Below, piece after piece: positions 1-64,000 of a stretch of DNA of 64,000 nucleotides; the stretch's first letter is position 1; the number at the start of each line of letters is the position of its first letter. Below the pieces are notes generated by a model. That model had not been told where the DNA came from, made no database searches, and was given only the letters and a program-made list of their open reading frames with translations. The translations under genes and the position numbers were made by a program. Source of the DNA: Psychroserpens sp. SPM9 (GTDB lineage Bacteria; Bacteroidota; Bacteroidia; Flavobacteriales; Flavobacteriaceae); NCBI RefSeq assembly GCF_025153525.1, contig NZ_JANZNR010000003.1, forward strand, positions 124,001 through 188,000. The letters run 5' to 3'.

Positions 1-1
1 A

Positions 2-331
2 AGCAGTCTTGTTCATATTTTAAAACGTTGGAGTGATGTGACTGAAATAGTTCCTATTGCTGAAAAATGGAAAGGCGGAAAGCTTATTTTGGAACCTGTT
101 GATACAAATCTTCAAGGCAAAGAATTACCAATAGATAATTTCTTTCATAAAATAACAATGGTGCGCGACCGACTGCGAGTTATGGAACAAAAGATTAATT
201 CGAGCAAAAACTTGGATGAGCAAGAAAAGATAGATTTGCAACAATATATCACCCGAAGTTATGGGAGTTTAACCACGTTTAATGTACTGTTTAAATTGAA
301 ATCGCAACAATTTGTTGGGCAGAGAAGTTAG
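2..331 (+). CDS. 3' end of a conserved hypothetical gene
   Basis: This reading frame is open from the left edge of the window, so only the last 109 residues of a longer protein are visible; the GTG at 38 is an internal codon rather than a convincing start. The visible part is hydrophilic and probably helical, with the stretch MVRDRLRVMEQKINSSKNLD suggesting a coiled or helical-bundle tail. There is no signal peptide, membrane segment or catalytic motif in this part. I do not recognise the family. The next gene is on the opposite strand and converges on it, so it is the last gene of its transcript. Confidence 0.6.
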   Translation, partial: SSLVHILKRWSDVTEIVPIAEKWKGGKLILEPVDTNLQGKELPIDNFFHKITMVRDRLRVMEQKINSSKNLDEQEKIDLQQYITRSYGSLTTFNVLFKLKSQQFVGQRS

Positions 332-389
332 TGTTTTACATTGCGGTAATAAATAGAAATCTTGAACTCAGGATTAGTTCTTTAGAAAA

Positions 390-761
390 TTATTTATTTT
401 TAAAATATGCCCTTCTGATGAGCAACCCGTAAATTATAAGAGGTAGTATCAAGCATATAATGACCGATGTTGTTATATAATTGCTTCCGATGCTATCAAA
501 GCTTCTGAGGAAATCGGCCGACGTATCAAACAGACTATTTGAAAACGCTGAAAAATCTGCAATTAGTACAAGTGTCAGTAGACTTAGTGTTAAAAAACTG
601 ATTTTAAAGTAATGCTTGCCTTTAATTTTGTCTATAAGGATTGTCCATGATAAAGGGATAATAATAAACCAAATAATGATATTAATTTCTTTATAACTAA
701 ATCCTGTAAGATTAGCTAAACCCATGAGGCAATCGTACGTAAGGTTAAATAGCTCTTTCAT
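390..761 (-). CDS. Small three-helix membrane protein, unknown function
   Basis: A 123-residue protein with three hydrophobic segments, at about residues 25-45, 53-72 and 93-115, the last followed by a positively charged tail (LLIRRAYFKNK). It is probably an inner-membrane protein. No family is recognised and no catalytic residues stand out. It lies 28 bp downstream of the gene at 790-1560 on the same strand, so the two are probably co-transcribed. It could be a lineage-specific protein of flavobacteria. Confidence 0.6.
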   Translation of the reverse strand: MKELFNLTYDCLMGLANLTGFSYKEINIIIWFIIIPLSWTILIDKIKGKHYFKISFLTLSLLTLVLIADFSAFSNSLFDTSADFLRSFDSIGSNYITTSVIICLILPLIIYGLLIRRAYFKNK

Positions 762-789
762 ACAAAGCGTTTGTTACTATTTAGAACGA

Positions 790-1560
790 TTAAAATACGA
801 CCTCCAATTTGGAATCATCACTTTCATTGATTGCTGTCTGTTCAGTTTTTATATCCTCAATTTCCAGTCCCATAAACAAGAATTTATGAAAGCTAGGAAG
901 TTGGGCGCCTGTACTAGTCGTTATCCAATCACTCCACGAGGCTTCTAATCCGTTAATGGGTAAAATATCTACCCACATTTGAAAACTTTTAGGTGTTCCG
1001 TTGGCGTCAAAATGCCAGAGATAAGAATCGCCAGGTGTGGAACCTCCATTAGTATAAGTCACTAAAAGCGCTTCTTTGTTCGCTTCAGTTTTAACTAATC
1101 TACGTTCGACACCAGGATCAAATACTTTGTAAGGTGCTACCAGCCAAAAACTGTCGTTATTAAAAAGGTCTATTGCTTTTTGAATATAGTTTGCTTTATC
1201 ATCTTCAGTATATTCGTTTTCAGAAATATAAACACGCGCATCCTTAGGATTAGCTAAATTTAATGCTACTCGAATATTTTTCCAGTAGACTTCACAAGTA
1301 TTATTTGCTTTATTCCATTTAAAATGGTGTCGTTTTTTAAAAGTGAATTCAATATAATCGGTTGCTTTATAAGCCTCATAATCCAGCTGGTTTAGCATTT
1401 GAATGGCTAATTGATCGGCTGCTTCACCTTGAGTTCCTAGAGGTAAATCTTCATCGTACTTGAGATACATAAACGCAAAGAATAGAAGTGTAGGTAAGGT
1501 GAAGAAAACGATGATTCCTCCAATGATTTTTAAGATTTTTTTTGGCTTTGGCACTTTCAA
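790..1560 (-). CDS. Membrane-anchored hypothetical protein
   Basis: A 256-residue protein that starts with a basic stretch (MKVPKPKKILK), followed by one hydrophobic helix at about residues 12-33. The rest looks soluble, rich in aromatic residues and beta-prone, and would lie outside the cytoplasm if the helix is an uncleaved anchor. No family is recognised. A TAnnTTTG box 12 bp upstream of the start supports this ATG and makes it the first gene of a two-gene transcript with the small membrane protein at 390-761. Confidence 0.65.
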   Translation of the reverse strand: MKVPKPKKILKIIGGIIVFFTLPTLLFFAFMYLKYDEDLPLGTQGEAADQLAIQMLNQLDYEAYKATDYIEFTFKKRHHFKWNKANNTCEVYWKNIRVALNLANPKDARVYISENEYTEDDKANYIQKAIDLFNNDSFWLVAPYKVFDPGVERRLVKTEANKEALLVTYTNGGSTPGDSYLWHFDANGTPKSFQMWVDILPINGLEASWSDWITTSTGAQLPSFHKFLFMGLEIEDIKTEQTAINESDDSKLEVVF

Positions 1561-1571
1561 TTATTTTGTTT

Positions 1572-1579
1572 CAAAGGTA
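1572..1579 (-). promoter_or_regulatory. -7 promoter box for the gene at 790-1560
   Basis: On the minus strand the bases read TACCTTTG, an exact match to the Bacteroidota -7 consensus TAnnTTTG, ending 11 bases before the ATG at 1560. The short leader this implies is common in the group. No clear -33 TTG was assigned. Confidence 0.5.
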
Positions 1580-1626
1580 GGGAAAAATGTGGTGTATTTC
1601 TGAAGCAAATTCAGAATGAAACTTCG

Positions 1627-2529
1627 TTAGTTTAATTTTGATTTAACGCCTTTTGCTAAATATAATGCAGCTTCTTTATGGTATCTAAACCATAATTCGG
1701 GTTCAATAAGTTCTAATTCTGAAAGCGCAATATGTCCATTGTTATCTTCAAAAATATCAACTCTGGCATAAATTGGTAATTCGATACAAGCTAAAACGGC
1801 AGCTTCAGCAAAAGTAATTTCATGAGCTGTAGGTGTATAGTCTTGAATACTTCCGCCAAAATCATCTTGAACTCTAAAATCACCTGTCTTAGCTGTTTTT
1901 AAAATTGCATGCGTAAAAGTTCCGTTGAACACCATCATAGAAATTTCGCCTTTGGCAACAATATTATGCTGAAAGGGTTGTAGCATCATGGCTTCTTCTT
2001 GTATTAACTCCTGAAAAATGGGTTCGTAAGTGTTTAAATTTTCTAAATTTAGTTTATAGGTATGTCGTGCCGCTCCAGAAATACAAGGTTTTAAAACGGT
2101 TTCGTCCCAATTGAGTATGTGATGCAATTGCTCAAGTGTGACCTTTGCGCCTTGTTCTATAAAATGACTTTCAGCTATATGAATCCCTTTGTTTTGTAAA
2201 TCTAAAAGGTAATGTTTATCGATGTTCCACCGGATTATCGCTTCAGAATTTAAGAGTAAGGTTTGTTGTGATACCATTTCTAACCATTCTGAAAATTCAT
2301 TAAACCGATCAAAATAATCCCAGGTTGTTCTAAATAATACGGCTTTGGTAGATGACCAGTTAAAAAACTGATCATCCCAAGCAAGTCTCAATGTTTTGAG
2401 TCCGATTTGTTCTAAAGCATGATAGACTAAACGATCTTCATAGTAAACGTTGTGTTTGTAAGCGTCGGTTTTAGAATCATTGAGATAGCGGCTATCTGTC
2501 AAGATCACCACGTCATATTGTGTATTCAA
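1627..2529 (-). CDS. ATP-grasp enzyme (RimK/glutathione synthase-like)
   Basis: A protein of about 300 residues with the layout of ATP-grasp carboxylate-amine/thiol ligases: an N-terminal nucleotide-fold strand (YDVVILTDSRYLN), a central ATP-binding part with the LKPCISGAARHTYKL loop, and a C-terminal metal-binding segment (ARVDIFEDN ... LSELELIEPELWF) with the acidic and Asn/Glu residues expected for Mg-ATP. Substrates are unknown. The start is uncertain: the only upstream ATG, at 2601, would overlap the preceding protease gene by 71 bp, whereas a TTG at 2529-2527 lies one base after the protease stop codon and gives the N-terminus typical of the fold. I chose the TTG. It is probably co-transcribed with the protease. 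Confidence 0.75.
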   Translation of the reverse strand: MNTQYDVVILTDSRYLNDSKTDAYKHNVYYEDRLVYHALEQIGLKTLRLAWDDQFFNWSSTKAVLFRTTWDYFDRFNEFSEWLEMVSQQTLLLNSEAIIRWNIDKHYLLDLQNKGIHIAESHFIEQGAKVTLEQLHHILNWDETVLKPCISGAARHTYKLNLENLNTYEPIFQELIQEEAMMLQPFQHNIVAKGEISMMVFNGTFTHAILKTAKTGDFRVQDDFGGSIQDYTPTAHEITFAEAAVLACIELPIYARVDIFEDNNGHIALSELELIEPELWFRYHKEAALYLAKGVKSKLN

Positions 2530-2530
2530 A

Positions 2531-5500
2531 TTAGTTGTCGTTTTTATAGCCTTTAGGTCGCATTGATCGTATTGGTGCTTCAGGTTCAGGCATGAGTTCA
2601 AATTCGTTATTTCTAAGTTGTTTCATCGCTTCTTCAACAGCACGTTCGAGTTGAGGGTCTCTACCTTCAGTAACTAGTTTTGGGTGTTGAATCACTTCTA
2701 TATCTGGTGCAATACCTTCACCTTCAACTGCCCAATTACCGTCAATGTCATAAAACCCACCACGTGGTGCTACCATTCGTCCGCCATCAATAAAACGCGG
2801 TGTGTCCCAAGTACCTACGAGTCCGCCCCAAGTTCGGGTACCGACTAAGGTTCCAATATTAGCCATTTTAAACATATATGGTAATAAGTCACCTCCAGAT
2901 CCGGCGCGCTCATTAATAATCATCACTTTAGGTCCCCAAATTCCAGCCATAGGTGTGGTCCAAGGTCTGTTGGTTTCAGTTTTACTATTAAAATATCCGA
3001 AGAGTTTACGATTCATAATATCAATCATATAATCTGCGGCAGAACCTCCACCATTATTGCGTTCGTCAATAATAGCGCCTTTTTTATCTTGTTGTGAAAA
3101 ATAGTAGCGGTTAAATGAAGTAAAACCACCGCCACCCGTATTGGGTACATAGACGTAAGCTAATTTTCCGTTAGATAATTCATCGACTTTCCGACGATTG
3201 CTTTCAACCCATTCTACATAACGTAAATTACGCTCACTGCTCACAGGTTTAATTAAAACTGTTTGCGCACCATCCATTGAAGGTTTGCTGTTAAAAGTGA
3301 TATTAATTTCACGACCTGCAGTTTGTTCTAACAATTGATATGGATTAGTAGTTGTGGTTAGTTTTTGACCATTGATAGCCACAATGTAATCGCCTTCGTT
3401 TATATTAATTCCTGGTTGTGCAAGCGGAGCATTAGTGCCAGGATTCCAACGTTCACCAGTGTATATTTTCGCGATTTGATAATTGCCATTTACTGATTTG
3501 ATATCGGCACCCAATAATCCCACAGGAACAAAATCTACATTTGGCATATCGCCACCAGACACATAGGAATGCCCAACTGCAACTTCACCACTCATAATAT
3601 CAACCACATAATTTAAATCGGTTCTGTGTCGTACATGGTCAATCCAAGGCGCATACCATTTATAAACATCGTCCCAAGGTGCGCCATGTACATTATCAAC
3701 ATATAAGAAGTCACGCATAAAACGCCAGCCTTCTTTAAAAATTTGGTGGTATTCTTCTTGGGGATTGATTTTTATTTTAAGGTTTGTATCAATTTTATCT
3801 TTAGAGAAATTAGGTTTTCCTTTGGTTGAAGAAATAGCCCATTGTCCGTTTTTATTAATTAAAGCCGATTTTCGGTCTTCGGAAATAATTAAATTTGAAA
3901 TCCCCTCAACAAATACTTCGGCTTCATCTTTTTCGGTATCAAAATCATGAATTTTGAGTCCGTCATCACCAACTTCAGCCACAAAGACATGTCCTTGCGG
4001 TGCTTTGGCAAGACCCACATAATTGCCATTAGGAAGGCTTAAAGGAACGGCTCTATCAAAGAGTCCTTTGGCATCAATAGTAACCGTTACACTTGAGGTT
4101 TGGTCATCTTTTTTGTCTTTAGACTTATCTTTATCAGCATCATCTTTGTCCTCTTTCTTTGCTTCGGAAGCTTCTTCATCAGATTTAATATGATTGGGTG
4201 CTTTGTCTTTTGAATTTAACACAACGGCATATAAGCTACGCGTTGTTTCTGGATCATAAGAACTCATATCTAACCAGCCCGTTGCTAATCCGTAATCTGT
4301 ACTAGCTAAGGTGTAAAGGTATTTTCCTGAAGCATCCCAAACCGGACTAATCGCATCGGCTATAGGATCGGTAATCGCTGTGATTTTTTTAGAATCTATA
4401 TGGTAGGCATAAATAGATTTAAAACTAGAATTATTTTGCTTGGCGTAGGCAATCCATTTGCTATCTGGGGACCAGACAGGATTCATGGATCGTGTTGGAT
4501 GTGCATAACCTTCGGTATCCACTTTGATTGCTTTTTTAGACTCTAAGTGAATGACCCAAATATTGAAGTCGGTATCGGTATAGGCTAAATGTTTTCCGTC
4601 AGGAGACCAATCTGGTTGAAAATAAAAGGTGTTATTAGGGAGTTTGATAGACGATTGATTTTGTCCATCCTGATCAGCAATGACCAATTGGTATTCACCA
4701 CTTTGATCAGAAAACCAGGCAATTTTATCACCTTTAGGTGACCAAATTGGAGCTCTGTCTGCAACACCAGAAGTATGGGTTAGATTTCTCCAAGTACCAT
4801 TTTCTTTAGGAATTGTAAAAATGTCGCCACGATGTTCAAAGATGGCGCGCTTCCCGTTTGGCGATATATTAGGATTTGATAATTGTCTGCCTGAAACATT
4901 TTCCCATCGGGTACGAGAAAAATTCAAATCGGCTTTAACTTCAATTTGTAATGTTTTTATACTACCATCAGCAGGATTTAACGTGTGTAATAATCCGCCT
5001 TGTTCGTATACAATCTTATCCTTACTAGCATCTAAACTTTTGACATCAAATTTTTTATGAAAGGTAAGTTGTTTTTCAGTTTTTGTTTTAGGATCGAAGG
5101 ACCAAATATTACTGGTGTAATCACGTTCAGAAAGATAATAGACCGTTCCGTTGAGCCAAACAGGATAAAGGTGACGCTCTTTATCAGCTTGAGGCGTGGT
5201 TATGAGTTCTTTCGTTTTTAAATCTACAATCCATATTGGCATGGCTTGGCCACCACGATAATTTCGCCATTCGGCATCCCAAGAGGTAATAGGCGTATAG
5301 GCGATGTGTTTACCATCGGCAGAAATTTCACCATAAGCCGCACGTGGAATATTGACAGCTTCAGGTAAACCTCCTTTAGTAGATACGGTAAAAAATTTAT
5401 TGGTTTGTGTTGGTTTTGCTTCGCGATTGGAACGGAATAATATAGTGCCTTCAGGTGTCCAGCCTTCTACAAAATCACCTGCAGAATGATAAGTTAAACG

Positions 5501-5788
5501 CTTAGGTTCTCCACCTTCACTAGGAATGATAAAAACGTCAAAATTCCCATCATATTGAGCTGAAAATGCAATCCATTTACCGTCGTTAGAGAAATGCGGA
5601 TTCAATTCGTAACCATCGTCGCTTGTAAGTCTAATAGCAGTGCCACCGTTGACCGAAGCTTTCCAGAGGTCGTTGGCATAAACAAAAACAACATCGTTGC
5701 CGTGTAAAGTAGGTTGGCGTAATAATTTGGTTTGCGCAGAGGCAATAATAGAAAATAAGCCCAGAGCGGCTCCTATTAATCGTTTCAT
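2531..5788 (-). CDS. Tricorn-like S41 family protease with beta-propeller and PDZ domain
   Basis: A 1085-residue exported protease. Residues 1-19 are a signal peptide ending in ASAQ. Roughly residues 25-500 hold TolB/WD40-like propeller repeats (NGKWIAFSAQ, GDKIAWFSDQ, DGKHLAYTD, DSKWIAYAK). A charged Asp/Lys linker sits near 540-560, a PDZ-like domain near 770-840, and an S41 peptidase domain at the C-terminus. The catalytic serine is probably S964 in the GSGGD motif, with H740 in VGHSYVSGGD as the matching histidine. Both lie where the archaeal tricorn core has them, and the length is like tricorn. The expected role is breakdown of peptides in the periplasm. The gene is followed directly by the ATP-grasp gene. 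Confidence 0.9.
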   Translation of the reverse strand: MKRLIGAALGLFSIIASAQTKLLRQPTLHGNDVVFVYANDLWKASVNGGTAIRLTSDDGYELNPHFSNDGKWIAFSAQYDGNFDVFIIPSEGGEPKRLTYHSAGDFVEGWTPEGTILFRSNREAKPTQTNKFFTVSTKGGLPEAVNIPRAAYGEISADGKHIAYTPITSWDAEWRNYRGGQAMPIWIVDLKTKELITTPQADKERHLYPVWLNGTVYYLSERDYTSNIWSFDPKTKTEKQLTFHKKFDVKSLDASKDKIVYEQGGLLHTLNPADGSIKTLQIEVKADLNFSRTRWENVSGRQLSNPNISPNGKRAIFEHRGDIFTIPKENGTWRNLTHTSGVADRAPIWSPKGDKIAWFSDQSGEYQLVIADQDGQNQSSIKLPNNTFYFQPDWSPDGKHLAYTDTDFNIWVIHLESKKAIKVDTEGYAHPTRSMNPVWSPDSKWIAYAKQNNSSFKSIYAYHIDSKKITAITDPIADAISPVWDASGKYLYTLASTDYGLATGWLDMSSYDPETTRSLYAVVLNSKDKAPNHIKSDEEASEAKKEDKDDADKDKSKDKKDDQTSSVTVTIDAKGLFDRAVPLSLPNGNYVGLAKAPQGHVFVAEVGDDGLKIHDFDTEKDEAEVFVEGISNLIISEDRKSALINKNGQWAISSTKGKPNFSKDKIDTNLKIKINPQEEYHQIFKEGWRFMRDFLYVDNVHGAPWDDVYKWYAPWIDHVRHRTDLNYVVDIMSGEVAVGHSYVSGGDMPNVDFVPVGLLGADIKSVNGNYQIAKIYTGERWNPGTNAPLAQPGININEGDYIVAINGQKLTTTTNPYQLLEQTAGREINITFNSKPSMDGAQTVLIKPVSSERNLRYVEWVESNRRKVDELSNGKLAYVYVPNTGGGGFTSFNRYYFSQQDKKGAIIDERNNGGGSAADYMIDIMNRKLFGYFNSKTETNRPWTTPMAGIWGPKVMIINERAGSGGDLLPYMFKMANIGTLVGTRTWGGLVGTWDTPRFIDGGRMVAPRGGFYDIDGNWAVEGEGIAPDIEVIQHPKLVTEGRDPQLERAVEEAMKQLRNNEFELMPEPEAPIRSMRPKGYKNDN

Positions 5789-5883
5789 ATTTTGGTTGGA
5801 TTGATTATCTTCTAAAGATACAAAATAGATGAAATGATTTTTTTAAAGATGTGTTAAAATGAAATTCTCAACGTCAATCAGGA

Positions 5884-6672
5884 TTAATCATAATATTCCA
5901 AAGTAAAGAAGCTACCATCATCTAAGTTATATTTTGTGACGTAATTATCAGTATCATATTCAAAAGTATACGCATAGGTTGTGCTGTCTGATATAAGATT
6001 TAGACAATTATTATTGGAAAGGTAAAAACCAGGAAGACTAATAGCATCCCAAGAAAACAATCGTTCGGTTACTTGTTTATCGTCATCCCATTGAGTAATG
6101 CTGTTATGGTATTCATATACCACTTCGTTGATTGCTGAGTCGTAAGATATTTCATTAAAGGTGATAAGATTTCCATCAGAATTATGCGCATACTCTTGAA
6201 CAAAATGAATATTGCCATTGAGGTTGTACGTTTTATAGGATTTCAGTAAGTGTCCTGAAAATGTATACTCAAAAGTCTGCTCCATATAAGTATCTCCTGA
6301 ATCTGTGAAAATAGTTCTCGTTCCGGTAGCGTTATTTGATGTAAATTCAAGAAACTGTAATTCAGAGTTTACGATTTCATCTCCCGATTGCTCTCGCTTA
6401 AGTATGTTTGAGATTTTGTCATTTTGATAGCTTATAAAAGTGCTGTCATTGGCTTCTTCATTAATAAAAGCAATATCACTATGAACGATTAACTCCAAAC
6501 GATTTGATGCGTCGTAAACATATTTTTCTGAATAGCCATTACTCCATGAAATCTGTTTTAATTGCTTGGTAACCGTTGGGTCAGTTTGATCATTAGGATT
6601 GTCGCTATCTGAAGAACAAGCCAAAATCATTAATGCCATTAAAATTCCTAGGGTGAATTGTGATAGTTTCAT
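5884..6672 (-). CDS. Lipoprotein with YD/RHS-like repeats, unknown function
   Basis: A 262-residue lipoprotein: the signal peptide ends in the lipobox MILACSSDSDN with an acid-rich start after the Cys, fitting surface-exposed Bacteroidota lipoproteins. The mature part has repeated short segments of the form 'YDASNRLELIVHSD', 'NSDGNLITFNEISYD' and 'YDTDNYVTKYNLDDG', which resemble YD/RHS-type beta repeats. No enzyme motif is visible. A TAnnTTTG box lies 38 bases upstream of the start. It appears to be a single-gene unit between the protease and ggt. Confidence 0.65.
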   Translation of the reverse strand: MKLSQFTLGILMALMILACSSDSDNPNDQTDPTVTKQLKQISWSNGYSEKYVYDASNRLELIVHSDIAFINEEANDSTFISYQNDKISNILKREQSGDEIVNSELQFLEFTSNNATGTRTIFTDSGDTYMEQTFEYTFSGHLLKSYKTYNLNGNIHFVQEYAHNSDGNLITFNEISYDSAINEVVYEYHNSITQWDDDKQVTERLFSWDAISLPGFYLSNNNCLNLISDSTTYAYTFEYDTDNYVTKYNLDDGSFFTLEYYD

Positions 6673-6709
6673 TTATTCAAATTTGTCTTGATTGAAATTG
6701 TATTTTTTA

Positions 6710-6717
6710 CAAATATA
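6710..6717 (-). promoter_or_regulatory. -7 promoter box for the lipoprotein at 5884-6672
   Basis: The minus strand reads TATATTTG here, matching TAnnTTTG exactly, about 37 bases before the ATG at 6672. Confidence 0.55.
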
Positions 6718-6752
6718 ATTTTTTGATTGATTTAGCAGTCCTGAAAGTAGAT

Positions 6753-8471
6753 TTAAAAGCCAACAGCTTTATCGTCACCTCGATAGTCGGCACCTCCTTC
6801 TAAAGTTCCATTTTCTAATATAAGAATCGCATCTACTTTACCAATGACTGGTGTGCGTTTTTCATTGATGGTATAGCCTTTGGCTTTGAGTTGTTCCAGT
6901 AATATAGCATCAAAACGTTTAGGTTCAATTCTAATTTCTTCAGGTAGCCATTGGTGGTGAAAACGAGGCGCGTCAACAGCTTCTTGCATGGTCATTTTAT
7001 ATTCATGGACATTTAAAATTGTTTGTAAAACTGAGGTGATTATGGTAGAGCCTCCAGGGGTTCCAACAACCATATAAAGATCGCCGTTTTTTTCAACAAT
7101 CGTTGGTGTCATTGCGCTTAACATTCGTTTTTGTGGTGCGATGGCGTTGGCTTTTCCGCCAAGGAGCCCATACACATTAGGAACACCAGGTTTACTACTA
7201 AAATCGTCCATTTCATTATTGAGAAAAAAGCCTAATTCGTCCACAAAAAGCTTAGAGCCATAAGCGCCGTTTATAGTTGTAGTAACGGCAACGGCATTAC
7301 CAAATTGATCGACTATGGAATAATGCGTCGTTTCTTCATGTTCTTGATACTGAACACCTTCTTTTATGGTCATGGTGTAATTAGGTAGTGTCCCATACGT
7401 TATCGCTTCAGAAGGGATTGCCTTTTCAAATGAAAAGTTAGCCATTCGGTTTTGTAAATAGGTGCTGTCTAGTAAATCGGTTATTGGAATGTTCACAAAA
7501 TCGGGATCACCTAAATAATAGCTCCGATCAGCATAAGCTTGTTTTTCGGCTTCAACCATTATTTGAATAGCTTCCAGCGAATTTTGACCGTATTGCCCAA
7601 CATCATAAGGTTCAATCATTTTCATAATTTGCGCAAGGCAAAGTCCGCCAGAAGAAGGAGGTGACATTGAAATAATTTTAAGCTCATCATAATTGAAACT
7701 AATCGGTTCACGCCATTGAGCTTCGTATTGCACTAAATCTTCAATAGTAACAATTCCACCTTTTCTGTTTAAATAATCAACAAGTTGCGTTGCTGTTTGT
7801 CCGGTATAAAATTCGTCACGACCATGTTCAGCAATACGTTTTAAGGTTTCGGCGAGAGCAGTGTTTTTAAAGGTTGAATGGGCTGCAATCTGTTTGTTAA
7901 TAAGCGTTTGTTTGCCGTTTACAGCTGTAATGATACTATCATATTTCTGAAAACGCTTGTGTTGTTTTTCGGTGACTATAAATCCGTTTTGAGCAAGTTC
8001 AATAACGGGTTGTAATAGCGTTTTAATAGGCAAACTTCCAAATTTTTCATGAGCAGCAAAAATACCAGCAACGGTTCCTGGAACACCAACGGCGTAGGCA
8101 CCTACGGTACTTTTATTAGGAATTACATGACCAAGAGAGTCCAAATACATGTCTTTACTTGCGGCCAAAGGTGCTTTTTCACGATAGTCGAGCGCGCCAG
8201 TTTCACCAGTATTGAGGCGATATATCATAAAACCACCACCGCCTAAATTTCCAGCATAGGGATAAGTGACAGCCAAGGCCATTTCTGTAGCAAACATTGC
8301 GTCAAAAGCATTGCCACCTTGTTCGAGAATGGCACTTCCAATTTTAGAGGCTTCTTCACGTGCCGAAACAACCATGGCATGCTGAGTTGTGAGTCCGCGT
8401 TTCGATTCAACATTTTTCTTGCAGGATAAGATGCTTAAACCGATTATGATTAATAGATAGTTAATCTTCAT
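6753..8471 (-). CDS. ggt: Gamma-glutamyltransferase (lipoprotein)
   Basis: A 572-residue member of the N-terminal-nucleophile gamma-glutamyltranspeptidase family, which cleaves glutathione and transfers or hydrolyses the gamma-glutamyl group. The N-terminus is a lipoprotein signal (LSILSCKKN), so the enzyme is membrane-anchored outside the cytoplasm. Family motifs are clear: GGNAFDAMFA and NLGGGGFM near the start, SPPSSGGLCL in the middle, and the autoprocessing site EETTHYS, where T381 would become the N-terminus and nucleophile of the small subunit. MTPTIVEKNG and GTPGGSTI follow in the small subunit. The gene overlaps the end of the upstream acpH-like gene by 11 bp, so the two are likely co-transcribed. 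Confidence 0.93.
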   Translation of the reverse strand: MKINYLLIIIGLSILSCKKNVESKRGLTTQHAMVVSAREEASKIGSAILEQGGNAFDAMFATEMALAVTYPYAGNLGGGGFMIYRLNTGETGALDYREKAPLAASKDMYLDSLGHVIPNKSTVGAYAVGVPGTVAGIFAAHEKFGSLPIKTLLQPVIELAQNGFIVTEKQHKRFQKYDSIITAVNGKQTLINKQIAAHSTFKNTALAETLKRIAEHGRDEFYTGQTATQLVDYLNRKGGIVTIEDLVQYEAQWREPISFNYDELKIISMSPPSSGGLCLAQIMKMIEPYDVGQYGQNSLEAIQIMVEAEKQAYADRSYYLGDPDFVNIPITDLLDSTYLQNRMANFSFEKAIPSEAITYGTLPNYTMTIKEGVQYQEHEETTHYSIVDQFGNAVAVTTTINGAYGSKLFVDELGFFLNNEMDDFSSKPGVPNVYGLLGGKANAIAPQKRMLSAMTPTIVEKNGDLYMVVGTPGGSTIITSVLQTILNVHEYKMTMQEAVDAPRFHHQWLPEEIRIEPKRFDAILLEQLKAKGYTINEKRTPVIGKVDAILILENGTLEGGADYRGDDKAVGF

Positions 8472-9069
8472 GAGCTAATTGAATTTCAAGGTCTTGTAAG
8501 GTTATTTTTGAAAAGGCGATTAATTCTTTAAAAAATGCGGTGAATTCAGTGTCAAATTCGGTGTAAAATTCTTTGAGTTCTACTGTGGCTGTATCCATAC
8601 CAGATTTATTCTGTGTTCTTCTATTCATTCCATCTAAAACCTTTTGAATACCTTCAATTTTCGCATAACTCAACAACCAGTTTCCGGCAATCATATGCGG
8701 CATCATTTTTTGAATCCGTACAGGAAGAATTTCAAAATGCTTTCCGAGTAAATCATAGAAACTATCAATATATTCAGCAAGAGGAATTTCAGAATAATTA
8801 GCCCAATTTTTTGCAAGAAAATGGTCGTATAAAATATCGACAATTACACCACTGTAATGCCCGTAATTTTTGTGTAAACGTTTGGTGCTTTGTCTTACTA
8901 TTGGATGCGCATCGGTAAAGGTGTCGATTTGACGATGGAGCAGGATGCCTTTTTGAATTCCGATAGGAAATTTTTTGTAACGCTTTCCTCGAATTCCATC
9001 AGCAATAAAATTACCAATTGTGATTTGATCGTCGTTGTTAGATAGATAAATATGGGCTAAAAAATTCAT
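8461..9069 (-). CDS. acpH: Acyl carrier protein phosphodiesterase
   Basis: A 202-residue protein of the ACP phosphodiesterase (DUF479) family, which removes the 4'-phosphopantetheine from holo-ACP. The family N-terminus is well kept: MNFLAHIYLSNND, then GNFIADGIRGKRY, and GILLHRQIDTFTDAHP with the His/Asp residues thought to bind the metal. DHFLAKNW follows near residue 83. Length is normal. The 3' end overlaps ggt by 11 bp. It diverges from glmM, with about 75 bp between them holding both promoters. Confidence 0.85.
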   Translation of the reverse strand: MNFLAHIYLSNNDDQITIGNFIADGIRGKRYKKFPIGIQKGILLHRQIDTFTDAHPIVRQSTKRLHKNYGHYSGVIVDILYDHFLAKNWANYSEIPLAEYIDSFYDLLGKHFEILPVRIQKMMPHMIAGNWLLSYAKIEGIQKVLDGMNRRTQNKSGMDTATVELKEFYTEFDTEFTAFFKELIAFSKITLQDLEIQLAHED

Positions 9070-9116
9070 TGGTGTAATTTACGAATTGTGAGTTAAGAAT
9101 TACAGTTTTGAAATAG

Positions 9117-9124
9117 TATATTTG
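9117..9124 (+). promoter_or_regulatory. -7 promoter box for glmM
   Basis: TATATTTG matches TAnnTTTG exactly and lies 19 bases before the glmM ATG. A TTG near 9086-9088 is a possible -33 element but is a weaker call. Confidence 0.6.
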
Positions 9125-9143
9125 CACAAAATATGAACATCTT

Positions 9144-10532
9144 ATGACACTTATAAAATCAATTTCAGGAATACGAGGAACCATTGGTGGTCAGGTTGGA
9201 GAGAATTTAACTCCAATTGACGCTGTGAAATTTGCATCAGCTTATGGTGTGTGGATTAAGCAACAACGCAACAAAGATAATTACAGAGTTGTTGTTGGGA
9301 GAGATGCTCGAATTTCGGGAGAAATGATTCAGAATTTAGTCATGAACACCTTAGTTGGTTTAGGAATTCATGTGATTGACTTAGGCTTATCTACAACACC
9401 AACCGTTGAAATCGCTGTGCCTATGGAGCATGCCGATGGCGGAATTATTTTAACCGCAAGTCACAATCCGAAACAATGGAATGCCCTCAAACTTTTAAAT
9501 GCAAAGGGCGAATTTTTAAACGGAGAAGAAGGTGCAAAAATTTTAGATATAGCTGAAAGCACTGACATGGCGTTTGCCGATGTGGATCGTTTAGGGAAGA
9601 TTACCGTGAACGATGCGTATATTGATATGCACATTGATGAAGTTCTAGCATTGGATTTGGTTAATAAAGCTGCTATTGAAAAAGCGAACTTTAAAGTGGT
9701 TGTTGATGGTGTGAATTCTACGGGAGGTATTGCAATTCCTCTGCTTTTAGAACGATTAGGTGTGCATCCTATTAAATTATATTGTGATCCAACAGGTCAT
9801 TTTCCTCATAATCCAGAGCCGTTAAAAGAACATTTAACCGATTTATCTAAAGCGGTTATTGATGAGCAAGCCGATTTCGGTATTGTTGTCGATCCTGATG
9901 TTGACCGATTAGCGTTTATGGATGAGAAGGGCGAGATGTTTGGTGAGGAATATACTTTGGTTGCTTGTGCCGATTATGTATTGAGTAAAACACCAGGAAA
10001 TACAGTAAGTAATATGAGTTCTACTCGAGCGCTTCGAGATGTTACTGAAAAACATGGCGGCACTTATGAAGCAAGTGCTGTAGGCGAAGTAAATGTGGTT
10101 AATCTCATGAAAAAAAACAAAGCCATCATTGGAGGTGAAGGAAATGGCGGCATTATTTATCCGGAATCACACTACGGAAGAGATGCTTTGGTTGGCGTTG
10201 CATTATTTTTGAGTTTATTGGCAGAAGGACATAAGAGTGTCAGTGAATTAAGAGCGTCCTATCCTAATTATTTTATGAGTAAAAAGAAAATTGAGCTCAC
10301 TCCTGAATTAGACGTTGACGCGCTTTTAAAAGCAATGGAAGCAAAGTATGCACATGAAGAATTAACAACGATAGATGGTGTTAAAATAGACTTTGCAAAC
10401 TCTTGGGTGCATTTAAGAAAAAGTAATACTGAACCTATTATTAGAATTTATACCGAAGCGCCTAGTCAGCAAGATGCCGATGATTTGGCAGATCGCATCA
10501 TTTCAGAAATAAAAGTAATTGCAAATATTTAG
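9144..10532 (+). CDS. glmM: Phosphoglucosamine mutase
   Basis: A 462-residue alpha-D-phosphohexomutase. The phosphoserine loop is TASHNP with S106 as the phosphate-carrying serine. The metal loop DPDVDRL is near residue 253, the sugar loop GEGNGG near 333, and the C-terminal phosphate loop RKSNTEPIIRIY near 430. Family: converts glucosamine-6-phosphate to glucosamine-1-phosphate for UDP-GlcNAc and so peptidoglycan and lipopolysaccharide. The ISGIRGTIGG start and overall length fit the Bacteroidota glmM group better than phosphomannomutase, though substrate specificity cannot be proved from sequence. A TATATTTG promoter lies just upstream. Confidence 0.87.
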   Translation: MTLIKSISGIRGTIGGQVGENLTPIDAVKFASAYGVWIKQQRNKDNYRVVVGRDARISGEMIQNLVMNTLVGLGIHVIDLGLSTTPTVEIAVPMEHADGGIILTASHNPKQWNALKLLNAKGEFLNGEEGAKILDIAESTDMAFADVDRLGKITVNDAYIDMHIDEVLALDLVNKAAIEKANFKVVVDGVNSTGGIAIPLLLERLGVHPIKLYCDPTGHFPHNPEPLKEHLTDLSKAVIDEQADFGIVVDPDVDRLAFMDEKGEMFGEEYTLVACADYVLSKTPGNTVSNMSSTRALRDVTEKHGGTYEASAVGEVNVVNLMKKNKAIIGGEGNGGIIYPESHYGRDALVGVALFLSLLAEGHKSVSELRASYPNYFMSKKKIELTPELDVDALLKAMEAKYAHEELTTIDGVKIDFANSWVHLRKSNTEPIIRIYTEAPSQQDADDLADRIISEIKVIANI

Positions 10533-10613
10533 TATCTTTAAATACTACATTAGACTATTGAGTAGGTTTATTGGTAAACAATTAAAACGATCGTATAATA
10601 AATAAACAGTTTT

Positions 10614-12125
10614 ATGATTTCTACAGAAGTTTCAATGACTAAGCCTTCAGAACTTGAATTGTATTTTAATCAATTCAGAAAGCATATCATTGGTATCGAT
10701 CAGGAATTTGATTCTCCTTTTGGAACTCAAAAAATTATTTATACGGATTGGACAGCTTCCGGAAGACTATACCGACCAATAGAGGAGAAAATATGTAATG
10801 AGTTTGGACCATTCGTTGCTAATACGCATACCGAAACTACAGTTTCAGGAACTGCGATGACCAAAGCTTATCATGAAGCAAAGCATATTATCAAAGCACA
10901 TGTCAATTGCGATGATGACGATGTGCTTATTGTTTCGGGTAATGGGATGACGGGTGTGATTAACAAATTTCAAAGAATCTTAGGGTTAAAAGTTCCTGAG
11001 AATTTAAGAAAGTACACCACTGTACCTGATGAGATTCGTCCTGTTGTTTTTGTGACACATATGGAGCACCATTCTAATCAAACCTCATGGCTAGAAACGA
11101 TTGCTAAGGTAGAAGTTATTCCTCCTGATGACAATGGGTTGTTCAGTTTAAAAAACCTTGAAGTTCTCCTCGAAAAATATAAAGATTGTACCTTAAAAAT
11201 CGCCTCAGTAGTTGGTGGTTCAAATGTGACAGGCTTGGAAACACCATATCATGATATTGCAGAATTAATGCATAAAAATGGAGGTGTATGTTTTGTGGAT
11301 TTTGCCTGCTCGGCGCCTTATGTTGCTATTGATATGCATCCAGAAAACGAATTGCAAAACTTGGATGCTATTTTCTTTTCGCCACATAAATTTTTGGGCG
11401 GACCAGGCACTTCGGGCGTGTTGATTTTTAATAAAAAGTTATACAAAAATATGATTCCAGATTGTCCTGGAGGTGGTACAGTAAGCTGGACGAATCCTTG
11501 GGGCGAACATAAATACATAGATAATATTGAAGATCGCGAAGATGGTGGAACTCCTGGCTTTCTTCAAACTATAAAAACAGCTTTATCGATTAAGTTGAAA
11601 ACACAGATGGGTGTTGACAATATTTTAAAACGTGAGCATGAGTTGGTGTCTTATATTTTTAAAGCATTAGATCCTGTTGACAATATTAACATTCTTGCAG
11701 GTCAGCACCAGGATCGTCTTGGTGTCATTTCATTTTATATTGATGATTTGCATTATAACCTTGGTGTTAAATTATTGAATGATCGCTTCGGAATTCAAAC
11801 CAGAGGTGGTTGTAGTTGTGCGGGTACTTACGGGCATTTTTTATTGCATGTAGATCAACGTATGAGTCACGAACTTACCAGTGAAATTTCTATAGGTGAT
11901 TTGGTACGAAAGCCAGGCTGGATTCGAATGTCAATTCACCCAACAACAACTAATGAAGAGATTGTATTTGTATGTGATAGTATAAAAGCCTTAGCAAAAA
12001 ACCATAAAGAGTGGTCAAAAGCGTATAACTATCAAAGCGCCACAAATGAGTTTATACATGAATCATTAAGCGCTTCTCAGCCTGATTCTAGTGATGAATT
12101 AATTAAGGCTTGGTTTAGTTTGTAG
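10614..12125 (+). CDS. Class V aminotransferase (cysteine desulfurase-like fold)
   Basis: A 503-residue PLP-dependent enzyme of fold-type I, aminotransferase class V. The PLP lysine is probably K259 in FFSPHKFLGG, and the conserved YTDWTASGRLYRP near residue 42 is the N-terminal substrate region. A cysteine pair, C400 and C402, lies in TRGGCSCAGTYG, where cysteine desulfurases carry their active-site Cys loop. The protein is longer than SufS/IscS (about 400 aa) with an extended C-terminus. No Fe-S assembly genes lie nearby, so the reaction (desulfurase, selenocysteine lyase or epimerase-like) is open. The stop codon is 4 bp from the converging acyltransferase gene. A second possible start is the ATG at 10635. 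Confidence 0.8.
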   Translation: MISTEVSMTKPSELELYFNQFRKHIIGIDQEFDSPFGTQKIIYTDWTASGRLYRPIEEKICNEFGPFVANTHTETTVSGTAMTKAYHEAKHIIKAHVNCDDDDVLIVSGNGMTGVINKFQRILGLKVPENLRKYTTVPDEIRPVVFVTHMEHHSNQTSWLETIAKVEVIPPDDNGLFSLKNLEVLLEKYKDCTLKIASVVGGSNVTGLETPYHDIAELMHKNGGVCFVDFACSAPYVAIDMHPENELQNLDAIFFSPHKFLGGPGTSGVLIFNKKLYKNMIPDCPGGGTVSWTNPWGEHKYIDNIEDREDGGTPGFLQTIKTALSIKLKTQMGVDNILKREHELVSYIFKALDPVDNINILAGQHQDRLGVISFYIDDLHYNLGVKLLNDRFGIQTRGGCSCAGTYGHFLLHVDQRMSHELTSEISIGDLVRKPGWIRMSIHPTTTNEEIVFVCDSIKALAKNHKEWSKAYNYQSATNEFIHESLSASQPDSSDELIKAWFSL

Positions 12126-12129
12126 CAAT

Positions 12130-13023
12130 CTATTTATAGTCTTCTGGACCTTTGTCTTTATGTTTCCATCGTTTGTGCGTCCATAAATAATATTCAGGAG
12201 CTTCACGGATTTGATTTTCAACAAGTTTTAAAAAGTGTTCTGTGATTTTATAATCTTCTAATTCTTTAGGATGTTCTGCCAGCGTCACAAATGACGTTTC
12301 ATAATAGCCACGTTTGAGGCGTTTAACGCCAAAAAATACCACAGACATATCTAGTTTTTTTGCCAGCATTTCGGCACCTGTATGAACGGGAACTCTAATG
12401 TTCATAAATTCGGTCCACAGAAAAGCCTTCCAAGGTCTCGGTGTTTGATCTGAAACAAATCCGTTGATAGTTGTAATACCTTGTTCTTTTAATTTTATAA
12501 GTTCCGGAATGGTTTCTTTCGTGGTGATTAAATGGCTGTTGTATTTAGCTCTAATACGTTTGACTAAACGGTCAAAATATTTGTTTTCAATTCGTTTATA
12601 AATGGCATTTCCTCTGGATTTCACATAGGTTTGTAATATGAAAATCCATTCCCAGCTTCCGTAATGTGCGCACATGAGAACAATGCTTCTGTTTTTGTTT
12701 TCTAGCTCTTGAATGAGTTCTACATTAGTGAAGGTAAAACGTTTTTTCATTTCAGCTTCAGAAATCGATAAAGATTTTATGGCTTCAACCATCATATCAC
12801 ATAGATGATGGTAGAATTTTTTTGTGATTTGTTTGATTTCTTGGTCGTCTTTTTCAGGAAACACAAGTTTTAGATTCGATAAGACGGTCTTTTTCCGATA
12901 GCCAAATAAGCGATAAATGAGAAGGTATAAAACATCAGAAAACGCATATAATAACCGAAAAGGTAGTATAGAAACAAACCATAAAAATGGATAAACTAAA
13001 ATGTAAATTATAAATTGCATCAA
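12130..13023 (-). CDS. Lysophospholipid/lipid A acyltransferase (LpxL/HtrB family)
   Basis: A 297-residue acyltransferase anchored by an N-terminal hydrophobic helix. The catalytic HX4E/D motif is AHYGSWEW near residue 120. Later family landmarks are VSDQTPRP and the Arg-rich KRIENKYFDRLVKRIRAK. The family transfers acyl chains from acyl-ACP to lipid A precursors at the cytoplasmic face of the inner membrane; some Bacteroidota members act on other lipids. The C-terminal YLWTHKRWKHK is typical of the family. A divergent promoter pair with the rhomboid gene lies at 13031-13052, and it converges on the aminotransferase gene with only 4 bp between. Confidence 0.87.
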   Translation of the reverse strand: MMQFIIYILVYPFLWFVSILPFRLLYAFSDVLYLLIYRLFGYRKKTVLSNLKLVFPEKDDQEIKQITKKFYHHLCDMMVEAIKSLSISEAEMKKRFTFTNVELIQELENKNRSIVLMCAHYGSWEWIFILQTYVKSRGNAIYKRIENKYFDRLVKRIRAKYNSHLITTKETIPELIKLKEQGITTINGFVSDQTPRPWKAFLWTEFMNIRVPVHTGAEMLAKKLDMSVVFFGVKRLKRGYYETSFVTLAEHPKELEDYKITEHFLKLVENQIREAPEYYLWTHKRWKHKDKGPEDYK

Positions 13024-13030
13024 GAAGTAT

Positions 13031-13038
13031 TAGATTTG
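13031..13038 (+). promoter_or_regulatory. -7 promoter box for the rhomboid gene
   Basis: TAGATTTG matches TAnnTTTG, 40 bases before the rhomboid ATG at 13079. It sits only 6 bp from the opposite-strand box of the acyltransferase gene. Confidence 0.5.
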
Positions 13039-13044
13039 CACCGA

Positions 13045-13052
13045 CAAATATA
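13045..13052 (-). promoter_or_regulatory. -7 promoter box for the acyltransferase gene
   Basis: The minus strand reads TATATTTG, an exact TAnnTTTG match 21 bases before the ATG at 13023. Together with the plus-strand box at 13031-13038 it forms a face-to-face promoter pair whose transcripts overlap at their 5' ends. Confidence 0.55.
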
Positions 13053-13078
13053 ATTATAATAAAAACGTTTAAAAGTCT

Positions 13079-13714
13079 ATGGGGAGTTTAAGTTTATTTA
13101 CCATTATCATTATTGCGGCTAATGTATTGATATCCTACAAAGGATTTAACGATTATGGCTTTTTTGAACGTTATAAATTTAATGTTGGTAGTATTCAGCG
13201 AGGAGAACAGATTCGGATATTTAGTTCTGCGTTTTTACATGCAAATCCGCAGCACTTATTATTCAATATGATTACGCTGTATTTTTTTGCCGATCGCGTT
13301 ATCTATGAATTAGGAGAGTTTAATTTTTTAATCGTTTATATAGGTAGTTTAATTTTGGGAAGCTTATTATCATTTTATTTTCATAAGAACGAATATCAAT
13401 ATAGTGCTGTAGGAGCGAGTGGAGCTGTGATGGGTGTGTTGTATTCGGCTATTTTAATAGATCCAATGATGCAAATAAACTTTATTATTCCCGGATTTGT
13501 ATTTGGAATAGGCTATTTATTATATTCTATCTACGGCATGCGAAAGCGCCTAGGTAATATTGGGCATGATGCGCATTTTGGTGGTGCCATTGGAGGTTAT
13601 GCGATTACCTTAATTTTGAAACCATCTTTATTTGAAACCGAATTGCTTATGGTTAGTTTATTGGCCGTTCCAATTGTGATATTATTTGTGTTACATAAAA
13701 TGGGAAAAATTTAA
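13079..13714 (+). CDS. Rhomboid family intramembrane serine protease
   Basis: A 211-residue polytopic membrane protein with six predicted helices. The rhomboid catalytic dyad is visible: S114 in VGASGAVMG (GxSG motif, fourth helix) and H166 in GHDAHFGGAIGG (sixth helix). The HANPQHLLFNM motif in the second helix supplies the conserved His/Asn of the oxyanion region. It cleaves transmembrane substrates within the membrane; the substrate is unknown. Length is that of a minimal six-helix bacterial rhomboid. A weak hairpin 18 bp after the stop may end transcription from both this gene and the converging TlpA-like gene. Confidence 0.92.
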   Translation: MGSLSLFTIIIIAANVLISYKGFNDYGFFERYKFNVGSIQRGEQIRIFSSAFLHANPQHLLFNMITLYFFADRVIYELGEFNFLIVYIGSLILGSLLSFYFHKNEYQYSAVGASGAVMGVLYSAILIDPMMQINFIIPGFVFGIGYLLYSIYGMRKRLGNIGHDAHFGGAIGGYAITLILKPSLFETELLMVSLLAVPIVILFVLHKMGKI

Positions 13715-13731
13715 ACCTTTAGAGTATAAAA

Positions 13732-13761
13732 AAACCTTCATTCTATACAGAACAAAGGTTT
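13732..13761. terminator. Candidate bidirectional terminator
   Basis: A 7-bp perfect inverted repeat (AAACCTT ... AAGGTTT) with a 16-nt loop lies between two converging genes. It is preceded by an A-run and followed by CTATTTT, so it could end transcripts from both sides. The stem is short and AT-rich, so the call is moderate. Confidence 0.4.
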
Positions 13762-13783
13762 CTATTTTGAATGGCTTGAATTA

Positions 13784-14941
13784 CTAATCTAGCAATTCTG
13801 CTATTTTTGCTTCTAATGCAGGACCTCTCAGGTTTTTAGCAATAATGGTTCCGTTTTCATCTAAAATAAAAGTCGCCGGAATCGATCTAATATTGTAAGC
13901 TCTGGCTACAGGATCATTAAAATAATTGAGGTTAGACACCTGATGCCAAGTTAATTTGTCTTTTTCTATGGCTTGTAACCAAGCAGCTTTTGGATCTTTT
14001 TGTCTAGAATTACCATCAAGAGAAACACCAACAATTTCTAATCCTTTATCATGGTATTTATTATAGACTTTAACAACATTTGGATTCTCTCGTCTGCAGG
14101 GTCCACACCAGGCAGCCCAAAAATCGACGATAGTAACTTTACCTAAAACGCTTTTGAGATTCAGTGATTTTCCGTCTGGAGTAGGCGCTGTAAAATCTGG
14201 AGCTGTTTTGCCTATTTCGGTAGCACTCATTCGCTCTCTGGTTGCTTTTATACCTTGAAGCTTCACATTGACAGCAGTGCCAAATTTTGTAGATTTTAAA
14301 TTGGCATCTAAGTTATCGTAAAGACTTGCTATATTATTGATGTCGGCCTCTTTATTATTTAGCATATTGTCTAGTATGACTAAAGAATATAAACTATTGT
14401 TATGGCTTTTAACGAATGCTTCTGGTTGTGCTTTAACTTCGTTGGTCAATTTGGTGTATTCAACAGCTAAACTACTTTTGAGGTCTTTATCATCGGTGGC
14501 ACGAATTTTACTATTCAACTCGGTGATTTTAGTGCTGTATGACTTGATATTAGTGTTATAAGCCATTAATTCTTCATTGGCTTTAGTCCCTTTAATTTCA
14601 GAATTGGCTAAATCATCTTTATCAACATCGATGGTGATTTCTTTGTTTTCAACAATAAGTGCCAGATTGCCTTTGGTACTGTTAATGCTTAATAACCATA
14701 GTTTTGGTGTGTCTACTTTGCCTTCAAAAGTAAAGCGTTCGTTCATAATAATGGCCGTATCTTTATTAATTTTTCTGCCACGTTCATCCGTTTCCTGAAG
14801 GTAAGCTCTAATGCCATTATAAATTCCGGGAGCTTCACCAGTTATTAAATAGGTGTCTCTCAAGACTTCTTTAGAACTTCCGTCTGTTTTACATGCATTA
14901 AGTAAAACACCAATTAATAAAATTGCAATTATCCTGTTCAT
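13784..14941 (-). CDS. TlpA-like thiol-disulfide oxidoreductase lipoprotein
   Basis: A 385-residue lipoprotein (signal LLNACKTDG). Residues 30-130 resemble the DUF4369 domain often found in front of thioredoxin domains in Bacteroidota, followed by a helical linker. The C-terminal 140 residues are a TlpA/ResA-type thioredoxin with the active site WCGPC (C279 and C282), the cis-Pro region IRSIPATFILD and an early GKTAPDFTAP. It would reduce or oxidise disulfides outside the cytoplasm, for example in cytochrome c maturation or stress defence; the partner is unknown. A TATATTTG promoter lies 21 bases upstream. Confidence 0.88.
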   Translation of the reverse strand: MNRIIAILLIGVLLNACKTDGSSKEVLRDTYLITGEAPGIYNGIRAYLQETDERGRKINKDTAIIMNERFTFEGKVDTPKLWLLSINSTKGNLALIVENKEITIDVDKDDLANSEIKGTKANEELMAYNTNIKSYSTKITELNSKIRATDDKDLKSSLAVEYTKLTNEVKAQPEAFVKSHNNSLYSLVILDNMLNNKEADINNIASLYDNLDANLKSTKFGTAVNVKLQGIKATRERMSATEIGKTAPDFTAPTPDGKSLNLKSVLGKVTIVDFWAAWCGPCRRENPNVVKVYNKYHDKGLEIVGVSLDGNSRQKDPKAAWLQAIEKDKLTWHQVSNLNYFNDPVARAYNIRSIPATFILDENGTIIAKNLRGPALEAKIAELLD

Positions 14942-14961
14942 GATTTATAAGTTTTATTCTG

Positions 14962-14969
14962 CAAATATA
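14962..14969 (-). promoter_or_regulatory. -7 promoter box for the TlpA-like gene
   Basis: The minus strand reads TATATTTG, an exact TAnnTTTG match, 20 bases before the ATG at 14941. Confidence 0.55.
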
Positions 14970-15066
14970 ATAAGTTAGACTACAAAAAATCAAACTCAAA
15001 AAATATTAAAGTCACATGAAACCTTAAAGAAATCACATATTTGGTTTTAAAAAAGTAAAATTGCAA

Positions 15067-15074
15067 TACTTTTG
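15067..15074 (+). promoter_or_regulatory. -7 promoter box for mnmE
   Basis: TACTTTTG matches TAnnTTTG, and a TTTGG at 15040-15044 is a possible -33 element. Initiation would fall near 15081, only a few bases from the ATG at 15084, which favours the second ATG at 15090 as the mnmE start. Confidence 0.55.
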
Positions 15075-15089
15075 TAAAAAATAATGTGC

Positions 15090-16481
15090 ATGACTCAACA
15101 GGATACTATTGTAGCGTTAGCAACTGCCTCAGGAAGTGGCGCAATTGCCGTCGTCAGACTCTCAGGGAGTTCGGCCATTTCAATTGTAGACACTTGTTTT
15201 AGATCTGTTGTAAAAGGTAAAACCTTGGCAGCACAAGCCACTCATACTATTCATCTGGGGCATATAGTTGAGAACGATCGTGTATTTGATGAAGTGCTAG
15301 TCTCGGTATTTAAAAACCCAAATTCGTATACAGGCGAAGATGTGGTCGAAATTTCTTGTCATGGCAGTTTGTACATTCAACAAGAAATGATTCAATTATT
15401 TCTTCGGAACGGTTGCCGAATGGCTGATGCAGGAGAGTTTACCTTACGTGCTTTTTTAAACGGAAAATTAGACTTATCACAAGCTGAAGCTGTCGCCGAT
15501 TTGATTGCTAGTGATAATGAAGCCTCACATCAAGTTGCGATGCAGCAAATGCGTGGCGGATTTTCTTCGGAAATTGCTAAACTCAGAGAAGAACTTCTCA
15601 ATTTTGCGTCACTCATAGAGCTAGAATTAGATTTTGCTGAAGAAGATGTTGAATTTGCAGACCGCTCTCAGTTCAAAGAACTGGTTGAAAGAATCACCTT
15701 TGTGTTGAAACGTTTAATTGATTCGTTTGCTGTTGGTAATGTCATCAAAAACGGCATCCCTGTGGCCATCGTTGGTGAGCCAAATGTAGGTAAATCTACT
15801 TTGCTAAACGCTTTGCTCAATGAAGAGCGTGCCATTGTTTCAGAAATTGCAGGAACAACCAGAGATACGATTGAAGATGAAATATCGATAGGAGGCATAG
15901 GCTTTCGGTTTATAGACACCGCAGGCATCAGAGAAACTAAAGATGTGGTGGAGAGTATTGGTATTAAAAAAACCTTTGAAAAGATTGACCAGGCACAAGT
16001 GGTTATTTATTTGTTTGATAGTGTTAAGTCTATTTCAGATTTAAAAACCATTACGATTGAAATTGAAAAAATCAGAAATAAATATCCGCAAAAACCACTT
16101 ATTGTCATTGCTAATAAAATAGATAAGGTCGATGATATTTCAATTTCTAAACTACACTCTGAAATTCCAGATATTAAATTATTATCAGCAAAAACAGGCT
16201 TTGGTGTTGAACAGTTAACCAATGCATTACTCGATTTAATCAATACAGGTGCGCTAAGAAATAATGAAACTATCGTCACCAACTCACGACATTATGATGC
16301 CTTGTTGAAAGCTTTTGAGGAAATTCAGAAAGTCAAACACGGACTTGAAACTGGGCTTTCAGGAGATTTATTAGCTATCGATATTCGTCAAGCCTTATAT
16401 CACTTTGGGGAGATCACAGGAGAGATTACTAATGATGATTTGTTGGGTAATATTTTTGCTAATTTCTGTATCGGGAAGTAA
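15090..16481 (+). CDS. mnmE: tRNA uridine-5-carboxymethylaminomethyl modification GTPase MnmE
   Basis: A 463-residue three-domain protein that, with MnmG, modifies the wobble uridine of certain tRNAs. The N-terminal folate-binding domain starts QDTIVALATA and has NSYTGEDVVEISCHGS. The central helical domain is interrupted by the G domain with GEPNVGKS (G1, about residues 229-236), IAGTTRD (G2), DTAG (G3), NKID (G4) and a SAKTGFG G5 loop. The C-terminus is FCIGK with the conserved cysteine. I chose the ATG at 15090 over 15084 because of the promoter position and because MnmE proteins begin a few residues before QDTIVALAT. All hallmarks are intact. Confidence 0.96.
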   Translation: MTQQDTIVALATASGSGAIAVVRLSGSSAISIVDTCFRSVVKGKTLAAQATHTIHLGHIVENDRVFDEVLVSVFKNPNSYTGEDVVEISCHGSLYIQQEMIQLFLRNGCRMADAGEFTLRAFLNGKLDLSQAEAVADLIASDNEASHQVAMQQMRGGFSSEIAKLREELLNFASLIELELDFAEEDVEFADRSQFKELVERITFVLKRLIDSFAVGNVIKNGIPVAIVGEPNVGKSTLLNALLNEERAIVSEIAGTTRDTIEDEISIGGIGFRFIDTAGIRETKDVVESIGIKKTFEKIDQAQVVIYLFDSVKSISDLKTITIEIEKIRNKYPQKPLIVIANKIDKVDDISISKLHSEIPDIKLLSAKTGFGVEQLTNALLDLINTGALRNNETIVTNSRHYDALLKAFEEIQKVKHGLETGLSGDLLAIDIRQALYHFGEITGEITNDDLLGNIFANFCIGK

Positions 16482-16562
16482 CTGTATTCGAACCTATTTT
16501 TTTAATCAAGCTCAGAAAAGCTTTTCTTAACTAAAGTCAATGAAATCTATTTTGTGAGCCAA

Positions 16563-16570
16563 TAATTTTG
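16563..16570 (+). promoter_or_regulatory. -7 promoter box for the DUF4386 gene
   Basis: TAATTTTG matches TAnnTTTG, 23 bases before the ATG at 16594. A perfect 14-bp palindrome (AGAAAAG/CTTTTCT, 16514-16527) lies upstream of it, in the mnmE downstream region. Confidence 0.45.
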
Positions 16571-16593
16571 CATAAAATCAAATGTGCAGAATT

Positions 16594-17286
16594 ATGAGAA
16601 AAATAGCTAAAATATCTGGAATTGCTTATGTAATGATTTTTATAGCTGGGTTTTATTCCAACTTCGCGGTACTTGAAAGTCTCGTGGATAGTAACAATCC
16701 AACTATTACCACTGCAAATTTTATAAGTAATCATTCTCAATTTGGTATCGGACTGCTTGGTTTTGTGGTGATGCTTTTTTTTGATGTCCTTTTGGTTTGG
16801 TCACTTACTGGTTTAACGAAATCCGTAAATAGAAAAATAACTTATATAGCTTCTTTATTTAGGTTATTACACGCGCTTTTTTTTGGTATTGCTTTATTTA
16901 AGTTATGGAGTATTTACCTGTTGACATCTAATGCTAGTATTTCAGATATCTTAAAACATAGCGTAGTAAATTTATTAATAGATTTTGATACGTTTTGGAC
17001 TATTGGATTATTATTCTTTGGTATTCATTTAATTATTTTGGGTTATCTAGTATTGAAATCAGTAGATATACCTAAAGCTTTAGGATTTTTGCTACTACTT
17101 GCTGCTATTGGTTATATTCTAGATGGTACGGCTAAATTATTCATGTCTAATTATATTGATTATAAGGATGTTTTTGAAATCATCGTGGTTATGCCATCAG
17201 TTATTGGTGAGTTTTCGTTTACCATTTGGTTATTAGTGATTGGGTTTAAAAAGCAAACGACACAACAAATTTCAAAAATGGTGTAA
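16594..17286 (+). CDS. DUF4386 family membrane protein
   Basis: A 230-residue membrane protein with about six hydrophobic segments (for example IAYVMIFIAGFYSNFAVL near residue 8 and FLLLLAAIGYILDGTAKLF near 170). The start (IARISGIAYVMIFIAG-like) and the pattern of helices fit the DUF4386 family, whose function is unknown. I chose the ATG at 16594; an in-frame ATG at 16582 adds four residues. It begins the accessory region after mnmE and looks like a single-gene unit. Confidence 0.75.
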   Translation: MRKIAKISGIAYVMIFIAGFYSNFAVLESLVDSNNPTITTANFISNHSQFGIGLLGFVVMLFFDVLLVWSLTGLTKSVNRKITYIASLFRLLHALFFGIALFKLWSIYLLTSNASISDILKHSVVNLLIDFDTFWTIGLLFFGIHLIILGYLVLKSVDIPKALGFLLLLAAIGYILDGTAKLFMSNYIDYKDVFEIIVVMPSVIGEFSFTIWLLVIGFKKQTTQQISKMV

Positions 17287-17330
17287 CTTAAAGCTACTTT
17301 TTCCGTCGTAGTTCTATACGGTTATCTTTT

Positions 17331-17350
17331 CTTAAGATACCTTAAGATTA
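17331..17350. repeat. Tandem 10-bp repeat CTTAAGAT-C/TA
   Basis: CTTAAGATAC is followed directly by CTTAAGATTA, so an 8-bp core repeats with 10-bp spacing, and each CTTAAG is itself a palindrome. It lies in the 150-bp gap between the DUF4386 gene and the small ORF at 17440. It may be an operator or chance in AT-rich DNA. Confidence 0.3.
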
Positions 17351-17439
17351 TTATCTATTTAACAGTCTAATTTTGATGGAGTAAAAATGATTATTTAAAG
17401 ACATTAGCTATAAGAATTGCTATAATTATAGAAGAGCTT

Positions 17440-17622
17440 ATGAATACTAGACAAATGAAAAATTCTTTAAAGCAACCAAGACCCAATAAATCCTACAGAG
17501 AAAAATCAATAAAAGAAATAATGGATAATGCATACAAGATAGCTAAGAACTCAGGGTTTTACATCCCTTTTAGAAATTGCGATAGGTATGGTTTAAAAGG
17601 AACTCAAGACAATCTTGATTAA
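17440..17622 (+). CDS. Small basic protein of unknown function, intact copy of a duplicated ORF
   Basis: A 60-residue ORF (55 if the ATG at 17455 is used) with no signal peptide or membrane segment, rich in Lys and Asn. Its core, NKSYREKSIKEIMDNAYKIA followed by GFYIPF, closely resembles a second, frameshifted ORF at 19247-19398 (NKSLVQIMQQAYKIA ... GFYIPL). Conservation of two separate copies at the protein level argues that it is a real coding sequence. I do not recognise the family. The end overlaps the 5' leader of the serine hydrolase gene at 17654. Confidence 0.5.
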   Translation: MNTRQMKNSLKQPRPNKSYREKSIKEIMDNAYKIAKNSGFYIPFRNCDRYGLKGTQDNLD

Positions 17623-17653
17623 CATCTTTATAATCAACCAAAACACGACTACT

Positions 17654-18736
17654 ATGAAATTAAAACTACTAAAAAGAAGCCTGTTTTTTGTCTTTACTAT
17701 TGTAACAATACAAGACACATATTCACAAACTTTAGAGACCCAAATAGATAGTGTGTTAGCTACCGTATTTAAAAATAAGAATGAGCCAGGAGCTGTGTTT
17801 TTAGTAGCAAAAAACGGTAAATCAATCTACAGAAAAGCATTTGGTAAATCCAACATTGAACTCGATGTAGATATGTTGCCAGAGAATGTTTTCCAAATAG
17901 GTTCTATGACCAAACAATTTACAGCTATTGCTGTCATGATGCTCGAGGAACAAAATAAATTAAATGTAAATGATACTGTTTCAAAATTTATTCCAGAGTA
18001 CCCTAATGGAAACAATATTACCCTACATCATCTATTGACACATACGTCTGGTATCAAGGATTTTACTAAGATGAAATCCATTATGAGTATTGCTAAAGAA
18101 GATCTTACACCAAAAGAGCTAGTTGACTTTTTAAAAGATGAACCTGCAGTGTTTAAGCCAGGTGAAAAATTTGAGTATAATAATTCTGGTTATGTCATTT
18201 TGGGATATGTCATTGAGTTAATAACAGGAAACACGTATGAAGATTTTATAGAAACAAACATCTTCGAAAAACTGGCAATGAACAATTCTCGTTATGCAAA
18301 TGATAGAGAGATTGTAAAGAATAGAGCCTATGGCTATCATAACAGAGGAGATTTTACAAACAAGATGTATGTGAGTTTAAATATTCCGTATGCTTCAGGT
18401 TCTTTAATGTCAACCGTTGACGATATGTTAAAATGGCAAGAAGCTATTGACAATAATCTGCTAGTTTCTCAGCGTACAATTGATAAGGTATTTAGAAAAA
18501 ATTCATTAAATACTGGAGAGCAATTTGACTATGGTTATGGTTGGCATTTAAAAGCTATTGAAGGTGTGCCAACGAGAGAGCATGGCGGCAGTATATTTGG
18601 CTTTAAATCTATGGGTATTTATGTGCCAAGTTTAGACATTTATGTTATAGGCTTTAGCAATTGTGATTGTAACTCACCTACAAAAGCCGCCAGAACTATT
18701 GCAGCATTAGCAATCCCTAATTTTAATAAGAAATGA
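17654..18736 (+). CDS. Secreted serine hydrolase of the class C beta-lactamase/PBP family
   Basis: A 360-residue protein with a Sec signal peptide (start MKLKLLKRSLFFVFTIV, cleavage after YS-Q near residue 24). All three motifs of the serine beta-lactamase/DD-peptidase fold are present: SMTK (S84, K87), YNNSGY near residue 177 (YxN) and HGG near 313. Such proteins hydrolyse esters, D-amino-acid peptides or related substrates in the periplasm; true beta-lactamase activity cannot be assumed. I chose the ATG at 17654 because it gives a clean signal peptide; the upstream in-frame start at 17615 would overlap the small ORF. The leader resembles the recurring ATCAATCAAAAAACGA element. Confidence 0.87.
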   Translation: MKLKLLKRSLFFVFTIVTIQDTYSQTLETQIDSVLATVFKNKNEPGAVFLVAKNGKSIYRKAFGKSNIELDVDMLPENVFQIGSMTKQFTAIAVMMLEEQNKLNVNDTVSKFIPEYPNGNNITLHHLLTHTSGIKDFTKMKSIMSIAKEDLTPKELVDFLKDEPAVFKPGEKFEYNNSGYVILGYVIELITGNTYEDFIETNIFEKLAMNNSRYANDREIVKNRAYGYHNRGDFTNKMYVSLNIPYASGSLMSTVDDMLKWQEAIDNNLLVSQRTIDKVFRKNSLNTGEQFDYGYGWHLKAIEGVPTREHGGSIFGFKSMGIYVPSLDIYVIGFSNCDCNSPTKAARTIAALAIPNFNKK

Positions 18737-18831
18737 ATCTTTAAACCGCTTTTCAAACAAATAGTTATGCTTTTCAGATAAACGATACTGTTATATATCA
18801 TCTTAATTTAAAAACAAACAAAGACTATTAT

Positions 18832-18853
18832 ATCATCAATCAAAAAACGAACA
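18832..18853 (+). repeat. Recurring start-codon leader, copy A
   Basis: A 22-nt A-rich leader ending in TCAAAAAACGAACA lies 3 nt before the ATG at 18857. The same 22 nt occur at 47171-47192 in front of an unrelated gene, and the last 14 nt again at 50371-50384. Weaker relatives precede the genes at 17654 and 44646. Confidence 0.55.
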
Positions 18854-18856
18854 GAT

Positions 18857-19201
18857 ATGCCACATTTTATTATAGACTGCTCAGAGCAAATCATAAAAAT
18901 CACAACCCCAGAAGTGATTCTTCAAAAGGTGTATGATACTGCTAAATCAACAAATTTATTCACTCCTGAAGAAATCAAAGTACGCATTAATCCGTATCCA
19001 TATTATACAACAGGAACGACTAAAGACAACTTTATACATGTGTTTGCCAACATTATGCAAGGGCGAAGTATTGAGCAAAAAACCAATTTGTCAAAGCAAA
19101 TTGTGACAGCACTTAAAACTATGTTTCCCCAAGTCCCTGTTATTTCTATAAACATTAGAGATTTTGAGAAGGCAACCTATTGTAATAAAGACATGATTTA
19201 G
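18857..19201 (+). CDS. 5-carboxymethyl-2-hydroxymuconate isomerase-like tautomerase
   Basis: A 114-residue protein of the CHMI branch of the tautomerase superfamily. It starts MPHFIIDCSEQI, so after removal of Met the catalytic Pro1 would be free, and it has the family's second beta-alpha-beta half (GRSIEQKTNLSKQIVTAL, then VPVISINIRDFEKATYCNK). Classic members isomerise a homoprotocatechuate breakdown product, but no aromatic degradation genes are nearby, so the true substrate is unknown. It is preceded by the 22-nt recurring leader and looks like a single gene. Confidence 0.8.
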   Translation: MPHFIIDCSEQIIKITTPEVILQKVYDTAKSTNLFTPEEIKVRINPYPYYTTGTTKDNFIHVFANIMQGRSIEQKTNLSKQIVTALKTMFPQVPVISINIRDFEKATYCNKDMI

Positions 19202-19246
19202 AAACATCAAGACTATCGTAGAAAAAAAACATCAGGACTATTAAAA

Positions 19247-19398
19247 ATGAAACCTACGGAAAATAAACTACTAAAACTGCCTAAAACCAATAAGTCACTA
19301 GTGCAAATTATGCAGCAGGCTTATAAAATTGCGAGTCAAAGGGTTTTTATATACCGTTGAATAAGGATAACTGGACGAGTTCCGATGAATATGTTTAA
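19247..19398 (+). pseudogene. Frameshifted second copy of the small ORF at 17440
   Basis: The ATG at 19247 opens a frame reading MKPTENKLLKLPKTNKS then QIMQQAYKIASQ, which stops at 19360. If one base is restored at about 19340, the frame continues as GFYIPLNKDNWTSSDEYV to a TAA at 19396-19398. The joined product lines up with the small protein at 17440-17622 through NKS, IM--AYKIA and GFYIP, with the missing base falling exactly in the codon before GFYIP. I read this as a recently broken copy; a sequencing error at the GGGTTTTT run is the alternative. It lies just before the ABC ATPase gene. Confidence 0.5.
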
Positions 19399-19417
19399 TA
19401 TACTAACAACCAAAAAA

Positions 19418-20290
19418 ATGAACACTTTAAAAATTAATAATCTAGAGCTTACCTATAAGAACGGTCATCAAGCAATTAGAAATATTTCTTTAGAAATAAA
19501 GAATGGGATGTTTGGTTTATTAGGTCCCAATGGTGCTGGTAAATCATCACTAATGAAAACAATAGTAGGTTTACAAAAACCTTCTTCTGGTACTATAGAG
19601 TTTAATGATATTGACGTTGTAAGCCAAACGGAATACATCAAAAAAAATTTAGGTTTTTTGCCTCAGGATTTTGGTGTGTATCCTAAAGTTAATGCCTATG
19701 ATTTGTTAAATCATATTGCTGTTTTAAAAGGTATTAATAATAAAGTAGAGCGCAAAAATCAGATTCAATATTTATTAGAAAAAGTAAATCTGTGGCACTT
19801 TAAAGATAAAGAAGTGCATACGTTTTCTGGTGGAATGAAACAACGTTTTGGCGTGGCACAAGCCTTATTAGGAAATCCTAAAATTATTATAGTTGATGAG
19901 CCTACAGCAGGTCTTGATCCCGAAGAACGTAACCGCTTTAATACATTACTTAGTGATATAAGTAATGAGGTTATTGTCATATTATCTACACACTTAGTAG
20001 AAGATGTAAAGAATCTTTGTTCTGAAATGACCATTATGAATAAAGGTCAGATTCTAAAAACAGGTAGACCTAAAGCATTGATTACAGAATTGCAAGGTAA
20101 AATTTGGTCCAAATCAATAAACAATGAAGAATTGGAATTTTACCTAACCAATTTCAATGTTATAAGTCAGCAATTAATAGAGCGACAATTACAAATCACC
20201 GTTTTTTCACCTGAACAACCTGAAGGGTTTTATTCCATAGAGCCTTTACTTGAGCATGTTTACTTTAATGTACTTTCTCAAAACAATTAG
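19418..20290 (+). CDS. ABC transporter ATP-binding protein
   Basis: A 290-residue ABC ATPase with Walker A GPNGAGKS (about residues 35-42), Q-loop LGFLPQDFG, signature FSGGMKQR, Walker B IIIVDEPTAGLDP and the switch histidine in LSTHLVED. The type is that of ABC-2 exporters and permeases (CcmA/NatA-like). I chose the ATG at 19418, which starts MNTLKINNLELTY; the ATG at 19385 would run into the broken small ORF. The stop codon is one base before the permease-peptidase gene, so the two form one operon and presumably one complex. Confidence 0.92.
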   Translation: MNTLKINNLELTYKNGHQAIRNISLEIKNGMFGLLGPNGAGKSSLMKTIVGLQKPSSGTIEFNDIDVVSQTEYIKKNLGFLPQDFGVYPKVNAYDLLNHIAVLKGINNKVERKNQIQYLLEKVNLWHFKDKEVHTFSGGMKQRFGVAQALLGNPKIIIVDEPTAGLDPEERNRFNTLLSDISNEVIVILSTHLVEDVKNLCSEMTIMNKGQILKTGRPKALITELQGKIWSKSINNEELEFYLTNFNVISQQLIERQLQITVFSPEQPEGFYSIEPLLEHVYFNVLSQNN

Positions 20291-20291
20291 T

Positions 20292-23200
20292 ATGAATGCG
20301 ATATTTAAATTTCAATTACAACACAGCAGTAATCATTGGGTTTTAAGCTTAACAGGTGTCATATTAGTATTTGTAGGATTGTTTTGTGGTTACAAATTTA
20401 ATCTTACTGCTGGCGAAGGTATTTTTCTAAACGCACCATATACTATTGGTTTTATGATGGCTTTGTTGAGCCTTTCAATTATATTTTTTGCCATTTTATA
20501 TGCGCTAGAACTATTGTTTAAAGAGTGGGATACAAAATTCGATATCATGTTATTTTCCTATCCTGTATCTCTAAAGCAATATTTAGTTGGTAAGTTCTCT
20601 TATTTTACTTTAAAAACTCTATTAAGTTTCCTAGTCCTAATTATAGGATTTGTCATTGGTCAAAATTTACGAACTGGTAGCGAAATGCAAACAGGATTCC
20701 ACCTGTGGTCATACATTTACCCATTTTTGATTTTTGGTGTCACCAACGGCTTATTTGTATGTAGTTTTTTATTTATGATTGCTTACACCACACGTAAAAA
20801 GTTGTTAGTTGTTGTTGGTGGATTATTACTGTATGTACTTTACATGGTATTATTACTTTTTTCTAATTCCCCATTCATGGCAGGAAGTATTCCGCAATCC
20901 ATAGAAATGCAACAACTCTCATCAATCATAGATCCATTTGGCGCTTCTGCTTACTTTTTTGAAGCCAGACATTTTACTGTAGAGCAAAAAAATCAGCATG
21001 TGATTCCACTTTCAGGATTTTTGGCTCTAAACCGAATGATTTATATCATATTATCACTAGTCTTTTTGGTAGTGGCTAATCGGTATTATGCATTTGCCAA
21101 AACAATAAGTAAAAAAGAGTTAAAGAAAAAAAGGCTAAACGTTTCAGATTCAATCAAAACACTAACAGAAGCAATAATACCTAAGCTTAATTTTAGTGCT
21201 GCATCGGGAATTAAATCTATGCTTTCCTATGCCAAGGTGGATTTAATTTATTTGTTTAAAAGTGTCACCATTGTTGCCGTTTCAATACTCATTGTATTTT
21301 TTGTGGGTATGGAAATGTATGCAGAAATAGATAAAGGCATACGTTTGCCTGAGCAATATGCAAGTTCAGGTCTCCTGGCGACTTCAATTTCTCAAAGTTT
21401 TCATTTAATAGGCGCTTTGATCTTAGTTTATTTTGTGAACGATTTATATTATAGAAGTCGAACAACTCATTTTTACTTAATAGAAAAAAGTACGTTTTTT
21501 TCAAAAACCAAGTTAAAAGGGCATCTTATTTCGATAAGTGTTTTGATCGTTTTTCTTACAATAATTCTTATTGTATTAGCGCTTGTATTTCAAATGTGTT
21601 ATGGATATACATCTGTTGATTGGATGGCGTATTTAGGAGTTGTGGTTTTTAATACCCTACCGCTTATTTTATTTGCTGCTTTTTTATTGTTGCTTAATAG
21701 TATTATAAATAACAAATATGTTGCTTTAGGTGTTTCAATATTAGCGGTACTTGTTTTTGCAAAACCGTTATTGAAAATGATTTTGCCATATCCATTATTT
21801 CATGTTTTCTCAGGATTTAAAGGTCTTTATAGTGATTTAAATGGCTATGGTGTTTATCTATTAGCGTTTATTAACCGATTGTGTTTTGGAATAGGTTTAG
21901 TCGGACTACTATGGATTTTAAATTCCTATTATAAGACCAAACATTGGGCTACATTGAAATCAGTTTTGGTAGCTGTATTTGGTGGCTTAGCTGTTTTTAG
22001 TGGTGTTTACTTTATGGAAGGTTATACGTCAAAAAATGAAGATACAATGCTCGCTGAAGCTGTTAATTATGAGAAAAACTTCCGTCACTACCAACATATA
22101 CCACAACCAACAATTACAGATGTTGATACTAAAATAGACTTATTTCCGACAAAAAATGCTTATCAAATTGAAGGAAATTATGTGTTGCAAAATCTATCTG
22201 AAGAACCAATGGAAAATATTCTGTTCAATTTTCATTCAGATTTAACAATACAAGAGGCGACATTCAAAATTCATGATGACAATATAGTACTAGATGAGCA
22301 TGTTTCAGAAATCAAACTAAGTCAGCCATTGTTGCCAAATGAGATTGCCACTTTAGCATTTAAAATATCTTATCAATGGTTTCCTGTAAATGGGCATCAA
22401 TCGTTTAATGCGATTGTTGGTAATGGATCATTTATGCGGATTAGCAACTATTTTCCTTCTGTTGGGTATCAAAAGGATAGAGAAATTAAAGATGAACAAA
22501 AACGCCTGGAAAATCAACTTGGTGAACCAACAGGATTAAAACCACTCGAAATGCCTGAGGTTTTTAAAAATGACTTTATTGATTTAAAGATGACGGTTTC
22601 CACAGAGGCCAGTCAAACACCTGTAGGGACAGGTGATATGATTAAAACTTGGACAGAAGCCAATAGAGCTTATGCGCAATTTAGAGCCAACAATATCCCT
22701 TTTAGATTTGCGGTATCGTCTGCTAATTATCAAAAAATATCTAGAAATCACAGAGGTATAACTATTGAGGTTTTATATGATAAAAAACATCCCGAAAATG
22801 TTGATCGATTATTAAATAATGCTGCTCTAAGTTTAGATTATTGTATAGATAATTTTGGTCCTTACCCTTTTGAAAAAGCCAGTTTTGTTGAGGTTTCATC
22901 ATTCACAAGTGGGTTTGCGGCTACAGCATATCCATCTGCAATTTTTATGACTGAGCAGATGATTTTTCATTCCAATATAGACAGCGATCCAAATAAGGAT
23001 GTTATAAATGAATTAGCAGGACATGAACTTTCTCACCTATGGTGGGGAAGTAGTCAAATAAATCCAGATGAACGGGAAGGTGCTTCGATGCTTACCGAAA
23101 CCTTAGCGATGTATACCGAAATGATGATTTATAAAAAGATGTATGGTAAAGAACGCATGATGGAGCGTGTTCAAATTCACCAACAAATTTATGATAACGA

Positions 23201-23468
23201 AAAAGGACTTTATGGCAATCCACCATTATATAAAGTGCCTTATGGAGCAACGCACATTGCTTATTCTAAAGGAACTGTAGCTATGGTGAAATTAAGTGAA
23301 TTATTAGGAGAACATAAGGTGAATGAGGCACTCCGGAATTTTTTGGCTAATAATAAATATCCTAAAAAACCAAGCTCATTAGATTTGCTTGAGGAATTTT
23401 ATAACGTAATGCCTAATGTTAGCTTTAAATCGAAAATAGATGATTTGTTTAAGGAAGGCAAAGAATAA
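20292..23468 (+). CDS. ABC permease fused to an M1-type aminopeptidase domain
   Basis: A 1058-residue fusion. Roughly residues 1-600 are membrane, with about 13 hydrophobic helices in two ABC-2-permease-like blocks. The remaining 450 residues form a gluzincin domain with the zinc motif HELSH (H911, E912, H915) and the third ligand probably E936 in MLTETLAMYTE. The spacing from the last His to that Glu is 20 residues rather than the classical 18 of M1 enzymes, and the usual GxMEN exopeptidase motif is not visible (SSFTSGFAATAYP is in its place). By topology the peptidase would lie in the periplasm. It follows the ATPase gene by one base. Inference: a complex that couples transport of peptides, or of conformational force, to peptide cleavage. 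Confidence 0.87.
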   Translation: MNAIFKFQLQHSSNHWVLSLTGVILVFVGLFCGYKFNLTAGEGIFLNAPYTIGFMMALLSLSIIFFAILYALELLFKEWDTKFDIMLFSYPVSLKQYLVGKFSYFTLKTLLSFLVLIIGFVIGQNLRTGSEMQTGFHLWSYIYPFLIFGVTNGLFVCSFLFMIAYTTRKKLLVVVGGLLLYVLYMVLLLFSNSPFMAGSIPQSIEMQQLSSIIDPFGASAYFFEARHFTVEQKNQHVIPLSGFLALNRMIYIILSLVFLVVANRYYAFAKTISKKELKKKRLNVSDSIKTLTEAIIPKLNFSAASGIKSMLSYAKVDLIYLFKSVTIVAVSILIVFFVGMEMYAEIDKGIRLPEQYASSGLLATSISQSFHLIGALILVYFVNDLYYRSRTTHFYLIEKSTFFSKTKLKGHLISISVLIVFLTIILIVLALVFQMCYGYTSVDWMAYLGVVVFNTLPLILFAAFLLLLNSIINNKYVALGVSILAVLVFAKPLLKMILPYPLFHVFSGFKGLYSDLNGYGVYLLAFINRLCFGIGLVGLLWILNSYYKTKHWATLKSVLVAVFGGLAVFSGVYFMEGYTSKNEDTMLAEAVNYEKNFRHYQHIPQPTITDVDTKIDLFPTKNAYQIEGNYVLQNLSEEPMENILFNFHSDLTIQEATFKIHDDNIVLDEHVSEIKLSQPLLPNEIATLAFKISYQWFPVNGHQSFNAIVGNGSFMRISNYFPSVGYQKDREIKDEQKRLENQLGEPTGLKPLEMPEVFKNDFIDLKMTVSTEASQTPVGTGDMIKTWTEANRAYAQFRANNIPFRFAVSSANYQKISRNHRGITIEVLYDKKHPENVDRLLNNAALSLDYCIDNFGPYPFEKASFVEVSSFTSGFAATAYPSAIFMTEQMIFHSNIDSDPNKDVINELAGHELSHLWWGSSQINPDEREGASMLTETLAMYTEMMIYKKMYGKERMMERVQIHQQIYDNEKGLYGNPPLYKVPYGATHIAYSKGTVAMVKLSELLGEHKVNEALRNFLANNKYPKKPSSLDLLEEFYNVMPNVSFKSKIDDLFKEGKE

Positions 23469-23491
23469 ATCACTGTAAAACATTATTTGAT

Positions 23492-24583
23492 ATGAAAACA
23501 AAAATGAAATTGTTAGTAATAATAGGATGCTTTGCTTTTACAGTGTCATGTTTGGCAAGTCATAAATTGTCAATTCAGGATTCAGAGCCCACTGATATTT
23601 TAATCAAAACAGATGATGTCACTATTGGTGGCACACTGATGCTACCAACGCATCTTCAAACAATGTCATTAGTCATTATGAGCTCTGGAAGCGGACCACA
23701 AGATCGCGATGAAACTTTAGAAGGATTTAAAATTTTTAAAGATATAGCAAATCACTTAGCCTCAAAAGGCATAGCATCTTTTCGCTATGATGATAGAGGT
23801 GTAGGTGATAGTACAGGCGATTTCGTTAATTCTACAATTGAAGATCATTCAAGTGATTTAGAAAATATTATGAACTATTTTAAATCTTCAAAACAGCATT
23901 CATTTAAAAGTTTCATATTGTTAGGCCATAGTCAAGGAGGAATTCTTGCAGGAAAAGTGGCTGTTGGGAATACGTCTGTGGAAAAGGTAATTTTAATGGG
24001 AGCGCCAGCAGTGCCATTAATTGAAGTCGTGACTTATCAAGTAAGGCAAGATTATAAAAATACAAATTTGCCTAAACGTTATATCGAGGCTGATGTTTCT
24101 GCACATAACAAGTTGATGCGAGCTATTAAAGATGATAAGCATATTGATAAGGCTTACGATGTGTTTAAAGCAACTACTAAAAGCATTCTAATTGAAATGT
24201 CGGCAAACGAAAGTATTGATAAAGAAAAGTTAGAGCAGCAAGCTATTGCAAAAGCTGATGAATATAAAATCATTTATGGCTTACCATCTTTAACGTCCTT
24301 TCTATATTACGATCCTTCAAAAGATGTTGAGCGATTAAATGTGCCAGTGTTAAGTCTCTTTGGTGGCTTGGATTTTCAAGTTCCGATACATCAAAATAAA
24401 GACAGAATGGAAAACGCGCTCCTTAAATCAGGAACAGATTATCAGTTTATAACCTTTGATGAAGCAAATCATTTCTTTCAAAAGGCTAAAACTGGTCAAC
24501 GTGATGAGTATGCTAAACTTGATAAGAAATTCGTGAATGATTTTTTATATAGCATATCAAATTGGATAATCGGAAATCAATAA
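23492..24583 (+). CDS. Alpha/beta hydrolase lipoprotein
   Basis: A 363-residue exported hydrolase; the N-terminus ends in the lipobox-like FTVSCLAS. The alpha/beta fold triad is visible: the nucleophile serine in LLGHSQGG (near residue 150), an acid in LFGGLDFQVP near 290 and the histidine in DEANHFFQK near 328. SSGSGPQDRDE supplies the oxyanion loop. It belongs to the group of bacterial esterase/acyl-peptide hydrolase-like lipoproteins; the substrate is unknown. It lies 23 bp after the permease-peptidase gene and 9 bp before a GNAT gene, so all are likely co-transcribed. Confidence 0.85.
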   Translation: MKTKMKLLVIIGCFAFTVSCLASHKLSIQDSEPTDILIKTDDVTIGGTLMLPTHLQTMSLVIMSSGSGPQDRDETLEGFKIFKDIANHLASKGIASFRYDDRGVGDSTGDFVNSTIEDHSSDLENIMNYFKSSKQHSFKSFILLGHSQGGILAGKVAVGNTSVEKVILMGAPAVPLIEVVTYQVRQDYKNTNLPKRYIEADVSAHNKLMRAIKDDKHIDKAYDVFKATTKSILIEMSANESIDKEKLEQQAIAKADEYKIIYGLPSLTSFLYYDPSKDVERLNVPVLSLFGGLDFQVPIHQNKDRMENALLKSGTDYQFITFDEANHFFQKAKTGQRDEYAKLDKKFVNDFLYSISNWIIGNQ

Positions 24584-24592
24584 GTTTTTAAA

Positions 24593-25057
24593 ATGAAAGA
24601 AAATATAGATTACATCGACAAATTTGAATATCCTCAGGTAATAACAGTCTGGGAAGCCTCTGTAAGAGCAACACACCATTTTTTAAAGGAAGAAGATATT
24701 GCCTATTTCAAACCTTTAATTTTAAATACATATCTGGATGCTGTTGAATTGCGATGTTATAGAGGTGAGAACCATAAAATATTAGGGTTTATGGGTGTGT
24801 CTGATGGAAATTTAGAGATGTTGTTTATTCATCCAGAACACAGAGGTCAACGTATTGGTCAAACTTTATTGGATTATGCCATTAATCATTTTAAGGTTAC
24901 CAAAGTCGATGTCAACGAACAGAATGTAGCTGCTCTAGGGTTTTATAAACATTGCGGATTTGTAATAAAGGGAAGATCGGAAACGGATGCCTCTGGAAAA
25001 CCGTATCCCATTTTACATATGGAATTAATATCAAGTGTTGAAAATGATAAACATTAG
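24593..25057 (+). CDS. GNAT family N-acetyltransferase
   Basis: A 154-residue acetyltransferase. The acetyl-CoA-binding motif A is MLFIHPEHRGQRIGQTLLDY, with the RGxRIG pyrophosphate loop, followed by the motif B strand and helix VDVNEQNVAALGFYKHCGF. The family moves an acetyl group from acetyl-CoA to an amine; the substrate is unknown. It starts 9 bp after the hydrolase gene. The last 14 bases overlap the start of a second, truncated GNAT-like ORF. Confidence 0.88.
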   Translation: MKENIDYIDKFEYPQVITVWEASVRATHHFLKEEDIAYFKPLILNTYLDAVELRCYRGENHKILGFMGVSDGNLEMLFIHPEHRGQRIGQTLLDYAINHFKVTKVDVNEQNVAALGFYKHCGFVIKGRSETDASGKPYPILHMELISSVENDKH

Positions 25058-25151
25058 AAAAGCGGTTTCTAAAGATGTAAAAGCATTATTCGCTTTCATA
25101 AAAAATTGGGAGTACAAATCACGCATAAATCATTTGCTAAATGGCATATAG
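25044..25151 (+). pseudogene. Remnant of a second GNAT acetyltransferase gene
   Basis: An ORF of 35 codons starts inside the end of the preceding GNAT gene and reads MINIRKAVSKDVKALFAFI before it loses likeness and stops. This is the usual N-terminus of a GNAT enzyme (IR-A---D, first strand and helix), so I read it as the stub of a gene whose body was deleted. The overlap of 14 bp with the intact GNAT gene suggests it was once the next cistron. Confidence 0.45.
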
Positions 25152-25181
25152 AATAAAATCATCAACTAAAAAAAGCATATT

Positions 25182-26699
25182 ATGAGTAATAAATTTCAAT
25201 TAGAAACTCTAAAAATAAAACATCATTTATTTCTAATATTAGCTGGTGTCCTAACTGTTTTATGTGTTGCTTGCCAACCTGATAAAACAGCGACAACCCC
25301 ATCTGATTTACTGAAAAACCGCATAGACAATTATTTAAAGCAAAGTGAGGCTAACGGATTTTCAGGAGCTATCCTGGTAGTTAAAAATGATTCCATTATT
25401 CTCAATCAAGGTTACGGATTCGCTAACAAAGAAAAGTATATTCCTAACAGTCCCAATACAGTTTATGACATTTGCTCAGTGTCAAAGCAGTTTACAGGTG
25501 CTGCTATTATGAAATTAGTTCAAGACAATACATTGAAGTTAGAGGATTCTATAAGTAGCTTCTTCGATAATTTACCAAAAGATAAAAAAGACATTACCAT
25601 TCATCAGTTATTAACCCATTCTGCTGGTTTTGGTCATGGTAATACCGATGATTTCGACCTCACGCCAATGGACGTATATTTTTCCGACTTGTTTGAATCG
25701 GAGTTGTTATTTACTCCAGGCTCCGACTATTCATATTCAAATTCTGGTTATAGCATTTTGGGACGGATTATTGAGTTAGTTTCAGGACAAGACTATGAAA
25801 CATATCTCAATGAAAAATTATTCCAGCCATCAGGAATGAAGCACACAGGTTATTTATTACCAGATTGGGAGAACTCAACTGTTGCCGATGAATATTTGCT
25901 TAATGTTTCTAACGAAGGGTCTCATATCGCACAGTATAAGCAAGATGGTGCAATAGCAAGAACCGTATTGGCAAATGGAGGCATACATTCTACAAATAAT
26001 GATATGTACAAATGGTATCAATCATTACAATCAAATAAAATTTTATCCCAGGAATCATTTGAAATACTTACAAAACCCCATGTGGCCGAATATGAAGACG
26101 AGTCGAGTCACTATGCTTACGGTTGGGCTATTTTTACATCTGAAAGAGGTACTAAAGTCATCACACATAATGGATTTAATGGGGTTTCGTATAATGAATT
26201 TGTATGGTTTCCAGAGGAAGATGCACTTATATTATTGGCATCTAATGCCTATGTTAGACCAATAGGAAGAATAACACTGGAAATTGAAAATATAATATTT
26301 GATTCAACTTACGTACCCAACGAATTACTAAAATATATGGTAAGTGAACTTTACAAATTTACTGAAGCATATCAAGGTTCGGTTAACGATTTAGAAAAAC
26401 AACTAAAACTAACATATGAAGAGGTTATTGATTCACCCAGACATTTAAATCGTTTAGGAGGTGTTTACTACCGAAAAGGAATGATGGAAAAAGCAATTGG
26501 TATTTATAAACTTAACATACAATTATTTCCTGATGATGGAAATAGTTGGGATTCTTTAGGAGACACCTATTTTAAAGCTGATGAAAAAGCTAATGCTATT
26601 AATGCTTTTACAAGAGCGTTAGAATTAAAACCAGAAAATGACGATTGTTTCTGGTGTGATAATTCTCAGGAAAAACTTGAAATATTAAAGCATAATTAA
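25182..26699 (+). CDS. Serine hydrolase lipoprotein (beta-lactamase family) with C-terminal TPR repeats
   Basis: A 505-residue lipoprotein (signal ends VLCVACQPDK). The first 360 residues are a class C beta-lactamase-like domain with SVSK (S99, K102), YSNSGY (YxN) near residue 187 and HNGFNG in the place of the HxG/KTG motif. The tail of about 120 residues carries TPR-like helices (GGVYYRKGMMEKAIGIYKLN and GDTYFKADEKANAINAFTRA), suggesting a docking surface for a partner. The substrate is unknown. The gene follows the acetyltransferases by about 125 bp and is followed by a strong palindrome. Confidence 0.87.
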   Translation: MSNKFQLETLKIKHHLFLILAGVLTVLCVACQPDKTATTPSDLLKNRIDNYLKQSEANGFSGAILVVKNDSIILNQGYGFANKEKYIPNSPNTVYDICSVSKQFTGAAIMKLVQDNTLKLEDSISSFFDNLPKDKKDITIHQLLTHSAGFGHGNTDDFDLTPMDVYFSDLFESELLFTPGSDYSYSNSGYSILGRIIELVSGQDYETYLNEKLFQPSGMKHTGYLLPDWENSTVADEYLLNVSNEGSHIAQYKQDGAIARTVLANGGIHSTNNDMYKWYQSLQSNKILSQESFEILTKPHVAEYEDESSHYAYGWAIFTSERGTKVITHNGFNGVSYNEFVWFPEEDALILLASNAYVRPIGRITLEIENIIFDSTYVPNELLKYMVSELYKFTEAYQGSVNDLEKQLKLTYEEVIDSPRHLNRLGGVYYRKGMMEKAIGIYKLNIQLFPDDGNSWDSLGDTYFKADEKANAINAFTRALELKPENDDCFWCDNSQEKLEILKHN

Positions 26700-26740
26700 T
26701 TACATTTTACTCAAACATTAAGCCTCTATGAACGCTCCTG

Positions 26741-26760
26741 AAATCCAACAGGTTGGATTT
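26741..26760. promoter_or_regulatory. 20-bp perfect palindrome (AAATCCAAC-AG-GTTGGATTT)
   Basis: Two perfect 9-bp arms around a 2-bp centre lie between the serine hydrolase (stop 26699) and the regulator gene (start 26848). With a 4-nt loop it could be a terminator stem, though the following TATAACCAAC is not a clean T-run. A protein-binding operator is equally possible; the related AACCAACAATTT follows directly downstream. Confidence 0.5.
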
Positions 26761-26847
26761 TATAACCAACAATTTTTGACATTACCATCATATTTTTAAA
26801 ACTTAAGTGTAAAATTTGAAGAAAGAAAACTCAATTCAATTGATCTT

Positions 26848-28392
26848 ATGAAGACCTTAATCATTGCTCTATTATTTATAGCAATTCCACCTCAAAAATC
26901 TCAAGAACAATGCAAAAAATTAATTCAGTTGGGTGTTGATGCTCTTAATCGGCAAGAGTATACAAAATCACTAGAAATTTTAATTGACGTTCAAGCTATT
27001 GCCTCCAGTAATGGCTGGCAAGAAGAACTGTTTTTTGCACTAAACAATATTGGCGCAAATTATTATCAACTTTCAGATTATGGAGAAGCTTTAAATCATT
27101 ATTTACAAGCTTATGATGTTGCTGTTAACTATTTAAATGACCAAAAAGAAATGGTTGTTTTGAATAATGTTGGTATCCTGTATTTTAATGATGAAAACTA
27201 TGAAGAAGCTAAAACCTACTTTTTAAAAGCGTTCCAAATCGCTTCAAAAACTAATGAAACGGATAAAATTGGACTTTATGCTGTAAATTTAGGGTTAACT
27301 CTAAACCTTTTAGGTGATCTTGATAAGGCTCACGAGTATCTCGAAATGACCCAAAACCATGTGTCTGATAAAGATTTGCAATTGCAAGCACAATATGCAA
27401 TTGCTGAAAACCTCTATCTAAAAACGAATTATAATGAGTCTGCAGATGTATTAACCCATATTATATCCGATTTAAAAGCGCATAGACTTTTTGAACATGT
27501 TTCGGGATCGTTTTTACTACTGTCACAAATCAGTCTTAAAAATAATGACTTAATAGCAGCATTAGACTATGCCTTAAAAGCAAAAAACAATTATACAAGT
27601 ATTGAATCAAGTATCGATATTTTTGATCAGCTTTCAGATATTAAATACAGATTGAATGAATTTTCAGAAGCGAGAACTTATAAAGATTCTGTACTATTTT
27701 TTAAAGACAGCTTATTCAAAAAAATAAGAGAAGACCAATTTGAAAGCAGTCGCGTTAAGTTTGACATAAAGCGCTACGAGAATGAAATTATTGAAGAACA
27801 GATCAAACTTAAACAAGAACGCAAAACATTTTATGTGATATTAATTGCAATCGCATTAATGATTTTAACATCACTTTGGTCGCTTAAAACGTATAGCACT
27901 AAGGCTAAACAAAAGCGAATCATTTCCGAAAGAAATCAAAAGATTAAAATGTTAGAACTTGAAAATGAATTGGAAACTAATAATAGAAAACTGACATCAA
28001 AAGCATTAAATACGGCTAGTAGAAATGAATTATTGCAAGAGATTATTCAAACGATTAGTAGTTATCCTGATTTACTAAATAATACAAACCTGAAAAAATT
28101 AGTTCAGCAACTTAAAAAGCATTTGAATGATCATTCTGGCTGGCAGGATTTTTTGTTTCATTTCGAAAAGGCAAACTACGGATTTCTAAAAGCACTAAAA
28201 GAAAAGCATCCGTCATTAAATACCAATGATATTCGTTTTATATGCTATTTGTATATGGATTTATCGACTAAAGAAATCGCTTCAATATTTAACATCACGG
28301 CTGATGCCTGTAGAAAACGGAAACAAAGAGTAGCCAAAAAAATGGATTTGCAAGATACCTCTAAAATATATGACTACCTCTCTGGTTTTTAG
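26848..28392 (+). CDS. Membrane-anchored TPR regulator with LuxR-type DNA-binding domain
   Basis: A 514-residue protein. A signal-like N-terminus (residues 1-18) is followed by TPR repeats (for example ALNNIGANYYQLSDYGEALN, VVLNNVGILYFNDENYEEAK) to about residue 290, a transmembrane helix at 327-347, a coiled coil (MLELENELETNNRKLTSKAL), and a C-terminal LuxR-like helix-turn-helix (NDIRFICYLYMDLSTKEIAS, IFNITADACRKRKQRV). The TPR part would sense in the periplasm and the HTH would act in the cytoplasm. The output domain resembles that of the PUL regulator at 51601. A direct repeat in front of the next gene may be its binding site. Confidence 0.82.
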   Translation: MKTLIIALLFIAIPPQKSQEQCKKLIQLGVDALNRQEYTKSLEILIDVQAIASSNGWQEELFFALNNIGANYYQLSDYGEALNHYLQAYDVAVNYLNDQKEMVVLNNVGILYFNDENYEEAKTYFLKAFQIASKTNETDKIGLYAVNLGLTLNLLGDLDKAHEYLEMTQNHVSDKDLQLQAQYAIAENLYLKTNYNESADVLTHIISDLKAHRLFEHVSGSFLLLSQISLKNNDLIAALDYALKAKNNYTSIESSIDIFDQLSDIKYRLNEFSEARTYKDSVLFFKDSLFKKIREDQFESSRVKFDIKRYENEIIEEQIKLKQERKTFYVILIAIALMILTSLWSLKTYSTKAKQKRIISERNQKIKMLELENELETNNRKLTSKALNTASRNELLQEIIQTISSYPDLLNNTNLKKLVQQLKKHLNDHSGWQDFLFHFEKANYGFLKALKEKHPSLNTNDIRFICYLYMDLSTKEIASIFNITADACRKRKQRVAKKMDLQDTSKIYDYLSGF

Positions 28393-28427
28393 TCTACTAA
28401 ATCAATAAAACTATTTTAGGCTCCCAA

Positions 28428-28459
28428 ATGTCCCACTATTTATCATAGGATGTCCCACT
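28428..28459 (+). promoter_or_regulatory. Direct repeat ATGTCCCACT x2, candidate operator
   Basis: ATGTCCCACT occurs at 28428-28437 and 28450-28459, exactly 22 bp apart, about two helix turns, in the 141-bp gap between the TPR/LuxR regulator and the T9SS protein gene. Both copies run into T-rich sequence. The arrangement fits binding by a dimeric LuxR-type protein. Confidence 0.5.
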
Positions 28460-28533
28460 TTTTCGTGTCATTTTTTCTGTTAGTTCTAAGTGAATTTCCA
28501 CCTTAGCAGGACTAATATTTAATTAATAAACAC

Positions 28534-30840
28534 ATGAAAATTAAAATTACACTACTGGTTTTAGTTGCCTTATTATGTACAACTAAAATGTCACACGCCC
28601 AGTTAGAGTCTATTGGCTCTTCCGACTATGGCAGAATTTTTAATATCACCTATGATCCTAATATTCAGGATAAATTGTATGCAACGTCGTTGTTTAACCA
28701 TATTTTGGTGTCCCACAATAACGGAGTAGATTGGGAGGTGTTATTCTCGATGTCGGTACACGATGTCACCACATTTAAGGACTTAAAAATGACCAATAAT
28801 AATACGGCTTTAAGTTTTATTAAGTTTAAACAGTCTTCTCCAGACAATACCATTATTATTTTTGACTTAGCCACAAATTCAGTTATTGATGAAATTGAAA
28901 TCCCTTATAGTTCTCCTGATCGTTTTATAAAATCATATAGTATTTATAGCGGAAATTCTGATGTTATTTTGATGAATACTAAGTTAGATTATAGTACAGC
29001 TGAACACACGTATTATACACAAGATGGAGGTGAAAACTGGAATTTGGTATACTCAAAATCTGATAATGATGAAGTAGCTATTAATAGTGTGGCTATTAGC
29101 CCTTATAATCCAAATCATTTATTTTTAGGGCGAGGTCTTGGTCCTTCAGGTGTAGATGGAGGCTTATTTATGTCTACAGATGGCGGACAAACATGGGTAG
29201 ACAAATTACCGGGAATCGTTGTGGCGCCTATTGCTTTTAATCCGAATGATCCCAATGATATTTTGTTAGGTACAGGAATTAGTTTTGGAAGTGTTGCCGA
29301 AAATTTATACCGTTCTTCCGATGCTGGTGATACTTGGGAAATTGTTCCTATGTCTTGGACCAATGAACAATTAGATGATATAACTGTCATAGGGTTTAAT
29401 CCAAACGTGCCTAATCAAATTATTGTTTTAGAAGAGAACGAAATCGTCATTTCTAACGATAACGGAACCACTTGGCAGAATCATATTCATGACTCCGATA
29501 ATGTTCATGGCTACTATTATGGTACTCACTTGTCTTTTAATCCATTTAATAATAACGAAGTGTTTATTAATAGTGATTACCATCCGCAGTTTTCTAGTGA
29601 TGGTGGTGTTACTTTGACCTGGTCAAAAAATAATTACTATCTGTCTACAGGTTCTTTAGGGCTTTTTCCAAATGGTAATGAACATCTGTATTATGGGGTG
29701 CAATATGGGTTTGTACACAAAGATTTAACAACTAACGTAGAAGAAGATTTTGATATCCTTCCAATTAACTGGTACAATCAAAGTGATGCGCCAACATTAT
29801 ATGTTGATGCGTTTGTTGAAGGACGAGTTTTTACATTTAGTGGTGGTTGGTTTGGTTCTAACCTAAATATTAGCGAGGATCACGGACAAACAAAACATCA
29901 AATTTTAAATACCTATATGAACTATTTTGATGCGGTTGCAACAGATTCATTTGACCAAAATACAATTTGGGTGTCGTTTTCAAATACGTCTGGATATTCA
30001 GAGCTTTACAGTGTAGATGTGAATGATTTTGATGCCATGGAGACCACAAATATTCCATTGCCAAATAATGGTGTTGTTAGAGGCATACATTTTGACCCTC
30101 AAAATCAGGGGCATGTTGTAATCACAGTGGGTACCAGAGTTTATAAAACGGAAGATTATGGTGCAACTTGGACGTTATCAAGTGGTTTAGAACAACTCAA
30201 TCCAGGTTTAGATCTTATCTTGCATATAGATAACAATCCCTTAAATCCGCAACAATTAGCAATCGCATCTAATAAGGGGATTTTTACATCGGTAGATGGC
30301 GGATCAACATGGAGTCAGATTTATACTGAATTAGTTCATCAAATATTTTTTTCTGATGTGACTGATGGTTATATGGTTGGAACGGTTCATACTTCAGGAG
30401 TGTCTGATTATGCGATTGTTTATACGGTTAATGGTGGACAAAACTGGACACGTATTGAAAATGATGCGCTGATGTCTATTGGTTCTAATAATTCACAAGT
30501 GAAATTTAACACATCTAATGAAGCCGATATTTATATTGCATCTATAGATTTAGGTTTGGTGAAATACACTTTAGATCTTCAGGCACTTAGCATAGATGAA
30601 TCAGAATATAGTGAGGATTTTATTAGTGTCTTTCCTAATCCAGCTAAAGATAGTGTCACCATAACTTCTTCAAAAGAAACCATTGAATCCTTAGCACTTT
30701 ATGACTTAACAGGTAAAATGATTCATAAATCCTTCGGAAAAAATCAGGTTGATGTTTCAGCTTTACCAAAAGGTGTTTATTTGTTGACCATTGAGGTTCA
30801 TTCTGGTCAATTGTTTTCTAAAAAAATAGTAAAAATGTAA
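28534..30840 (+). CDS. T9SS-secreted protein with BNR/VPS10-like beta-propeller repeats
   Basis: A 768-residue exported protein. The signal peptide ends SHAQ near residue 23. The body carries many Asp-box/BNR-like repeats of the form SxDGGxTW (STDGGQTWVD, SSDAGDTWEI, SNDNGTTWQN, SVDGGSTWSQ), which build sialidase-like or VPS10-type propellers. The last 80 residues are a type IX sorting domain (VFPNPAKDSVTI, LYDLTGKMI, LPKGVYLLTI, SKKIVKM), so it is secreted or attached to the cell surface. No sialidase active site is visible, so a binding or structural role is as likely as an enzymatic one. Its regulator is probably the gene just upstream. Confidence 0.85.
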   Translation: MKIKITLLVLVALLCTTKMSHAQLESIGSSDYGRIFNITYDPNIQDKLYATSLFNHILVSHNNGVDWEVLFSMSVHDVTTFKDLKMTNNNTALSFIKFKQSSPDNTIIIFDLATNSVIDEIEIPYSSPDRFIKSYSIYSGNSDVILMNTKLDYSTAEHTYYTQDGGENWNLVYSKSDNDEVAINSVAISPYNPNHLFLGRGLGPSGVDGGLFMSTDGGQTWVDKLPGIVVAPIAFNPNDPNDILLGTGISFGSVAENLYRSSDAGDTWEIVPMSWTNEQLDDITVIGFNPNVPNQIIVLEENEIVISNDNGTTWQNHIHDSDNVHGYYYGTHLSFNPFNNNEVFINSDYHPQFSSDGGVTLTWSKNNYYLSTGSLGLFPNGNEHLYYGVQYGFVHKDLTTNVEEDFDILPINWYNQSDAPTLYVDAFVEGRVFTFSGGWFGSNLNISEDHGQTKHQILNTYMNYFDAVATDSFDQNTIWVSFSNTSGYSELYSVDVNDFDAMETTNIPLPNNGVVRGIHFDPQNQGHVVITVGTRVYKTEDYGATWTLSSGLEQLNPGLDLILHIDNNPLNPQQLAIASNKGIFTSVDGGSTWSQIYTELVHQIFFSDVTDGYMVGTVHTSGVSDYAIVYTVNGGQNWTRIENDALMSIGSNNSQVKFNTSNEADIYIASIDLGLVKYTLDLQALSIDESEYSEDFISVFPNPAKDSVTITSSKETIESLALYDLTGKMIHKSFGKNQVDVSALPKGVYLLTIEVHSGQLFSKKIVKM

Positions 30841-30926
30841 ATCTTACATTTCATAGATAGTAGCTGCTATGTAGCTAAATAGTTAAGAGTTAAACGAAAT
30901 CCCTAATTACTTACTAACACTAATCT

Positions 30927-30958
30927 GAGAGGCCAGGTATTATTATCTGGCTTCTCTC
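30927..30958. terminator. Terminator between converging genes
   Basis: GAGAGGCCAG pairs with CTGGCTTCTCTC with a two-base bulge and a 10-nt loop, followed by TTTAATT on the plus strand. It lies between the T9SS gene and the converging Crp-like gene and could serve both. Confidence 0.55.
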
Positions 30959-30977
30959 TTTAATTAAAAACTATACT

Positions 30978-31553
30978 CTATTTTTGAGTGATTCGTTTTC
31001 TAATTCTACTCAAAGATTCTGGTTTGACACCTAAATAACTGGCCAAATGGTATTGTGGTACACGTTGAACCAAATCAGGTCTGGTTTCTAAAAGGTTTTT
31101 ATAGCGTGATTCTGGACTCGAAGTCATAAATTTGGCTAGTATTTCTTGTTGCTCACCAAAATCGTTCTCCATAGACATGCGGCATAATGTTTCATATGTT
31201 GGAACACGCTTAAATAATTCTTGCTCTTTATCATAGTTTAACACTGCAAGTTTACAATCTTCAACACATTCAAAATAATGATTCGCAGGAGTTTTGTTTT
31301 GATAGCTTTGCAATGAAGCCACAGATTCATCTTCTACATAAAACTCTGTTGTACGCTCTTCACCATCAATGATATAATACTTTCTTACACAGCCTTTAAT
31401 AACAAAATAAGAATCTCTTGAGATCTGTCCTTCTCTCAAAATGACATCGCCTTTTTTGTATGTTTTGATAGGAATACAATCTGTAAAAGCTTGACATTCT
31501 TCCGCAGTCAAAGTAAGATATCTTGAAATTAGTTTTACAATGTCATTTTCCAT
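30978..31553 (-). CDS. Crp/Fnr family transcriptional regulator
   Basis: A 191-residue regulator. An N-terminal cyclic-nucleotide-binding-type beta-barrel (KKGDVILREGQISRDSYFVIKG) is followed by a dimer helix and a C-terminal winged HTH (VPQYHLASYLGVKPESLSRI). No Fe-S cysteine cluster of the Fnr type is present, and the ligand is unknown. I chose the ATG at 31553 (MENDIVKLIS); the upstream ATG at 31613 would start inside the hairpin of the neighbouring operon and adds a stretch unlike the family. Confidence 0.85.
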   Translation of the reverse strand: MENDIVKLISRYLTLTAEECQAFTDCIPIKTYKKGDVILREGQISRDSYFVIKGCVRKYYIIDGEERTTEFYVEDESVASLQSYQNKTPANHYFECVEDCKLAVLNYDKEQELFKRVPTYETLCRMSMENDFGEQQEILAKFMTSSPESRYKNLLETRPDLVQRVPQYHLASYLGVKPESLSRIRKRITQK

Positions 31554-31592
31554 GAGAAGGAGTGTGTAGCTTATATAGCTCTCTAAAATAAA

Positions 31593-31618
31593 AAGGTTTG
31601 AGCATAAACCCAAACCTT
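31593..31618 (-). terminator. Terminator of the nitroreductase operon
   Basis: On the minus strand an 8-bp perfect stem AAGGTTTG/CAAACCTT with a 10-nt loop is followed by TTTATTTTAG. It starts 25 bp after the stop codon of the nitroreductase gene and fits a factor-independent terminator. Confidence 0.65.
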
Positions 31619-31642
31619 CAAATCAAAAAAACTAATATTCAA

Positions 31643-32272
31643 TTATAAAACATCAAATAATTGTGTAATTGGCTTACGAACTTTTGCCAAGCCAATAGTA
31701 TGATCGTCCTCATGTCTATAACCTATTGGTGCTATGACAGCGGCATTTAAGCCTTGTTTGTTGAGTCTTAAAATGCGATTGTAGGCTTCTGGCTCAAAAC
31801 CTTCCATTGGACAAGCATCAATTTTTAATTCGGCACAGGCATTTAAAAGATTTCCAAGTGCTAAATAGGTTTGTGATTTCAGCCAGCTTGTTATTTCTTC
31901 TGGTGTTTTTTCCTTCAATTTTTCTTTTATAAAATCACCATAGCCATTTAGTCGGTTGATATCTAATTGTCGTGTGTTGGCCGTTTGTTTGATAAATGCG
32001 TCAATAGCTTCTGAATGTGCTTCAGTATAATTACAGAATACAAATAGGTGAGAGGCATCGGTTATCTGACTTTGATTCCAGGAAACAGGTTTGAGTTGCT
32101 CTCTGATGTCAGGGTTTTCAATAATCAAAACCTTATAAAGTTGTAATCCGTAAGATGACACCGATAATTGTATCGCTTCCTTTAATTTTTGAAGATCATC
32201 GGTTGCTACTTTTTTTGTTGTATCAAATTTTTTAGTAGCATAGCGCCATTGTAAGTGTTTTATTAGTTCCAT
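31643..32272 (-). CDS. Nitroreductase family NAD(P)H-dependent oxidoreductase
   Basis: A 209-residue flavoprotein of the NfsB-like nitroreductase family. The N-terminal FMN-binding segment is QWRYATKKFD, with SSYGLQLYKVLI near residue 38 and the C-terminal APIGYRHEDD near 180. Such enzymes reduce nitro-compounds, quinones or related electrophiles with NAD(P)H and FMN. It starts 2 bp after the GNAT gene on the same strand, so it is the last gene of a run that includes GNAT and the YdcZ-like gene. A terminator follows. Confidence 0.9.
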   Translation of the reverse strand: MELIKHLQWRYATKKFDTTKKVATDDLQKLKEAIQLSVSSYGLQLYKVLIIENPDIREQLKPVSWNQSQITDASHLFVFCNYTEAHSEAIDAFIKQTANTRQLDINRLNGYGDFIKEKLKEKTPEEITSWLKSQTYLALGNLLNACAELKIDACPMEGFEPEAYNRILRLNKQGLNAAVIAPIGYRHEDDHTIGLAKVRKPITQLFDVL

Positions 32273-32274
32273 TT

Positions 32275-33003
32275 TTATTGTGTTTTTAGTTTGTAGTTTC
32301 TCATCATAAATTCGGTTTTAAAACCCATTTTTTCGTACATGGATTTTGCCATTTTAGAGGCTTGTAAAGTAGCTACATCGCAGTCTTGTTCTATAGCTTC
32401 GTTAAGAAGATGATACATGATTTGAGTGGCATAGCCTTTACCGCGCATATTGGGTAAAATTCCCAAGCTATGAATACCAAAAGTGTTCTGTGTTTGGTGA
32501 CTTATAACCGTTCCTACTAGCTCTGCTTGATCATAGATTAAGTAGTAATTAATATTATGGTATGTTTTATTAATAGTTTGCTCTGAAACGAAATACCCAA
32601 ATGATTTTTTAAAGGTCTTACTCCATAATTTCGCATCATTGGCATTGGTAACGAGTTGGAATGTTAGTGTTTTAGATGTTTTTAGTTTTTCAGTAAGCGA
32701 CAAACTCATTCCATACTGTAAGGAAACTTCATTAAATCCGTAGTAATCAAAAATGGTATTTGAATTGGAGTTTAGATCAAAATAAGAAAAAGTAAAGCCG
32801 CTTAATTCAGATTTTAAAAGCAATTTAATGTCATTTAGAATCTCTGGATTGTGTTCGCATTTCAACCAGATTTTGTTTGGCCATTCCGATTGAGGCACAA
32901 AACAGTAACCTAAGTGTTGATCTTCATTATAGGTGTTAAAAGCTTGCGTGGCATTTTTCCATAAAGAAATGAGGTTTACGATATTTGATTGTATTGTTGT
33001 CAT
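32275..33003 (-). CDS. GNAT family N-acetyltransferase
   Basis: A 242-residue protein with a C-terminal GNAT domain: IHSLGILPNMRGKGYATQIM carries the RGKGYA acetyl-CoA loop, followed by CDVATLQASKMAKSMYEKMG. The N-terminal 110 residues are less typical and may form the acceptor-binding half, as in double-GNAT-like proteins. The substrate is unknown. It is tightly spaced with both neighbours (2 and 6 bp). Confidence 0.85.
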   Translation of the reverse strand: MTTIQSNIVNLISLWKNATQAFNTYNEDQHLGYCFVPQSEWPNKIWLKCEHNPEILNDIKLLLKSELSGFTFSYFDLNSNSNTIFDYYGFNEVSLQYGMSLSLTEKLKTSKTLTFQLVTNANDAKLWSKTFKKSFGYFVSEQTINKTYHNINYYLIYDQAELVGTVISHQTQNTFGIHSLGILPNMRGKGYATQIMYHLLNEAIEQDCDVATLQASKMAKSMYEKMGFKTEFMMRNYKLKTQ

Positions 33004-33009
33004 CGTTTA

Positions 33010-33456
33010 TTATTTTGTATTAATGAGTATGATGCCTATTAGCATGGCGATTGCTCCAAAAAGCCGCTTTGATGTTAAAGGTTCCACAGGTAGATTGAGC
33101 CAGCCATATTTTCCTGCAATCATTGAAAAAATGAGTTGCCCGCAAAGTCCGAGAGCAATCATTCTGGAGATGCCAAGCTTCGGAATGGTATAGAAGTAAA
33201 TACTAATGCCTATGACACTAAATAATCCGCCTATAAACCATAAATACCAAGGTATTTGTGTAGTGATCATAGGTTGAACAGTTCCTTTGTTAAGTATAAA
33301 AAGCAATATCACTCCGAAGACTACACTACTTAAAGAGGTCGCAACTACGGCCAGAATGGGTTGTTTTAGCAGACTACCAAGTTGAGAGTTAAATCCCGCT
33401 TGAATCGCCAGAAAGGCGCCACCAGTTAAAGCTAATATTTGTAATAAGAGTCTCAT
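33010..33456 (-). CDS. YdcZ/DUF606-type DMT family membrane protein
   Basis: A 148-residue membrane protein with five hydrophobic segments. The pattern LALTGGAFLAIQAGFNSQLG at the start and LGLCGQLIFSMIAGKYGW near residue 100 is that of the DUF606 (YdcZ) half-size DMT transporters, which probably act as dimers. The substrate is unknown. It is 9 bp from the DoxX gene upstream and 6 bp from the GNAT gene downstream, so it lies in one operon with them. Confidence 0.8.
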   Translation of the reverse strand: MRLLLQILALTGGAFLAIQAGFNSQLGSLLKQPILAVVATSLSSVVFGVILLFILNKGTVQPMITTQIPWYLWFIGGLFSVIGISIYFYTIPKLGISRMIALGLCGQLIFSMIAGKYGWLNLPVEPLTSKRLFGAIAMLIGIILINTK

Positions 33457-33465
33457 CGTTTTAGA

Positions 33466-33867
33466 TTAATCCCATTTGTTGGTTGTTGATACAGCATATT
33501 TACCAGCTCCAGTAAAGAATAAAGCAAAACCAAACATCATATAGATGAAAATGGGACCAATAGCCCAACCTCCAAATTCATTTAACTTTAGCAAGTTTGG
33601 GAGTTGTACCATAACAATCGCCACCAGACAATTAAAAGCAAAAACAAGTCCGGCGAGCTTTGTCCTAAATCCGATAATAATCAAAGCAGGTGCAATAATT
33701 TCACCAACATAAATACCGTATCCAAAAAATGCAGGAAGGTCATATTGTGTTAGGAGGTTTTTGATAAAATCAATACCATTTATGAATTTGGTAATGCCAT
33801 AAATGAGCATTGTAAATGCGACACTGATTCGTAAAATAAGTATTCCAATGTGTTGTTTAGTGTTCAT
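33466..33867 (-). CDS. DoxX family membrane protein (minus-strand module)
   Basis: A 133-residue DoxX-type protein with four hydrophobic segments (ISVAFTMLIYGITKFING near residue 14, then GEIIAPALIIIG, AFNCLVAIVMVQL and FIYMMFGFALFFTG). The family is linked to redox and thiol stress in other bacteria, often in pairs with oxidoreductases. It follows the outer-membrane-like gene by 11 bp. A paralogue at 39296 sits in the mirrored module. Confidence 0.85.
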   Translation of the reverse strand: MNTKQHIGILILRISVAFTMLIYGITKFINGIDFIKNLLTQYDLPAFFGYGIYVGEIIAPALIIIGFRTKLAGLVFAFNCLVAIVMVQLPNLLKLNEFGGWAIGPIFIYMMFGFALFFTGAGKYAVSTTNKWD

Positions 33868-33878
33868 AGTATTAAAAT

Positions 33879-34499
33879 TTAAAAGTTATATTTTATAAAG
33901 ACCCCAAAGTTTTCAAGGCTGTTCTTTCCTTTTGTAAACTGATCTAGATTTACGGCAATACCTGCAATTAATTGCGCTTTTTTTAGTCCGATACGTAATT
34001 GTTGAATTCCTCTGTCCAGTTCTTTAAAATTTGTATTGACAACAGCAAATAGATTGATATAGCCTTGAAATGCGTTGCTTAACGTTGGGGTATAATTCAA
34101 GATTAAATTTTGTTCTAATGTAAATCCGTTTTGATAGGTACTACCAATAGCATAAGTCAGTTTGAATTGTGTTTTGGTATACTGATATTGCGTGGTAAGA
34201 CTTGTAAATGTTCCTGGGTTTTTGATTCCGAAAGCGGCATTGACTTTAAAATGTGAATTCAAATTGTAAGACAACATATTTCTGATAAAAAAAATATTGT
34301 TGGTGTCATGCGTATATTCAGAATCAAATAAAACGACATTGTTGATAGACCATGACGCATCAAATTGGTAACCTACAAAATGCTGATAAGCAGCCGATCG
34401 ATTACCAAGTACTATTTCAGGAGAAACATTAATATTTTGTGCATGAGATGCTAATCCGCCAAAAATAATAAATACAAAAACTTGAAAAAATCGTAACAT
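33879..34499 (-). CDS. Outer-membrane beta-barrel-like protein (minus-strand module)
   Basis: A 206-residue protein with a signal peptide (ending SHAQ) and alternating strands rich in aromatic residues and ending in Phe (FGVFIKYNF), as in small outer-membrane barrels. Its C-terminal half shares the pattern RxxQQLRxG ... Q ... GI ... DQ ... FGV with the protein at 38629. No function is recognised. A TAATTTTG promoter with an inverted repeat in the leader lies directly upstream, making this the first gene of the run barrel-DoxX-YdcZ-GNAT-nitroreductase. Confidence 0.7.
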   Translation of the reverse strand: MLRFFQVFVFIIFGGLASHAQNINVSPEIVLGNRSAAYQHFVGYQFDASWSINNVVLFDSEYTHDTNNIFFIRNMLSYNLNSHFKVNAAFGIKNPGTFTSLTTQYQYTKTQFKLTYAIGSTYQNGFTLEQNLILNYTPTLSNAFQGYINLFAVVNTNFKELDRGIQQLRIGLKKAQLIAGIAVNLDQFTKGKNSLENFGVFIKYNF

Positions 34500-34500
34500 A

Positions 34501-34530
34501 ACCCATTTGTTATTATATGGGTCAAAATTA
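34501..34530 (-). promoter_or_regulatory. Promoter and leader palindrome of the barrel-DoxX operon
   Basis: On the minus strand TAATTTTG (34530-34523) matches TAnnTTTG, and the bases right after it, ACCCAT ... ATGGGT with a 10-nt centre (34522-34501), form an inverted repeat that ends 1 bp before the ATG. This position between -7 box and start would let a repressor or an RNA hairpin control the operon. Confidence 0.5.
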
Positions 34531-34575
34531 GAAGCAGTAGAGAAGAAAAAACTTAAGCTATCTTAAGAAGCGAAT

Positions 34576-35166
34576 TTAAGAGTGTTTTTTTCGTAAATAG
34601 CTTAGAAATTCTGGAGTAACCCCAAGGTAAGAAGCTATGATGTATTGCGGAACGCGCTGTTCTATATCTCTATAGGTTTTTCTAAAGCTTATATAACGCT
34701 CATAAGCATCATCACTCATACTATCGATGACACGTTCTTGAACAGCAACATAAGCGCTTTGTATTTTTAAACGGAAGAAATTGGAAATTTCAGGGACTTC
34801 AATAAATAAGGTTTCTAATACAATTCTTGGTAATTGAACGAGCGTCGTTTTCTCTAAGGCTTGTACATACATGCGAGATTTTTTCCGACTTAAATAACTG
34901 TACAAATCGTTGATCCACCATTCTTCAATTCCTAGTTGTAATGTATGTTCTTGTGCATTTTCATCCAAATAATAACTACGCATACAACCTTGTGCTATAA
35001 AATTCATGGTGTTAGCTGTTTGTCCGGGTTCTATTAAAAATTCTTTTTTGTTTAAGTCTTTAAAAACAAGTATAGAGGACAACTTTTCGATGCCAGCTTC
35101 ATCAAGTGTAACATCTTTGTTGATATGATTAATAAGTGATTGTATGTATTGCAGATTTTGATTCAT
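34576..35166 (-). CDS. Crp/Fnr family transcriptional regulator (minus-strand module)
   Basis: A 196-residue regulator with an N-terminal cNMP-type barrel (KKEFLIEPGQTANTMNFIAQ), a dimer helix and a C-terminal HTH (VPQYIIASYLGVTPEFLSYL). No Fe-S cysteines are visible. It lies upstream of the barrel-DoxX operon with 76 bp between and may control the promoter there; it is paralogous to the regulator at 37982. It starts 12 bp after the VOC gene, so the two may be one transcript. Confidence 0.87.
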   Translation of the reverse strand: MNQNLQYIQSLINHINKDVTLDEAGIEKLSSILVFKDLNKKEFLIEPGQTANTMNFIAQGCMRSYYLDENAQEHTLQLGIEEWWINDLYSYLSRKKSRMYVQALEKTTLVQLPRIVLETLFIEVPEISNFFRLKIQSAYVAVQERVIDSMSDDAYERYISFRKTYRDIEQRVPQYIIASYLGVTPEFLSYLRKKHS

Positions 35167-35178
35167 AACTTCTTATAA

Positions 35179-35856
35179 TTAACGCTTTTTAACTGTTATA
35201 TCTTCATTAAAAAAATCAAAATCATATAAAGAATTATTGTTTTCAATGGCAGCTTTAAAAGGAGAAGGAGTTATCGTTAGTTCTGTAGGAAACCAATTAG
35301 TTCTTGTTTTATAATTTGGTAATAAGAATAATCCTTCTTGAGTTCCGTTGGTTCCAAAATGTTTTGTGTCGCCTTTCCAAAAATCAGAATTCAATTCTTT
35401 CTTCAATATAGTATTAGTGTCTTCAATGGATGATGTTGGCAACCCTATTTCATTAACACAGATGACATCTTCAAAGCTAAAAGAATGAGAGGATTGGTTT
35501 TTTAAATCATGTCTTACAATAAACTCTGCAACGTTACCACTTCCATCATAAAAATAAAAAGAATCTGCGTTCCAAGTTTCAAAACGTTGTGTTTTTCTCC
35601 CTTTATCAATGTCAATGAGATCAACTTTTTCCTCCATAAAACTTAATGCTTCTATGAATTTATTAGAAGGGATTAAAAAGCAGTAGTGGTACTTATAATC
35701 TTCATTAGATTTTAAAAATGTCAATTTACTCCAGCCAATTTTTAATGTAAAGCGATCAGGTTTATCTTCAATTATTTTTACTCCAAGTAATTTAGAATAA
35801 AATTTTTTTGCTGTATCTAATTGGTTTGTAAATAAAGCTAATTCTTTAATCTTCAT
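35179..35856 (-). CDS. VOC (glyoxalase/dioxygenase-like) family protein
   Basis: A 225-residue protein with a vicinal-oxygen-chelate N-terminal repeat: MKIKELALFTNQLDTAKKFY starts the first beta-alpha-beta unit, with FYDGSGNVAEFI closing it. A second unit (VICVNEIGLPTSSIEDTNTI) follows, so both halves are present. Metal ligands cannot be fixed with confidence, and the reaction is unknown. It is the first gene of a minus-strand run leading into the Crp-like gene. Confidence 0.75.
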   Translation of the reverse strand: MKIKELALFTNQLDTAKKFYSKLLGVKIIEDKPDRFTLKIGWSKLTFLKSNEDYKYHYCFLIPSNKFIEALSFMEEKVDLIDIDKGRKTQRFETWNADSFYFYDGSGNVAEFIVRHDLKNQSSHSFSFEDVICVNEIGLPTSSIEDTNTILKKELNSDFWKGDTKHFGTNGTQEGLFLLPNYKTRTNWFPTELTITPSPFKAAIENNNSLYDFDFFNEDITVKKR

Positions 35857-36103
35857 TTAAATTTAATTCTAAAATCAAATTTACGAATTTCATTTGCTTT
35901 TAATTATTTAGATAATATTTGTCTCAAATTTGTGCTTTCTATAGATGAGAATCTATCAATATTTGTAAGTCCTTTTCTGTATCGGTAAATAGAGTTGAAA
36001 ACAATTACATACGTCTTACCAAACCTGTCTCTCTGTTGTTTATAGAATCGTTGATACACCAATTTATTATTAATTTTTAAATTTGACCTTATAAAATAAA
36101 CAT
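35857..36103. other. Divergent intergenic region with a small palindrome
   Basis: A gap between the divergent VOC and TolB/TPR/AraC genes. It contains the perfect inverted repeat ATAGAT-GAGA-ATCTAT at 35941-35956, which could be an operator shared by both promoters. No small ORF or RNA gene is convincing. Confidence 0.4.
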
Positions 36104-37885
36104 TTGATCAATCAAAAATCTATAGCAGTACTTCCTTTCGTCAATATGAGTAGTGATATTGAAAACGAATACTTCTGCGACGGATTGACAGAAGAAATTA
36201 TAAACGCCTTAGCAAAAATCAAACAACTTTCTGTTACTTCCCGTACATCTTCATTTTATTTTAAAAACAAGTCAGTAACAGCAAAGGAAATAAGAGAAAA
36301 ATTAGAGGTAGCTACCTTTATTGAAGGTAGTGTAAGAACTTCAAAGAAGAAAATGCGTATTACAGTGCAAATGATTGATACTGTAGACGATTTTCATTTC
36401 TGGTCAGAAACCTTTGATAGAAACCCAGAAAACATTTTTGAAATTCAAGATGAAATTAGTCTGTTTATTGCTGAAAAATTACGTGAACATGTAGGTCATA
36501 TTGAGATAGAAGATAAGCTAGTAGCGCCTATTGATGTGCCTGTAGTTATCTATAGAGAATACCTGAAAGGAAGGTATTACATCATGAAGTTGGATTATAA
36601 AAATTCAATTAAGGGTATCAATATCTTAAAAGACGTAATACTTAAATCACCCAATTTTCCCAATCCCTATTTAGATATACATCTAGCCTATGTTAATATG
36701 GGGACTATGGGACTTTTACCTGCATTTGAAGCTTACGAGAAGGCCCAGCCTTATTTGTCAAAGGCATTAGAGTTAGACTCAAACTCATCAAGGTCACAAT
36801 TGAATTTGGCTTTGATAGAATGCTGGCAAAATTGGAATCTTAAGAAAGCTTACGAGCACGCTCATAAGGCTTTGGAGATGCAGCAAGCAGACGATATTTA
36901 CTTAACCATTTCTAATTTTTTGACAGTAGAAGGGAAATTAGATGCAGCACATAATTACCTTGAAAAAGCATTACAATTAGATCCGTATGCCGCTATCAAT
37001 CATCATTATAAAGGGTTTTTGTATTACTTAAAAGAAGAATACACTACAGCAATACCTTTCTTAAAAAAAGCTTTGGAGCTAGACCCTAAATTACCCTTTC
37101 CGCCAATTTACATCGGGATTTGTTTATTACTATCAGGCAAATCAAATGAAGCTTTGACGTACTTTGGTTCACTTGAAGGAGTTTCTGTGAAAGACCTTAC
37201 CAAATTAGGAGGTGAAACCATGTGTTATGCAAAGCTCAATGAAACGGAAAAGTGTAATGATGGATTAAAAGAACTAGAAACGTATTTATCAACAGCCCTT
37301 GTAGATAAGGCATTAACATTTTTAATATTAGTTAATGCGTTATTAGGTAATGATGAAAAGGTGGTTGATTTAATAACGCAAGCATACAATAATCATTTAC
37401 CATTAATTTTAGTATTAAATCCATCACCAATTCTTAAGCCTTTAAAAACTCACAAAGGATTTAAAGATATTATGCTTAAAGCTATTCCAGATAACGACAA
37501 CTACAAACAAAAGAAAAAGTACAAACAAGCACTATTAAATAAAGACGAAATAGAGAAGTACACAAAGGAACTTGAACAGATTATGATGGATTATAAATTG
37601 TACTTAAATCCAGACTTGTCATTAAAAGATTTAGCCTCTTACTTAGAACTGCCAACCAATTACGTTTCTCAATTATTAAACCTAGGGTTTCAAAAAAACT
37701 TCTCTGAATATGTGAATACTTTTAGAGTTGAGGAATTTAAAGAACGAGTACTTTTAGAAGAAAATAAAAGTTTAACCATTATGGCAGTGGCATACGATAG
37801 TGGTTTTAACTCTAAAACAGTATTTAATACGTTTTTCAAGAAATTAGTAGGAATGACACCAAACGATTATCGTAAAAGCTTGTAG
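36104..37885 (+). CDS. TolB-like/TPR/AraC fusion transcriptional regulator
   Basis: A 593-residue cytoplasmic protein starting at a TTG, as no ATG precedes the conserved part. Residues 5-130 are the TolB-like domain found in adenylate-cyclase/TPR proteins (KSIAVLPFVNMSSDIENEYF, CDGLTEEIINALAKI, EGSVRTSKKKMRI). TPR repeats follow (for example AQPYLSKALELDSNSSRSQL, AINHHYKGFLYYLKEEYTTA, KKALELDPKLPFPP). The last 110 residues are an AraC-type double HTH (LSLKDLASYLELPTNYVSQL, MAVAYDSGFNSKTVFNTFFK, GMTPNDYR). No transmembrane segment is present. It stands at the centre between the two mirrored Crp-barrel-DoxX modules and may act on both. Confidence 0.82.
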   Translation: MINQKSIAVLPFVNMSSDIENEYFCDGLTEEIINALAKIKQLSVTSRTSSFYFKNKSVTAKEIREKLEVATFIEGSVRTSKKKMRITVQMIDTVDDFHFWSETFDRNPENIFEIQDEISLFIAEKLREHVGHIEIEDKLVAPIDVPVVIYREYLKGRYYIMKLDYKNSIKGINILKDVILKSPNFPNPYLDIHLAYVNMGTMGLLPAFEAYEKAQPYLSKALELDSNSSRSQLNLALIECWQNWNLKKAYEHAHKALEMQQADDIYLTISNFLTVEGKLDAAHNYLEKALQLDPYAAINHHYKGFLYYLKEEYTTAIPFLKKALELDPKLPFPPIYIGICLLLSGKSNEALTYFGSLEGVSVKDLTKLGGETMCYAKLNETEKCNDGLKELETYLSTALVDKALTFLILVNALLGNDEKVVDLITQAYNNHLPLILVLNPSPILKPLKTHKGFKDIMLKAIPDNDNYKQKKKYKQALLNKDEIEKYTKELEQIMMDYKLYLNPDLSLKDLASYLELPTNYVSQLLNLGFQKNFSEYVNTFRVEEFKERVLLEENKSLTIMAVAYDSGFNSKTVFNTFFKKLVGMTPNDYRKSL

Positions 37886-37981
37886 ACACTTTTTTATTCT
37901 TATACTTTGTTAAGAAATTAAGCGAAGCTTTTCAATAAGTAGCGTCAAATAGTTAAATTTGAGTACAGTCGAAAAAGCATC

Positions 37982-38575
37982 TTGAAATTGGAGAACTCAC
38001 ATCAACTCATTATTGATAATGTTAGCAGGTTTATTGATTTAACCGAGCTTGAAAAACAGAAGTATATGTCTTTGCTTACAGACATAAAAGTAAAAAAGAA
38101 AACCTTTTTAATGCAGGCAGGCGACATTACTACATACGAGTATTTTATAACAAAAGGATGCTTAAAGGTATATACGCTGGATGAAGGTGGCGCGCCTCAC
38201 ATCTCTATGTTTGCTGTTGAAGATTATTGGACAGGTGACATGGCTAGTTTTATGACCATAGAGCCCACACGTTATTTTATTAAAGCTACTGAAGATTCTG
38301 AATTATTAGGAATTTCTAGAGCTAATTATGATTTGCTGTTTCAGGAAATACCAAAATTTGAACGGTTTTATCGCATACTATATCAAAGGTCACTCATAAG
38401 CTACATAAGGCGTTCTAACCATAGCATATCCTTAACCGCAGAAGAACGATACATTGCTTTTAAAAGGAAATATCCTAACATTATTAATAGAATTACCCAA
38501 AAAGACTTGGCAGCATATATTGGCATTACACCAGAGTTTATGAGTAAAATTATCTCTAAAGTCAACAGAATGTAA
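37982..38575 (+). CDS. Crp/Fnr family transcriptional regulator (plus-strand module)
   Basis: A 197-residue regulator with the cNMP-type barrel (KKTFLMQAGDITTYEYFITK) and a C-terminal HTH (ITQKDLAAYIGITPEFMSKI). It starts with TTG; no in-frame ATG comes before the conserved part. No Fe-S cysteine cluster is visible. It is the first gene of the module Crp - barrel - DoxX - FMN reductase and is paralogous to 34576-35166. Confidence 0.86.
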   Translation: MKLENSHQLIIDNVSRFIDLTELEKQKYMSLLTDIKVKKKTFLMQAGDITTYEYFITKGCLKVYTLDEGGAPHISMFAVEDYWTGDMASFMTIEPTRYFIKATEDSELLGISRANYDLLFQEIPKFERFYRILYQRSLISYIRRSNHSISLTAEERYIAFKRKYPNIINRITQKDLAAYIGITPEFMSKIISKVNRM

Positions 38576-38628
38576 AAGTCTTAAACTAGTTCATTTTTTT
38601 TCATGTCTTCCTATCGGAATTTTGAAGC

Positions 38629-39273
38629 ATGAAAAAAGTAATCATCATCACATCATTTTTAACAATTGGGTTTGCCAACTATTTACAAGCTCAATTTACA
38701 CAAGTAGAACTGTTTTCTGGTTTAGATAAGACAGATTTTACATTATACTCTAGCTACACTCTTAATAAGAGCGAAACTCTAAGTGTTAATACGCTCGCGT
38801 TTTTTCAGAAATTTAGAGATGACGAAAACCAAAGCTTTGATGAGACAGGTGTGCAACCAACGTTATTCTGGAACATTAATAAAACTATTGCTATTGGACC
38901 ATCTTTATATTACAACAGTTTCTCTGGATATTCTGAACGATTGTCAGCAAAGTTCACACTACAACATTCACGAGTCGTATTTGTAATTATTCCTACGCTA
39001 GCGTATTCTGAACAAAAGGATGCTAGCTATGCCGAAGCATTTGCACAATTTCAATTCAATAAACCCATAAACGATAAAATCACTCTTTGGTTCAACGGAC
39101 AGTTTTTAACCGTTTGGGATGAATTTAAAACACATTCAAGAAGTTTTCAGCAATTGAGAACTGGCGTATCATTTAACGGACATCAGTTTGGTATTGGTAT
39201 TGGTTTTGACCAATATGGGCAATCACCTATAGAACAATCATCTTTCGGTGTGTATTACCGAAACACTTTATAA
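38629..39273 (+). CDS. Outer-membrane beta-barrel-like protein (plus-strand module)
   Basis: A 214-residue protein with a signal peptide (ending LQAQ) and about ten amphipathic strands rich in Phe and Tyr, ending in YYRNTL. The C-terminal half is alike to the protein at 33879 (SFQQLRTGVSFNGHQFGIGI with DQYGQ and SFGVYY). No function is recognised. It lies 53 bp after the Crp-like gene and 22 bp before the DoxX gene. Confidence 0.7.
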   Translation: MKKVIIITSFLTIGFANYLQAQFTQVELFSGLDKTDFTLYSSYTLNKSETLSVNTLAFFQKFRDDENQSFDETGVQPTLFWNINKTIAIGPSLYYNSFSGYSERLSAKFTLQHSRVVFVIIPTLAYSEQKDASYAEAFAQFQFNKPINDKITLWFNGQFLTVWDEFKTHSRSFQQLRTGVSFNGHQFGIGIGFDQYGQSPIEQSSFGVYYRNTL

Positions 39274-39295
39274 ACAATTTTAAATCTTAAATAGT

Positions 39296-39751
39296 ATGAA
39301 ACATTTAGTACAAAAACTTTTAAAAACGCATCCAAATATTGGATTTAGCATTGCACGATTAACACTTGGTTTAGTCATGTTTCCGCATGGTGCACAGAAA
39401 CTATTAAGTCTTTTTGGTGGTTATGGTTATACGGCAACTATGGAATCATTTACAACTCAAATGGGATTACCAAGTATTGTAGCATTCTCAATAATTATGA
39501 TTGAATTCTTTGGCTCAATATCACTAATTCTTGGACTCTTCAGCAGGTTTTGGGCATTAGCACTTGCAGGAATGTTCATAGGCATCATTTATATGACGCA
39601 ATTAGAAAATGGCTTTTTTATGAATTGGTATGGTAATCAAGCAGGTGAAGGTTACGAATATTCACTTCTAATTATCGGTCTTGCTTTAACCATAATAGTT
39701 AATGGTAGCGGAAAATGGTCGCTAGATAATTTAATCTTAAAAAAACAATAA
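39296..39751 (+). CDS. DoxX family membrane protein (plus-strand module)
   Basis: A 151-residue DoxX protein with four hydrophobic segments. The typical start IARLTLGLVMFPHGAQKLLS and the pattern FFGSISLILGLFSRFWALAL are clear, closer to the family consensus than the paralogue at 33466. It is followed by an NADPH-dependent FMN reductase with 2 bp between, a pairing that fits the redox role proposed for DoxX proteins. Confidence 0.9.
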   Translation: MKHLVQKLLKTHPNIGFSIARLTLGLVMFPHGAQKLLSLFGGYGYTATMESFTTQMGLPSIVAFSIIMIEFFGSISLILGLFSRFWALALAGMFIGIIYMTQLENGFFMNWYGNQAGEGYEYSLLIIGLALTIIVNGSGKWSLDNLILKKQ

Positions 39752-39753
39752 TT

Positions 39754-40284
39754 ATGAAAACAATAATCACAATCGCAGGGAGTAATAGTCAAAAATCCAT
39801 CAATAAAAATTTATTGGTGTACACATCAGGCCTATTAAAAGATGTAGATATTATTTCAATTGATTTAAACGATTATGTATTGCCTATTTATGGGCTTGAT
39901 TATGAAGCTGAAAATGGCATCCCTACTGCTATTAAAAAATTGGATAAGTTACTTAATACTGCGGATGGATTTATAATATCTCTTGCAGAACACAACGGAT
40001 CCTATGCAGCAGTGTTTAAAAACACTATAGACTGGTTGTCTCGTGTAAATATGAAAATATGGAGAGAAAAACCAATGCTGTTAATGGCAACCTCGCCAGG
40101 AGGTAGAGGTGGAGCAACGGTATTAGAATCGGCAAGTGCCTACTTTCCGTTTATGGGAGCTAATATCACAGACACATTTTCATTGCCTAATTTCTACGAT
40201 AATTTCAAAGACGGTAAGGTAATAGACACTAATCTCGAAAAGGAAATGAAAGAGAAAGTGCGTAACTATTCTTTTGAACTCTGA
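39754..40284 (+). CDS. NADPH-dependent FMN reductase-like protein
   Basis: A 176-residue flavodoxin-fold enzyme. The phosphate loop of FMN is IAGSNSQKSINKNLL, and the conserved LAEHNGSYAAVFKNTIDWLS holds the isoalloxazine-side residues; MATSPGGRGGA completes the flavin site. It would reduce FMN, quinones or azo-type compounds with NAD(P)H. It lies 2 bp after the DoxX gene, so it is part of the plus-strand module. Confidence 0.88.
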   Translation: MKTIITIAGSNSQKSINKNLLVYTSGLLKDVDIISIDLNDYVLPIYGLDYEAENGIPTAIKKLDKLLNTADGFIISLAEHNGSYAAVFKNTIDWLSRVNMKIWREKPMLLMATSPGGRGGATVLESASAYFPFMGANITDTFSLPNFYDNFKDGKVIDTNLEKEMKEKVRNYSFEL

Positions 40285-40445
40285 ACATTATAACGTTAGG
40301 AAAAATAACACAAAGAGAATAGTTTACAAAATTAATCACAACACTGATGAGCCTATATTGAGTCAACCTATCCAACTCTGTTGATATAGTTAATGTAATT
40401 TTACGTGTTTTCTTTAACTTTAATTTTTTAATTTTATGGTTATCG

Positions 40446-41300
40446 ATGACACGTGATTTTATACATATCAATGACTTTATTATTTTGGTTGAAGAAGCTT
40501 ATTCTACTAAAATAGAAGTTGACTCGTGTCGTTTTGATGAACCCATAGTAGGCGTTGCATTTTACGGTTCTGGTAATGTAAACTTAGCGGTAAAATACGG
40601 TCAAGACCAAAAAGATTTTGAATACACCAAAGGACTTTCCCTATCATTTTATGCAGACGAACACGTAGAATTTGAACATACTGTAAGCCCAAATAAGAGT
40701 TTAAAATGCATCGTTGTAGCGACTAAGCTGAGTAATCTAGAACAACTACCAAATGAAGAGGGTGAATTGTTTTCCGATTTATTACACGAATTGGTAAAGC
40801 CTAAAGACAGCTACGTGGAGGGACCTTGTTTCTATATGACACCCGAGATGGAGAGTATCTTGGAAGCCTTTTTCACAAATAACTATTCTGGCAAGACTAA
40901 AATGATGTTTTTTAGAAGCCAAATTACAGCTTTGTTATCCCACTTTTTTGGTCAACTTGCTATAAAACAAGAAGAAGCTTCAAAACCACAACATAGGAAA
41001 CAATTAAATAAGGCAAAAGATATACTATTAGAAAATTTAGATAATCCTCCCTCTCTTTCGGAGCTTTCTAAAGCCATTGGATTTAATACTACCAGACTCA
41101 AAAGAGAGTTTAAGGCCATTTTTGGTGTGCCAGTATTCAAATATCTTCAAAATGAAAGGCTTGCTTCAGCGCATAAACTTATTAGTGACAAAGAAGCTAC
41201 GGTACAAGAGGCTGCATGGCAAGTTGGTTATGATAGCCTGAGTTCTTTCTCTAATGCTTTTGTAAAAAAATTCGGCTATCGTCCTAGTCAAATTAAATAA
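40446..41300 (+). CDS. AraC family transcriptional regulator (PchR-like)
   Basis: A 284-residue regulator. The N-terminal 150 residues form an effector domain of beta-rich type (CRFDEPIVGVAFYGSGNVNL), and the C-terminal 100 residues are an AraC double HTH (PSLSELSKAIGFNTTRLKRE and VQEAAWQVGYDSLSSFSNAF, then FGYRPSQIK). The FNTTRLKREFKAIFG wording is that of PchR-like regulators, which in other bacteria respond to siderophores or small metabolites; the effector here is unknown. It may control the following run 41444-44296. Confidence 0.87.
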   Translation: MTRDFIHINDFIILVEEAYSTKIEVDSCRFDEPIVGVAFYGSGNVNLAVKYGQDQKDFEYTKGLSLSFYADEHVEFEHTVSPNKSLKCIVVATKLSNLEQLPNEEGELFSDLLHELVKPKDSYVEGPCFYMTPEMESILEAFFTNNYSGKTKMMFFRSQITALLSHFFGQLAIKQEEASKPQHRKQLNKAKDILLENLDNPPSLSELSKAIGFNTTRLKREFKAIFGVPVFKYLQNERLASAHKLISDKEATVQEAAWQVGYDSLSSFSNAFVKKFGYRPSQIK

Positions 41301-41443
41301 ACTTCTATTCGAATCAAGTTACTAAAAGCTTGAATACCTTATTTATCGTTTGATGCGCTTTTCGAACAAATCATACTTCTTTTAGAATAAGTACCTGATT
41401 AGGAATGACTATAGATTTGTGTCATAATTTAAAAACAAAGATT

Positions 41444-41836
41444 ATGATAACCAACAGATTATTTAGTATTGCTCTTGGCGTATTAGTCTGGGCTTTAGGG
41501 GTTAGCTTTTACTTGCTTTCCTTTAATTTTCCTCTAATTGACAACATAGAGTTGCAATCTAACATAGTACTAGTCTTAGCGATTATCCCAAGCGCTTGTT
41601 TAGGAACGTATTTGTTTTATCTAAAGCGACGAATGAAACCAAGCGCATTAGCACTAACTTTTGTTCTCATGGCTACTTTATTGGATATTTTGATTACAGT
41701 ACCCGTATTTATTATACCTGCTGGAGGCAGTTATTCAGAATTTTTTGGTGATCCCATGTTTTACATCATTGTCGTGGAGTTCTATTACATCGTACAATAC
41801 TTCGGAACATATATGCTTAAAAAAGTAGCACCATGA
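41444..41836 (+). CDS. DUF5367-like small membrane protein
   Basis: A 130-residue membrane protein with four hydrophobic segments (start MITNRLFSIALGVLVWALGV). It resembles the DUF5367 group of unknown function. I chose the ATG at 41444; an in-frame ATG at 41405 adds 13 hydrophilic residues with no support. The stop overlaps the next start by 4 bp (ATGA), indicating translational coupling. Confidence 0.65.
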   Translation: MITNRLFSIALGVLVWALGVSFYLLSFNFPLIDNIELQSNIVLVLAIIPSACLGTYLFYLKRRMKPSALALTFVLMATLLDILITVPVFIIPAGGSYSEFFGDPMFYIIVVEFYYIVQYFGTYMLKKVAP

Positions 41837-42201
41837 TAAGCGTAGTAAAATTAATCATAATAGTAATTCTTAGTGTTACGTTGGAGTTAAATGAATCAAT
41901 AGCGATAACGGAAGAGAATGAATATTTTGCTTCTGTGATGACAAGAACAAAGGATTTTAAAAAGGCGAGAGCTTTTGTAATTCTAACCAATAAGTGCAAC
42001 GTATGTCATCATAAACGCAATAGACGTAGAGTGTTTACTGAAAAAAACATGAATGGTTGGGCAAATGATGTGTACAAGGAGGTATTCATAAAAAAAAGAA
42101 TGCCTAAGGGTAAAAAAATAAAACTCACCTCCAAAGAGTATCAAGACTTATTAACCTGGATATCATCCACAAAAAGCAATCAAAATGGAAATAAACTTTA
42201 A
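41833..42201 (+). CDS. Small exported protein with a CxxCH haem-binding motif
   Basis: A 122-residue protein with an N-terminal signal or anchor helix (MISVVKLIIIVILSVTLELN). The motif NKCNVCHHKRN near residue 54 is a CxxCH haem c attachment site, and a downstream MPKGKKIKLTSKEYQDLLTW with a methionine could give the axial ligand, so it resembles a tiny c-type cytochrome or haem-binding domain. It overlaps both neighbours (4 bp and 17 bp). The protein is strongly basic around the motif, which is unusual. Confidence 0.6.
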   Translation: MISVVKLIIIVILSVTLELNESIAITEENEYFASVMTRTKDFKKARAFVILTNKCNVCHHKRNRRRVFTEKNMNGWANDVYKEVFIKKRMPKGKKIKLTSKEYQDLLTWISSTKSNQNGNKL

Positions 42202-42679
42202 AATTATCGTATTAATGCTAAGCATCTTATTTACAGGGTTAACGGCAGGTTTATGTTTTACCTGGTCTAACGCTATAACACCAGGCATTGGCAAATTGGA
42301 TGACTTAGGGTTCTTGCAATCATTTCAAGCAATGAACCGTGCTATTATCAACCCTAGTTTTCTCATCGTTTTTTTGGGACCAGTATTGCTCTTATTCATT
42401 AATGCCTTTTTACATCGTAATACACATCCAACAACATTCTGGTCATTTATGGTGGCTGCAATTTTGTTTTTCTTGGGTATTGGTCTTATCACAGTTTTTA
42501 AAAATGTTCCGCTCAATGAGGTACTTGATAAAACTGTATTAGATAATCTTTCGGCAGTTGAACTTAAAGAATTGAGAACCAAATTTGAGCAACCCTGGAA
42601 CCGTTGGCACATGCAACGAACTATTGCCTCATTTACCTCATTTGCTCTATTGTTAATAGGACTTATTTATACAAAATAA
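42185..42679 (+). CDS. DUF1772 (anthrone oxygenase-like) membrane protein
   Basis: A 164-residue four-helix membrane protein. The pattern FTGLTAGLCFTWSNAITPGI followed by FLQSFQAMNRAIINPSF is the DUF1772 signature; family members include cofactor-free anthrone oxygenases and DoxX-like proteins. The C-terminal NRWHMQRTIASFTSFALLL is also typical. It overlaps the CxxCH gene by 17 bp. The substrate is unknown. Confidence 0.85.
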   Translation: MEINFKIIVLMLSILFTGLTAGLCFTWSNAITPGIGKLDDLGFLQSFQAMNRAIINPSFLIVFLGPVLLLFINAFLHRNTHPTTFWSFMVAAILFFLGIGLITVFKNVPLNEVLDKTVLDNLSAVELKELRTKFEQPWNRWHMQRTIASFTSFALLLIGLIYTK

Positions 42680-42716
42680 ACAACTTAAAAATTATAAACA
42701 TTTAAAATTTAAAATC

Positions 42717-43541
42717 ATGAAATCAGAAAACATTTTAGTTATTGGAGGGACTGGAAAAACCGGTCGTAGAGTTGCTGAAAATTTAACACAATCCGGACAC
42801 AACGTAAGAGTTGTTGGCAGAAAAACAAATCCAGCTTTTGATTGGGAGAATCCTGAAAGCTATGATGCTGCTTTAAAAAATATGGATAGAGCATACATTG
42901 TATATTATCCAGATTTGGCAGTGCCAGGTTCAAGAGATGCAATAACCGCATTATCAGAAAAAGCTTTAAAGGCTGGTTTAAAAAAAGTGGTTTTACTTTC
43001 TGGAAAAGGTGAAACTGAAGCTGAAGCTTGTGAAGACATCGTTGCCAATTCAGGCTTAAATTATACGTTGGTGAGAGCCTCATGGTTTAATCAAAATTTT
43101 AGTGAAGGTGCATTTTTGGATTTTGTACAGAATGGCGTTGTGGCATTGCCTATGCCAGAAGCAAGAATTCCATTTGTGGATGCAGATGATATCGCAGACG
43201 TTGTTTCAAAAGTCCTACTAGATGATAGTTATAACGGACAAACCATAACTGTTACTGGACCTCAAAAAAGAACGTTTAAAGAAGTCGTCGGAATTATGGC
43301 AGAGGCGTCCAACAAGCATATACAATTTGTGCCAATTACTATTGACGAATTTAAGGAAGGTATGAAAAAAGCAGGATTACCTGATTCTTATGTATGGTTA
43401 TTCGGGTATTTATTCCAAGAAGTGTTAGGAAATCCAGATAATCAAGAAGTCTCTGATGATGTTGCCAAAGTGTTAGGCAGACCAGCAAAGGATTTTGAAG
43501 TCTTCGCGAAAGAAACCGCTGCAACTGGTATTTGGAGTTAA
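42717..43541 (+). CDS. NmrA/NAD(P)H-binding family oxidoreductase-like protein
   Basis: A 274-residue Rossmann-fold protein with the nucleotide loop VIGGTGKTGRRVAENL near residue 7 and the atypical SDR pattern of the NmrA/quinone oxidoreductase-2 group (VRASWFNQNFSEGAFLDFVQ, PFVDADDIADV, YNGQTITVTGP). These proteins act as NAD(P)-dependent reductases or redox sensors. It follows DUF1772 by 37 bp and fits the redox theme of the cluster. Confidence 0.88.
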   Translation: MKSENILVIGGTGKTGRRVAENLTQSGHNVRVVGRKTNPAFDWENPESYDAALKNMDRAYIVYYPDLAVPGSRDAITALSEKALKAGLKKVVLLSGKGETEAEACEDIVANSGLNYTLVRASWFNQNFSEGAFLDFVQNGVVALPMPEARIPFVDADDIADVVSKVLLDDSYNGQTITVTGPQKRTFKEVVGIMAEASNKHIQFVPITIDEFKEGMKKAGLPDSYVWLFGYLFQEVLGNPDNQEVSDDVAKVLGRPAKDFEVFAKETAATGIWS

Positions 43542-43558
43542 AATAAAAATTTTAAAAA

Positions 43559-44296
43559 ATGAAAAAAACAATTTGCTTATTACTGTTTGTTCTTGGCATT
43601 TCTATTCAAGTAATTAGCCAAGAACTATTATTAAGCCCACAAAATAATCCTGCCAATATCAATCTGCTTAAGTCAGAAACATCAAAAATGTCTTGGTTTA
43701 TGGTAAAGGATTCAATTGAAATTAACATTGGAGACATTTTTACTAAAATTAAGAAAGGAAAAGGTAGTGTGACTGTTATAACTACTGTAGTCATAAAACA
43801 ATCAGCTGGTACTTGGGTAGATAGTACTATAGTTGGAACGAAAAACTTAAAGCCTATTTATCATTCTTCATACAATCAACAAAGAGATATGGTTTTAAAA
43901 TTCGGTAAAAACATAACAGGTTATTATTTAGATAAGCAAACCAACACCAAAACTAAAATATCGGAAGAAGTTAAAAAATCATTTTTTGATAGTAATTTTT
44001 ACCCACAACTATTAAGACTTTTACCTTTAAATAACGGCTATTTTAAAACTATTGCAATTTTTGACTACAATCCAAAATCAAACATTGGTGTTATAACTGC
44101 AACAATAAAAAGTACCGAAGAAACAACCATAAAACACCATGGGAAATTAAAACAAGTATGGAAGGTTGAAACTACAGACGAGATTTCAAACAACTCAGCT
44201 ATAATTACGTATTACATTGATATGATAACCAGAAAAATTCTAAAACAAGAGCTTGATATAGCTGGTAGAAAAATGATTATGAGATTGGATGAATAG
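43559..44296 (+). CDS. Exported hypothetical protein
   Basis: A 245-residue protein with a signal peptide (start MKKTICLLLFVLGISIQVIS). The mature part is beta-rich (KGSVTVITTVVIKQ ... YYIDMITRKILKQELDIAGR) and resembles DUF3108-type periplasmic proteins, but I would not assign a family. It starts 17 bp after the NmrA-like gene and is the last gene of the run that follows the AraC regulator. Confidence 0.65.
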   Translation: MKKTICLLLFVLGISIQVISQELLLSPQNNPANINLLKSETSKMSWFMVKDSIEINIGDIFTKIKKGKGSVTVITTVVIKQSAGTWVDSTIVGTKNLKPIYHSSYNQQRDMVLKFGKNITGYYLDKQTNTKTKISEEVKKSFFDSNFYPQLLRLLPLNNGYFKTIAIFDYNPKSNIGVITATIKSTEETTIKHHGKLKQVWKVETTDEISNNSAIITYYIDMITRKILKQELDIAGRKMIMRLDE

Positions 44297-44406
44297 AGAA
44301 ATTAAATCGAAAACTATTGCCAATATTATTCCTATTATTTGGGAGATGGCTATTTGAAGAATACGATACGCCATGCATGTTCATTGAGGTTTTAAAAGAC
44401 TCGTAA
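44293..44406 (+). pseudogene. Possible remnant of a small membrane protein gene
   Basis: An ATG-less frame reads EKLNRKLLPILFLLFGRWLF then EEYDTPCMFIEVLKDS and a stop at 44404-44406. The hydrophobic stretch followed by a polar tail looks like the end of a membrane protein, and the wording is less random than its surroundings, but there is no start codon except a TTG at 44317. It could be a short real gene, a decayed one or chance. Confidence 0.2.
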
Positions 44407-44420
44407 TGATTATAAACTTA

Positions 44421-44470
44421 GTTCTGATTCTTAAAGTAGAACTTTTTAATTCTGTAGTCTACTTAATTTT
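44421..44470. repeat. Duplicated intergenic element 1, copy A
   Basis: About 50 bp (core TAAAGTAGAACTTT, then ATTCTGT and CTAC) that recurs with a few changes at 46652-46701. In this copy, element 2 follows after about 65 bp. Apart from elements 1 and 2 and the possible remnant at 44293-44406, nothing else is seen in the gap 44297-44645. Confidence 0.5.
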
Positions 44471-44535
44471 ATCAAAAATTAAATGAAAATGTAGAAATGA
44501 ACACTAAAAAGTATTAAGAACTTATAGAAAATCTA

Positions 44536-44660
44536 CAATTCATCATTTTAAATCAACAGCTCAGTTATTTGGATTCCGAAACATCTATATTTTATAGAAA
44601 ATTTGCAGCTTAATTTAAAAGAGCATCAATCATAAACGAATAATTATGAAATCAATTAAA
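44536..44660. repeat. Duplicated intergenic element 2, copy A
   Basis: About 125 bp that matches 47073-47210 in sequence and order: CAATTCATCATT, AAATCAACAG, GGTTATTT-like, TTTATAGAAAATTTGCA and a leader that runs into the start codon and first codons (TCAATTAAAATGAAAA). It holds the probable promoter and leader of the serine hydrolase gene at 44646. Confidence 0.5.
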
Positions 44661-46619
44661 ATGAAAAATCGATTTATTCTACTATTTGCTTTGGTAATTC
44701 TTAGTGCTTGTAATGAGAAAGCTAAATCAGGTATAACCCAACAACCAACACTAGCCGATTACGCTATTGGAGAAACATGGGTATGGAAGTATAAAGGCGT
44801 AACCACCGAAGGAGAGGTTAGATCTGAAGGGATAGACACTCGAGAAATAATAGAAGTTAATGGTGAGTTGCATATAACTATCGGTAAGGATACGATTCCT
44901 GTTTCAGAAATGGTAAAACCTGAAGAAAGTAAGACACCAAAGTACGATTGGCCACTTAAAGAAGGAAAAAAGTGGGTTTATGAAGAAAACTGGACAAGTC
45001 AGGATGGTACAACAGGAAAGCAACAAATGAACGCTGAAGTATTATCCTATAAAGAAGAAACGGTAGAAGCTGGAACTTTTATGGCGTACACCATTCACTA
45101 TAATGGTAAGATCACAAATTCTAGAGGTTATAATGCGGTCGTAGATGAAGTCTGGTTATATGCACCTGAGGTTAAAAACTTTATTAAGCTAACGCAAAAG
45201 CAAGATGATTTTGTGTATAACGAAGAACTCGTTGCGTATTCTGATAAGCCATTAAAAAGTAAAGTCCAATTAGAGAATCAAATCATTGGAAAAGTGAAGT
45301 TTCTGGAAGAGCCGGAGCACTATAGTACTATAGCAAATAAAATGTCCGAATATAAAATACCTGCTCTCTCGCTTGCCGTTATTAATGATGGAAAAATAGA
45401 ATGGGCAAGTATGTATCAAAATCCAAGTTTTTCAGGTCAAAATTTAAATGACAATAGCATTTTTCAAGCAGCATCTTTATCGAAACCCGTAACTTTTTTT
45501 GCGGCCTTACGAATTCATACTGCAGGAGAAATAAACTTAGATGAGCATATAGAAAAATACTTAGAAAGTTACCAATTGCCACAAGGCAAACAAACATCTG
45601 AAAATCCAGTAACTTTTCGTAATATCTTTGCGCATACTTCTGGAATTACTTCTGGTGGTTATCAAGGCTATGCCAAAGACCTTGCTATGCCAAGTGATGT
45701 TGAGGTTTTAAAGGGTAGTGAAGGTGTTAATTCACCTGCCATAGAAGTCATTTCAGTACCTAATGAAATGTTAGCGTATTCGGGTGGTGGCTATACCTTA
45801 GCTGAAGTGGCACTTCAGGATATTTTTAATGAAGAGTTTTCTGCAATAATGAACAAATGGATCCTTCAACCTATTGGTATGGAGAATTCTGAATTCACAC
45901 AACCATTGCAACTATCAGATTCAAGTAAAGTCGCTAAAGGCTATACGTCAAATGGAGTTGTTCTAGAAGGCGGCTGGAGAAACCATCCAGAACAGGCAGC
46001 AGCCGGACTTTGGAGTAATGCTACTGATATGGCTCAATTTTTAATTGAAATCTATAAAGGCTATCAAGGTCAAAGTTCAGTTTTTTCAAAGTCAGAAATT
46101 CAATCGATACTCAGTCAAGAACGTGATGGTCATATTTATGGGTTAATAGTAGATAAGTCAGATACAGGTTTTGCCATCACCCACTATGGTGGTAATGCAG
46201 GATATCGTACAGGTATGACCATAGATCTTAATACGGGAAATGGATTGGTGTATTTAATCAATTCCGATAATGGTGGTGCTTTAGGTAATGAATTGCTATT
46301 ATCAGCTTCTCAATTGTACAATTGGAATCACTTTAAACGCACATCTGTTAAACGAAATCAATCAGATACAGCATTATTAAAACAACTTACAGGGAAATAT
46401 AAATGGAATAATCAAGTGGAGCTTTCGGTAACATTTAAAGAAACGAATAATCAACTTTTACTTCACTTTCCAAATGGTGATATATATAATCTTATTTCAG
46501 TGGAAGGCGAAGATGTAAGTTTTATCAATCCTAACACTGGAATCAATGTCAAATTTTTAAAATCGAGCGATTTTAATTCATTTGTCTTGTACGGACAAAC
46601 AGCCGTTAAGCTCAAATGA
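44646..46619 (+). CDS. Serine hydrolase lipoprotein (beta-lactamase family) with an extra N-terminal domain
   Basis: A 657-residue lipoprotein (signal ends VILSACNEK; the true start may be the second ATG at 44661). Residues 30-215 form a beta-rich domain of unknown function. Residues 220-550 are a class C beta-lactamase-like domain with SLSK (S277, K280), YSGGGY near residue 378 in the YxN position (Gly instead of Asn) and HYGG near 515. A C-terminal lipocalin-like tail of about 80 residues follows (LTGKYKWNNQVELSVTF). The missing Asn in the second motif occurs in esterase-like members. The substrate is unknown. Confidence 0.82.
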   Translation: MKSIKMKNRFILLFALVILSACNEKAKSGITQQPTLADYAIGETWVWKYKGVTTEGEVRSEGIDTREIIEVNGELHITIGKDTIPVSEMVKPEESKTPKYDWPLKEGKKWVYEENWTSQDGTTGKQQMNAEVLSYKEETVEAGTFMAYTIHYNGKITNSRGYNAVVDEVWLYAPEVKNFIKLTQKQDDFVYNEELVAYSDKPLKSKVQLENQIIGKVKFLEEPEHYSTIANKMSEYKIPALSLAVINDGKIEWASMYQNPSFSGQNLNDNSIFQAASLSKPVTFFAALRIHTAGEINLDEHIEKYLESYQLPQGKQTSENPVTFRNIFAHTSGITSGGYQGYAKDLAMPSDVEVLKGSEGVNSPAIEVISVPNEMLAYSGGGYTLAEVALQDIFNEEFSAIMNKWILQPIGMENSEFTQPLQLSDSSKVAKGYTSNGVVLEGGWRNHPEQAAAGLWSNATDMAQFLIEIYKGYQGQSSVFSKSEIQSILSQERDGHIYGLIVDKSDTGFAITHYGGNAGYRTGMTIDLNTGNGLVYLINSDNGGALGNELLLSASQLYNWNHFKRTSVKRNQSDTALLKQLTGKYKWNNQVELSVTFKETNNQLLLHFPNGDIYNLISVEGEDVSFINPNTGINVKFLKSSDFNSFVLYGQTAVKLK

Positions 46620-46651
46620 TAGGTGTTAATTCATCTCAATTATTGAAGTTC

Positions 46652-46701
46652 GTTCGGATTCATAAAGTAGAACTTTAAATTCTGTCTGCTACATTAATTT
46701 T
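46652..46701. repeat. Duplicated intergenic element 1, copy B
   Basis: Matches 44421-44470 over about 50 bp (core TAAAGTAGAACTTT). Here a 52-codon ORF separates it from element 2. Confidence 0.5.
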
Positions 46702-46726
46702 GAAATAAATAAGAATATTATAATCA

Positions 46727-46885
46727 ATGGAAAAAATGAAAACTAAAAAAGGCGTCAAACTAGGCATAGGGATTATACTTGGGACTGTAGTTGGTTATTT
46801 AACCTCAAATATGCAACTATGGTTTGTTTTAGTTATTGCCATTGGAGCAGCGCTTGAATATGGCACTCAAAAAAAGCCAAAATAG
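46727..46885 (+). CDS. Small glycine-rich two-helix membrane protein
   Basis: A 52-residue ORF, MEKMKTKKGVKLGIGI at the start, with a first helix full of Gly (GIGIILGTVVGYL), a short turn, a second helix (LWFVLVIAIGAALEY) and a basic tail ending TQKKPK. This positive-inside hairpin is a common form of real small membrane proteins. The first hydrophobic helix carries glycine-zipper spacing. No homologue is recognised. It lies between two halves of the duplicated intergenic region and is absent from the other copy. Confidence 0.5.
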   Translation: MEKMKTKKGVKLGIGIILGTVVGYLTSNMQLWFVLVIAIGAALEYGTQKKPK

Positions 46886-47072
46886 AAATAGTTAATATTA
46901 TTAGTTGCTGAAATTCTTACTCTAATCCAATAATAGTTTTCTGCTTTTTTAAAAGGATAAATACTACCCCAAAAAGAAATTTAGAAATAAGCAAAATAGT
47001 GGATTTTACCTATTGAGTAACAGCGTTATTAGTTTTTAAACAGATATAGTATAAGACGTTATTGATCATCAA

Positions 47073-47210
47073 CAATTCATCATTCTAAATCAACAGTTCG
47101 GTTATTTAGCTTCATAATCACCTGTTTTTTATAGGAAATTTGCACTCAATTAAAAACATCATCAATCAAAATCATCAATCAAAAAACGAACAATTATGAC
47201 ATCAATTAAA
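47073..47210. repeat. Duplicated intergenic element 2, copy B, with the recurring leader
   Basis: Matches 44536-44660 (CAATTCATCATT, AAATCAACAG, TTTATAGGAAATTTGCA, and TCAATTAAAATGAAAA into the coding region). The 22-nt leader at 47171-47192, ending TCAAAAAACGAACA, is identical to that at 18832-18853. In the remaining gap 46886-47072 I see no gene or clear signal. Confidence 0.5.
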
Positions 47211-47813
47211 ATGAAAACAATCAAAAAACAAATTTTTTTAAGAATCGCCTGTGTGGCCTTTGCATTCGTAACTAGTTTAACATACGCACAAAACACAAAT
47301 CAAGAAGCAACAACACAAAGAGAGGGTTTCATCTTCGAATTTGTAGTTGGTGGAGGCCTTATAAGTCTCGAAGATAGTGCTGGTATTCAAACATTCGATA
47401 AATCTCAAGGAACCTTCGTTTTTCCAGATTTAAAGTTTGGTCACATGTTAAATGAAAAACTCGCCATTACAGTCTCTTTACCAGGGAATATATACGAATT
47501 TCAAGATAATGACAGGCACTTTGGAGGGTTTATTCCATCACTACAGTATTGGATAAAAGATCGCTGGTGGATTCATGGAGGTATTGGCCTAGCCATTGAT
47601 GCGCCAGCACTATATGATATTAAAGACGATGTAAACGACGATTGGAACTTTGGTTGTGCTGTTATGGCAAGTACAGGTTACGAAATTTACAAAAAGAACA
47701 ACTTTGCGCTTAACGTTCAATCTAAATTAGTGTTGGGTCGTGCGTCTTTAGATGGAGATGCGCATAGAGATGCAGTAATCTTTAATGTTGGGTTAGGGTT
47801 TAGTTGGTTATAA
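47196..47813 (+). CDS. Outer-membrane beta-barrel protein
   Basis: A 205-residue protein with a signal peptide (start MKTIKKQIFLRIACVAF from the second ATG at 47211, ending TYAQ). The mature part has alternating beta strands (FEFVVGGGLISLED, KLAITVSLPGNIYEF, WWIHGGIGLAIDAP) and ends in an aromatic-rich strand (NVGLGFSWL), as in small outer-membrane barrels. It is a single-gene unit behind the duplicated promoter region. The function is unknown. Confidence 0.72.
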   Translation: MTSIKMKTIKKQIFLRIACVAFAFVTSLTYAQNTNQEATTQREGFIFEFVVGGGLISLEDSAGIQTFDKSQGTFVFPDLKFGHMLNEKLAITVSLPGNIYEFQDNDRHFGGFIPSLQYWIKDRWWIHGGIGLAIDAPALYDIKDDVNDDWNFGCAVMASTGYEIYKKNNFALNVQSKLVLGRASLDGDAHRDAVIFNVGLGFSWL

Positions 47814-47886
47814 GCCCTTTTCTAAAACATGAATATTATAATATACGAGTCAATAAATGAATCTAGTAATAATAAAGTATAAGAAA

Positions 47887-48561
47887 ATGAAAAAAACGTA
47901 TTATTTATTGACTCTTTTAGTGTTAATAGTATTTAGTTCGTGTAATACTAAAATCAAAGAGGCAAAGGGAGAAAACTTAATAGTACAAATAGACGAGATT
48001 TGGGCAACTGAACAGCTTCCAATTAGATCGAGAGATTCCCTAATTTCTATATATGGCGTTGACCATAATTTAGTGAAAGTACAAGATTCAATTATTGATA
48101 AAAATCACGTCATTAACGAGAAAAAAGTAAAGACTATTCTAGAAAAACATGGTTGGCCAACTAAGAATATGATTGGAGAACGTGGTAATTGGACAATTTG
48201 TAATGTTATACAACATTCAGATAATGAAGTTAGAATACAATACCTTCCAATGATGAGACAGGCTGTAAAAGACAAAAAATTAGAACCACGTTTTTTAGTT
48301 AGAGCAGAAGACAGAATTGCAACTGAAAGAGGGGATTTACAAATCTATGGCGGACAAATGAAATACTACCCAGAAACTAAAAGTTTTAATCTTTGGCCAG
48401 TTTTTGACCCAGAAAATATAGATGAACGAAGAACAGCAATAGGGTTAGATTCTATTGCTATATTTCTAAAAAACAGATTTAATTTTGAATGGAACCTTGA
48501 AGAACAGATAAAAAGAACAAATGAATTTAAATTAGCAAAACAAAATGATAACAAGCAATAA
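47887..48561 (+). CDS. DUF6624-like lipoprotein
   Basis: A 224-residue lipoprotein (signal ends VFSSCNTK). The mature domain has the pattern of DUF6624: QIDEIWATEQLPIRSRDSLI, LEKHGWPTKNMIGERGN, IQYLPMMRQAVKDKKL and RVLVRAEDRIA-like, with GDLQIYGGQMKY. The family is unknown in function. I chose the ATG at 47887 because it starts a clean lipoprotein signal; the ATG at 47857 adds ten residues. The 3' end overlaps the CPBP protease gene by 17 bp. Confidence 0.75.
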   Translation: MKKTYYLLTLLVLIVFSSCNTKIKEAKGENLIVQIDEIWATEQLPIRSRDSLISIYGVDHNLVKVQDSIIDKNHVINEKKVKTILEKHGWPTKNMIGERGNWTICNVIQHSDNEVRIQYLPMMRQAVKDKKLEPRFLVRAEDRIATERGDLQIYGGQMKYYPETKSFNLWPVFDPENIDERRTAIGLDSIAIFLKNRFNFEWNLEEQIKRTNEFKLAKQNDNKQ

Positions 48562-49330
48562 AAGTCGCTTTAAAACTGCAACGGTTGTAGTTATTCTATT
48601 CGTAATAGGTACGCTTCTAAATATCCCATTTAGTAGAGAATTAAAACGATTAAAAATTGAGGCAGGTGATGCAAATGTAAAGCTGTCAGATTCCATATTT
48701 ATTGATGTTATACAAACAGGGCTTTATGGTCTTATTTTAGGTGTAATTTTGGTTTTTGTTGGTTTATGGATTTCAAAGAAAGCAGAATTGGGTGCGCCAG
48801 TAATTGAAAGTTTTTTTTTAAATCAAAAAAACAGAACACAACCTCATTTTTTCAAAACACTATTATATCCTTTAGCTTTTAGTATAGTCTTAGCATTGAT
48901 AATACTTTTGGTTCATAAACTAATCAGAGATTACTTTCCTGTAACAAGTATTATTGAAAGACCAGCCAAACCGTTTTATGCTATTGTGTCTTTTTCAGCA
49001 GGAATTACGGAAGAAATTATGTTTCGGTTAGGATTAATGTCACTAATTGTAGTAGTAATTCAGCGTTTCAAAAAAGAAACAAAACCGTTAGCAAGCGTGG
49101 TTTGGGTAAGTATAATTATTACGGCATTATGTTTTGGTTTAATGCATTTACCGCTATCAAAAAACTTTTCAAATCTCACTTTGGTAACTGTAAGTTCTAC
49201 CATGATAGGTAATCTTATCACAGGATCTTTCTTTGGTTGGGTGTACTGGAAACGCGGTTTGCTAGCAGCAATAATTGTACATATTGTTTGGGATTTGGTT
49301 TTTCATGTGGTGGGCTCACCCTATTTGTAG
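48545..49330 (+). CDS. CPBP family intramembrane metalloprotease
   Basis: A 261-residue membrane protein with about seven helices. The CPBP/Abi (CaaX protease-like) motifs are present: motif 1 EEIMFRLGLM (near residue 157, EExxxR) and motif 2 FGLMHLP (near 198, FxxxH), followed by the third conserved segment near 235 (HIVWDLVFH). The family cleaves in or near the membrane and often serves in bacteriocin immunity or regulation; the substrate is unknown. It overlaps the preceding gene by 17 bp. Confidence 0.88.
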   Translation: MITSNKSRFKTATVVVILFVIGTLLNIPFSRELKRLKIEAGDANVKLSDSIFIDVIQTGLYGLILGVILVFVGLWISKKAELGAPVIESFFLNQKNRTQPHFFKTLLYPLAFSIVLALIILLVHKLIRDYFPVTSIIERPAKPFYAIVSFSAGITEEIMFRLGLMSLIVVVIQRFKKETKPLASVVWVSIIITALCFGLMHLPLSKNFSNLTLVTVSSTMIGNLITGSFFGWVYWKRGLLAAIIVHIVWDLVFHVVGSPYL

Positions 49331-49406
49331 AAACAGTGTTCCGATTGTAAAACACAAACCTTTAATAGCTTAATTAAATTCAACTTTGCAATAAATAAGA
49401 GTAATT

Positions 49407-50369
49407 ATGAAAGCAGCAATTTATACAAGATACGGTTCGCCAGAAGTGATTCAGATAATTGATGTTGAAATTCCATCACCAAAACCAAATGAGATTTTAG
49501 TGAAAATTAAGGCATCATCAGTAACCAGAGCAGATACAATGATGCGCCAAGGTATACCTAAATTTGGTAGATTGTTTTTAGGCCTTTTTAAACCCAAGAA
49601 CACAGCTTTAGGGACTGGTTTTTCTGGTGTCGTTGAGTCTGTTGGAGAGCAAATAACAACATTTAAAATAGGTGATGAGGTCTTTGGCGAAAAACTATTT
49701 AGCAATGGTTGTAATGCCGACTATTTGTGTATTTCAGAAGATATGGTCATTGAGCTAAAACCAGATACGATATCTCATTCTCAAGCAGCACCAATCTGTG
49801 ATGGTTTTTTAACCTCTTATAACTTCTTAAAAGACATTGCAAATATTCAACAAGGACAGCATATTTTAATCAATGGTGCTTCCGGAAGTTTAGGTTCAGC
49901 AGCAGTTCAACTGTCAAAGTTAGTGGGAGCAAAAGTTACAGTAGTTTGTAGTGCAAAGAATATTGATTTTGTATTAGCATTAGGAGCCGACGACGTATTA
50001 GATTACACCAAAGTTAACCTCAATGAGTTACCATATAAATATGATGTAATTTATGATGCTGTGGGGAAGCTATCTTATAAAGACTCAAAAAAAATAATTA
50101 GTTCTGATGGAATTTTTATGACACCAGTGTTAAGCATTCAAATACTTTGGCAAATGTTATGGAACTCAAAACAAGTAAAGTTTACTGCAACAGGCATGAA
50201 AAAGACCAAAGATTTAAAGCGATTATTCAACGAACTGGTTCATTTTTTTAAACAAAGTAAATTACATACTAGTATAGATCGTACATATGGTTTATCAGAT
50301 ATCTCAAAAGCACATCAATATCTTGAGACTGGACGTAAAGTAGGTAATGTAGTAATCGTTAATTTATAA
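49407..50369 (+). CDS. Medium-chain NAD(P)-dependent alcohol dehydrogenase/quinone reductase
   Basis: A 320-residue MDR-family oxidoreductase. The GroES-like half begins YTRYGSPEVIQIIDVEIPSP and has SSVTRADTMMRQG; the NAD(P) loop is GASGSLGSAAVQLSKLVGA (near residue 157). No zinc-ligand set is visible, so it belongs to the zinc-free quinone oxidoreductase/reticulon-4-interacting branch. The likely reaction is NADPH-dependent reduction of a double bond or quinone. It is followed by an alpha/beta hydrolase gene after 19 bp. Confidence 0.9.
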   Translation: MKAAIYTRYGSPEVIQIIDVEIPSPKPNEILVKIKASSVTRADTMMRQGIPKFGRLFLGLFKPKNTALGTGFSGVVESVGEQITTFKIGDEVFGEKLFSNGCNADYLCISEDMVIELKPDTISHSQAAPICDGFLTSYNFLKDIANIQQGQHILINGASGSLGSAAVQLSKLVGAKVTVVCSAKNIDFVLALGADDVLDYTKVNLNELPYKYDVIYDAVGKLSYKDSKKIISSDGIFMTPVLSIQILWQMLWNSKQVKFTATGMKKTKDLKRLFNELVHFFKQSKLHTSIDRTYGLSDISKAHQYLETGRKVGNVVIVNL

Positions 50370-50370
50370 A

Positions 50371-50384
50371 TCAAAAAACGAACA
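50371..50384 (+). repeat. Recurring start-codon leader, copy C
   Basis: TCAAAAAACGAACA lies 4 nt before the ATG at 50389, identical to the core of the leaders in front of 18857 and 47196. Confidence 0.5.
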
Positions 50385-50388
50385 GTCT

Positions 50389-51246
50389 ATGTTTTTTAAA
50401 TCAAAAGAAGAAAAAGAAAAAATCCTAACCCTTTACAATCAAAAGTTAAAGGAACTGAATATTGAATATTCAGAAAAATTGGTAGAAACAAAGTTTGGAG
50501 TGACGAATGTGATTACTACTGGTGATTCTAAAAACCCTCCTTTAATTCTGATTCACGGAACAGGAGGTTGTGCGCCTCAAATTTTAGATTCTTTCCCCAA
50601 TTTAGCCTCAAAGTATTGCGTGTATGCGGTAGATGTGTTAGCGCAACCTAATAAAAGTGCTGAGAATAGGCTAGATATGAAATCTTTAGATTACGGAAAG
50701 TGGTTAATAGAAATCATTATAAAACTAAGGCTCAAAGAGGTTACTTTAGTAGGTTTTTCGTTTGGAGGCTTCATCAGTTTAAAAGCCTTAGAGTTTAATG
50801 AAACGTCTATAAAACACACTTTTCTTATTGCTCCAGTTTATATTGTCAATGGAAATCCGCTTATTGGCTTATTTAAGATGTTTATGCCATTAAAAAAGTT
50901 TATCAAAACCAATAATCAAAAGTATATTAAGAAAGTAATGAACGTACTGTTTTCTGAATATGATGATTTTGCATTAAACTATATGTCAAATACATTTCAA
51001 TATTGCAATATGGATTTCTCACCACTTCCCGTAATTGCTAAAGATGTAGCTAAAAACCTAAAAACACCAATCAGTATTTTTGCTGCTGAAAAAGACATCA
51101 TGTTTCCAGGTAAAAAATTGATAAAAAGAGCTAAAGGTATTTTTCCTTCTTTAGAAACCGTTGTTTTATTAAAAGGATCAAAACATGTTCCTCGCTTAAA
51201 AGATTTTAAAGAAATTGAAGAACAAATCATTGATAAAAGCAAGTAG
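50389..51246 (+). CDS. Alpha/beta hydrolase
   Basis: A 285-residue hydrolase without signal peptide, so probably cytoplasmic. Visible residues: the oxyanion loop LIHGTGGCAP near residue 55, the nucleophile serine in LVGFSFGG near 122, an acid in FAAEKDIMFP near 232 and the histidine in LKGSKHVPRL near 265. The substrate is unknown. It starts 19 bp after the dehydrogenase gene and is preceded by the recurring A-rich leader. A hairpin after the stop ends the unit. Confidence 0.87.
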   Translation: MFFKSKEEKEKILTLYNQKLKELNIEYSEKLVETKFGVTNVITTGDSKNPPLILIHGTGGCAPQILDSFPNLASKYCVYAVDVLAQPNKSAENRLDMKSLDYGKWLIEIIIKLRLKEVTLVGFSFGGFISLKALEFNETSIKHTFLIAPVYIVNGNPLIGLFKMFMPLKKFIKTNNQKYIKKVMNVLFSEYDDFALNYMSNTFQYCNMDFSPLPVIAKDVAKNLKTPISIFAAEKDIMFPGKKLIKRAKGIFPSLETVVLLKGSKHVPRLKDFKEIEEQIIDKSK

Positions 51247-51600
51247 TATTACGAAAACTACAAAAGAAACAGTAAAATCCATAAATTTAGTTGGTTTTAC
51301 TTTCTGTTTCAGGAAGTCAAAGAGCATATATCTGTTTTAAGAGAAATAATCCGGAAGAATAATTTTTTATAATTTAATTTCAGTTTAATAACTCACCATT
51401 CTTCTCTTTTTTTGAAGTATAGTTGCTTTAAATGAATTTTATTCTGCATCATAAAAATCAGAAAATTGCTATTAGTGTTTTTTCATAATTTTTACAGATG
51501 TAATCAAAACACAACTAGCTTTGAATTCTTAGTCTAGGTTCGAAAAAGATAAGTATATTTAGTCCTATTAATATACAGTTAAACGACTCAAGCCTATTTA
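51247..51600 (+). other. Intergenic region with a candidate terminator; no gene seen
   Basis: An imperfect hairpin lies at about 51271-51301 (AGTAAAATCC against GGTTTTACT with a bulge), followed by TTCTGTTTCAGG. It probably ends the transcript of the hydrolase gene. The rest is AT-rich with TATATTT near 51553-51559 as a possible -7 element of the regulator gene at 51601. No ORF is supported. Confidence 0.4.
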
Positions 51601-54417
51601 ATGAAGCGTGTACTTAAATTACAGTGTTATTCGATTTACCTAACCTTACTGGTGTTGCTTACCTCAAGTCGACTAGTTGCGCAATACTCCCCTTATTTTG
51701 AAAACTATTCTTTATCGGAATACAACGCTGGAAACCAAAACTGGGATGTTTCTCGCGCAGATAATGGTAAAGTATATGTAGCAAATAATAAAGGGTTATT
51801 AGAATATGACGGACTCAAATGGAATTTTTATGAGTTGCCAAATAAAACAACGCTTCGTTCTGTTATGGCCATAGATAATAGGGTTTACACAGGATCCTAT
51901 GAAGAGTTTGGTTTCTGGAAAAGCGATGATAAAGGCGATTTAATTTATGAATCTTTAAGTGATAAAATAAAAGATAGTATTTCTAAAAATGAAGAAATCT
52001 GGCAAATCGTACCTTATAAAAATCTAATCGTTTTTCGTTCTTTCTTGAATATTTATATCTACGATAAAGATAAGGATACTATAAAAAAGAAAAAACCGCA
52101 ATCGGTAGTTATTTCGTGTAGTGTTGCTGATGGTAAATTTTATATTTCGACGCTTAAAGGGGGAACTTATATTTTAGAGAATGAGGAGTTAATTCCTGTT
52201 ATTAATGAAGCTGTTCTTATTGATGCTAAAATCATTTCAATTACCCCATATGATGGCAAGTTGCTAATCACAACCTCTCTACGTGGCTGTTTTGTTTATG
52301 ACCAGACAGGTTTGAAACCTGTTAACTTTGAAATTAATGACATTATAAAACAACATCAGCTTAATAGTTTTTCAATGCTTGAAGACGGAAGAATGGTCTT
52401 TGGTACCATCAAAGATGGTGTTTATTTAACAAATAGGGAAGGTGACGTTATTTTTCATGTCAACAAAGAAAACGGATTGGTAAATAACACCGTTCTAAGT
52501 CAGTATTTAGATGTTGATAATACGTTGTGGATAGGTTTAGATAACGGATTGGCATCTGTAGATTTGAGTAGCCATAATTATTTCTTTAATGATGTTTCGG
52601 GAAAATTGGGAGCGGTTTATGATGTCATCAATTTTGAGGATACTATTTATATTGGAAGTAATACCGGACTCTTTTATTTGGATGATAAAAATAAACTTCA
52701 ATTTATTAAAGGAACTCAAGGTCAGGTATGGGATTTAAAAGAAGTGAATGGCGAGCTGTTTTGTGGGCATAATGATGGAACATTTTTAGTCAAAAACAAA
52801 AATGTTGAATTAATATCGGTTAATACCGGTGGTTATGTAATTAAAAAAGCACCTGAAAAAAATAATGTATTCATTCAGGGTACATATACCGGATTAGTAC
52901 GGTTTAGAAAAAATGGACCCAATTGGTCTGTAAAACATTTAGGAGAAACGACCATGCCTATTAGGTTTCTGGTCTTTGAAGATCAAACTACTGCTTGGGC
53001 TGCACACGCTTACAAAGGGTTATATAAAATAAAATTTGATCATAAGTTTGACACCATTGTTTCTATCAAAAATTATGAAGACAAAGGGATTTGGTCAAAC
53101 TATAACATTAGGGTTTTAAAAATTAAAAATGATATTTGCTTTAAAACCAATAGTGGGTGGCAAAAGTATGAACCGTTACTCGATAGTATTGTGCCTTTTA
53201 AGCTTTTGAATGAAAGTTTAGGAAAAGATGCTTATGTGGTTTCTGAACCAGATGTCAATAAACTCGTGCTTAAAAATGATAACGACATCATTACATTTAA
53301 ATCTTTTGTAAATAATGACCATACATTTTCGTTGTCAAATGATGTGTTTGATAATAGACTCATTGTTGGATTTGAAAATGTATCAAAAATTAGTGATTCG
53401 ACCTACGCTCTCAATTTAAACGATGGCTTTATGCTTATTGATAGTAGAGTGCACAAGGAAAAAACTGTTTTCAAGCCTTCAATAGACAGAATTGAGATTA
53501 GTAATAATCCTTTGAATTTTAGTTCTAATGCAGATATAATTAATTTAAAATTCGGAGAAGAAATAGATATACATATGTCATCTCCTAAATCTGTAAATCA
53601 TTTTTTTGAGTATGCTTTGCTAAATTTAGACGCGAAAAAATGGTATAAGCTAGAAAACCATAAATTAACCTTATCAAATCTTAAAGATGGTGAATATAGT
53701 ATAGGTCTAAGAACGGTTAATAGCTTCGGAAAAGTGTCTCCTACAACAAAATTAGATATAAATATTTTACCTCCTTGGTATAAAAATAAGATTGGCTATG
53801 CATTGTATACATTTATAGCTTGTATTGTGTTTTTTATCATGTATGCTTTACATAAACGAAAAATAGATAAAGAACAGAAATTGTTGCAGAATGCTTTTGA
53901 AAGAGAGCAGGAAGAATTGATAAGAGAAAAAACAATTGAAAATGAAAAGAATATCATCGAGCTTAGAAACGAATCTCTTAAAAATGAAATTAAATTAAAA
54001 AGTAAGCAATTAGCCAATACAGCAATGGCACTCGTGAAGAAAAATGAAACATTGCTAGAGATTAAAAATGAACTTACTCAAAACAAAAATAATTTCGACA
54101 ATTTCTATTCGTATAAGAAACTATTAAAGAAGGTTGATAACTCGATTGCTCATAAAGATGAATGGGAAATATTTGAATATAATTTTAATCAGGTTCATGA
54201 TGAGTTCTTTAAAAGTCTAATTCAAAAATATCCAGAGCTTACACCAAAAGATTTAAAAATTTGTGCCTACATCAAAATGAATTTATCTACTAAAGAAATT
54301 GCACCACTAATGAATATTTCTCCAAGAGGCGTTGAAACGCACAGATACAGGTTAAAAAAGAAATTAAAATTAGAAAATGACATTTCTTTGACCACTTATT
54401 TGCTAAACTTTAAATAA
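51601..54417 (+). CDS. PUL regulator: propeller/Y_Y_Y sensor with transmembrane helix and LuxR-type HTH
   Basis: A 938-residue protein. A signal peptide (residues 1-27) is followed by a long periplasmic region of Reg_prop-like propeller repeats (NGKVYVANNKGLLEYDG, DNTLWIGLDNGLASVD, NFEDTIYIGSNTGLFYLD), a Y_Y_Y domain near 650-720, a transmembrane helix near 731-752, a coiled coil and a C-terminal LuxR-like HTH (TPKDLKICAYIKMNLSTKEI, APLMNISPRGVETHRYRL) near 880-925. There is no histidine kinase or receiver domain, so it is not a hybrid two-component system but a one-piece membrane regulator. It lies 231 bp before susC, whose upstream region carries a tandem repeat that may be its binding site. 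Confidence 0.85.
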   Translation: MKRVLKLQCYSIYLTLLVLLTSSRLVAQYSPYFENYSLSEYNAGNQNWDVSRADNGKVYVANNKGLLEYDGLKWNFYELPNKTTLRSVMAIDNRVYTGSYEEFGFWKSDDKGDLIYESLSDKIKDSISKNEEIWQIVPYKNLIVFRSFLNIYIYDKDKDTIKKKKPQSVVISCSVADGKFYISTLKGGTYILENEELIPVINEAVLIDAKIISITPYDGKLLITTSLRGCFVYDQTGLKPVNFEINDIIKQHQLNSFSMLEDGRMVFGTIKDGVYLTNREGDVIFHVNKENGLVNNTVLSQYLDVDNTLWIGLDNGLASVDLSSHNYFFNDVSGKLGAVYDVINFEDTIYIGSNTGLFYLDDKNKLQFIKGTQGQVWDLKEVNGELFCGHNDGTFLVKNKNVELISVNTGGYVIKKAPEKNNVFIQGTYTGLVRFRKNGPNWSVKHLGETTMPIRFLVFEDQTTAWAAHAYKGLYKIKFDHKFDTIVSIKNYEDKGIWSNYNIRVLKIKNDICFKTNSGWQKYEPLLDSIVPFKLLNESLGKDAYVVSEPDVNKLVLKNDNDIITFKSFVNNDHTFSLSNDVFDNRLIVGFENVSKISDSTYALNLNDGFMLIDSRVHKEKTVFKPSIDRIEISNNPLNFSSNADIINLKFGEEIDIHMSSPKSVNHFFEYALLNLDAKKWYKLENHKLTLSNLKDGEYSIGLRTVNSFGKVSPTTKLDINILPPWYKNKIGYALYTFIACIVFFIMYALHKRKIDKEQKLLQNAFEREQEELIREKTIENEKNIIELRNESLKNEIKLKSKQLANTAMALVKKNETLLEIKNELTQNKNNFDNFYSYKKLLKKVDNSIAHKDEWEIFEYNFNQVHDEFFKSLIQKYPELTPKDLKICAYIKMNLSTKEIAPLMNISPRGVETHRYRLKKKLKLENDISLTTYLLNFK

Positions 54418-54449
54418 AACACACTTTAAATTACGTTATTCTTAATGTT

Positions 54450-54563
54450 TAACTACGTCATAACTACGTCATTTGTGCTTTTGATTAGTGTTTTTATTGC
54501 ATTTTTTGTAGTTTTAAGCTACGTCAACCCGCTATTTTTTACAACGTTTTCGTAAATGACGTA
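54450..54563 (+). promoter_or_regulatory. Repeated ACGTCA boxes upstream of susC
   Basis: TAACTACGTCA occurs twice in perfect tandem (54450-54460 and 54461-54471). A third CTACGTCA is at 54519-54526, with its ACGTCA core 55 bp after that of the second, and TGACGTA (the reverse complement of TACGTCA) is at 54557-54563. Four boxes in 114 bp directly between the regulator and susC are the best candidate for the PUL operator. The spacing of 11 and 55 bp keeps the first three near one face of the helix. Confidence 0.6.
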
Positions 54564-54648
54564 TTTAAAATGTAAATAGATTTTTATATATAAAACAAAT
54601 GCATTTTATATTGTAACCAACTAAACAATTCAAAATATACAATGTAAT

Positions 54649-57600
54649 ATGAAAGCAAAAATTAATCTATTAATCTTTTTCCTTTTTTCAGTATTTGCTT
54701 CAGCTCAAGAATTAACTGTTGGAGGTGTTGTAACTAGTGCTGATGACGGAATTCCACTACCTGGAGTCAATATTATTGTTAAAGGAACAACCAATGGAAC
54801 TTCAACAGATTTTGACGGCAAGTACTCTATTAAGGTAAATGTAGGTGATGTTCTAGAGTTTATTTACGTAGGACTTAAAACACAATCTATTAAAATAACA
54901 AACCAAACAACACTTAATATTGCTATGGAAACAGACGTTGAGTCACTTTCTGAAGTAGTTGTAATTGGTTATGGTAGTCAGAAAAAGGCAGATCTAACAG
55001 GTGCAATATCAACAGTAAAATCTGAAGATATTGAAAAAACGCCTAATAGTAATATCATGCAAGCCTTACAAGGTAAAGTTGCAGGTTTACAAGTGACCAG
55101 TGTAGGTTCTCCTGGAGATTCTCCTAATGTGAGAGTTCGTGGTGTAGGTTCATACGCTGCTGGTAATAACCCGCTTTATGTTGTTGATGGAATGTTTTAT
55201 GACAATATCGACTTTTTAGATAACAGTCAAATCGAAACAATATCAGTTTTAAAAGATGTCTCTTCGATAGCCATTTTTGGACAAAAAGGAACTAATGGTG
55301 TAATCATCATCGAAACCAAAGGTGGTAAGTTTGAACAAAAACCTGTGATTACCTATAGCGGTTATTCGGGTTACCAAAATGCTCAAAATGTTGTTAAAAT
55401 GGCAAATGCAGAGCAGTTTGTCACCATGGCTTATGAGTCAGGATCTGAAGCAGATATCGAATTTGTTCAAAATGCAATTCAGCGCTATGGTAGAAGTAGA
55501 GTCAACCCGAACATTCCTAATGTTAATACAGACTGGTATAAAGAAATTTTAAGAGTTGCTCCAATTTCAAGTCACAGTATAGGAGTCGCTGGAGGTAGTA
55601 ATTCTACAACTTATGGGATTAATACTAGTTATTTTTCTCAAGATGGAATCTTAGATATGAAAAACGAATATGAGCGTTTTAATATCCAATCTAATTTAGA
55701 AGTAAAACTATCAGACAGATTCAAAATGGGAACAAATGCTGTATTCAGTAATGCTACAAAGTACAATGCTGAAAACAGCGCATGGTTTCAAGCATATTTT
55801 GCTGTTCCAATCCTTCCAGTCTATGATCCGCTAAATACTGAGGCAACGCCTATTCCGTTTTCAGATGCGACACAGTTAGGTTATCGTGGTTCTCAAAACC
55901 CATTTCCTGTAATGACATTCAACGAGAATGAGCTTAAAATCAGAAAAATCCTGGCGAGTTTATATTTAGAATATGCAATTATTCCCGAAAAATTAAAATT
56001 TAAAACGTCGTATAGCCACGATTTTTCTACAATTTCAGAACGTAATGTGAGATTGCCTTACTTTATTTCTGAAAACTCTCAAAGAGAAACATCATCTATT
56101 AGACGAGCAAATTCAGAATATTCAAACCAAATTTGGGATAATACCTTAACTTATAAAGATAGCTATGGTAATCACAATGTAACTGTTTTAGCAGGTTCTT
56201 CTTATAGAGATGAGCAAGTAAACCTCTTTTCAGCAACCGGAAACGATATCCAAGGAATTGGATTAGAAAGTTCATGGTATTTAAATTTTGCAGATCCAAC
56301 CTCGTTTTCAAATCAAGTGAATGAAATTGGAGACCGTTTTTATGCTTTAGCCTTTTTTGGTAGAGTCGAATATAATTTTATGGATAAATATCTTGTTAAT
56401 GCGACTTTAAGAACTGAAGGTGATGCTAAATTTCCAAAAGAAATTTGGGTAACAACACCTACAATTGGTCTTGGATGGGTCATTTCTAATGAAACGTTTA
56501 TGGAAGATAATGGCTTGTTTAATTTCTTAAAACTTCGTGGAAGTTGGGGACAATTAGCAAATGGAGCTATTGGTGGTAGTTCGGGAACACGTACTGTATC
56601 TCAAATTACGACTGCTATCAACGATGTGGCCACTAACGGAATTATTAGTTCTAGTAATTTCACCGATTTAGAGCGTGAGATTTTAGAAGAAACAAATGTG
56701 GGTATTAGTGCGAGATTATTTGATAACCGACTCTCATTAGAAGCCGATTATTATATTAGAGATACTAAAAAATTAGTCATTCCTGTAGACCAGCCTATCG
56801 TGAGTAATACCATTTTAGAAAATGTGGGTGAAATGAGAAATAAAGGAATCGAAATTGCCGCAAACTGGAATCAAAGACTCAATGATAACTGGAGTTTTTC
56901 TGTAGGTGGAAATATCGCTACTTTAAAAAATGAAGTTACTAAAATTAATAGCTCAGCAGGTTATTTTGATACGGGTAGTGCCGAGTTTCGTCAAAGATCT
57001 CGTGTAGGTGACCCAATCGAAGCCTTTTTTGGATGGGAAGTTGTTGGTGTTTATCAAAACACTGAAGAAGTAATGAATGACCCAATTGCCGTTGCTAATG
57101 GTTTAGAGCCTGGTGATTTTAAATTTAGAGATCAAGATAACGATGGCGATATAGATGCAGACGATAGAGTGGTACTTGGATCGTATTTACCAACATTTAC
57201 TTATGGTGGTAATTTCCAGGTGTCTTATAGAAACTTTGATTTGTCTGTTGCAATTTCTGGGCAAACCGGAAATGAAATATTGAATAGAAAAAGAGGTGAG
57301 GTTTTATTTACGAATGATACCAATGTAGATGCCGATTTTGCAATCAATAGATGGCATGGTGAAGGGACTTCTAATACTTACCCGTCTTCGGCTGGTAGAC
57401 GAAAAGGATGGAACCAAAGAATGAGTACCTTCTTTGTTGAAGATGGTGCTTATTTCAGAATTCAGAATATCCAGTTAGCCTACACAATTCCGGCAAGTTC
57501 TTTATTAGGGAAGAATATGCCTGAAACAAAATTTACCTTCACTGCTGAACGTCCGTTTACGTCATTCAATTATAATGGATTTAATCCAGAAGTTGCTAAT

Positions 57601-57666
57601 GGTATTGATAGACAAACGTACCCAATACCTGCAGTTTACACTTTTGGTGTAAATATTAAAATTTAA
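54649..57666 (+). CDS. SusC/RagA family TonB-dependent outer-membrane transporter
   Basis: A 1005-residue SusC-like transporter. The signal peptide ends ASAQ. Residues 25-110 are the carboxypeptidase-regulatory-like domain (GIPLPGVNIIVKGTTNGTST), and the plug follows with the RagA/SusC wording VVIGYGSQKKADLTGAISTV, then LQGKVAGLQV and VRGVGSYAAGNNPLYVVDG. The C-terminal half is the 22-strand barrel. It takes up oligosaccharides through the outer membrane with TonB energy. It is the first gene of the PUL transcript, with SusD 13 bp after the stop. Confidence 0.95.
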   Translation: MKAKINLLIFFLFSVFASAQELTVGGVVTSADDGIPLPGVNIIVKGTTNGTSTDFDGKYSIKVNVGDVLEFIYVGLKTQSIKITNQTTLNIAMETDVESLSEVVVIGYGSQKKADLTGAISTVKSEDIEKTPNSNIMQALQGKVAGLQVTSVGSPGDSPNVRVRGVGSYAAGNNPLYVVDGMFYDNIDFLDNSQIETISVLKDVSSIAIFGQKGTNGVIIIETKGGKFEQKPVITYSGYSGYQNAQNVVKMANAEQFVTMAYESGSEADIEFVQNAIQRYGRSRVNPNIPNVNTDWYKEILRVAPISSHSIGVAGGSNSTTYGINTSYFSQDGILDMKNEYERFNIQSNLEVKLSDRFKMGTNAVFSNATKYNAENSAWFQAYFAVPILPVYDPLNTEATPIPFSDATQLGYRGSQNPFPVMTFNENELKIRKILASLYLEYAIIPEKLKFKTSYSHDFSTISERNVRLPYFISENSQRETSSIRRANSEYSNQIWDNTLTYKDSYGNHNVTVLAGSSYRDEQVNLFSATGNDIQGIGLESSWYLNFADPTSFSNQVNEIGDRFYALAFFGRVEYNFMDKYLVNATLRTEGDAKFPKEIWVTTPTIGLGWVISNETFMEDNGLFNFLKLRGSWGQLANGAIGGSSGTRTVSQITTAINDVATNGIISSSNFTDLEREILEETNVGISARLFDNRLSLEADYYIRDTKKLVIPVDQPIVSNTILENVGEMRNKGIEIAANWNQRLNDNWSFSVGGNIATLKNEVTKINSSAGYFDTGSAEFRQRSRVGDPIEAFFGWEVVGVYQNTEEVMNDPIAVANGLEPGDFKFRDQDNDGDIDADDRVVLGSYLPTFTYGGNFQVSYRNFDLSVAISGQTGNEILNRKRGEVLFTNDTNVDADFAINRWHGEGTSNTYPSSAGRRKGWNQRMSTFFVEDGAYFRIQNIQLAYTIPASSLLGKNMPETKFTFTAERPFTSFNYNGFNPEVANGIDRQTYPIPAVYTFGVNIKI

Positions 57667-57679
57667 AAAAAAAAGCAAT

Positions 57680-59218
57680 ATGAAAAATTTAAAACATGTA
57701 TCAAAACAGTTAGCTTTTCTGCTAACAATCTGTACAATTTTATCTAGCTGTACAGATAAATTAGAGGAAAATGATGGGCAACTATCTGCCGATGATTTAG
57801 ACTTTACAATTACCGCAAATATGGTGTTGCCTTTAATTGGTGCCTATTCTGAAGTTTATTCCAGAGGATGGGAAGATCCATTGTTAATTGGAGTTAGAGG
57901 TGATGATGTTAATGCTGGAGGTGTTGGTGATGCTCAAGGTGGTTTTACAAATGCAGACCTTTATAGTTACGATAACGGATATTGGATGTTTAACCAGGTT
58001 TGGAGTAACTTCTATGGCGATATTGTAGATATTGTCAATTCTCGCGAAACTATCGAAAGATATAAAGAATTTGCTACAGGAGATGACATTGCTCTTGCAG
58101 ATCAATATATGGCAGAAACTAAAGTGTTGAGTGGTTATCAGCATTTACAAATGTCGCGTATGTGGGGCGATATCTTTATTATAACAACGTCTAACGTTTC
58201 TGAAGATATAGATAATGGTGTAGCAACAAAAGCTGAAGTTATGCAATATGTTTCAGATCTTATGGACGAAGCAATCCCGTTTTTACCTGATATGAGACCT
58301 AATGAAAGAACCGATGTGACTGGTGGTGTCACCAAATACACCGCATTAGCTGTAAAAGCAATGGCTAATCTTGAATTAGAAGACTATCAAGCTGTTGCAG
58401 ATGTTACAGCCGAAATCATCAACTCTAATAAATTTATGCTTTACCCAGATTATTACGAGTTGTTTAAAAAACCTGGACAACTAAGTGATGAAAACTTATT
58501 TGAATTACAATTTTCAGATTATAACTCCGACTCAGGTGATGTCAATAACCATTTATATGCACCATTCGGACCTTCAAGTTGGACACCAGCCGTGTCAACA
58601 GCTTCTGGTGGATGGGGTTTTTATGAGCCTAGTCTTAAGTATATCAAATTCATGATCGATAGAAATGATGAAACACGTTTGGTAACCAGCGTATGCTTTA
58701 CACCTCGTGGCATGGATGAGATTATGTTAGATCCTGGTTATACGACCTTGCCTGGTTATATTTCTAACGAAACTCCAGATGGTGATATATTTAATGATTA
58801 TGCTAGAGCCATGTTTGCTAGCGGAAAGCATTATTTGCCTTCAAATCAATTGACTCCTGGAAGAAATAGTTACGGTTCTAGTAAAAACTTTATTGTTATT
58901 AGATATTCTGAAATATTATTAATGTATGCTGAAGCTTTAACACATGGAGCAAGTGGAAGCGCTATGACAGCAGATCAAGCTGTTAATTTAGTAAGAGATA
59001 GAGTTGGTATGCCACTATTATCTGGAGTAACAACAGATGATGTAATGGACGAAAAATTTGCTGAGTTAGGTATGGAATGGGGTATCCGTTACTTTGATAT
59101 GATTCGATTAAATCGTTATGATGAATTAAGCTACGATGGTCGCACGTTTACTGCTGCCGACGAGCTTTTACCATACCCTCAAGATCAATTAGATCTTTTA
59201 CCATTAGAAAATAATTAA
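57680..59218 (+). CDS. SusD/RagB family surface glycan-binding lipoprotein
   Basis: A 512-residue lipoprotein (signal ends ILSSCTDKLEEND, with an acidic surface-export-like start). The TPR-containing SusD fold is visible from the N-terminal helices and the typical C-terminal part: VIRYSEILLMYAEALTHG, DQAVNLVRDRVGMPLL, EMGWGIRYFDMIRLNR-like and LLPYPQDQLDL. SusD forms a lid on SusC and binds oligosaccharides at the cell surface. Spacing to SusC is 13 bp and to the LamG protein 13 bp. Confidence 0.95.
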   Translation: MKNLKHVSKQLAFLLTICTILSSCTDKLEENDGQLSADDLDFTITANMVLPLIGAYSEVYSRGWEDPLLIGVRGDDVNAGGVGDAQGGFTNADLYSYDNGYWMFNQVWSNFYGDIVDIVNSRETIERYKEFATGDDIALADQYMAETKVLSGYQHLQMSRMWGDIFIITTSNVSEDIDNGVATKAEVMQYVSDLMDEAIPFLPDMRPNERTDVTGGVTKYTALAVKAMANLELEDYQAVADVTAEIINSNKFMLYPDYYELFKKPGQLSDENLFELQFSDYNSDSGDVNNHLYAPFGPSSWTPAVSTASGGWGFYEPSLKYIKFMIDRNDETRLVTSVCFTPRGMDEIMLDPGYTTLPGYISNETPDGDIFNDYARAMFASGKHYLPSNQLTPGRNSYGSSKNFIVIRYSEILLMYAEALTHGASGSAMTADQAVNLVRDRVGMPLLSGVTTDDVMDEKFAELGMEWGIRYFDMIRLNRYDELSYDGRTFTAADELLPYPQDQLDLLPLENN

Positions 59219-59231
59219 AATAAGCACGAAA

Positions 59232-60941
59232 ATGAAAACTATAAATAAATACATTCTATCATTGGTCGCATTAATAATGGTGACGTCTTGTTATGATGGA
59301 ATAGATCCAATTACAGAAGTTGATCCAGGGGAAGATGCTGCTAATCCAACAGTTAGTATTATCTACCCAACAGAAGGAACTGAAATCACAGGTCTCGAAC
59401 TTGTAGTGCCTATCACATTTAGATTTGAAGTTGAAGACGATATTGAAATTGCTTCCATTGTTTTGAATCTAGACGGAAATCAACTGACAACATATAACGA
59501 TTTTTTAGATTATCGTGTCGTGATTGAAGAGTATACCTACGATAGTTTATCAAGTGGTGAGCATGTATTAACAATTACCGCAACCGATATCGCAGGCAAC
59601 TCAACAAGTGAAGTAGTGAATTTCTCAAAAGCACCACCTTACGAAGCATTGTTTCCTGGCGAAATATTCTATATGCCTTTTGATGGGACTTATACCGAAT
59701 TGTTAAGCATCACTGACGCTACCGAAATAGGAACTCCAGAATTTGCAAATGATGCTTTTCTAGGTTCTAACGCTCTTAAAGCTTCTGAAGATTCTTACCT
59801 CTCGTTTCCTTTAGATCAAACACTGGGAGGAAACTTTACAGGTGCATTCTGGTACAAGGTTAATTCGTCTCCAGACCGTTCTGGTATCATAACCGTAGGA
59901 GATAATGCTGACGATCGTTTACAAGGCTTTAGATTGTTTAGAGAAGGTAGCGCTACTGAACAACGTATTAAATTAAACGTTGGTACTGGTGGTGGCGAAA
60001 GTTGGAATGATGGTGGTGTTATAGATGTTGACGCAAATGAATGGATACATGTGGCTTTTACCATCTCACCAACAGAAACTGTGATTTATTTTAATGGAGT
60101 GCCTGTGAATACGGCTTCTCCTGCTGGACCTATCGATTGGACTGGTTGTAATGATATACATATCGGTGCTGGCGGACCAACATTTGATTATTGGGGACAT
60201 AACTCTGACGATAGTGCTATGGACGAATTGCGATTATTTAATATCACAATGTCCCAAGCCGAAATTCAAAATATGATTAATGTAACAAACCCATATGAAC
60301 CAATGTATGACGGTGAAACATTTTATATGCCTTTTGATGGTTCTAATACCGAATTGATAAGTTTAAATATGCCAGCTGTTGTTGGTGCACCAACTTTTGC
60401 TGGTGAAAGCTATCAAGGGTCTGATGCCTACTTAGGTACTACAGATTCTTACTTAACTTATCCAATTGATGGTTTGTTTGGTGCAGATCAGTTTAGCGCT
60501 ACATTTTGGTATAAGGTAAATGCGACACCTGATAGATCAGGAATCTTGATTGTTGGAGATGATGCCGATGATCGTTTTCAAGGGTTTAGACTATTTAGAG
60601 AAGGTAATGCTACCGAGCAACGTATCAAAGTCAATGTGGGAATTGGTGATGGTGAAAGTTGGAACGATGGAGGTGTGATAGATGTCGCTGCTGGTGAATG
60701 GATCCATATTGCTTTAACTGTTTCGCCTACTGAAAGCAAAATTTATTTTAATGGCGTAGAACAATTGTCATCAACATATACATCAAGTATTGATTGGACA
60801 GGCTGTAGCGAAATAAATATAGGTGCTGGCGGACCAACATTTGATTATTGGGGACACTTATCGGATGCTAGCCCAATGGATGAACTTCGTCTGTTTAATA
60901 TTGCATTAACTGAAGCGCAAATTCAAGATATGCTTGATTAA
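59232..60941 (+). CDS. Surface lipoprotein with two LamG-like (concanavalin A-like) domains
   Basis: A 569-residue lipoprotein (signal ends MVTSCYDGID). Residues 35-135 resemble an Ig-like domain (NPTVSIIYPTEGTEITG ... HVLTITATDIAGNST). Two LamG/concanavalin A-like domains follow, about residues 140-350 and 360-569, each starting GExFYMPFDG and ending MDELRLFNI. The two halves are an internal duplication with a 35-nt stretch still identical. It has no catalytic motif and sits in the SusE/F position of the PUL, so it is probably a surface glycan-binding protein. Confidence 0.85.
   Translation: MKTINKYILSLVALIMVTSCYDGIDPITEVDPGEDAANPTVSIIYPTEGTEITGLELVVPITFRFEVEDDIEIASIVLNLDGNQLTTYNDFLDYRVVIEEYTYDSLSSGEHVLTITATDIAGNSTSEVVNFSKAPPYEALFPGEIFYMPFDGTYTELLSITDATEIGTPEFANDAFLGSNALKASEDSYLSFPLDQTLGGNFTGAFWYKVNSSPDRSGIITVGDNADDRLQGFRLFREGSATEQRIKLNVGTGGGESWNDGGVIDVDANEWIHVAFTISPTETVIYFNGVPVNTASPAGPIDWTGCNDIHIGAGGPTFDYWGHNSDDSAMDELRLFNITMSQAEIQNMINVTNPYEPMYDGETFYMPFDGSNTELISLNMPAVVGAPTFAGESYQGSDAYLGTTDSYLTYPIDGLFGADQFSATFWYKVNATPDRSGILIVGDDADDRFQGFRLFREGNATEQRIKVNVGIGDGESWNDGGVIDVAAGEWIHIALTVSPTESKIYFNGVEQLSSTYTSSIDWTGCSEINIGAGGPTFDYWGHLSDASPMDELRLFNIALTEAQIQDMLD
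60165..60856 (+). repeat. Internal duplication inside the LamG gene, 35 nt still identical
   Basis: The 35 nt at 60165-60199 and 60822-60856, encoding GAGGPTFDYWG, are identical, 657 bp apart. The flanking LamG domains are diverged, so this stretch may be under strong constraint or have been homogenised by gene conversion. Confidence 0.6.
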
Positions 60942-60976
60942 CAGTTTTTATTTTTTTTTATTAGAATTAGTCTTTT

Positions 60977-61011
60977 CTTTAGCTGTGTTTATTTTTTAAA
61001 TGCAGCTAAAG
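60977..61011 (+). terminator. Intra-PUL hairpin between the LamG and first GH144 genes
   Basis: CTTTAGCTG and CAGCTAAAG form a perfect 9-bp stem with a 17-nt loop, followed by TTTTAAAAACATTT, 36 bp after the LamG stop and 16 bp before the GH144 start. It may act as a partial terminator or as an mRNA processing and stability element that sets lower enzyme than binding-protein levels. Confidence 0.5.
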
Positions 61012-61027
61012 TTTTAAAAACATTTAG

Positions 61028-62395
61028 ATGAACACGTCACGTAGTCATTATATTGTATTAATCCTTGTGGTTGTTGCTTTTTTAAGTTGTAAAACTGAAA
61101 AAAAAGAGTCTATAGCTTTTCATAAAACAACTCATACCTATGCTGGTTTAGCCGATACCCAATTACTGGATACCATTCAAAAGCAAACCTTTAATTATTT
61201 CTGGGAGGCTGCTGAACCAAATTCTGGATTAGCCAGAGAACGCCTACACATGGATGATGTCTACCCTACATCTCCAAAAAATACAGTCACGACTGGTGGA
61301 AGTGGGTTTGGACTAATGGCTATTTTAGTAGGAATAGAAAGAGAATGGATCACAAGAGAAGCAGCCTTAGATCGCTATTTGCAAATTGTAGATTTCCTTG
61401 AAAAAGCAGACCGATTTCATGGTGCTTGGCCACATTGGATAGATGGTGAAACAGGAAAAGTTTACCCTTTCAGTAAAAAAGATAATGGTGGCGATTTGGT
61501 TGAAACAGCTTTTTTAATACAAGGTTTATTAACGGTTTCAGAATATTTCAAAAACGGAAATGAAAAAGAACAAGTTTTAGTTGCTAAAATTGATAAACTA
61601 TGGAAAGAAGTAGAGTGGGACTGGTATACTAAAAATGGTGAGGATGTTTTATACTGGCATTGGTCTCCAGAATATCAGTGGGAAATGAATTTCCCTGTAG
61701 GTGGATACAATGAATGTCTTATTATGTATGTACTGGCAGCATCGTCTCCTACACATTCTATTAGTAAATCGGTATACGAGAAAGGTTGGGCTCGAGACGG
61801 CAAAATTGTATCGAAAAATACAATGTATGACATGCCTTTAGTATTAGACTATTATGAGCATGATGAATCACTGATCGGACCTTTGTTTTGGGCTCATTAT
61901 TCCTATTTGGGATTAAATCCTAAAGGGCTGTCAGATCAATATGCAGACTATTGGAAATTAACTCAAAATCAAGCTAAAATTCATTATCAATATGCTTTAG
62001 ATAATCCCGAAAACTTTAAAGGCTATGGCGATAGTCTTTGGGGTTTAACATCGAGCTATTCTATAAAGGGTTACTCTGGTCATAGACCTGGAGCTGATTT
62101 AGGAGTCGTATCTCCAACTGCCGCATTATCGTCATTTCCGTATACACCTAAAGAAAGCATGCAAATGCTAAAATATTTGTACACAAAACAAGATACTTTG
62201 ATTGGAAAATATGGACCATACGATGCTTTCAGCCTACATGACAATTGGTATAAACCAAGATATTTGGCCATAGATCAAGGGCCAATTCCTGTAATGATTG
62301 AAAATTACCGTACAGGTTTGCTTTGGAATTTATTTATGAGACATAAAGATGTCAAAAATGGCCTTGATAAACTAGGCTTTACAATTCAAGATTAA
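61028..62395 (+). CDS. GH144-type beta-1,2-glucanase-like lipoprotein, copy 1
   Basis: A 455-residue lipoprotein (signal ends VAFLSCKTEK). The sequence fits the 'glucoamylase family' domain PF10091, the family now placed in GH144 with characterised endo-beta-1,2-glucanases. Conserved blocks: TGGSGFGLMAILVGIER, ADRFHGAWPHWIDG, DNGGDLVETAFLIQG, WHWSP, GYNECLIMY, GPLFWAHYSYLGLNP, LSDQYADYW, and AIDQGP with IENYRTGLLWNLF. The (alpha/alpha)6-barrel and acidic residues in DNGGDLVE are likely at the catalytic cleft. By analogy it would cut beta-1,2-glucan outside the cell or in the periplasm. It is a tandem paralogue of the next gene. Confidence 0.85.
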   Translation: MNTSRSHYIVLILVVVAFLSCKTEKKESIAFHKTTHTYAGLADTQLLDTIQKQTFNYFWEAAEPNSGLARERLHMDDVYPTSPKNTVTTGGSGFGLMAILVGIEREWITREAALDRYLQIVDFLEKADRFHGAWPHWIDGETGKVYPFSKKDNGGDLVETAFLIQGLLTVSEYFKNGNEKEQVLVAKIDKLWKEVEWDWYTKNGEDVLYWHWSPEYQWEMNFPVGGYNECLIMYVLAASSPTHSISKSVYEKGWARDGKIVSKNTMYDMPLVLDYYEHDESLIGPLFWAHYSYLGLNPKGLSDQYADYWKLTQNQAKIHYQYALDNPENFKGYGDSLWGLTSSYSIKGYSGHRPGADLGVVSPTAALSSFPYTPKESMQMLKYLYTKQDTLIGKYGPYDAFSLHDNWYKPRYLAIDQGPIPVMIENYRTGLLWNLFMRHKDVKNGLDKLGFTIQD

Positions 62396-62400
62396 AAAAT

Positions 62401-63768
62401 ATGATGAGATATATAAATTTATTATTTATCAGCCTTTTGTGTTTAACGTCCTGTGGTTCCGATGATGGTCCTGGCTACCAAGAACCTTATGATCCGGATG
62501 ATGATGACCCGGTTGTTGTTGACCCGCTAACAGATGATGAGATTATGGACTTAACGCAGCGGGAAACTTTTAAATACTTCTGGGATTTTGCTAATACCGA
62601 TTCAGGTGCAGCAAAAGAACGTTACCATCCTAATAATACGGCTTTAAATGCAAATGTTGTAACAACAGGCGGTAGCGGTTTTGGGCTTATGGCTATTCTA
62701 GTAGGTATTGAGAGAGGTTACGTAACGCGTGTAGAAGCTGTTGAACGTTTGACAACCATTCTTAACTTTTTTGAAAATGCCGACCGCTTTCATGGTGCAT
62801 GGCCACATTGGTTAGATGGTGGAACAGGTCATGTAATTCCGTTTAGCTCTCAAGATAATGGAGGTGATTTAGTGGAAACGGCTTTTTTAGCACAAGGCTT
62901 AATTTGTGTAAAAGAATATTTTAAAAATGGATCAGTAGAAGAACAAGCATTAGCCAATCAAGCTGATGTTTTATGGAAAGGCGTTGAATGGGATTGGTAT
63001 ACTCAAAATCAGAATAAATTATTCTGGCACTGGAGTCCTAGTGATGAATTTGCAATCAACCTAGAATTAAAAGGCTATAACGAAACATTAATCGCTTTTA
63101 TTTTGGGCGCAGCTTCTCCTGATTATTCGATTTCTGCAGATGTGTATCATCAAGGTTGGGCTAGTAATGGTAATATCATATCTTCTGAAAATCAATACAA
63201 TATTCCTATGGTGTTAGATCATGCTGGATCTGGTACCGGACCTTTATTTTGGGCGCATTATTCCTATTTAGGTTTAGACCCAAGAAATTTATCAGATCAA
63301 TATGCTGATTACTGGACACTGAATAAAAATCATACAGAAATTAACTATGAGTACTGTGTTGATAATCCGCTAAATCATTTCAAATATGGACCAGATTGCT
63401 GGGGGTTGACTGCGAGTTATTCTAGAAATAGCGATGGTTCAATTGGTTATATGGCTCATAAACCTGGAGAGGATATTGGAGTGATTTCTCCAACAGCAGC
63501 CATAAGTTCTATTCCTTATACTCCCGAGAAATCACTTGAAGCTATGCATTTTTTCTATAGTAAAAATGATATTCTATTGGGTCCTGCTGGGTTCTACGAT
63601 GCGTTTAGTCCTAAATTTGATTATTGGGTAGCTGAAGCTTATCTAGCCATCGATCAAGGTCCGCAAATTATAATGATTGAGAATCACAGAACAGGTTTGT
63701 TATGGAATTTGTTCATGCAAAATGAGGACGTTCAAAATGGTCTGGATGCCTTAGACTTTAATTATTAA
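62401..63768 (+). CDS. GH144-type beta-1,2-glucanase-like lipoprotein, copy 2
   Basis: A 455-residue paralogue of the preceding protein, 5 bp after its stop. The lipobox is LTSCGSDDG, followed by an acid- and proline-rich linker of about 20 residues (EPYDPDDDDPVVVDP), which points to display on the cell surface. All conserved blocks of copy 1 are kept (TGGSGFGLMAILVGIER, DRFHGAWPHWLDG, DNGGDLVETAFLAQG, WHWSP, GPLFWAHYSYLGLDP, LSDQYADYW, AIDQGP). The different N-termini suggest one enzyme outside and one in the periplasm, or different chain-length preference; this is inference. Confidence 0.85.
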   Translation: MMRYINLLFISLLCLTSCGSDDGPGYQEPYDPDDDDPVVVDPLTDDEIMDLTQRETFKYFWDFANTDSGAAKERYHPNNTALNANVVTTGGSGFGLMAILVGIERGYVTRVEAVERLTTILNFFENADRFHGAWPHWLDGGTGHVIPFSSQDNGGDLVETAFLAQGLICVKEYFKNGSVEEQALANQADVLWKGVEWDWYTQNQNKLFWHWSPSDEFAINLELKGYNETLIAFILGAASPDYSISADVYHQGWASNGNIISSENQYNIPMVLDHAGSGTGPLFWAHYSYLGLDPRNLSDQYADYWTLNKNHTEINYEYCVDNPLNHFKYGPDCWGLTASYSRNSDGSIGYMAHKPGEDIGVISPTAAISSIPYTPEKSLEAMHFFYSKNDILLGPAGFYDAFSPKFDYWVAEAYLAIDQGPQIIMIENHRTGLLWNLFMQNEDVQNGLDALDFNY

Positions 63769-63772
63769 AGCA

Positions 63773-64000
63773 ATGATGAAATTTAAATTTTTTCTGGTAT
63801 TATTATTTATGAGCTTGTCATATACTGTTAACGCTCAAAACAATTTGTTTTCTAGTGAAAGCTATGTGAAAGATGGCGATACACTTAAATACCAATTACT
63901 ATTACCTCAAAACTTTTCAAAAGAAAAAAACTATCCTGTTGTATTGTTTTTGCATGGAGCAGGAGAGCGTGGTCAGGATAATCAAAAACAATTGGTACAT
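63773..64000 (+). CDS. Start of an exported alpha/beta hydrolase (cut by window end)
   Basis: The first 76 residues of a protein that continues past the window. It has a signal peptide ending NAQ (start MMKFKFFLVLLFMSLSYTV), then LKYQLLLPQNF and PVVLFLHGAGERGQDN, the first strand and oxyanion loop of prolyl-oligopeptidase/PHB-depolymerase-like hydrolases. Such esterases or peptidases often accompany GH genes in PULs and may remove acyl groups from the glycan. It starts 4 bp after GH144 copy 2, so it belongs to the same transcript. Confidence 0.75.
   Translation, partial: MMKFKFFLVLLFMSLSYTVNAQNNLFSSESYVKDGDTLKYQLLLPQNFSKEKNYPVVLFLHGAGERGQDNQKQLVH

Follow-up and report, generated by a model that had tools for sequence, protein, structure and literature searches.

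The closest described counterparts of the locus studied here are the SusR-like regulators of Bacteroides and the HTCS. SusR-like regulators, which the present protein resembles in its predicted architecture and role, are membrane-anchored one-component proteins that govern susC/D operons. The sites predicted for them are direct repeats with a spacing of 67 or 77 bp, and the motifs of HTCS are direct repeats approximately 21 bp apart (PMC3878776). The same study finds no significant similarity between the DNA-binding domain of SusR and known families, and sensor domains of the HTCS-type class are reported to bind oligosaccharides (PMC3878776). A further point of comparison is provided by the LuxR/NarL-type (GerE) regulators EsrB, VraR and FixJ, which have the same HTH as the regulator considered here and a recognition helix that aligns with its own. 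MalT, another regulator of this type, activates glucan genes through asymmetric boxes arrayed as direct repeats. In contrast to EsrB, VraR, FixJ and MalT, the HTH is here fused to a putative membrane-spanning oligosaccharide sensor, and not to a receiver or nucleotide-binding module. The initial annotation of this DNA had called such sites rarely described for kinase-less propeller/Y_Y_Y regulators, which is a fair statement as long as it is not read as "never", since direct-repeat sites have already been predicted for SusR-like regulators (PMC3878776). In the literature searched, we found no description of the 11-bp tandem, the opposed proximal pair or the residue-base code presented below, and none of operators of one-component PUL regulators in marine Flavobacteriaceae.

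The window, by which we mean the whole stretch of 64,000 nucleotides that was analysed, encodes on its plus strand (51601-54417) a regulator of 938 residues with a propeller sensor and a LuxR/GerE HTH. A signal peptide is followed by a periplasmic beta-propeller (residues ~27-640), a Y_Y_Y-like sandwich (~647-722), a transmembrane helix (from ~730), a coiled coil and the HTH (880-933), and the AlphaFold model (mean pLDDT 82) displays propeller, sandwich, membrane helix, coiled coil and C-terminal HTH. The predicted topology is that of a membrane protein with a periplasmic sensor and a cytoplasmic DNA-binding domain. Pfam assigns the HTH to GerE (PF00196; 2.2e-9, 37.2 bits against a curated cut-off of 23.5) and beside it reports only a sub-threshold Sigma70_r4_2, so that the protein has a recognisable GerE HTH, whereas no similarity to known families was reported for the DNA-binding domain of SusR (BT3705). 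With the HTCS BT4663 and BT3049 the regulator has in common the control of PULs, predicted in its case, and the sensor fold, a periplasmic propeller plus Y_Y_Y (Foldseek E 3.5e-34; matched structures 4a2l, 3v9f and 3ott), which places the sensor among the COG3292-type propellers by fold. Unlike these HTCS, it is devoid of histidine kinase, receiver and AraC-type HTH in the Pfam search, and the AlphaFold model contains only helices between the membrane helix and the HTH, with no kinase or receiver fold.

The 231-bp gap between the regulator gene and susC is occupied by an array of short boxes, most of which had been seen in the initial annotation and are confirmed by the positions of the letters. 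TAACTACGTCA is perfectly doubled at 54450-54471, giving box 1 (TACGTCA, 54454-54460, plus strand) and, as a direct repeat at 11 bp, box 2 (TACGTCA, 54465-54471, plus strand). The third copy, said to have its core 55 bp further on, is CTACGTCA at 54519-54526; its core, box 3 (TACGTCA, 54520-54526, plus strand), lies 66 bp from box 1 and 55 bp from box 2. The inverted, promoter-proximal TACGTCA is likewise present on the minus strand at 54557-54563. Two elements had been overlooked: a degenerate box 0 (TACGTTA, 54432-54438, plus strand), 22 bp upstream of box 1, and a second inverted half-site (TACATTT, 54568-54574, minus strand) at 11 bp from the inverted box. The minus-strand sequence of 54575-54557, TTACATTTTAAATACGTCA, has the two half-sites 11 bp apart, and the inverted box is one half of a second 11-bp tandem. 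Four copies of TACGTCA fall inside 110 bp, whereas shuffling the window 300 times never gave more than two, and the array is the sole case in the window of a perfect 11-bp tandem with at least four G/C, a pattern found in none of 100 shuffles. No boxes were found upstream of the regulator's own gene in 13 orthologues, so we rejected autoregulation through such boxes in that region.

The initial annotation had proposed to look for the boxes upstream of orthologous susC genes that keep the same regulator. A scan of reference genomes yielded 32 relatives of the regulator, and nearly all of those with enough flanking sequence retain the order regulator-susC-susD; together with whole-genome searches and fetched stretches, the downstream DNA of 245 regulators was read. 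The tandem TACGTCA-n4-TACGTCA, exact or with few mismatches, follows the regulator gene in 43/43 deduplicated GxET regulators when scanned with a model. An autocorrelation that assumes no motif gives essentially the same picture for this group, with a period of 11 bp in 42/43, 55 bp in 38/43 and 66 bp in 37/43 (3-5 in shuffles). Within the array, conservation is strongest in the distal tandem. Of 48 orthologue sequences, 45 have box 3 at 66 bp from box 1, and the inverted box lies 101-105 bp from box 1 in 40 and 113-116 bp in the other 8; nothing lies in between, and the longer distance thus corresponds to one added helical turn. These rigid spacings and the one-turn insertion support the earlier suggestion that the 11-bp repeat puts the boxes on one face of the helix. 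The inverted pair reads TGrCGTA-n6/7-TGTA in the orthologues and TGATGTA-n7-TGTA in the I/V/L clade, and box 0 is weakly conserved in the ET clade (12/43, at -21/-22). The 66 bp between boxes 1 and 3 recalls the 67 or 77 bp of SusR-like sites, whereas the dominant unit here is the 11-bp tandem, and the layout differs from theirs in combining a distal tandem of an asymmetric half-site with a promoter-proximal pair in opposite orientation.

The susC gene (54649-57666, plus strand; NCBIfam OMP_RagA_SusC, 2.7e-231) is the first of the operon predicted to be controlled, and it is preceded by a probable -7 promoter element of the TAnnTTG class, TATATTGT, at 54607-54614 (plus strand). Measured from start to start, this element follows the inverted box at a distance of 50 bp in the present sequence as well as in 27 orthologue sequences. 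Because in F. psychrophilum positions -12 to -5 are occupied by the sigma-A box TAnnTTTG or the variant TAnnTTGY (PMC9723704), transcription of susC would by analogy start near 54619, with the inverted pair at about -62 to -45. The promoter-like element of the ET clade is often TAnnTTGY, which in F. psychrophilum constitutes a distinct motif, SM5, apart from the sigma-A consensus TAnnTTTG (PMC9723704). Downstream of susC, 57680-63768 (plus strand) encodes, according to Pfam, SusD, a LamG/Ig surface-protein candidate and two PF10091 glycosidases. Past the end of the window, Pfam identifies in the same direction an esterase, GH3, GH97, GH3, GH2, a second esterase, a sulfatase and GH43, and the run continues with a protein of the endonuclease/exonuclease/phosphatase family, an MFS sugar transporter and a second regulator of the same family. 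The short gaps and common direction suggest that the genes downstream of susC form one operon. The two adjacent PF10091 glycosidases (61028-63768), members of a family that we take to include beta-1,2-glucanases, share their run (L259) with GH3, GH97, GH2, GH43, the sulfatase and the esterases.

We consider it very probable that the boxes constitute a multi-site operator of the adjacent membrane-anchored one-component regulator, as the initial annotation had proposed for the regulator at 51601. Both outcomes that the annotation had named as refuting were looked for, and neither was observed. The conserved tandem argues for this assignment, as do, at the level of sequence, the rigid phasing, the fixed distance to a promoter-like element and, described below, the near-uniqueness of the tandem, its co-variation with a residue of the recognition helix and the persistence of the layout in diverged relatives. 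In the mechanism that we propose, the LuxR-type HTH would recognise the asymmetric half-site CTACGTCA, with two HTH units sitting head to tail on the 11-bp direct repeats, on the same face of the DNA. The distal pair would then precede the susC transcription start by approximately 160 bp, the single box 3 would lie six helical turns from the first box, and the second pair, in opposite orientation, would abut the core promoter (about -62 to -45). Upon binding of an oligosaccharide by the periplasmic propeller, the protein would probably rearrange and occupy the proximal pair, whereby RNA polymerase could be recruited or contacted; the helically phased distal pair may contribute extra affinity or co-operative binding, or form a loop.

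While activation seems the natural reading of this geometry, the regulator could also bind the array as a repressor or derepressor, or the proximal inverted pair could be the only functional part, with the distal boxes as accessories. We regard this as unlikely. Part of the I/V/L group does keep the tandem without a clear third box or inverted pair, which such a reading would accommodate; however, the proximal pair is held at 50-51 bp from the promoter element in two clades, which is the position of an activator, and it is the distal tandem that is best conserved. The best-known precedent, SusR, is an activator (PMC3878776), and by this analogy the present regulator would be expected to activate as well.

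A second concern raised with the initial annotation was that the motif might be common across the genome with no link to this regulator. Counts of the single box turned out to be uninformative, CTACGTCA being rarer than its backward control (30 matches genome-wide versus 67). The exact TACGTCA tandem, on the other hand, is single-copy in the host genome, and among its 30 occurrences in 399 Flavobacteriaceae genomes 24 lie directly behind a T-type regulator of this family. The remaining six (L324, L336, L337, L338, L343 and L344) were inspected and have no such regulator beside them; since the backward-control tandem occurs 8 times in the same 399 genomes, six is approximately the number expected by chance. 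One of them (L338, genome G254) adjoins a glycoside-hydrolase-like gene, which may be chance or a remote member of the regulon.

The same layout recurs, in different letters, behind more distant members of the family. The second regulator mentioned above (L034, contig C33:204239-210022) is 35% identical to the first, lies some 30 kb from it and ~17.7 kb past the end of the window, and has its own susC-like gene; its intergenic region contains CTATACATTACCACTACA and an opposed GATGTATGTTTTTTGTAG. It belongs to an S clade (helix SVE[VI]K) that carries CTATACATTACCACAACA in the matching place, again as an 11-bp tandem. Across 67 S-clade relatives the tandem is kept with these other letters, an extra box is found at -21 in 39/67, and the opposed pair is present in 49/67, with 78-83 bp in most cases between it and the start codon of the following gene. 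Within this clade, a nested SVETKRY subclade (L147, L151, L157, L168 and L223) shows CACGACATTACCACGACA or a close form, with G in both halves, in 4/5 members; L223 retains the A form despite its T residue. No 11-bp array was detected downstream of the several deeper relatives examined with helices GVELARY, GVEERRY, GVEDTRY or GVEISRY, which counts against the operator assignment. These array-less relatives (L234, L236, L237, L240, L242 and L245-L250, with GVELARY/GVDLARY; L170-L176 and L179, mostly with GVEERRY) mostly have no co-directional gene downstream.

The changes in box letters can be compared with those in the regulators themselves. T913 sits in the recognition helix of the AlphaFold model (908-921), aligned in the HTH alignment with the T of VKTH in VraR and of VETH in EsrB, and we take its equivalent in NarL to be Val189, which contacts bases. 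Where T913 is replaced by I, V or L, TACGTCA gives way to TACATCA, and T at position 4 of the box occurs in a second clade. Counting G in either half-site as G, and with 13 rows of ambiguous register removed by hand, T913 pairs with G at box position 4, and I/V/L/M with A/T, in 161 of 164 scored regulators, the exceptions being L223 (T with A) and L108 and L097 (V/I with one G half). Of 50 HTH columns taken one at a time, residue 913 predicts best (98.2%, the next reaching 94.1%), with two other columns fitting equally well or better within the S clade. The number of independent switches on the tree is only 2-3, three residue changes being sufficient to explain the pattern, and for this reason the sign test on independent pairs is not significant (p 0.5). 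The co-variation, which links the protein to the boxes, should therefore be regarded as suggestive and not as statistically proven. G is also found in GxET regulators that fall outside the main clade and whose placement on the tree is unsure (L022, L023 and L231), and searches with HTH fragments for further T switches returned mainly loci already seen. Downstream of L278 (GVETSRY), outside the tree scoring, we found ATTGACGTAGTAATGAAGG, a TACGTCA half-site on the other strand.

These observations bear on the question of whether the boxes might instead be bound by another transcription factor, unlinked or global, and neighbour the regulator only through their shared place upstream of susC. The regulator gene almost always stands next to susC, so that position alone does not separate this possibility from control by the regulator itself. 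We nevertheless consider it improbable, because the genome holds just one copy of the doubled box, most of its occurrences in the family are tied to this regulator type, and differences in the recognition helix of the regulator are accompanied by differences in the letters of the boxes. That the conserved blocks act as RNA, as a leader structure or antisense RNA, is most improbable and was rejected: although cis-encoded small RNAs are reported as Bacteroides PUL repressors in a title cited in PMC9723704, the array has no Rfam match at E<=1, its helically phased direct repeats and one-turn insertions are a signature of DNA, and its place upstream of the promoter-like element puts it outside the susC message.

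Returning to the operator of the adjacent regulator, we think it rather probable that the kinase-less propeller-LuxR family of Bacteroidota shares a single operator grammar together with a readable code by which residue 913 determines base 4 in the half-site. The grammar would consist of a head-to-tail tandem of 11 bp behind the regulator gene, an opposed tandem at a fixed position relative to the promoter, and helically phased gaps. Should the code be true, operators and regulons would become predictable from protein sequence. Very little has been described of the operators that one-component PUL regulators use, and a conserved array combined with a residue-base code would provide a direct route to pairing regulators with operons and to predicting regulons, while the two opposed, helically phased tandem pairs suggest how a membrane-tethered protein could grip its promoter.
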